DNA of 20,418 bases, taken from IMG/VR virus record IMGVR_UViG_3300021961_000801, positions 1 through 20,418 of that record. The stretch is one strand, 5' to 3'. Below, in pieces: positions 1 through 20,418 of the stretch. The DNA is from a virus. The translations under genes were made by a program, and so were the position numbers. Within the stretch, counting starts at the first letter, position 1. Every line of letters starts with the position of its first letter. Below the pieces are notes generated by a model. That model worked only from the letters and a program-made list of their open reading frames with translations. It searched no databases and was not told the DNA's origin.

Positions 1-60
1 GAAGCAATGTTAATTTCAGAAATGGAAACTGGAAAACTAGCTTCACAACAACTCAAATAA
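1..60 (+). CDS. C-terminal end of an upstream gene, probably portal protein
   Basis: An open frame runs in from the left edge and stops with TAA at 58-60, leaving 19 residues that end in ASQQLK. There is too little sequence to identify it directly. In podoviruses the gene just before the scaffold and major capsid genes is usually the portal (head-tail connector), so portal is the positional inference. A gap of 26 bases containing an AAAGG ribosome site separates it from the scaffold gene. Confidence 0.45.
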   Translation, partial: EAMLISEMETGKLASQQLK

Positions 61-86
61 TAATCATAAAAGAAAGGTAATATACC

Positions 87-1091
87 ATGATAGATAATCC
101 CAATAGGGAATCTAAGCCTATCTACAATACTGTAGATCAAGCACAATCTGCATTTGCTAACTTGTTAAACGCCACTGACGAGAGCAGACAGCAGACAACA
201 GAACCAGTTGAAGCAACACAAGACGAGCCTTACGAGGCTAACGAGAGTGAAGTAGAAACTGCGGAAGTTGAAGAACAAAGTCAATCCGAAGATCTAACTG
301 AAGAGGTTAGTGAAGAGGCACAAGAACAGGAAGCTACTTATCAAATTAAAGTTAATGGCAAACCTATTGATGTTACCCTTGATGAACTAATGTCTGGTTA
401 TCAACGAGATGCAGACTATCGTAGAAAGACAATGGAACTAGCAGATGAAAGACGACTCTTACAAGAGGAAGTTTCTAAAGCTAAATCCGAGTCTGATATG
501 GTGGCAAAATTACGACAAGACTATGCGACACGTCTAGGTGAGATTGAAAACTCAATGAAACCTGATGCGAATATTAATTGGGCAAAGTTATATGAAAACG
601 ATCCCGATGAATACCATCGCAAAAAGATTGAAGTTGAGAATAAATCTAAAGCACTAGAAACGATTAAAGCTGAACGTGAACGTGCTATTAAAGAACAGAA
701 TGAAGAACAGATGAAAATCTATAATCAGTATTTAACTGAACAAAAAAGACTTCTATCTGAAAAAGAGCCCGATTACGTTGACCCTGTTAAAGGTGAAGGT
801 TTACGCAAAGACATGACTAGTTATCTTAAAAAAGAAGGCTACTCAGATCAAGAGTTGAACATGATGGTAGATCATCGATCATTCGTGATTGCCAAGAAAG
901 CTATGCTTTATGATAAGATGATGAACTCCAGAGTCTCTGCGAAACAAACCAAAGCAGTGCCAAAAATGGTTCGTAGTGGTACACAGAAAACAATCAACAA
1001 AGACAGTCAAGAAGCCAAGTCGTTAAAATCTCGCTTAAAACAAACAGGATCTATGAGAGATGCTGCTAATGTTCTTAAGCAATTCTTATAA
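87..1091 (+). CDS. Capsid assembly scaffolding protein
   Basis: This 334-residue protein is probably the internal scaffold that guides assembly of the procapsid and is then removed. Residues about 35-80 are rich in Glu and Gln. Residues about 84-120 hold a short beta-like stretch and helix (VNGKPIDVTLDELMSGYQ, then DADYRRKTMELA) that I recognise from scaffolds of marine podoviruses. Residues about 120-220 are highly charged and predicted to be a long helix or coiled coil. The C-terminus is a basic helix ending in LKQFL, the place where scaffolds typically bind coat protein. It lies directly before the major capsid gene, as expected. AGAAAGG precedes the ATG by about nine bases. The family assignment rests on composition, motif and position, not on a search. 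Confidence 0.8.
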   Translation: MIDNPNRESKPIYNTVDQAQSAFANLLNATDESRQQTTEPVEATQDEPYEANESEVETAEVEEQSQSEDLTEEVSEEAQEQEATYQIKVNGKPIDVTLDELMSGYQRDADYRRKTMELADERRLLQEEVSKAKSESDMVAKLRQDYATRLGEIENSMKPDANINWAKLYENDPDEYHRKKIEVENKSKALETIKAERERAIKEQNEEQMKIYNQYLTEQKRLLSEKEPDYVDPVKGEGLRKDMTSYLKKEGYSDQELNMMVDHRSFVIAKKAMLYDKMMNSRVSAKQTKAVPKMVRSGTQKTINKDSQEAKSLKSRLKQTGSMRDAANVLKQFL

Positions 1092-1114
1092 ACAACTAAC
1101 GAAAGGACTAAAAA

Positions 1115-2074
1115 ATGGCTGTACCATCAAATACAGTGTCCGCACATAACAGAGTTGGCATAAGAGAAGATCTCGAGGATGTAATTTATTCAATTTCTCC
1201 TACAGAAACTCCTTTTATGACTAACATTGCTAAAGGAACTGCGGATCAAGTAAAACACGAATGGCAGAAAGATTCACTAGCTGCTGCATCAACAGGAAAC
1301 GCTCAAATCGAGGGTGATGATGTAGGAACTTATGATTCAAGAGCTGCTACAACTAGAGTACAAAACTACTGTCAGATTTCAAGAAAGACAGTTGTTGTAT
1401 CTGGAACAAACAGTGCTGTTAACTCAGCAGGTCGAAATGACGAACTAGCTTACCAATTAGCAAAAATGGGTAAAGAGTTAAAGAGAGACATGGAAGCTAT
1501 CTTAACTAATAACCAAGCTGCTTCTGCTGGTAATGCTTCAACTGCAAGATCACTTGCTGGTTTACCTTCATGGTTAACTAACGCAGTGCGTTCTGCTGGA
1601 ACATCAACAGCTGGTGCTGATCCTACTGGTGACGGATCTGATACTGCTACTGACTCTGACTTATTAGTAGCTTTCTCAGAAGATAACTTAAAAGCAGTTA
1701 TCCTTGAGTGTTACCAAGATGGTGGCGATCCAGATATGATTATGGTTGGCCCATTCAACAAACAAAAGTTCTCTGGCTTTACTGGAAGTGCTACTAAGTA
1801 CAAGAACGTAGAAGATAGAACTATTGTTGCAACTGCTGATATCTATGTATCTGACTTTGGTGAACTATCTGTTGTACCTAACAGATTCCAAAGAGAAAGA
1901 GATGCATTTGTTATCCAATCAGATATGTTTGAGTGTGCTTTCTTAAGACCATTCCAAACAAAAGAATTAGCATCTTCTGGTGATAACGATAAGAGACTAC
2001 TCTTAGCTGAGTACACTCTTGTTGCTAGAAACGCTGACTCTTCTGGTGTTGTAGCTGACTGTACAACTTCATAA
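1115..2074 (+). CDS. Major capsid protein, DUF5309/SU10-like
   Basis: This 319-residue protein is the probable major coat subunit with an HK97-type fold. Residues 16-56 carry the family-like start: a helix (REDLEDVIYSISPTETPF), then a strand and W50-x-x-D53. The middle contains a Gly/Ala/Ser/Thr-rich stretch (about 134-175) that could be a surface loop, and the C-terminal part has long strands. This pattern matches the DUF5309 family, which includes the phage SU10 capsid protein. The position directly after the scaffold agrees. AAAGGA precedes the ATG. A strong hairpin follows the stop codon, which fits a gene that needs high expression and a downstream drop in transcription. I am confident of the role and fairly confident of the family. 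Confidence 0.9.
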   Translation: MAVPSNTVSAHNRVGIREDLEDVIYSISPTETPFMTNIAKGTADQVKHEWQKDSLAAASTGNAQIEGDDVGTYDSRAATTRVQNYCQISRKTVVVSGTNSAVNSAGRNDELAYQLAKMGKELKRDMEAILTNNQAASAGNASTARSLAGLPSWLTNAVRSAGTSTAGADPTGDGSDTATDSDLLVAFSEDNLKAVILECYQDGGDPDMIMVGPFNKQKFSGFTGSATKYKNVEDRTIVATADIYVSDFGELSVVPNRFQRERDAFVIQSDMFECAFLRPFQTKELASSGDNDKRLLLAEYTLVARNADSSGVVADCTTS

Positions 2075-2091
2075 GTGATATAGTATAATCA

Positions 2092-2117
2092 AGGGTAGGG
2101 GGATTTTCCCCCACCCT
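2092..2117 (+). terminator. GC hairpin after the major capsid gene, likely attenuator
   Basis: The arms AGGGT-A-GGGGG and CCCCC-ACCCT pair over ten base pairs with a single bulged A at 2097. An extra A-T pair closes a TTT loop. This is the most GC-rich short stretch near the capsid gene and lies in the 66-base gap before the next gene. It is followed by TACTAATTT rather than a clean T-run, so termination may be partial, or the hairpin may protect the 3' end of the capsid mRNA. T7 has its late terminator just after gene 10, a comparable position. Confidence 0.65.
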
Positions 2118-2140
2118 ACTAATTTAAAAAGGAGTAATAA

Positions 2141-2335
2141 ATGAAAGTATTTGATAAAGGTGCATCTTACAAAAAAGGTTCTAAGAAATCTGCTGTAATG
2201 CAAGATGGCCCTCATTCTGGCGGTAAAGCTAAAGTTAGCAAAAGAAATACACCTGGTGCTAACAAGATGATGATGACTAAAGGAAACCAAAAAGATCCTA
2301 TCCAAGATATGATTAACAAAGCAATCAATGGCTAA
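2141..2335 (+). CDS. Small basic protein of unknown function
   Basis: This 64-residue protein is very rich in Lys, Gly and Ser, with a MMMTKG patch and a short amphipathic C-terminal helix (IQDMINKAI). No transmembrane segment or cysteine is visible. The AGGAG site seven bases before ATG is strong, and the stop overlaps the next start by eight bases, so it is probably translated. It lies in the head region right after the capsid hairpin. It could be a minor DNA-binding virion protein, but that is only suggested by its charge. I do not recognise the family. Confidence 0.7.
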   Translation: MKVFDKGASYKKGSKKSAVMQDGPHSGGKAKVSKRNTPGANKMMMTKGNQKDPIQDMINKAING

Positions 2336-2651
2336 AAAATTAAAACTATCAAATCCTGGTGATGTAATTGAAACCAACTTCTATATTGATGAAGCTGCCG
2401 ATAAATATTACATCGAGGATAAAATTGATGCAAAACCTATTATAGAACGTAATAAGGAATTACAGAAAGAAGATATCAATAAACATAGAGACTTCAAATA
2501 TGTAGCTAGTATTCCTTTAACAGTATTTTATAATATGCAAAAACAAGGGATTATTTCTAAGACTGGTAAAGTCCAAGACAGAGTGGCATTTGCTAGATTC
2601 TTAAATGATCCAGACAATAAATATTTAAAGGTAACAGATAAGAGAATCTAA
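2328..2651 (+). CDS. Conserved hypothetical head-region protein
   Basis: This 107-residue protein is mixed alpha/beta and charged. The C-terminal half (about 57-107) resembles a segment I have seen in marine phage proteins near capsid genes. It reads as IPLTVFYNMQKQGI, then a FLNDPDNKYLKVTDKRI tail in which NDPDN is the striking part. The function of that group is not known to me. It starts inside the end of the previous gene and its TAA overlaps the ATG of the adaptor gene (TAATG at 2649-2653). That fits a head-completion or minor capsid role, which is inference from position. Confidence 0.7.
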   Translation: MAKKLKLSNPGDVIETNFYIDEAADKYYIEDKIDAKPIIERNKELQKEDINKHRDFKYVASIPLTVFYNMQKQGIISKTGKVQDRVAFARFLNDPDNKYLKVTDKRI

Positions 2652-3280
2652 TGGCACTATCAACATTCGCTGATTTAAAAACAAGCATTGCAAACTATCT
2701 GAATAGATCAGATTTAACATCTGTTATTCCAGATTTTATTACGTTAACAGAAGCAAAGTTAAATCGTATTCTTCGTATTAGACCAATGCAAAAACGTGTA
2801 TCGACTACTCTAACTTCTGGTGATGCGTTTGTTGATTTACCTAATGATTTTTTAGAAGCAACACAAATCTTTATTGATAGTAATCCTAATAAAGTTTTAA
2901 ACTATGTTAATGCAAATCAGATTGAATTAGAGAATATACAAGAATCAAGCGGTACTCCTTCTCAATACACCATTACAGGTGATGAGTTTCAATTATCTCC
3001 TATTCCTGATTCTGCTTATACCTTAAAGATTTCTTATTATGCGAAGATACCCGCATTATCAACATCAAATACTTCTAATTATTTATTAGCAAGTTACCCT
3101 CAAGTTTACTTATATGGTTCTTTATTAGAAGCACAACCTTATATTGTAAATGATGAAAGAATAACAGTTTGGATGAGTCTCTTTAATGAGGCGGTTCAAT
3201 TAATTAATCGTGATGACGAGCAAGGTAGATACTCTGGTAGGACTGCTTTTGCGATGAAGAACGATACAGCAAACCCATAA
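2651..3280 (+). CDS. Head-tail adaptor protein
   Basis: This 209-residue protein probably forms the ring under the portal that joins head to tail. The N-terminal segment (STFADLKTSIANYLNRSDL, residues 4-22, then a helix TLTEAKLNRILRIRPM at about 48-63) is the familiar start of phage adaptor proteins. A beta-rich middle follows, with a strand pair around TLKISYYAKIPALS, and the C-terminal helix carries the LYGSLLEAQPYI pattern seen in the same group. The length fits the family. It is coupled to the previous gene by TAATG and sits between capsid and tail genes, as expected. The role is fairly certain, the exact subfamily is not. Confidence 0.78.
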   Translation: MALSTFADLKTSIANYLNRSDLTSVIPDFITLTEAKLNRILRIRPMQKRVSTTLTSGDAFVDLPNDFLEATQIFIDSNPNKVLNYVNANQIELENIQESSGTPSQYTITGDEFQLSPIPDSAYTLKISYYAKIPALSTSNTSNYLLASYPQVYLYGSLLEAQPYIVNDERITVWMSLFNEAVQLINRDDEQGRYSGRTAFAMKNDTANP

Positions 3281-3293
3281 GGAGAAATAAACT

Positions 3294-3686
3294 ATGTCAG
3301 CAGCAAGTGATTATTTAGAGAATAAAGTCCTAGATCATTTTTTAGGTACTGCCTCTACAACTGCTCCCACTAATGTTTATATCGCATTATTTACTGCTGA
3401 TCCTACTGATGCTAATAGTGGTACTGAAGTATCAACTTCTGGTACTGCTTATGCAAGACAAACAGCTACTTTTAGTGCTGCCTCCAGTGGATCAACTTCA
3501 AATAGTGCTAATATAGAATTTAGTCAAGCAACAGCAAACTACGGAACTGTTACGCACTTCGGAATATACGATGCGTCAACAGCTGGTAATTTATTGTTTC
3601 ATGGTGCTTTAACAAGCTCTAAAACAATAGAAACAGGAGACGTATTTAAAATTGCAACTGGTAACTTAACAATTACAGTAGCATAA
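3294..3686 (+). CDS. Small beta-rich virion protein, tail or connector component
   Basis: This 130-residue protein begins with a helix (SDYLENKVLDHFLG) followed by an all-beta body rich in Ser, Thr and Ala. The segment PTNVYIALFTADPTD (about 24-38) and the later THFGIYDASTAGNLLFHGAL are hallmarks of a widespread small phage protein often labelled tail fibre or minor tail protein. It is most likely a virion subunit at the connector or tail, but its exact place cannot be read from sequence. A strong GGAG site precedes the start. The next gene begins four bases after the stop with no ribosome site of its own, so it probably depends on translation from here. Confidence 0.65.
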   Translation: MSAASDYLENKVLDHFLGTASTTAPTNVYIALFTADPTDANSGTEVSTSGTAYARQTATFSAASSGSTSNSANIEFSQATANYGTVTHFGIYDASTAGNLLFHGALTSSKTIETGDVFKIATGNLTITVA

Positions 3687-3690
3687 TGTT

Positions 3691-4608
3691 ATGGCAGATC
3701 GAACAGGCCCATTTACTCTTGAAGAAATAAACACCCTTTTTGGGTACACATCCTTAGATGCGTTACCTTATTCATTAGATAATAGTATTTGGCAAACTGC
3801 TACCATTTTTGATGGTAGTGCTTCTGCCTCTTCTGTCGCTTCTGCCACAGCATCCCCTTCGGTTATAAAAACTATAACCGAAACTATTAGTGCCGTTGCT
3901 AGTACAACTTGTACTGCGATTGCTGTTTTACTAGGAAGTTCTAGTATTAATGTTGCTGCCTCTGTTTCCATTACCTCTCAAAGAGTAAGAGATGCTGCTG
4001 CTTCTATTAGTAGTATCTTTACAACAAGTATTTTAGCTTATATTGCTATATTAGCTAGGGCTAGTGTTAATGTTGTAGCATCTACCAATATCAGTTTTAT
4101 TAGAATAAGAAACATTACTTTATCTATTTCAAGTGCTGCTTCAGTATCGATTGCTTATGTAAGAATTAGAGATGCTGCATCCAGTATCAGTAGTGCAGTC
4201 ACCACATCATTAGATGTAATTAGACAACGAATAGCAGATTCTTCTGTTAATGTTGTTGTTAGTTTTAGTATTTTAGCAGGTATTGTTGCTTCTGCTTTAG
4301 CTTCTATTAGTTCTGCTGTTACAACTAGTGTTCTAGGAAGTGCTATTTTTCAAATGGCTAGTAAAACTATTAACACTATTTTTAGTGCTACCAATAACGG
4401 AGTCATTAAAGGAGAATACCCTGTCTTAGAAAGTGGTGCAGAAACTTATACAACCTTAACCTCTTCTAATACAGAGACTTACACAGAATTAACATCAAGT
4501 GCTAGTGAAACTTATACAGATCTAACATCTGATGAAACAGAAACATATAGTGATATAATCAGTTCAAACACAGAAACCTATGAGGAATTAAATAATGCCG
4601 TTTATTAA
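3691..4608 (+). CDS. Two-tier tandem-repeat structural protein
   Basis: This 305-residue protein lies between head-tail and nozzle genes and is probably a virion component. Residues 1-43 are a non-repeat head (FTLEEINTLFGYTSLDALPY). Residues 44-223 are nine tandem units of exactly 20 residues, built from Ser, Ala, Val and Ile with occasional Arg, for example SSINVAASVSITSQRVRDAA. Residues 224-250 are a linker. Residues 251-305 are five units of exactly 11 residues, each starting ETY, and the protein ends with the last unit. There is no clear ribosome site, so it likely relies on coupling with the gene four bases upstream. Its last 14 bases overlap the next gene. A fibrous or solenoid fold is likely; I know no function for it. 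Confidence 0.7.
   Translation: MADRTGPFTLEEINTLFGYTSLDALPYSLDNSIWQTATIFDGSASASSVASATASPSVIKTITETISAVASTTCTAIAVLLGSSSINVAASVSITSQRVRDAAASISSIFTTSILAYIAILARASVNVVASTNISFIRIRNITLSISSAASVSIAYVRIRDAASSISSAVTTSLDVIRQRIADSSVNVVVSFSILAGIVASALASISSAVTTSVLGSAIFQMASKTINTIFSATNNGVIKGEYPVLESGAETYTTLTSSNTETYTELTSSASETYTDLTSDETETYSDIISSNTETYEELNNAVY
3820..4359 (+). repeat. Nine 60-bp repeats coding 20-residue units
   Basis: The coding sequence for residues 44-223 repeats with a 60-base period, clear in protein and still partly visible in DNA. The word TTAATGTTG starts at 3947, 4067 and 4247, spaced 120 and 180. The word CTTCTATTAG starts at 4001 and 4301, spaced 300. Units alternate loosely between a SISS-type and a SVNV-type opening. 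No unit is shortened or lengthened, which points to structural constraint on the period. Confidence 0.85.
4441..4605 (+). repeat. Five 33-bp repeats coding 11-residue ETY units
   Basis: ETY occurs at residues 251, 262, 273, 284 and 295 of the repeat protein, an exact period of 11. The consensus is ETYxxLTSSxT. The fifth unit (ETYEELNNAVY) ends exactly at the stop codon, and its DNA also contains the start of the next gene at 4595. The third codon bases differ between units, so the repeats are old or diversified rather than freshly duplicated. Confidence 0.85.
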
Positions 4609-6031
4609 ATTTGGAGAATTATTACCTGACTTACCAGCCTACAGAAATCCTGGTTGTTTACAGGCTAATAATGTTATTTCTTATGGGGATGGGTATAAAC
4701 CTTTTAATACTCTTGCTACCTTTTCTAATGCCCTAACGAATAGAGCACAAGGATTTGCTAACTTGGTGGCTACCGATGGAAGTAGAAAAATATTTGCTGG
4801 TGATGGTTCTAAACTATACCAATTAAGTAATTCTACTTTTAGTGATGTTTCTAAATCAGGTGGATATACTGTATCTCAATTCGACCAATGGAAATTTACA
4901 ATCTTTGGTAACACTGTTATCGCTGCTGCGTTAGGTCAAAACTTACAAAAATTTGTTATTGGTACAGATACTGTCTTTTCAGATTTAACATCTATTCAAG
5001 CAAAGTTCTTAACTGTAGTTAAAGATTTTGTTTTTACAGGATATAATTCTAGTCAATCTCAAAGAGTTCGTTGGTCTGCTTTAAACGATCCAACTGACTG
5101 GTCACCTTCTCAAGCAACTCAAGCTGACTATCAAGACTTAGTAGGAGATCATGGCCCTGTTACTGGAATTAATGGTGGTGAATTTTTAACTGTATTTATG
5201 CAAAGTGCAATCTTTCGAGGAGACTATGTCGGTACTCCTTTGATCTTCCAGTTTACTAAAGTTAATAATACTCATGGTGCTAGTCAACCAGGCAGTATTT
5301 GTAGTTTAGGTCATTTAAGTTATTATCTTTCAGAAGATGGTTTTTACATGTTTGATGGTAGGGTATCAACTCCTATTGGTGCAAACAAAATTAATAAGTA
5401 TTTTTTTGATGATTATAATATTGCTTATGCTGATAGAATTTGTAGTTCTATTGATCCACTAAACAATTTAATTGTGTGGGCTTATGCTTCTAATGAATCG
5501 GATGGTGTGTTAGATAAATTAATTATGTATAACTACACAACTCAACGATGGACTACAGCAGATGTTAATTTGCAAATGTTAGGTCAAGCACAAACACCTG
5601 GATATACTTTAGAGCAAATGGATGATATTGATAGTAGTATTGATAATCAAACAGTTTCTTTTGACTCTCCTCTTTGGGCTGGAGGTAGAATAACCTTCTC
5701 TGCTTTTGACAATAATAAAAAATTAGGTGTGTTTACTGAAGCTCCTAATACTGCTTCTTTTACAACAGGTGAATTAGACATGGAAGGAAGAAGATCTTCT
5801 ATTAGAAATATTCGCCCTATTATTGATGGTGGTACTGTAACAGTTCAAGTAGGTTCAAGAGATAAACAAGGAGGAACTGTTAGTTATGGAAGTACAGTTT
5901 CCTTAACAGCTTCAGGCGATGCTCCTGTTAGAAAGACAGGAAGATATCATCGTTTTAAAACAAACATTACAGGAAGTTTTACTAACTCTTATGGAGTTGA
6001 AGTAGAATTAGTTGCAGAAGGTAAGAGATAA
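4595..6031 (+). CDS. Tail nozzle / DNA stabilisation-like protein
   Basis: This 478-residue protein is largely beta strand, with repeated short hydrophobic strands separated by Gly and Asp turns (GDGSKLYQLSNS, DGFYMFDGRVSTPIGANKIN). This pattern fits the beta-propeller nozzle or packaged-DNA stabilisation proteins (P22 gp10-like) that close the short tail. The N-terminal FGELLPDLPAY with NPGCLQANNVI is typical of that group in my memory. The last 90 residues form a separate beta domain ending VEVELVAEGK. It follows the repeat protein with a 14-base overlap, and GAGGA precedes the ATG. The role is likely; the precise family is inferred from pattern and position. Confidence 0.65.
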   Translation: MPFIKFGELLPDLPAYRNPGCLQANNVISYGDGYKPFNTLATFSNALTNRAQGFANLVATDGSRKIFAGDGSKLYQLSNSTFSDVSKSGGYTVSQFDQWKFTIFGNTVIAAALGQNLQKFVIGTDTVFSDLTSIQAKFLTVVKDFVFTGYNSSQSQRVRWSALNDPTDWSPSQATQADYQDLVGDHGPVTGINGGEFLTVFMQSAIFRGDYVGTPLIFQFTKVNNTHGASQPGSICSLGHLSYYLSEDGFYMFDGRVSTPIGANKINKYFFDDYNIAYADRICSSIDPLNNLIVWAYASNESDGVLDKLIMYNYTTQRWTTADVNLQMLGQAQTPGYTLEQMDDIDSSIDNQTVSFDSPLWAGGRITFSAFDNNKKLGVFTEAPNTASFTTGELDMEGRRSSIRNIRPIIDGGTVTVQVGSRDKQGGTVSYGSTVSLTASGDAPVRKTGRYHRFKTNITGSFTNSYGVEVELVAEGKR

Positions 6032-6351
6032 TGCCTAGTTATAACTATCTTAGTGTGCCTACTTATATGCAAGACAAAGACGAACATCTTCGTCAAGCAG
6101 CTAATGCTATTAATGGATTAAGAGATGGAAAAATTAACTCTACAGGAGAGGTTACTTTAACGAATAGTAGTGCGACAACTACATTAACAGACGCAAGAAT
6201 AGGTGGAGATAGTATCATATTCTTAATGCCTGTTAGTAGTGCATCAGCCTCAGAAAACTGGTATATTACAGGAATAGGAGATGGTACAGCAATAATTAAC
6301 CATTCTTCTGCTGCAACAACTAGAACTTTTAAATATGCCATATTCGGATAG
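6031..6351 (+). CDS. Small tail-associated protein
   Basis: This 106-residue protein starts with a helix (DEHLRQAANAINGLRDG, about 17-33) and continues as a beta sandwich-like part with a Thr/Ser run around 45-55. The organisation of a short trimer-forming helix followed by a small beta domain is common in stem or fibre-base proteins. It is joined to the nozzle gene by TAATG and overlaps the next gene by 17 bases. A tail-tip or fibre-base role is inferred from shape and neighbours only. Confidence 0.6.
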   Translation: MPSYNYLSVPTYMQDKDEHLRQAANAINGLRDGKINSTGEVTLTNSSATTTLTDARIGGDSIIFLMPVSSASASENWYITGIGDGTAIINHSSAATTRTFKYAIFG

Positions 6352-6745
6352 TGTTTGCGTACAAGTAGACCCAGAAGATTTAGACTTTATTTGGTCACAA
6401 GTTGAACCCCAAATATCAAGAGCACTCGAAGGATCGTATAGTGCTTATGATATAATGAAGAATATAAAGGAAAATCGTATGCAACTATGGATTAGTTGGA
6501 ACGATGGTATAGAAGCCTCCTTTGTCACAGAAGTATGTGACTATCCTCAAAAGAGGGTAATGCGATGGGTTTTAGCTGGTGGTTCAAATATAGAGAACTG
6601 GGTAGGCCCAATGAAAGTAAGAGTAGAAGATTGGGCAAAAAGGAATAATTGCCAACGATTAGAGATTGTTGGAAGGAAAGGATGGACAAAAATCTTGAGA
6701 GACTATAAACCTCAAGCAGTGTATTTTGTAAAGGAAATAGAATGA
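6335..6745 (+). CDS. GNAT-like protein in the virion operon
   Basis: This 136-residue protein has the strand and helix order of an acetyltransferase-type (GNAT) fold. It has helices at about 12-45, antiparallel strands (MQLWISWNDGIEASFVTEV, then VMRWVLAGG), a helix carrying WVGPMKVRVEDWAKRNNC, then a strand RLEIVGRKGW and a last helix. A similar fold is reported for small proteins encoded with podovirus ejection genes. No catalytic residue can be assigned, and the usual acetyl-CoA loop (Q/RxxGxG/A) is not clear, so it may be inactive or structural. It overlaps both neighbours (17 bases before, ATGA after), so it is co-translated with the ejection proteins. No obvious ribosome site precedes it. 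Confidence 0.5.
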   Translation: MPYSDSVCVQVDPEDLDFIWSQVEPQISRALEGSYSAYDIMKNIKENRMQLWISWNDGIEASFVTEVCDYPQKRVMRWVLAGGSNIENWVGPMKVRVEDWAKRNNCQRLEIVGRKGWTKILRDYKPQAVYFVKEIE

Positions 6746-7566
6746 GTAAAGGATCAGCACAACAACTACAGACAGGAACAGTAACCCAAGATCCGTCTGC
6801 AATGACAAAACCCTATTATGAAGAGGCTTTAAAAGAAGCAAGAAAACTCTTTAGATCAGGAGCACCACAGTTTTTCCCAGAGGCTACTTATGTACCTTTA
6901 TCTGGTCAAACAGAAGCAGCTCTTAAACTTCAAGAAGAAAGAGCATTAGCAGGTAGCCCATTATTAAAACAAGCACAAGGGCAAGTAGGTGATATATTAA
7001 GCGGTAAATTTCTTGATCCAGAATCTAATCCTTATTTAAAAGCTGCCTATGAAAAAGCTGCTGGATCTGCTCAAGGAACTTTAGGTTCTCAGTTTGCTTC
7101 TGCTGGTCGTTATGGTTCTGGTGCAATGGCAGAAACTGCTGGTAAAAGATATGGAGACATTGCTACTGATATCTATGGTGGTGCTTATGAAAGAGAAAGA
7201 CAAAGACAAATGTCTGCACTTGGTATGGCTCCGGGATTAGCCCAAGCAGACTATTACGATATTCAACAATTAGGAAATGTTGGTCAACAAAGAGAAGCAT
7301 TTGAAGAAGCTAAGTTAGCAGATGCAATGAATCGATTTAATTTCGAACAACAAAAACCTTACACAAAACTAAATCAATATTTATCTGCTCTAGGGATGAC
7401 ACCTGGATATACACAAACATCTCAAACACCTATTTATCGAAGTGCTGGAGCTAACCTTTTAGGGGGTGCTTTAGGTGGTGCTCAGTTAGGCGATTTACTT
7501 GGATTTAGCCCATTTGGTATGGGTGCATCAGCATTAGGAGGAGGCCTACTAGGCCTGTTCGGATGA
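6742..7566 (+). CDS. Ejection (internal virion) protein, small
   Basis: This 274-residue protein is probably carried in the head and expelled with the DNA to help form a channel through the host envelope. The N-terminal 80 residues include SGAPQFFPEATYVPLS and helices. The middle, about 85-200, is Ala/Gly-rich and helical (GSQFASAGRYGSGAMAETAG). The last 45 residues are a Gly/Leu-rich hydrophobic stretch (GALGGAQLGDLLGF, then GGGLLGLFG) suited to membrane insertion. This composition and order recur in marine podovirus ejection proteins. It is coupled by ATGA at both ends, with AAGGA before its ATG. Confidence 0.65.
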   Translation: MSKGSAQQLQTGTVTQDPSAMTKPYYEEALKEARKLFRSGAPQFFPEATYVPLSGQTEAALKLQEERALAGSPLLKQAQGQVGDILSGKFLDPESNPYLKAAYEKAAGSAQGTLGSQFASAGRYGSGAMAETAGKRYGDIATDIYGGAYERERQRQMSALGMAPGLAQADYYDIQQLGNVGQQREAFEEAKLADAMNRFNFEQQKPYTKLNQYLSALGMTPGYTQTSQTPIYRSAGANLLGGALGGAQLGDLLGFSPFGMGASALGGGLLGLFG

Positions 7567-8810
7567 GTCTTTTAGATCTTATGATGCAGCAAGAAGCTGC
7601 AAAATTTTTACAAGAGTATAGTACCCCATCATCTAGTGTTGGTTTATTAGGTCAACCTAAATCAAAAATACAACAAGGATTATTAGGTGCATTAAAAGGC
7701 ATTCAACCTTATATGGGATATAGTACAACTCCTATTTCTTTTGGTCAAGCAGCTTTAGGAGCAATCACTGGTGGTGTTGAAGGTATGCAAGACTATGAAA
7801 AAGATTTAAAAAAACAAAGTTTAGAAAAATTAAGTGTATTAGGATCTATTAAAGATTTACTTGCAGAAAAACCAACTGATTGGACAACTGTTGGTTTAGC
7901 CAGTGATCCTTCAAAAGCAACCTTTGTAAAAAAAGGAGAAGAGGGATTAACTGATGAAGCAGGAAACCCACTATATGCACCTTATGTTCCAGTTGTGTAT
8001 AAACAAAATTTTAGAATTAAAGAAACTCCAGATGGTGGTTTTACTATGGAGATGTTGTATGAAGATCCTAGTGCTACACCCACAACAAGTGAAGCTGAAG
8101 AAATACAAAAACCAGTTGTTGTAGATTTACAAACAAGATTAACTCAATCTAATGAACAATACGATAAATTGTATAAGTTGTATCAATCATTCGATCCAAG
8201 TTTCTTACAATATCAAGGAAAGATTAATTCTCTTGTGACTTCTATAAAAGATAAAGCAGGTATTGATTTAACTGAAGCAGAAAAAAATTTTTTAACTGCA
8301 TTTTCTACTTTTGAACAAGAAGCAGCAGAAGGTTTAAATAAATACATTAAAGATATTACTGGTGCTCAAATGTCTGAAGCTGAAGCACAAAGATTAAAAC
8401 AAGGTTATCCTAACGTATCAGATTCACCGACTCAATTTCAATCTAAGTTAGAAAACCTAATGTTGAACAATACTCTATCTCTAGCGAGAACTAATTTCTT
8501 TATTAAGAATCCACAACAATTTGTTGATAATGGAGTTGATATAAATAATCCTTATGCTGTTGATGAAAATGGTAAAAAGATTGAAGGATTAACTAGTTTA
8601 TCTGATATCGTTAAATTAGATGTTTATAATCCAACAGTATCTACTGTTGGTAGTATTCAAGATATTATTCTCTCTACAGCAACTAAAATTATGAATGATT
8701 TAAAGAAAGCTAACCCAGATGCAGATCAACAACTACTTTATAATAAGGCCATTGAAGATACATCGGCATATTTTGGTGTTGATCTAACAGGTTTCTTGGA
8801 GCCAAAATAA
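7563..8810 (+). CDS. Ejection (internal virion) protein, middle
   Basis: This 415-residue protein has an N-terminal Gly/Leu-rich helical part (residues 1-75) that could touch membrane and a variable middle with Pro/Thr linkers (about 165-185). It then has a long helical region. Within that, residues 258-300 carry LNKYIKDITGAQMSEAEAQR followed by DSPTQFQSKLENL, a segment I recognise in putative injection proteins of phages with internal cores. It lies between the other two ejection genes, with ATGA before and TAATG after. It likely forms part of the trans-envelope conduit. The specific segment makes me moderately confident. Confidence 0.65.
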   Translation: MSLLDLMMQQEAAKFLQEYSTPSSSVGLLGQPKSKIQQGLLGALKGIQPYMGYSTTPISFGQAALGAITGGVEGMQDYEKDLKKQSLEKLSVLGSIKDLLAEKPTDWTTVGLASDPSKATFVKKGEEGLTDEAGNPLYAPYVPVVYKQNFRIKETPDGGFTMEMLYEDPSATPTTSEAEEIQKPVVVDLQTRLTQSNEQYDKLYKLYQSFDPSFLQYQGKINSLVTSIKDKAGIDLTEAEKNFLTAFSTFEQEAAEGLNKYIKDITGAQMSEAEAQRLKQGYPNVSDSPTQFQSKLENLMLNNTLSLARTNFFIKNPQQFVDNGVDINNPYAVDENGKKIEGLTSLSDIVKLDVYNPTVSTVGSIQDIILSTATKIMNDLKKANPDADQQLLYNKAIEDTSAYFGVDLTGFLEPK

Positions 8811-10861
8811 TGGAACTGCTTTTTCAAATTAAAACAAATAAGAATACTAAAGAAGAGGAGAAACCTAAAAATATATCTAAAGATAATATTTCCGGGAATG
8901 TCTTTATACCTATTAAAGATGAAATGCCTACTAGTAAAAAACAAAACACTACACAACCTATTAGTACAAATAATACCTATCAAGATAGTATCTTTAGAAT
9001 TAAAAGTGCAACTACAAAAGAAATTCCAACTAAAGAAAAAAAAATATATGAAGATTTAGGTTTCTTCGATACTGTTAAAGATATAGGAAAAACAATCCCT
9101 AAAGCTGCAGCGATGGGGTATGCAGGTATATATGGTTTCCCCGGTTTAATTACAGAGATCGCAGGTAATCTTGTTAAAGACTATCAAGTAAAAAAAGGTA
9201 TAGCTAAAGAAACAGACAAAGTTGTTAACCCATTACCTACTTATGCTGATATAATGAAAGAATTTGAAAAATATTATAATTACGATCCGAAAACAATACA
9301 AGGTCAATATGCCCAAACTATTGGAGAATATTTACCAGGGAGTGGTTCTAAATTATTCAACTTAGCTATTAGTGGAGTTGCTGGAACTGCCGATGAAGTT
9401 TTAACACAATTAGCTAGTGAAGGATATGGTGATATAGCTGGGTTCTTAACTTATTTAATTGGAATACCAAAAGCAGGTAAAGGTAAAATTTCAGAAATGG
9501 TTGATGAGGCATTACCAGATGAAAAAAGGATGCAAGAGGCTATAGACTTATTAGAAACTAGCAAAAGTACTAAATTTCCTTTAACAACAGGTGAGGCTAT
9601 TGGTGGGTTGCCTTTTCAACAATTATCCTCTGATTTATTAGTATCTAAATGGGGGAAAGACCTATCTGAATTTTTAGAAAAAAGACAAAAAGATTTACCA
9701 CCAAATTTTGTTAAGGAGTTAGAAGATATACTAGGCACTGTAGATACACCAAAAACAGTTATTGCAACTGTTAGTGATGCTGTTGAGAGTTCTATTAAAA
9801 AAGCTGAAAAAACTAGATTGGAAAGTGCTAATTATAAAGATGCAACAAAAGAAATATTGAGCAAAGATATATTTGCTGATTATGCTACCTCTTTGGAGAA
9901 AATGATAAAAGATCCATATACATTAGCTTCATTAAAACCAGAATTAAAAAATATATTAAAAAAAATAAAAGGTAAAAGTATATCTATTGACCAAGTTCAA
10001 TCACTATTAGGTGAAACACAAGATAAAATTGATAATTTTATTAAAAAGCAATCTATGATAAATACTGGTCAGAAATTAACAAATATTAAAAATGACATAA
10101 TAAGTATAGCAGAGGCAGCAAGTCCAGCATATAAAAATGCAAGAGAAACTTACAAAAAAATATCTAATGAAATTATCGATCCTTTAAAAGAAACATTAGA
10201 CGAAGTTACAAAAAAAGTAACTTTGCAAAAAATTAATAATTTAATCTTTAATAAAGATTTAGTAAGACCGGGAGATATTACAAAAATAGCTAATGAATTA
10301 AATAAGGTGGACAAAAATGCTTTCCCTAAAATGGCAGGTTATTTATTAGAATCAATGGTAGATAGTGCTGTTTATAAATCAAAAAACCCTGGTTATTCTT
10401 TGTGGGGTAAATTGTTTGCAGATCCTAAAAGTAAAAACAATATCATAACTATTTTAGAAGAGTCTGCTAAATCAAGAGGAATAAATCCTTCTGGTATTAG
10501 ACCGGGATGGAATAACCTTATTAAAATATTTGAAAAAATGGAATACCAACCAATACCCGGATCTGCGACTTCTGCTAGAGGTAACAGATTAGTTGAGTTA
10601 GGCGAAAATACTTTTTCTAACATATTAAAAGTATTAGAGATTACAAAACCTTTTAATAGAATTGATGCTTACTTTACATATAAAACACAAAAAAATAACA
10701 TGAAGCTATTAAGTGAAATATTACTTTCAGATAATGGTTTCCAAATGATTAAAGATCTAGGTAAACAAACTAAAAAAGAAAAAATAGAAAAAGTGCTTTT
10801 TGGACAAGCATTAATTGGTTCAAGGGCAGATTACTTAGTAGAAGAAAACGAACAACCATGA
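8810..10861 (+). CDS. Ejection (internal virion) protein, large
   Basis: At 683 residues this is the largest gene in the window. The first 75 residues are polar and Lys-rich. Residues about 90-135 hold a hydrophobic segment (AAAMGYAGIYGFPGLITEIAG) that could cross a membrane. The remaining 500 residues are mainly charged helices rich in Lys, Ile and Asn. Large helical proteins at this place, following two other ejection genes and before fibres, are usually the biggest ejectosome component, like T7 gp16. I see no transglycosylase or peptidase motif. A GGAG site and TAATG link it to the gene before. Its base use is more A-rich than its neighbours. Confidence 0.6.
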   Translation: MELLFQIKTNKNTKEEEKPKNISKDNISGNVFIPIKDEMPTSKKQNTTQPISTNNTYQDSIFRIKSATTKEIPTKEKKIYEDLGFFDTVKDIGKTIPKAAAMGYAGIYGFPGLITEIAGNLVKDYQVKKGIAKETDKVVNPLPTYADIMKEFEKYYNYDPKTIQGQYAQTIGEYLPGSGSKLFNLAISGVAGTADEVLTQLASEGYGDIAGFLTYLIGIPKAGKGKISEMVDEALPDEKRMQEAIDLLETSKSTKFPLTTGEAIGGLPFQQLSSDLLVSKWGKDLSEFLEKRQKDLPPNFVKELEDILGTVDTPKTVIATVSDAVESSIKKAEKTRLESANYKDATKEILSKDIFADYATSLEKMIKDPYTLASLKPELKNILKKIKGKSISIDQVQSLLGETQDKIDNFIKKQSMINTGQKLTNIKNDIISIAEAASPAYKNARETYKKISNEIIDPLKETLDEVTKKVTLQKINNLIFNKDLVRPGDITKIANELNKVDKNAFPKMAGYLLESMVDSAVYKSKNPGYSLWGKLFADPKSKNNIITILEESAKSRGINPSGIRPGWNNLIKIFEKMEYQPIPGSATSARGNRLVELGENTFSNILKVLEITKPFNRIDAYFTYKTQKNNMKLLSEILLSDNGFQMIKDLGKQTKKEKIEKVLFGQALIGSRADYLVEENEQP

Positions 10862-10917
10862 AACGTAAACATCCCTGTTTGGGAAATGAGTCAAAACAAA
10901 TAAAAGGAGAGAAGTAA
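10858..10917 (+). CDS. Possible 19-residue coupled micro-ORF
   Basis: An ATG overlaps the ejection gene stop (ATGA at 10858-10861) and opens 19 codons ending TAA at 10915-10917. The peptide is basic with one Cys. It fills most of the gap before the first fibre gene, and its last codons supply the AAAGGAGAG ribosome site for that gene. It could be translated simply to carry ribosomes to the fibre start, or it could be chance. Confidence 0.25.
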   Translation: MKRKHPCLGNESKQIKGEK

Positions 10918-10922
10918 AATAA

Positions 10923-12218
10923 ATGGCTGGAATAAACGAATACGATACTACGGCTGGTAACAACTCTAGTATCAATTCAATCAATATTGCTGAAGGATGT
11001 GCTCCCTCTGGGATCAATAATGCTATCCGACAGTTAATGGCAGATATTCGTTCCCAATGGAATGATGCGAATTGGTTTCAATATGGAGATGGTGCAGGTA
11101 CAGTATCTATTACTTATGCTAGTGCTACCTCCTTTACTGTAGATGGAGTAGACGTATCTTCTGTCTATCATGTTGGTCGAAGAGTAAGAGCTGTTGGATC
11201 TGCAACAGGTACAATCTATGGAACAATCTCTGCGGTAGCTTACGTTACTGACACCACTGTTACAGTTACATGGGATAGTGGTTCACTTAATAACGAGGCT
11301 CTAACAATCTATCTTTCTATTATAGAAGCAACCAATACAGGTATTCCTTCTACTACATTTAACTTCGGAGACAATGACAAGATTCTATTCGGTAATGGTA
11401 ATGACCTAGAAATCTTTCATAATGGAACTACTTCTTTTATAACTAACAATACTAGCCATCTTTATATAAGAACCAATGCTGATGATAGTGACGTTATTAT
11501 TCAGTCAGATGATGGCAGTGGTGGCCTGACTACTTATATACAAGCAGATGGTTCTATTGGAGAAGTAAGACTTTTTTATTATGGTGCTGAAAAATTAAAT
11601 ACCTCATCTACTGGTATTGATGTTACAGGAACAGTTACTGATGATGGTGCAATCCATGATGGAGATGTTACTTTCACAGGTGCTAACTACAACGTATTAT
11701 GGGATAAATCACAAGACCGATTAGAATTTGGAGATAATGCGAAAGCTATCTTTGGTGCTGGTGCAGACTTACAGATTTATCACGATGGAAGTAACTCTTA
11801 CATACAAGACGTTTTAACTGGTGGATTATATATTGACTCTAGTTTATTAACTGTAAGAAATGGTGCTGGTTCAGAAACACAAGCTACTTTCACTCAAAAT
11901 GGTGCAGTAGAACTTTATCACAATAACAGCAAAAAATTAGAAACTACTACTACTGGTATCCTCGTTACAGGTGGTGTTGACATGACTGCAAGTGCAGGAG
12001 ATGTGGGTACATACGCCTTAATGGTAAACTCAGGAAGTACAAGTTCTCATAACTTTGGTGATACTTTGGCAGGATCAAATTTAACCCCATCTCAAACAGG
12101 TGGTGGTACTGGCACAGCAGGAACACAATCAGGAACTTGGAGATGTATGGGTTATACTGGTGCAAACAGTGTTAGTGCGGGTACAGGTAAAACTACATTG
12201 TGGTTTAGAATTTCATAG
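10923..12218 (+). CDS. Tail fibre / receptor-binding protein 1
   Basis: This 431-residue fibre is divided into clear parts. Residues 1-46 are an N-terminal anchor (MAGINEYDTT, then GINNAIRQLMADI) shared with the second fibre gene. Residues about 50-140 are a beta domain. Two related segments follow at about 150-236 and 269-350, each with a DLxIxHxG motif (DLEIFHNGTTSFI and DLQIYHDGSNSYI) and a closing KLxTTxTGIxVTG, typical of beta-rich marine phage fibre shafts. The tip, about 360-431, has a GTWRCMGYTGA segment and ends LWFRIS; it is the likely receptor-binding end. It opens the fibre block after the ejection genes. An AGGAGA site lies unusually far (13 bases) from ATG. Confidence 0.8.
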   Translation: MAGINEYDTTAGNNSSINSINIAEGCAPSGINNAIRQLMADIRSQWNDANWFQYGDGAGTVSITYASATSFTVDGVDVSSVYHVGRRVRAVGSATGTIYGTISAVAYVTDTTVTVTWDSGSLNNEALTIYLSIIEATNTGIPSTTFNFGDNDKILFGNGNDLEIFHNGTTSFITNNTSHLYIRTNADDSDVIIQSDDGSGGLTTYIQADGSIGEVRLFYYGAEKLNTSSTGIDVTGTVTDDGAIHDGDVTFTGANYNVLWDKSQDRLEFGDNAKAIFGAGADLQIYHDGSNSYIQDVLTGGLYIDSSLLTVRNGAGSETQATFTQNGAVELYHNNSKKLETTTTGILVTGGVDMTASAGDVGTYALMVNSGSTSSHNFGDTLAGSNLTPSQTGGGTGTAGTQSGTWRCMGYTGANSVSAGTGKTTLWFRIS

Positions 12219-12226
12219 GAGTAATA

Positions 12227-12442
12227 ATGGCAGATATATATCAAGTATTAAATTTAAGAAACCCTCAGTGGGTAGATTCTAGTCATACAAAAATTAACTG
12301 TGAAGTAGAATTTAAAAAGTTTGAAGGAACTTATATTCCTTTTACAGCTAGTCCTACTGACTCAGAAGCTCATGGTAGAGATATTCATCAAAGATTAGTT
12401 AATGGTGAATGGGGTTCTATCGCAACAGAACCAACAGAATAA
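12227..12442 (+). CDS. Small fibre-associated protein
   Basis: This 71-residue protein (IYQVLNLRNPQWVDSSHTKI, then VEFKKFEGTYIPFTASPTDS) resembles a short module found beside, or fused to, tail fibre genes of many podoviruses. There the part PFTAS.D.EAHGR is well kept. It is wedged between two fibre genes with AGGAG five bases before ATG. Likely roles are fibre assembly or a small fibre-bound subunit. No transmembrane segment or cysteine pair is seen. Confidence 0.6.
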   Translation: MADIYQVLNLRNPQWVDSSHTKINCEVEFKKFEGTYIPFTASPTDSEAHGRDIHQRLVNGEWGSIATEPTE

Positions 12443-12455
12443 GAAAGGATAATTA

Positions 12456-13895
12456 ATGGCGGGTATTAATGACTACTCGAATACACCTAGTTTAAATACA
12501 ACAATCAATACGATTGATGTAGATGAGGGATGTAACCCCGCTAATATTAATGATGCTATTCGTCAACTCATGGCAGATATTGCTGACGTTGATGATGGTG
12601 TTGTTCCTTTACAGACTCCCGATATTAATGGTGGAACAATCGATGGTGCTTCTTTAGGAGCAAGTTCTCCTATTACCTCAGCCACTATCTCTGGCGATCT
12701 CACAGTTGATACAAACACATTATATGTAGATAGCACAAATAATCGTGTGGGTATTGGTACAACAAGTCCAGCCGCTAAATTAAATATTCAAGCAACGGCT
12801 GCTACAAGCGGTGAAGATTTAATTAAATTAATAAATGGTGCTGATGCTGCAGAATTAGTCATTGATACAGGTTCTAATACAGTCAATTTTAATTTAGGTG
12901 CTAGTGATGTTTTAAAAGTTATAGGTGGTAGTGGTGCAAGTGGTTCTACAATCCCATCTCCTGGCACTTTTGTTGTGGAAAATAATAATGAGGCATCAAT
13001 AGCTGTTTTAACACCTGATGCTTATACTTCTTATATTAGACTAGGTCATACTTCTGACCCCAGTGCTTGTAAATGGTCTTTTGACCCATCAACTGATGCT
13101 ATGGAAATTGGCACAACAACTACAAGTGGCTATGTGGGATTTCTTGCAGGTAATGCAACAGAAGCTATTCGTTTAGCTAGTTCTGGTAATGTAGGAATTG
13201 GCGAAACTGCACCTGCTCAAAGAGTACATATAAAAAACACAGGAACAGGTTCTGTTCGTATGAGAATAGAAAATGATGAAGGTTATGGTGAAGTATCTAC
13301 TGATGGGAATGCTATTCAATTAAGAACTCAATCAGGAATTGTTTTTGAATCTTATGACAATGATTATACAGCTATCAGAGATGGTAATGCAGTAGAGCGT
13401 ATGCGAATTGATAGCTCAGGACACGCAATTATTCCTAATGGTGTAACTTTAGGAACGGCTACTGGAACTTATAGTGCAGCTAACACTATAGATGATTATG
13501 AAGAAGGTACTTGGACTCCTAGTTTTCAATTTTCATCAGCACAACCAACAGCAGGTGCTACAACTGGAACTGGATATTATACAAAAGTAGGGAATATGGT
13601 TACAATTTGGGGTGCTGTTACAAATGCCAATGTTACAGGAGCTAGTGGTGATGTTAGAATTAGAGATTTACCTTTTACATCAAAAACAGCTTCAGGTCTA
13701 GCTGGATGGGTGGGTTCTATGAGTGTCAGTAGTATGACATTTACTGGATATGTCAACTGTGATGTTAATCAAGGTTCTAATTATATTAGACCACTTGAAA
13801 ATATAAGTGGTTCTGCAAGAGATATTTTAAATGTAGGAAATTGTACTCATGGTGCAACTGATGTATATTTTTGTGTAAATTATCAAGTTACATAA
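12456..13895 (+). CDS. Tail fibre / receptor-binding protein 2
   Basis: This 479-residue fibre starts with the same docking segment as the first fibre: 26 of the first 42 residues are identical, including EGC and AIRQLMADI. The shaft contains two copies of the VGIGxTxPAxx motif, RVGIGTTSPAAKLNI (about residues 97-111) and NVGIGETAPAQRVHI, common in fibre shafts and in fibres with S74 chaperone tails. The C-terminal 140 residues start with DDYEEGTWTPSFQF and contain GYYTKVGNMVTIWGAV and RDLPF, a known fibre-tip pattern. No S74 Ser-Lys chaperone is recognisable. AAAGGA precedes the ATG. Confidence 0.8.
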   Translation: MAGINDYSNTPSLNTTINTIDVDEGCNPANINDAIRQLMADIADVDDGVVPLQTPDINGGTIDGASLGASSPITSATISGDLTVDTNTLYVDSTNNRVGIGTTSPAAKLNIQATAATSGEDLIKLINGADAAELVIDTGSNTVNFNLGASDVLKVIGGSGASGSTIPSPGTFVVENNNEASIAVLTPDAYTSYIRLGHTSDPSACKWSFDPSTDAMEIGTTTTSGYVGFLAGNATEAIRLASSGNVGIGETAPAQRVHIKNTGTGSVRMRIENDEGYGEVSTDGNAIQLRTQSGIVFESYDNDYTAIRDGNAVERMRIDSSGHAIIPNGVTLGTATGTYSAANTIDDYEEGTWTPSFQFSSAQPTAGATTGTGYYTKVGNMVTIWGAVTNANVTGASGDVRIRDLPFTSKTASGLAGWVGSMSVSSMTFTGYVNCDVNQGSNYIRPLENISGSARDILNVGNCTHGATDVYFCVNYQVT

Positions 13896-13905
13896 GGAGT
13901 AAAAA

Positions 13906-14160
13906 ATGGCAATAACAAAAGAAAATCAAATCGCTAAAATAGAAGTGGTAGGCGAATACAAAGCTGTGCAAATTGCTACTGATACAATCATCAAAGAAGA
14001 TGGTGTTGAGTTATCAAGAAGCAGACACAGAAAAGTAGTTCACCCTGACCAAGATATTACAGGCGAAGATGCAGAAGTACAGGCAGTATGTAATGCTGTT
14101 TGGACTGACGAAGTTGTATCTGCGTGGAATGCTTTTCAAGCCTCACAAAATGATTTATAG
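13906..14160 (+). CDS. Conserved small protein after the fibre genes
   Basis: This 84-residue protein starts as beta strands (IAKIEVVGEYKAVQIATDTI) with a polar middle (SRSRHRKVVHPDQDI) and a C-terminal helix ending VVSAWNAFQASQ. I recall small proteins of this pattern just after fibre genes in marine phages, but I know no function. AAGGAG precedes the ATG and the fibre gene ends ten bases before. It could be a fibre or tail accessory protein. Confidence 0.65.
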   Translation: MAITKENQIAKIEVVGEYKAVQIATDTIIKEDGVELSRSRHRKVVHPDQDITGEDAEVQAVCNAVWTDEVVSAWNAFQASQNDL

Positions 14161-14192
14161 TGCTTATATAAATTGTAAAAAAGGATTTTAAA

Positions 14193-14375
14193 ATGATAAC
14201 AATAGACGGAAAAGAATATAAAGAAGAAGATCTATCATCTGAACAAAAACAAATAACTTCTATTATCTCTTCTTTACAAAACCAAAAAGGATCTGCTCAA
14301 TTACAAGTAGATAACCTTAATGTCTTACTTAATCATTATATTGATAAATTAAAAAAAACATTAGAGAGTAAGTAA
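14193..14375 (+). CDS. DUF6447-like small helical protein
   Basis: This 60-residue protein starts MITIDGKEYKEEDLSSEQK and continues as a helix with Gln and Leu repeats (LQVDNLNVLLNHYIDKLKK). The start motif is that of a small family found often in marine cyanophages and bacteria (DUF6447-like by memory). Its function is unknown. A single coiled coil is likely. AAAAGGA precedes the ATG, and TAATG links it to the next membrane protein gene. Confidence 0.65.
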   Translation: MITIDGKEYKEEDLSSEQKQITSIISSLQNQKGSAQLQVDNLNVLLNHYIDKLKKTLESK

Positions 14376-14749
14376 TGGAAATTAGTGATAAGACAACTAT
14401 TGGTATGCCCATTAGGAATCTTATCACTATTGTCGCCTCTGTGGCTGTAGGTGTCTATGCCTACTTTGGTATTATTGAACGACTCAATATCTTAGAAACC
14501 AATCGACAATTAATGGAAGCTGACCTTTTAAAAAAGGCAGAACAAACCCCTAAGAATTTAGAGATCTATATGTTAATTGAGATGAACGCAAAACAGATAG
14601 AAAAACATTCTCTTCAATTAGAAGAAAATCTACATACTCAAGTAATGTTAGATCACTTAGAAGAACAAGTAGATAAACTCACAAAAGATGTAGAAAAGTT
14701 AAAGGATGCGACTAGAGATATAGCCTTCGCCAATGGAAATGGTCATTAA
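14375..14749 (+). CDS. Membrane-anchored coiled-coil protein
   Basis: This 124-residue protein has one hydrophobic segment (LITIVASVAVGVYAYFGII, about residues 16-34) after a short N-terminus that starts MEISDKTTIGMP. A long charged coiled coil follows (about 35-115). The order is like a spanin or a holin partner, but it has no lipobox or signal cleavage site that I can see. I recognise the start motif from other marine phages without a known function. It lies between the fibre genes and the lysis genes. A similar but shorter protein is encoded at 15763-15978. Confidence 0.6.
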   Translation: MEISDKTTIGMPIRNLITIVASVAVGVYAYFGIIERLNILETNRQLMEADLLKKAEQTPKNLEIYMLIEMNAKQIEKHSLQLEENLHTQVMLDHLEEQVDKLTKDVEKLKDATRDIAFANGNGH

Positions 14750-14965
14750 ATGTGGAAGTTGGTTATTGCTTTATGTCTGTTTAGTTCTACAGGTGAATTA
14801 TTAGAACATACTCTAACTGATGGAATATCCGATTGTTTAGAGAAAAAAAGAATTATGATGAGAAACATGAACAATCAAGATAGAATTATGTGTGGCGAAG
14901 TAGAAGGTTACATTGAAAACATGAACGGAAAAGATTTTATTACAGCAATAAGAAAGAAGGGATAA
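14750..14965 (+). CDS. Small probably exported protein with cysteines
   Basis: This 71-residue protein has a hydrophobic N-terminus (MWKLVIALCLFSSTG) that could be a signal or anchor, then three cysteines at about 9, 29 and 48 and a helical tail rich in Met and Asn. The stop of the gene before lies directly against the ATG. A periplasmic or membrane role is suggested by the N-terminus. I do not recognise a family. The 67-residue protein at 19217-19420 has the same general plan. Confidence 0.55.
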   Translation: MWKLVIALCLFSSTGELLEHTLTDGISDCLEKKRIMMRNMNNQDRIMCGEVEGYIENMNGKDFITAIRKKG

Positions 14966-15763
14966 ATGGCAATCACATCAATAACACAAAGAGGAACAAC
15001 AGAGGACTTTGGACTCCAGGTTGCGAGAAATCAAATACCCTATCATAAAAATATTTACAAGTTTGGTCAAAATGCAGATGTTGGAAATAGTATAGAAACA
15101 ATTTGGCTTGAAGGAGGTCTATATGTCTATCCTCCTAGTGCAACAACCATGACTGTATCTAGTTCTGATGCAAATGATACTTCTGCTGGAACAGGTGCTA
15201 GAACAATTCAAATTTTTGGATTAGATGGAAGTTATAATGAAGTTTCAGAAACTATAACGATGAATGGTCAAACTCCTGTTACCACATCTAATAGTTATTT
15301 AAGAGTTAATAGAGCATTAGTTTTAACCGCAGGAAGTGGTGGAGTAAATGCAGGAATTATTTATGTAGGAACAGGAACAGTAACAGCAGGAGTTCCTGCA
15401 AATAAATACACTACAATTAATGGAGATGGAACTAACCAATCGCTTCAAGCATTTTGGACAGTACCTGCTGGTTATACTGCTTATATTTATCAGACAAATA
15501 TTTCAACAGGAACATCATCTGCCACTCCTGCTATATTAAAAACTTTATTAGTCGTGAGACCTTTTGGTGGAGTATTTAATACAAAAGAAGTAATTACAAT
15601 AAGTAACGGAAATCATTTACAGAACTACAGTTTTCCTCTTAAAATAACGGAGAAAAGCGATATTGAATTTAGAGCAGAATCAAGTTCAGGAGCTGTAAAT
15701 TTTAATGTATCTGCATCTTTAAATATATTATACATATTAAACGAATTATTTAAGGGGGATTGA
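14966..15763 (+). CDS. Beta-rich virion protein, fibre or decoration type
   Basis: This 265-residue protein begins with a short polar stretch (GTTEDFGLQVARNQIPYHKN) and is then almost entirely beta, rich in Thr, Ser and Gly. The middle contains TIQIFGLDGSYNEVSETITM followed by NSYLRVNRALVL, a segment I recall from cyanophage and pelagiphage virion proteins. No enzymatic motif is visible. AAGGGA precedes the ATG, and its stop overlaps the next start (TGATG at 15761-15765). It is likely a structural protein at the tail or capsid surface, although its place among small genes is unusual. Confidence 0.6.
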   Translation: MAITSITQRGTTEDFGLQVARNQIPYHKNIYKFGQNADVGNSIETIWLEGGLYVYPPSATTMTVSSSDANDTSAGTGARTIQIFGLDGSYNEVSETITMNGQTPVTTSNSYLRVNRALVLTAGSGGVNAGIIYVGTGTVTAGVPANKYTTINGDGTNQSLQAFWTVPAGYTAYIYQTNISTGTSSATPAILKTLLVVRPFGGVFNTKEVITISNGNHLQNYSFPLKITEKSDIEFRAESSSGAVNFNVSASLNILYILNELFKGD

Positions 15764-15978
15764 TGAAAATAGAACTCAAGGTCATCTTACCCTATATTGC
15801 TTTAATAGTTGGGTTAGGTATGTCTTGGGGGATGTTCTCAGAACGCCTTGATGCTGTAGAAAATAAAGCCGATAGAATAGCCAATATGCAAACAGATATT
15901 GCTATTATTAAAGAAAAGATTATGTGGATCGAAGATTATCTCTTAGAATCTCGTAAGCAAAATATTCGTTACCCCTAG
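15763..15978 (+). CDS. Small single-TM protein, possible lysis component
   Basis: This 71-residue protein has one membrane segment (VILPYIALIVGLGMSWGMF, about residues 7-25) and then a charged coiled coil (AVENKADRIANMQTDIAIIK) with a basic end. It has the form of a pinholin or small membrane anchor. The ATG at 15763 is preferred over a TTG at 15760, as it has AAGGGGG upstream and makes a TGATG overlap with the previous stop. It is the last gene before the short gap with the DnaA box and inverted repeat. Confidence 0.6.
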   Translation: MKIELKVILPYIALIVGLGMSWGMFSERLDAVENKADRIANMQTDIAIIKEKIMWIEDYLLESRKQNIRYP

Positions 15979-15979
15979 T

Positions 15980-15988
15980 TTATCCACA
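15980..15988 (+). promoter_or_regulatory. Perfect DnaA-box 9-mer
   Basis: The sequence TTATCCACA matches the canonical DnaA box and lies in a 45-base gap, just after a stop codon. AT-rich sequence (TTTATAGTATATAC) follows at once. A single box can arise by chance in AT-rich DNA, about one quarter of a site expected in this window by my rough estimate. An origin role is unproven, and I see no second close match beside it. Confidence 0.3.
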
Positions 15989-16009
15989 ATTTATAGTATA
16001 TACTTATTG

Positions 16010-16027
16010 ACATATTGGCGAATATGT
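16010..16027 (+). promoter_or_regulatory. Inverted repeat around the phosphoesterase start
   Basis: ACATATT-GGCG-AATATGT has perfect seven-base arms. The right arm contains the ATG at 16024, and no ribosome site is visible before it. A hairpin in the mRNA could hide the start, or the DNA dyad could be an operator. Its position directly after the AT-rich stretch supports a regulatory reading, but this is inference. Confidence 0.35.
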
Positions 16028-16728
16028 ACAAAAAAATACTAGTCATATCAGATACTCACTTCCCCTATCATCACCCAGATACTTTCCCCTTCCTACAGAA
16101 ATTAAACAAATCCTATAAACCAGATCATGTGGTTCATATAGGAGACGAAATGGATTGGCACAGTATTAATGTTAGTCATGTGATTAATCCTGATTTACCC
16201 AGTCCAGCAGACGAACTGTTAGTTGGTCGTTCACTGTGTAAACAACTAGAGAAGATATTTCCTAAAGTTGTTTTACTCGAATCTAATCATGGATCAATGG
16301 TTCTTCGTAGAGCTATGGCCAAAGGAATGTCTAAGTTCTTCATTAAAGACTACAATGAAATATTAGATGTCAATAAAGATTGGCAATGGAAAGAAAGACA
16401 TATTGTAGAAACAGATAAAGGTCGGATTGTTTTTGCCCATCAGTTTTCCAAAGATATTGCCAAAGCTGTTAGAGAAGCTGCCATGTCCTGTGTACAAGGT
16501 CACTTCCATACAGTATCAGAAATTAAATATGTCGCTAATGACTTCCATTTAAATTGGGGTATGAGTGTCGGTTGTATGGTCGATAAGAAATCTTTAGCAA
16601 TGGCATATATGAAAGTGAATATGGCCAAGCCTATCCTATCTTGTGCTGTCATCACTAATGGCATACCCTATATAGTGCCTATGATCTTAAATAATTCTGG
16701 TAGTTGGGATAGAAATATCTACCTATGA
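16024..16728 (+). CDS. Calcineurin-like metallophosphoesterase
   Basis: This 234-residue enzyme should hydrolyse phosphoester bonds with two metal ions. The family motifs are in order: ISDTHF with D10 and H12, HIGDEMDW with D41, ESNH with N88 and H89 in place of the usual GNH(D/E), FAH with H139, and GHFH with H160 and H162. All metal ligands of the core appear present. The C-terminal part continues the beta sandwich. The substrate is unknown; the family includes nucleases, nucleotidases and phosphatases. ATG at 16024 is chosen over TTG at 16015 since nothing but the inverted repeat is gained upstream. The gene sits just before the lysis genes and its stop forms ATGA with the next small gene. 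Confidence 0.85.
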   Translation: MYKKILVISDTHFPYHHPDTFPFLQKLNKSYKPDHVVHIGDEMDWHSINVSHVINPDLPSPADELLVGRSLCKQLEKIFPKVVLLESNHGSMVLRRAMAKGMSKFFIKDYNEILDVNKDWQWKERHIVETDKGRIVFAHQFSKDIAKAVREAAMSCVQGHFHTVSEIKYVANDFHLNWGMSVGCMVDKKSLAMAYMKVNMAKPILSCAVITNGIPYIVPMILNNSGSWDRNIYL

Positions 16729-16904
16729 GGATTATTAAACAAAAAAATAAATTGATATTCTCTTTAACAGATGCAGAGTCTGAAAAATTCTCAGAATTAA
16801 AGGGGAAAAAAGGGCTAGTAGAAATACCCGCTTCTTGGTTCCCTGTTATCTGGGCAGACCTATGTGTTATAATAGAAGAATATCTAAAATGTACGAAGAA
16901 GTAA
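16725..16904 (+). CDS. Small protein between phosphoesterase and lysozyme
   Basis: This 59-residue protein starts with ATGA overlapping the phosphoesterase stop. It begins MRIIKQKNKLIFSLTDAESE and ends with a helix carrying WADLCVIIEEYLKC. A SLTDAESEKF helix and a strand LVEIPASWF suggest a small folded alpha/beta protein. It ends 16 bases inside the lysozyme gene. It explains the gap between those genes, and the alternative TTG-extended lysozyme reading here would put two coding frames on top of each other. No function is known to me. Confidence 0.6.
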   Translation: MRIIKQKNKLIFSLTDAESEKFSELKGKKGLVEIPASWFPVIWADLCVIIEEYLKCTKK

Positions 16905-17317
16905 AAAAATCCATTATAGACCACGAAGGTAAAGTGAATATGATCTACAAGGATCATTTAGGAAACGGAACCTTTGGTATTGGACATTTAGTATTACCGA
17001 CAGATGATTTAAAACCTGGTGTTGCCTATGACGATGATAAGGTTATGGAGATCTTTGAAAAGGATTTTGAAATAGCTTTAAACGATGCTAGGAAGTTTAT
17101 CCCAGAGGACAATATAGAACCTGTTGCCTTTTATGTAGTAATAGAAATGTGTTTCCAATTAGGACTTCCTCGTCTATCTAAATTTAAAAAGTTTCAATAT
17201 CATCTTAATAAGTGTGACTATGTTGCTGCCTCTGAAGAGATGCTCGATTCATTATGGGCAAAACAAACTCCAGAAAGAGCAAAAGCACTTGCTAAAAAGA
17301 TGAGTGATATTGGATAA
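16889..17317 (+). CDS. T4-type lysozyme (endolysin, GH24)
   Basis: This 142-residue enzyme cleaves the peptidoglycan sugar backbone at the end of infection. The catalytic set is E13, D22 and T28 (DHEG, YKDHLGNGTFGIGH), with exactly the spacing of T4 lysozyme E11, D20 and T26. GIGH follows as expected. The C-terminal helices carry an ALNDARKFIPED and a FYVVIEMCFQLGLP motif, also in family order. The ATG at 16889 gives the correct short N-terminus; a TTG at 16835 would add an unrelated 18-residue leader. No signal peptide is seen, so it needs the holin for release. It overlaps the small gene before by 16 bases. Confidence 0.88.
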   Translation: MYEEVKKSIIDHEGKVNMIYKDHLGNGTFGIGHLVLPTDDLKPGVAYDDDKVMEIFEKDFEIALNDARKFIPEDNIEPVAFYVVIEMCFQLGLPRLSKFKKFQYHLNKCDYVAASEEMLDSLWAKQTPERAKALAKKMSDIG

Positions 17318-17333
17318 CCGAAAGGAGTAAAAG

Positions 17334-17447
17334 ATGAAAAAATCTTGGGATTGGGTACTAGGTTTATGGAATAAATTAAACACTCACGCAAAATGGATCA
17401 TCATTATTGCATTAAGTTTAATAGCCTATAATTGGTGGATTGCTTAA
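17334..17447 (+). CDS. 37-residue single-TM protein
   Basis: This tiny protein has a Trp-rich amphipathic start (MKKSWDWVLGLWNKLN), a membrane segment (WIIIIALSLIAYNWWI) and ends at TAA. A strong AAAGGAG lies seven bases upstream, and its TAA overlaps the ATG of the holin (TAATG). Position between lysozyme and holin and the small membrane form suggest an antiholin or other lysis modulator, but this is inference. Confidence 0.7.
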   Translation: MKKSWDWVLGLWNKLNTHAKWIIIIALSLIAYNWWIA

Positions 17448-17860
17448 TGCTATCTAAACTATTAGGTGGATCTTTAGTGGAGACTGTCGGTAAAGTTATC
17501 GACAGTGTCCATACTTCTGAAGAAGAAAAAGGTCAAATCAAAATAAAACTCCAAGAGTTAGAAAACGAAATTAATAAGAAACAAATGGACATCAATCTTG
17601 CTGATTCCCAATCTACTGCTACCGATATTGGTGGTATTATGCAGAGGTCGTGGAGGCCTCTTATAGGCATGAGTTGTGCTTTAGCCATAGCATGGGAGTA
17701 TGTTTTAAAACAATTTATTATTTTTATTCTTGCTGCTTTTAATATTGAACATGCACCTCTTCCAGAGTTAGACATGGCCACTCTGTTCCCTTTAGTCACT
17801 GCCTTATTAGGTATGGCAGGATTACGCAGTTATGAGAAAAAAAATAACCTTACAAAATGA
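17447..17860 (+). CDS. 3-TM holin (GTA-holin-like)
   Basis: This 137-residue protein has a helix (residues 1-20), a charged coiled region (24-55), and then RSWRPLIGMSCALAIAWEYV (67-86) with further membrane stretches to about 100 and at about 110-125. The RSWRPLIG motif with two or three membrane segments is the hallmark of the 3-TM holin family known from gene transfer agents. It should form the membrane lesion that lets lysozyme reach peptidoglycan. The ATG at 17447 is chosen over an upstream TTG at 17432, as it makes a TAATG overlap with the 37-residue gene. Its stop forms ATGA with the Cys-rich gene. Confidence 0.82.
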   Translation: MLSKLLGGSLVETVGKVIDSVHTSEEEKGQIKIKLQELENEINKKQMDINLADSQSTATDIGGIMQRSWRPLIGMSCALAIAWEYVLKQFIIFILAAFNIEHAPLPELDMATLFPLVTALLGMAGLRSYEKKNNLTK

Positions 17861-17949
17861 ATAAATGTATTAAATGTGGATGCCCTTGCCATTGTGAGAT
17901 GACTTGTATAGACTGTGATTGTGCAGGTTGCACACACGAAAAGGAGTAA
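17857..17949 (+). CDS. 30-residue protein with nine cysteines
   Basis: This tiny protein contains Cys at residues 4, 7, 9, 11, 13, 17, 20, 22 and 25 and His at 12 and 27. The start is MNKCIKCGCPCHCE. The C-x-C and C-x-x-C spacings are like those of metallothioneins, so binding of zinc, copper or iron-type ions is likely. It overlaps the holin stop by ATGA, and its final codons hold the AAGGAG ribosome site for the next gene. It has no membrane segment. Nine Cys codons in 30 are hard to explain by chance. Metal storage, protection or a structural metal knot are all possible. Confidence 0.75.
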   Translation: MNKCIKCGCPCHCEMTCIDCDCAGCTHEKE

Positions 17950-17952
17950 CTA

Positions 17953-18279
17953 ATGAGCACTGTAAAAGAACTTCAAGATCAGTTAGATAAAATCAAAAAT
18001 GATAAAAGAGAACTTAGAAAAGAAAATAGAGAACTCAGAGAAGATATCAAAGAAAAGGATATTACGATTAAGTTCTTAACGGAACAACTAGGTAATGCCT
18101 ATGATCGTCTATTACAATCTAATCAAAAATTAATTAACATTACAGTCGATGAGGTAGTAGCTTTTAATAAACTAAAAGCAGATCATCGTAAAGAAAGAGA
18201 ACTAGCTCAAGCCTTAGAGCAACAAGAAATTAATGCAGCTAAGTTAAAAGGAAATAATAATGTCAGATCCAAGACTTAA
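17953..18279 (+). CDS. Coiled-coil protein
   Basis: This 108-residue protein is almost entirely charged helix: repeated Lys, Glu, Asp and Leu in heptad order for residues about 3-50 (KELQDQLDKIKNDKRELRKE) and a second helix to about 100. No membrane segment or cysteine is visible. The strong AAGGAG site lies inside the Cys-rich gene before. Its last 20 bases overlap the next gene. A scaffold or spanin-like role is not supported by a signal or anchor, so I leave the function open. Confidence 0.65.
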   Translation: MSTVKELQDQLDKIKNDKRELRKENRELREDIKEKDITIKFLTEQLGNAYDRLLQSNQKLINITVDEVVAFNKLKADHRKERELAQALEQQEINAAKLKGNNNVRSKT

Positions 18280-18535
18280 ACGTGCAGGTGTTAGTGGATT
18301 TAATAAACCTAAAAGAACACCTAATCATCCAACCAAATCACACGTAGTTGTTGCTAAAGAAGGTGATAAGGTTAAAACTATTCGCTTTGGTCAACAAGGC
18401 GTATCTGGTGCTGGTAAGAATCCTACAACAGCATCTGAGAAAGCAAGACGTAAATCTTTTAAAGCACGTCATGCTAAGAATATTGCCAAAGGAAAGATGT
18501 CAGCAGCCTATTGGGCAGATAAGGAGAAATGGTAA
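18260..18535 (+). CDS. DUF6321-like conserved small protein
   Basis: This 91-residue basic protein is highly typical. It contains PRLKRAGVSGFNKPKRTPNH at the start, then SHVVVAKEGDKVKTIRFGQQ and a C-terminal KSFKARHAKNIAKGK followed by MSAAYWADKEKW. I recognise this pattern as DUF6321, common in marine phages, with no known function. The net positive charge suggests a nucleic-acid partner. AAAGGA precedes the ATG, and its TAA forms TAATG with the next gene. Confidence 0.75.
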   Translation: MSDPRLKRAGVSGFNKPKRTPNHPTKSHVVVAKEGDKVKTIRFGQQGVSGAGKNPTTASEKARRKSFKARHAKNIAKGKMSAAYWADKEKW

Positions 18536-18690
18536 TGAACGTCTGGGAAAAGAAATACAAAGGAAAAACATCCTCTATCAAAGACAAAAAAGGTTACGCT
18601 GCCATAAAGGAACAGGCAGACAAAAAGTTTGGCAAGAAGGTAAGTCTTGTCAAGAACATGTGGATTTCCAAACAACTCAAGAAAGGATAG
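18535..18690 (+). CDS. 51-residue lysine-rich protein
   Basis: The protein begins MNVWEKKYKGKTSSIKDKKG and ends with a basic helix NMWISKQLKKG. It has no cysteine or membrane segment. AAGGAG lies nine bases upstream inside the previous gene, and TAATG joins the two. The reading in another frame of the same DNA runs through here, but lacks its own start support. Nucleic-acid binding is possible by charge alone. Confidence 0.6.
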   Translation: MNVWEKKYKGKTSSIKDKKGYAAIKEQADKKFGKKVSLVKNMWISKQLKKG

Positions 18691-18695
18691 GAAAA

Positions 18696-18803
18696 ATGCC
18701 TAAAGTAGATAATAAAAAATTCCCTTATACAGAAAAGGGTATGAAAGACGCAAAGAAGTACGCAAAGAAGAAGAATAAAAAAGTATCTTATAAGAAAAAA
18801 TAA
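18696..18803 (+). CDS. 35-residue lysine-rich peptide
   Basis: This small protein (MPKVDNKKFPYTEKGMKDAK, then a run rich in Lys and Tyr) has about 15 lysines. The motif KFPYTEKGMKDAKKYAKK resembles short tails of small basic phage proteins I have seen. AGGA precedes the ATG, and TAATG joins it to the next gene. The longer open frame starting at 18348 in this frame is rejected in favour of this start. Confidence 0.6.
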   Translation: MPKVDNKKFPYTEKGMKDAKKYAKKKNKKVSYKKK

Positions 18804-18943
18804 TGGCCAAGAAACAAACCAACGTAACCAACATAGAACATGTTGTGAAGAAAACTACGATTGGTGATGGTAGAATATCTACAGCTACGATGAATAAAGA
18901 TAAAAGACGTAGCTTTAAGAAATACAGAGGACAGGGTAGATAA
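18803..18943 (+). CDS. 46-residue basic protein
   Basis: The protein starts MAKKQTNVTNIEHVVKKTTI with a short strand and ends in a basic tail DKRRSFKKYRGQGR. It is coupled by TAATG at both ends. The basic tail might contact RNA or DNA. I recognise no family. Codon use looks like that of its neighbours. Confidence 0.55.
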   Translation: MAKKQTNVTNIEHVVKKTTIGDGRISTATMNKDKRRSFKKYRGQGR

Positions 18944-19224
18944 TGCCCAAAAAACCCGAAAAGAAGCCCTTACAGCTAGTAGAAATAACTTGGGTTGATT
19001 CGGGTAGGGCCTCTGGTGAATGGGGTAATGCTTCTGAAACTATGAAGAAATCTATGCCCACATGTAAATCAGTGGGTTGGTGGTACGATCAGAATAAAGA
19101 AAAAATACTAATCTTTGGTGCTATTGAATTAGATAAACAAGGTGAACCCATTAAAGGAACGGAAGGTTCTGAACAAGAGTTCTTAAAGAAATGTGTCACC
19201 CAGATAGAGTTTATCGATGCTTAA
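18943..19224 (+). CDS. Conserved hypothetical protein
   Basis: This 93-residue protein is beta-rich: LQLVEITWVDSGRASGEWGN, then SVGWWYDQNKEKILIFGAIE, and a C-terminal strand TQIEFIDA. Two cysteines lie at about 41 and 84. The WVDSG start with SVGWWY resembles small phage proteins with no known function, sometimes near host-takeover or late accessory genes. It is coupled to the gene before by TAATG and overlaps the following gene by eight bases. Confidence 0.65.
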   Translation: MPKKPEKKPLQLVEITWVDSGRASGEWGNASETMKKSMPTCKSVGWWYDQNKEKILIFGAIELDKQGEPIKGTEGSEQEFLKKCVTQIEFIDA

Positions 19225-19420
19225 ATTCTTCTTAGTCGGTTGGGTTTGTGTCGGTGTTATGTCTGATGAAACCTGTGTTAGAATGGGATCAGAAGTGATA
19301 CATAAATCATATCAGGAGTGTAATGAATACTATCAAGCAGTAACTCAAGATCTCCAAGATTTAAAAGATGTAACACTAAAGTTTACTTGTGTTGAAGCTG
19401 GGCTACTAGAAGATCTATAA
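19217..19420 (+). CDS. Small probably exported four-cysteine protein
   Basis: This 67-residue protein has a hydrophobic start (MLKFFLVGWVCVGVM), a possible signal or anchor, then cysteines at 20, 35 and 58 plus C11 in the start, so disulfides are possible after export. The middle is helical (SYQECNEYYQAVTQDLQD). It is the last plus-strand gene and overlaps the end of the minus-strand gene by six bases. No function is recognised. Confidence 0.6.
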   Translation: MLKFFLVGWVCVGVMSDETCVRMGSEVIHKSYQECNEYYQAVTQDLQDLKDVTLKFTCVEAGLLEDL

Positions 19421-19591
19421 AGTTCTTCTGTGAAACTTAGGGAATACTCCCTCTTCTTTAAAAGTCATATAGGCAGCATACCAATCTTTTTTGTATTCAG
19501 CTTGGCAAAACTCTTTAATAGTTCTGTCTTTATCTTCCTTGTTAAAGAAATTTAAAAAGTGATTCATTGCTCTTTTAGTTAAGTTAAACAT
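19415..19591 (-). CDS. 58-residue minus-strand protein
   Basis: The protein starts MFNLTKRAMNHFLNFFNKED and continues as a helix with EFCQAEYKKDWYAAYMTFKE, ending HRRTL. GGAG is placed seven bases before the ATG, as in the strongest genes here. It is mainly helical and charged, with aromatic residues at regular steps, and has no membrane segment. It converges with the plus-strand operon, and its stop lies inside the last plus gene. No function is recognised. Confidence 0.6.
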   Translation of the reverse strand: MFNLTKRAMNHFLNFFNKEDKDRTIKEFCQAEYKKDWYAAYMTFKEEGVFPKFHRRTL

Positions 19592-19625
19592 TATTTTTCT
19601 CCGTTTATAAATTGCAAATCTTGTT

Positions 19626-19637
19626 CTGTATATACAG
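19626..19637. promoter_or_regulatory. Perfect 12-bp palindrome, possible operator
   Basis: CTGTATATACAG lies about 35 bases upstream of the minus-strand 58-residue gene. A perfect dyad here could bind a dimeric repressor, and the TATATA part could also serve as a -10 element. It is not a LexA box, which needs a 16-base CTG-N10-CAG pattern. No matching -35 element is clear. Confidence 0.3.
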
Positions 19638-19705
19638 GCATGAAATAATATAACACACGAAGTGTTGAATTTACTGTGTATTTAAGTGATAACTGATGTG
19701 CATTT

Positions 19706-19732
19706 GTGAGGGCAGTGGTGTACCACCCTCAC
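19706..19732. promoter_or_regulatory. GC-rich hairpin in the convergent junction region
   Basis: GTGAGGG (19706-19712) pairs perfectly with CCCTCAC (19726-19732), and an inner TGG/CCA pairing closes a short loop. It stands out in an AT-rich, gene-free stretch of 171 bases between two minus-strand genes. Neither side has a T-run, so it is not a standard terminator. It may still stop or stabilise plus-strand read-through, or process minus-strand RNA. Confidence 0.45.
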
Positions 19733-19762
19733 CGCAGAGGCTCGACTATTAAGGAGGAAGGA

Positions 19763-20110
19763 TTATCGAGTAAACTTCATTTCTTCCATGACTGCTTTGT
19801 TCATGGACATCTTAAACATAATCCGATTACGATTATCTTCATGTTCAGCTTGTGCTTTCATTTTATTTAAACGGACTTGTTCATATTCTTTTAAATATTC
19901 TTGGAACCGGGGATCTGCCTTTGCTCTTTTTTCACTTTCAGAAGCAGACTTACCTTCATTCATAAATTGAACTTCAATTCTAGCCCGGACAACACTAATC
20001 ATATTCTCACCATATTTTTCGGCTGCATCAGCTTCTGCTAATTTTTCCCCGGACTCTCTAAATTTATTTAGTAATGCTTCTGTGTCTTTGTTTATTTCTA
20101 TTAAACTCAT
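19763..20110 (-). CDS. Helical minus-strand protein of unknown function
   Basis: This 115-residue protein is almost entirely charged helix. It begins SLIEINKDTEALLNKFRESG, and a middle helix carries RARIEVQFMNEGKSASESEK and RFQEYLKEYEQVRLNKMKAQ. The ATG at 20110 is preferred over the ATG directly before it (20113), as AGGAG then lies five bases upstream. I recall similar helical proteins in early regions of marine podoviruses, without a function. A 47-base overlap with the end of the zinc-ribbon gene suggests coupling. Confidence 0.7.
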   Translation of the reverse strand: MSLIEINKDTEALLNKFRESGEKLAEADAAEKYGENMISVVRARIEVQFMNEGKSASESEKRAKADPRFQEYLKEYEQVRLNKMKAQAEHEDNRNRIMFKMSMNKAVMEEMKFTR

Positions 20111-20264
20111 CATAACTCCTATTGTAACAACGAATACATAAAAAGTTTTTCTTCATTGTATCTAGTGACATCATCATTGCTTTTGTGTACATCCTATCAC
20201 AACTTAAACATAGATCAATCTGTTTAGATTCCTTTGATAAAGGTGTCCAATGATTACCTGACAA
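20064..20264 (-). CDS. Zinc-ribbon-like protein, start uncertain
   Basis: This 66-residue frame contains CLSC and, 25 residues on, CIRC: two CxxC pairs in the form of a zinc ribbon. The end is basic (NRNKQRHRSITK). The only in-frame start is TTG at 20264, with no ribosome site. The segment LSGNHWTPL at its start resembles the inside of known small phage proteins, not a start, and a neighbouring frame reads a plausible N-terminus (YVISKENKNGQ) from a GTG at about 20311 with GAGGGA before it. A one-base deletion or an assembly error in an A-run may have split the gene. Confidence 0.5.
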   Translation of the reverse strand: MSGNHWTPLSKESKQIDLCLSCDRMYTKAMMMSLDTMKKNFLCIRCYNRSYDEFNRNKQRHRSITK

Positions 20265-20418
20265 GTAAGTATAAGTATTTGTCCATTTTTATTTTCTTTT
20301 GAAATAACATACACTCCCTCTTTTCAAATGCTCTTTTGATACCACTATTCATCATTCTTAAATTTAAATTATCTTTTTCTTGAAGATCATTAGCTAAGAA
20401 CCCTTGATGATATAAATA
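20254..20418 (-). CDS. Partial minus-strand ORF at the right edge
   Basis: A frame enters from the right edge and stops with TAA at 20256-20254, giving 54 residues. The first half (YLYHQGFLANDLQEKDNLNL) looks like a normal helical protein. The last part (MDKYLYLLVR) covers the same DNA as the suspected frameshift of the zinc-ribbon gene, so the true end of this gene is unclear. The gene start lies outside the window. Confidence 0.45.
   Translation of the reverse strand, partial: YLYHQGFLANDLQEKDNLNLRMMNSGIKRAFEKRECMLFQKKIKMDKYLYLLVR

Follow-up and report, generated by a model that had tools for sequence, protein, structure and literature searches.

What is the function of a phage protein built of two repeat systems with different periods? 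The question is raised by a gene in the window, i.e. the whole 20,418-nt stretch of DNA from a marine phage analysed here (IMG/VR record IMGVR_UViG_3300021961_000801). Direct homology searches with its product against Pfam, PHROGs, the PDB, and named phages gave no match, and none at the curated threshold. The searches stay empty because the repeat sequence drifts, and relatives were reached through the neighbouring genes. The first-pass annotation proposed a fibre or rod with two structural parts. The fibre role stands, whereas the evidence points away from a rod by itself and to a thread working with Gp80, a bead protein encoded just upstream that the annotation had missed; the idea of a two-part rod was dropped once the pairing with Gp80 appeared. 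With a probability of roughly 0.7, the repeat protein forms the thread ('rope') in a side fibre strung with Gp80 beads at each 20-residue step, the rope-bead contact being presumed.

The gene lies in an operon in the order scaffold, major capsid, two small genes, adaptor, Gp80, repeat gene, and nozzle (Table 1), which bears out the virion placement proposed from the gene's position. The nozzle gene overlaps the repeat gene, its ATG lying 14 nt inside the 3' end. Compared with three orthologues, the repeat ORF has a dN/dS of 0.12–0.13 overall, 0.15 in the 20-residue block, and 0.05 in the ETY block. By these ratios, the gene is real and constrained, under strong purifying selection. Further along the window, the products of 10923–12218 and 12456–13895 have similar N-termini (MAGIN..Y...IN.AIRQLMADI) and are probably two tail fibre proteins with a common attachment segment.

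Table 1. Coordinates of the repeat gene, its parts, and its neighbours in the window, and of thread genes in other phages (locus followed by position).
Feature	Position	Strand	Details
Head-tail adaptor SU10_adaptor, PF24175	2651..3280	+	Pfam E 2.7e-38
Gp80 bead protein, PF23140 ('Podophage GP4 fiber I protein gp80'), candidate partner	3294..3686	+	Pfam E 5.2e-49
Repeat protein, candidate rope/thread	3691..4608	+	305 aa; gap from Gp80 stop to ATG 4 nt
N-terminal cap, residues 1–42	3691..3816	+	Motif GPFTLEE...LD.L..SLD..W; common to relatives
Nine 20-residue units, residues 43–222, candidate bead sites	3817..4356	+	Autocorrelation and unit model
Linker, residues 223–250	4357..4440	+	Read directly from sequence
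Five 11-residue acidic ETY units, residues 251–305	4441..4605	+	Autocorrelation; most relatives have Trp and a period of 10
Tail nozzle	4595..6031	+	PHROG 3287 E 1.1e-82; PDB nozzle proteins 8zkm/8zkk E 3e-13 to 4e-13
Venkman (Methylophilales phage) gp51	L037 4467-5183		Annotated 'putative E3 ubiquitin-protein ligase HERC6'; period-20 thread and terminal 10-residue Trp block
Mycobacteriophage Lumos gp22	L149 2739-3956		Period-20 array, then Gly-rich C-terminal domain; directly upstream of Gp80 homologue
Mycobacteriophage Gadjet gp34	L150 2747-3949		Period-20 array, then Gly-rich C-terminal domain; directly upstream of Gp80 homologue
Sporosarcina phage Lietuvens	L050 3903-4826		Thread-like units by eye, before Mu gp48-like baseplate domain
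Psychrobacillus phage PVJ1	L051 3902-4927		Thread-like units by eye, Mu gp48-like arrangement; domain itself shown for Lietuvens

Both periods lie far above shuffled controls. In the first block, the autocorrelation peaks at lags 60, 20, and 40 (BLOSUM z 7.0, 6.1, and 6.1; the 99.9% level of the shuffle maximum is 4.4), and in the second block at lags 11, 22, and 33 (z 8.9, 7.3, and 5.7). A unit model trained on the repeat protein and its relatives places nine units at a spacing of exactly 20 residues each; its register is arbitrary and differs by one residue from the 44–223 given at first pass. The two repeat systems, nine units of 20 residues and five of 11, are thus confirmed. Their composition is also as described: the first block is rich in Ser, Ala, Ile, and Val with nine Arg, and the acidic second block contains 12 Asp/Glu, six Tyr, and zero Lys/Arg. 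The five units of the second block are ETYTTLTSSNT, ETYTELTSSAS, ETYTDLTSDET, ETYSDIISSNT, and ETYEELNNAVY.

The repeats had also been called exact, which is true of the period and not of the sequence. The 20-residue units have about a third of their residues in common (27.5% identity at lag 20, 37.5% at lag 60), and only their spacing is exact. Tandem Repeats Finder detects no 60-nt DNA repeat behind these units, only a 33-nt repeat with 67% matches, so that a recent DNA-level duplication is rejected as their source. From the divergence of the units together with the lack of a 60-nt repeat, it is reasoned that the array is old. Residues 223–242 of the linker may be a degenerate tenth unit. 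A separate observation on 3817–4356 is that units are more alike at lag 60 than at lag 20, a hint that blocks of three units were duplicated.

By Pfam, PDB sequence, and fold, the upstream neighbour is the bead protein of fibre I of phage GP4. The Pfam name of PF23140 refers to fibre I of this Ralstonia podophage. Chain 8jou_a of the PDB, from an entry entitled 'Fiber I and fiber-tail-adaptor of phage GP4', is matched by the window Gp80 in phmmer (E 4.1e-18), by the profile of the Gp80 family (E 1e-47), and by the AlphaFold2 model of the window Gp80 in Foldseek (E 1.6e-5); the model also matches 9mt4 (Bas63) and 9c39 (Sf14).

Fibre I of GP4 reportedly consists of five gp80 dimers joined by an elongated rope protein. 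Searches of the PDB sequence set, with a single sequence and with a profile, for a chain of the GP4 rope or of the neighbour protein gave no credible match. In IMG/VR contigs whose Gp80 is 97–100% identical to the GP4 chain, a 325-aa protein is encoded directly after Gp80. Its autocorrelation peaks at lags 10, 20, and 40, with about eleven units visible by eye, and its lag-20 z is 5.1 compared with 6.1 for the window protein. The gene after gp80 presumably encodes the GP4 rope.

The main rival to a thread comes from structure prediction, a check proposed at first pass. As a monomer, the repeat protein is modelled by AlphaFold2 (23 sequences) with three short strands per 20-residue unit, forming a beta-solenoid-like coil. 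According to this rival, the units are solenoid coils that stack into a rod both stiff and short (~4.8 Å for each of the nine coils, roughly 4–5 nm in all), which would be a fibre shaft or adhesin located near Gp80 and unthreaded. The alternation of small/hydrophobic and Ser/Thr positions in the units is consistent with such coils, as are the best stretch of the model (pLDDT about 65) and its pTM of 0.48. However, the confidence is low (mean pLDDT 45.6), and the best Foldseek E is 0.09, with no match below it. Moreover, AlphaFold2 is known to yield unrealistic beta-solenoids from repeat sequences (PMC11795689), and for this reason the modelled coil counts for little. A solenoid also leaves unexplained why period-20 proteins keep company with Gp80. 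On balance, it is considered unlikely.

It is the generality of the pairing between Gp80 and the thread that is of interest. A set of 150 loci was gathered via Gp80, the nozzle, and a divergent thread relative, and the 1,514 plus-strand ORFs with a length of 100 aa or more were screened. Period 20 is present in 81 of them, and 81 of 81 come from Gp80-carrying phages, a co-occurrence that is not a blind sample since Gp80 was the basis for selecting most of the loci, with 25 nozzle loci as the only control set selected otherwise. These 25 loci have a related nozzle but lack Gp80, and none contains a period-20 ORF. Gp80 is present in all 12 loci fetched with the divergent thread relative (query L007). 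Despite widely differing sequences, the autocorrelation of the ORF right behind Gp80 peaks at lag 20 (or 40) in locus after locus. Many of the loci are close kin: at 70% identity, their Gp80 proteins fall into 20 clusters, and a period-20 ORF above threshold is present in 12 of these clusters. The ORF above threshold is missing from 45 Gp80 loci; in the cases inspected, the array is irregular, diverged, or possibly past the contig end. The claim that no described family has this plan does not hold, since the 20-residue plan recurs beside Gp80 in many unrelated phages, mostly under a wrong annotation, and the structure of the Gp80-built fibre I of GP4 is published.

Most of the period-20 ORFs (58 of 81) lie within 300 nt downstream of Gp80. 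Another 20 lie 1–3 kb downstream, a frequent position in loci with a different gene right after Gp80 (for example, loci between L117 and L147). Two are found directly upstream of Gp80, in mycobacteriophages Lumos and Gadjet, with gaps of ~30 nt, which suggests that Mycobacterium siphophages may also have a beaded fibre. The remaining one belongs to Venkman, whose Gp80 sits in a neighbouring locus (L059). In Lietuvens and PVJ1, the 20-residue units are seen by eye and the lag-20 signal is weak; the thread-like gene comes right after a Gp80 homologue, which follows baseplate J. In an unrelated observation on Phage C72C1 (L035 2683-3884), the annotation splits the major head protein into two parts separated by three small ORFs on the minus strand, which may reflect an inserted element or an issue with the sequencing.

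This distribution bears on a second rival: a flexible linker of low complexity, or a decoration protein with repeats, whose link to Gp80 is no more than a shared tail operon. A Ser/Ala-rich composition and low pLDDT would be expected of such a protein. Against it, the period is exactly 20 across widely different sequences, the pair is kept even with inverted order or intervening genes and is missing where Gp80 is missing, and dN/dS is 0.12. A mere linker therefore appears improbable.

Over 149 units, the unit model gives a consensus of roughly [SA]-[AG]-S-[IV]-[ST]-[GA]-[TVS]-[AG]-[TS]-[VA]-[ST]-A-D-[GA]-I-R-[IV]-R-x-[GA]. It would correspond roughly to a strand alternating small/hydrophobic residues with Ser/Thr, a turn, and a short strand with Arg. 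The number of units is mostly 6–10: six in many relatives, nine in the window protein, ten in L104, and 9–10 in others. The aromatic block at the C-terminus also varies in length by whole units. For example, the close relatives L076 and L077 (274 and 285 aa) are one 11-residue aromatic unit apart, a natural case of unit gain or loss. A change of length by gain and loss of units, suggested at first pass, is therefore seen in both blocks. The exact periods recur in relatives in part. A spacing of exactly 20 is kept in most family members with the same N-terminal cap, and spacings are mostly 20–23 in the group of L007 and L039; the aromatic block repeats every 10 residues in most relatives and every 11 in the lineage of the window.

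In the alignment of the cap (A5), P7, L10, L29, D30, and W34 are invariant or near-invariant, and the first unit begins at residue 40–44 in most relatives with this cap. In other phages the end parts are replaced, by a Gly-rich domain in the mycobacteriophages, which we take to be of the tail-fibre type, and by a Mu gp48-like domain in Lietuvens and PVJ1. Because of these replacements, both the cap at the N-terminus and the aromatic block at the C-terminus are regarded as probable end modules. A receptor-binding adhesin, in which variable repeats contact the host and Gp80 is the anchor, would fit the mycobacteriophage proteins that run into the Gly-rich domain and the one relative annotated 'serine-rich adhesin', but it is very improbable, as the units are conserved under purifying selection rather than diversified and it is the end domains, not the units, that differ most between phages.

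Based on the observed periods, gene pairing, bead fold, and variation in unit number, a bead-and-thread fibre could be organized in the following way. Gp80 would form dimeric beads, and each 20-residue unit of the thread would be one repeating bead site, for either a Gp80 chain or a dimer. The nine units of the window protein would string a row of beads, and the number of units would set the length of the fibre. Of the two end modules, one would dock on the neck or tail, and the other would carry or seal the distal end. An extended 20-residue stretch measures ~66–70 Å (3.3–3.5 Å per residue), a plausible bead spacing, and nine extended units would give a fibre of ~60 nm, against only 4–5 nm for nine solenoid coils.

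A broader proposal, for and against which the chances seem evenly balanced, is that podophages, siphophages, and myophages have a general fibre plan in common. The pitch of the thread would be exactly 20 residues, with one pitch per Gp80 bead site, and the unit count of the thread would be a genetically written ruler for fibre length that can be read from the sequence. Swapped end modules (aromatic repeats, a Gly-rich domain, or a Mu gp48-like baseplate domain) would anchor or arm the fibre. If the bead-and-thread reading is right, a single role can be given to a large set of phage proteins whose present labels are hypothetical, 'serine-rich adhesin', 'tail protein', or even 'E3 ubiquitin ligase', and counting 20-residue units would predict how long a side fibre is. 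It would also be a simple two-part, length-programmable fibre, which is of interest for protein engineering.

Several known systems resemble the proposed fibre to varying degrees. The neck fibre of Anabaena phage A-1(L), gp82-gp81-gp80, is likewise a flexible bead-chain, with gp81:gp82:gp80 trimers at about 14:1:1 (PMC10966104). It differs in having many copies of gp81 per fibre and no described repeat thread, and its 'gp80' is a distal protein (PMC10966104); it is rejected as an identical system, the proteins being different with only the number gp80 in common. In Alishewanella phage LSH1, gp34-gp36 also form a three-gene structural module, in which gp35 matches GP4 gp80 (8JOU_g). LSH1 differs in being a siphophage, no thread was recognised by its authors, and the C-terminal part of gp34 is poorly predicted.

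Gp80-fold dimers are also found in the whiskers of Shigella phage Sf14 (gp30/gp31) and in the connector of Bas63 (9mt4). In Sf14, the product of the adjacent gene threads through the whiskers (PDB 9c39). The Gp80-fold chain 9c39_K is a 110-aa product, and the 166-aa gp30 is encoded immediately upstream. In contrast to the window fibre, the thread of Sf14 is short, with no 20-residue repeat seen by eye in gp30, each whisker has one dimer, the location is a myophage neck, and the thread gene lies upstream. Sf14 is therefore a structural precedent for threading only.

The closest comparison is with fibre I of GP4. The bead protein is the same in sequence and fold, as are the local order of adaptor, Gp80, and repeat protein and the 20-residue period in the neighbour of Gp80. 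The GP4-type neighbour differs in that it is without the ETY/W block, has another C-terminus, is less regular in unit spacing, and has no detectable similarity to the window thread (no BLASTP match; hhalign probability 0.1%). Because no sequence homology is detected, the window thread is likened to that of GP4 by how it works and not as a proven homologue. The best reading is that the window fibre is a variant of the GP4 kind whose pitch is exact and which has an aromatic block in addition.
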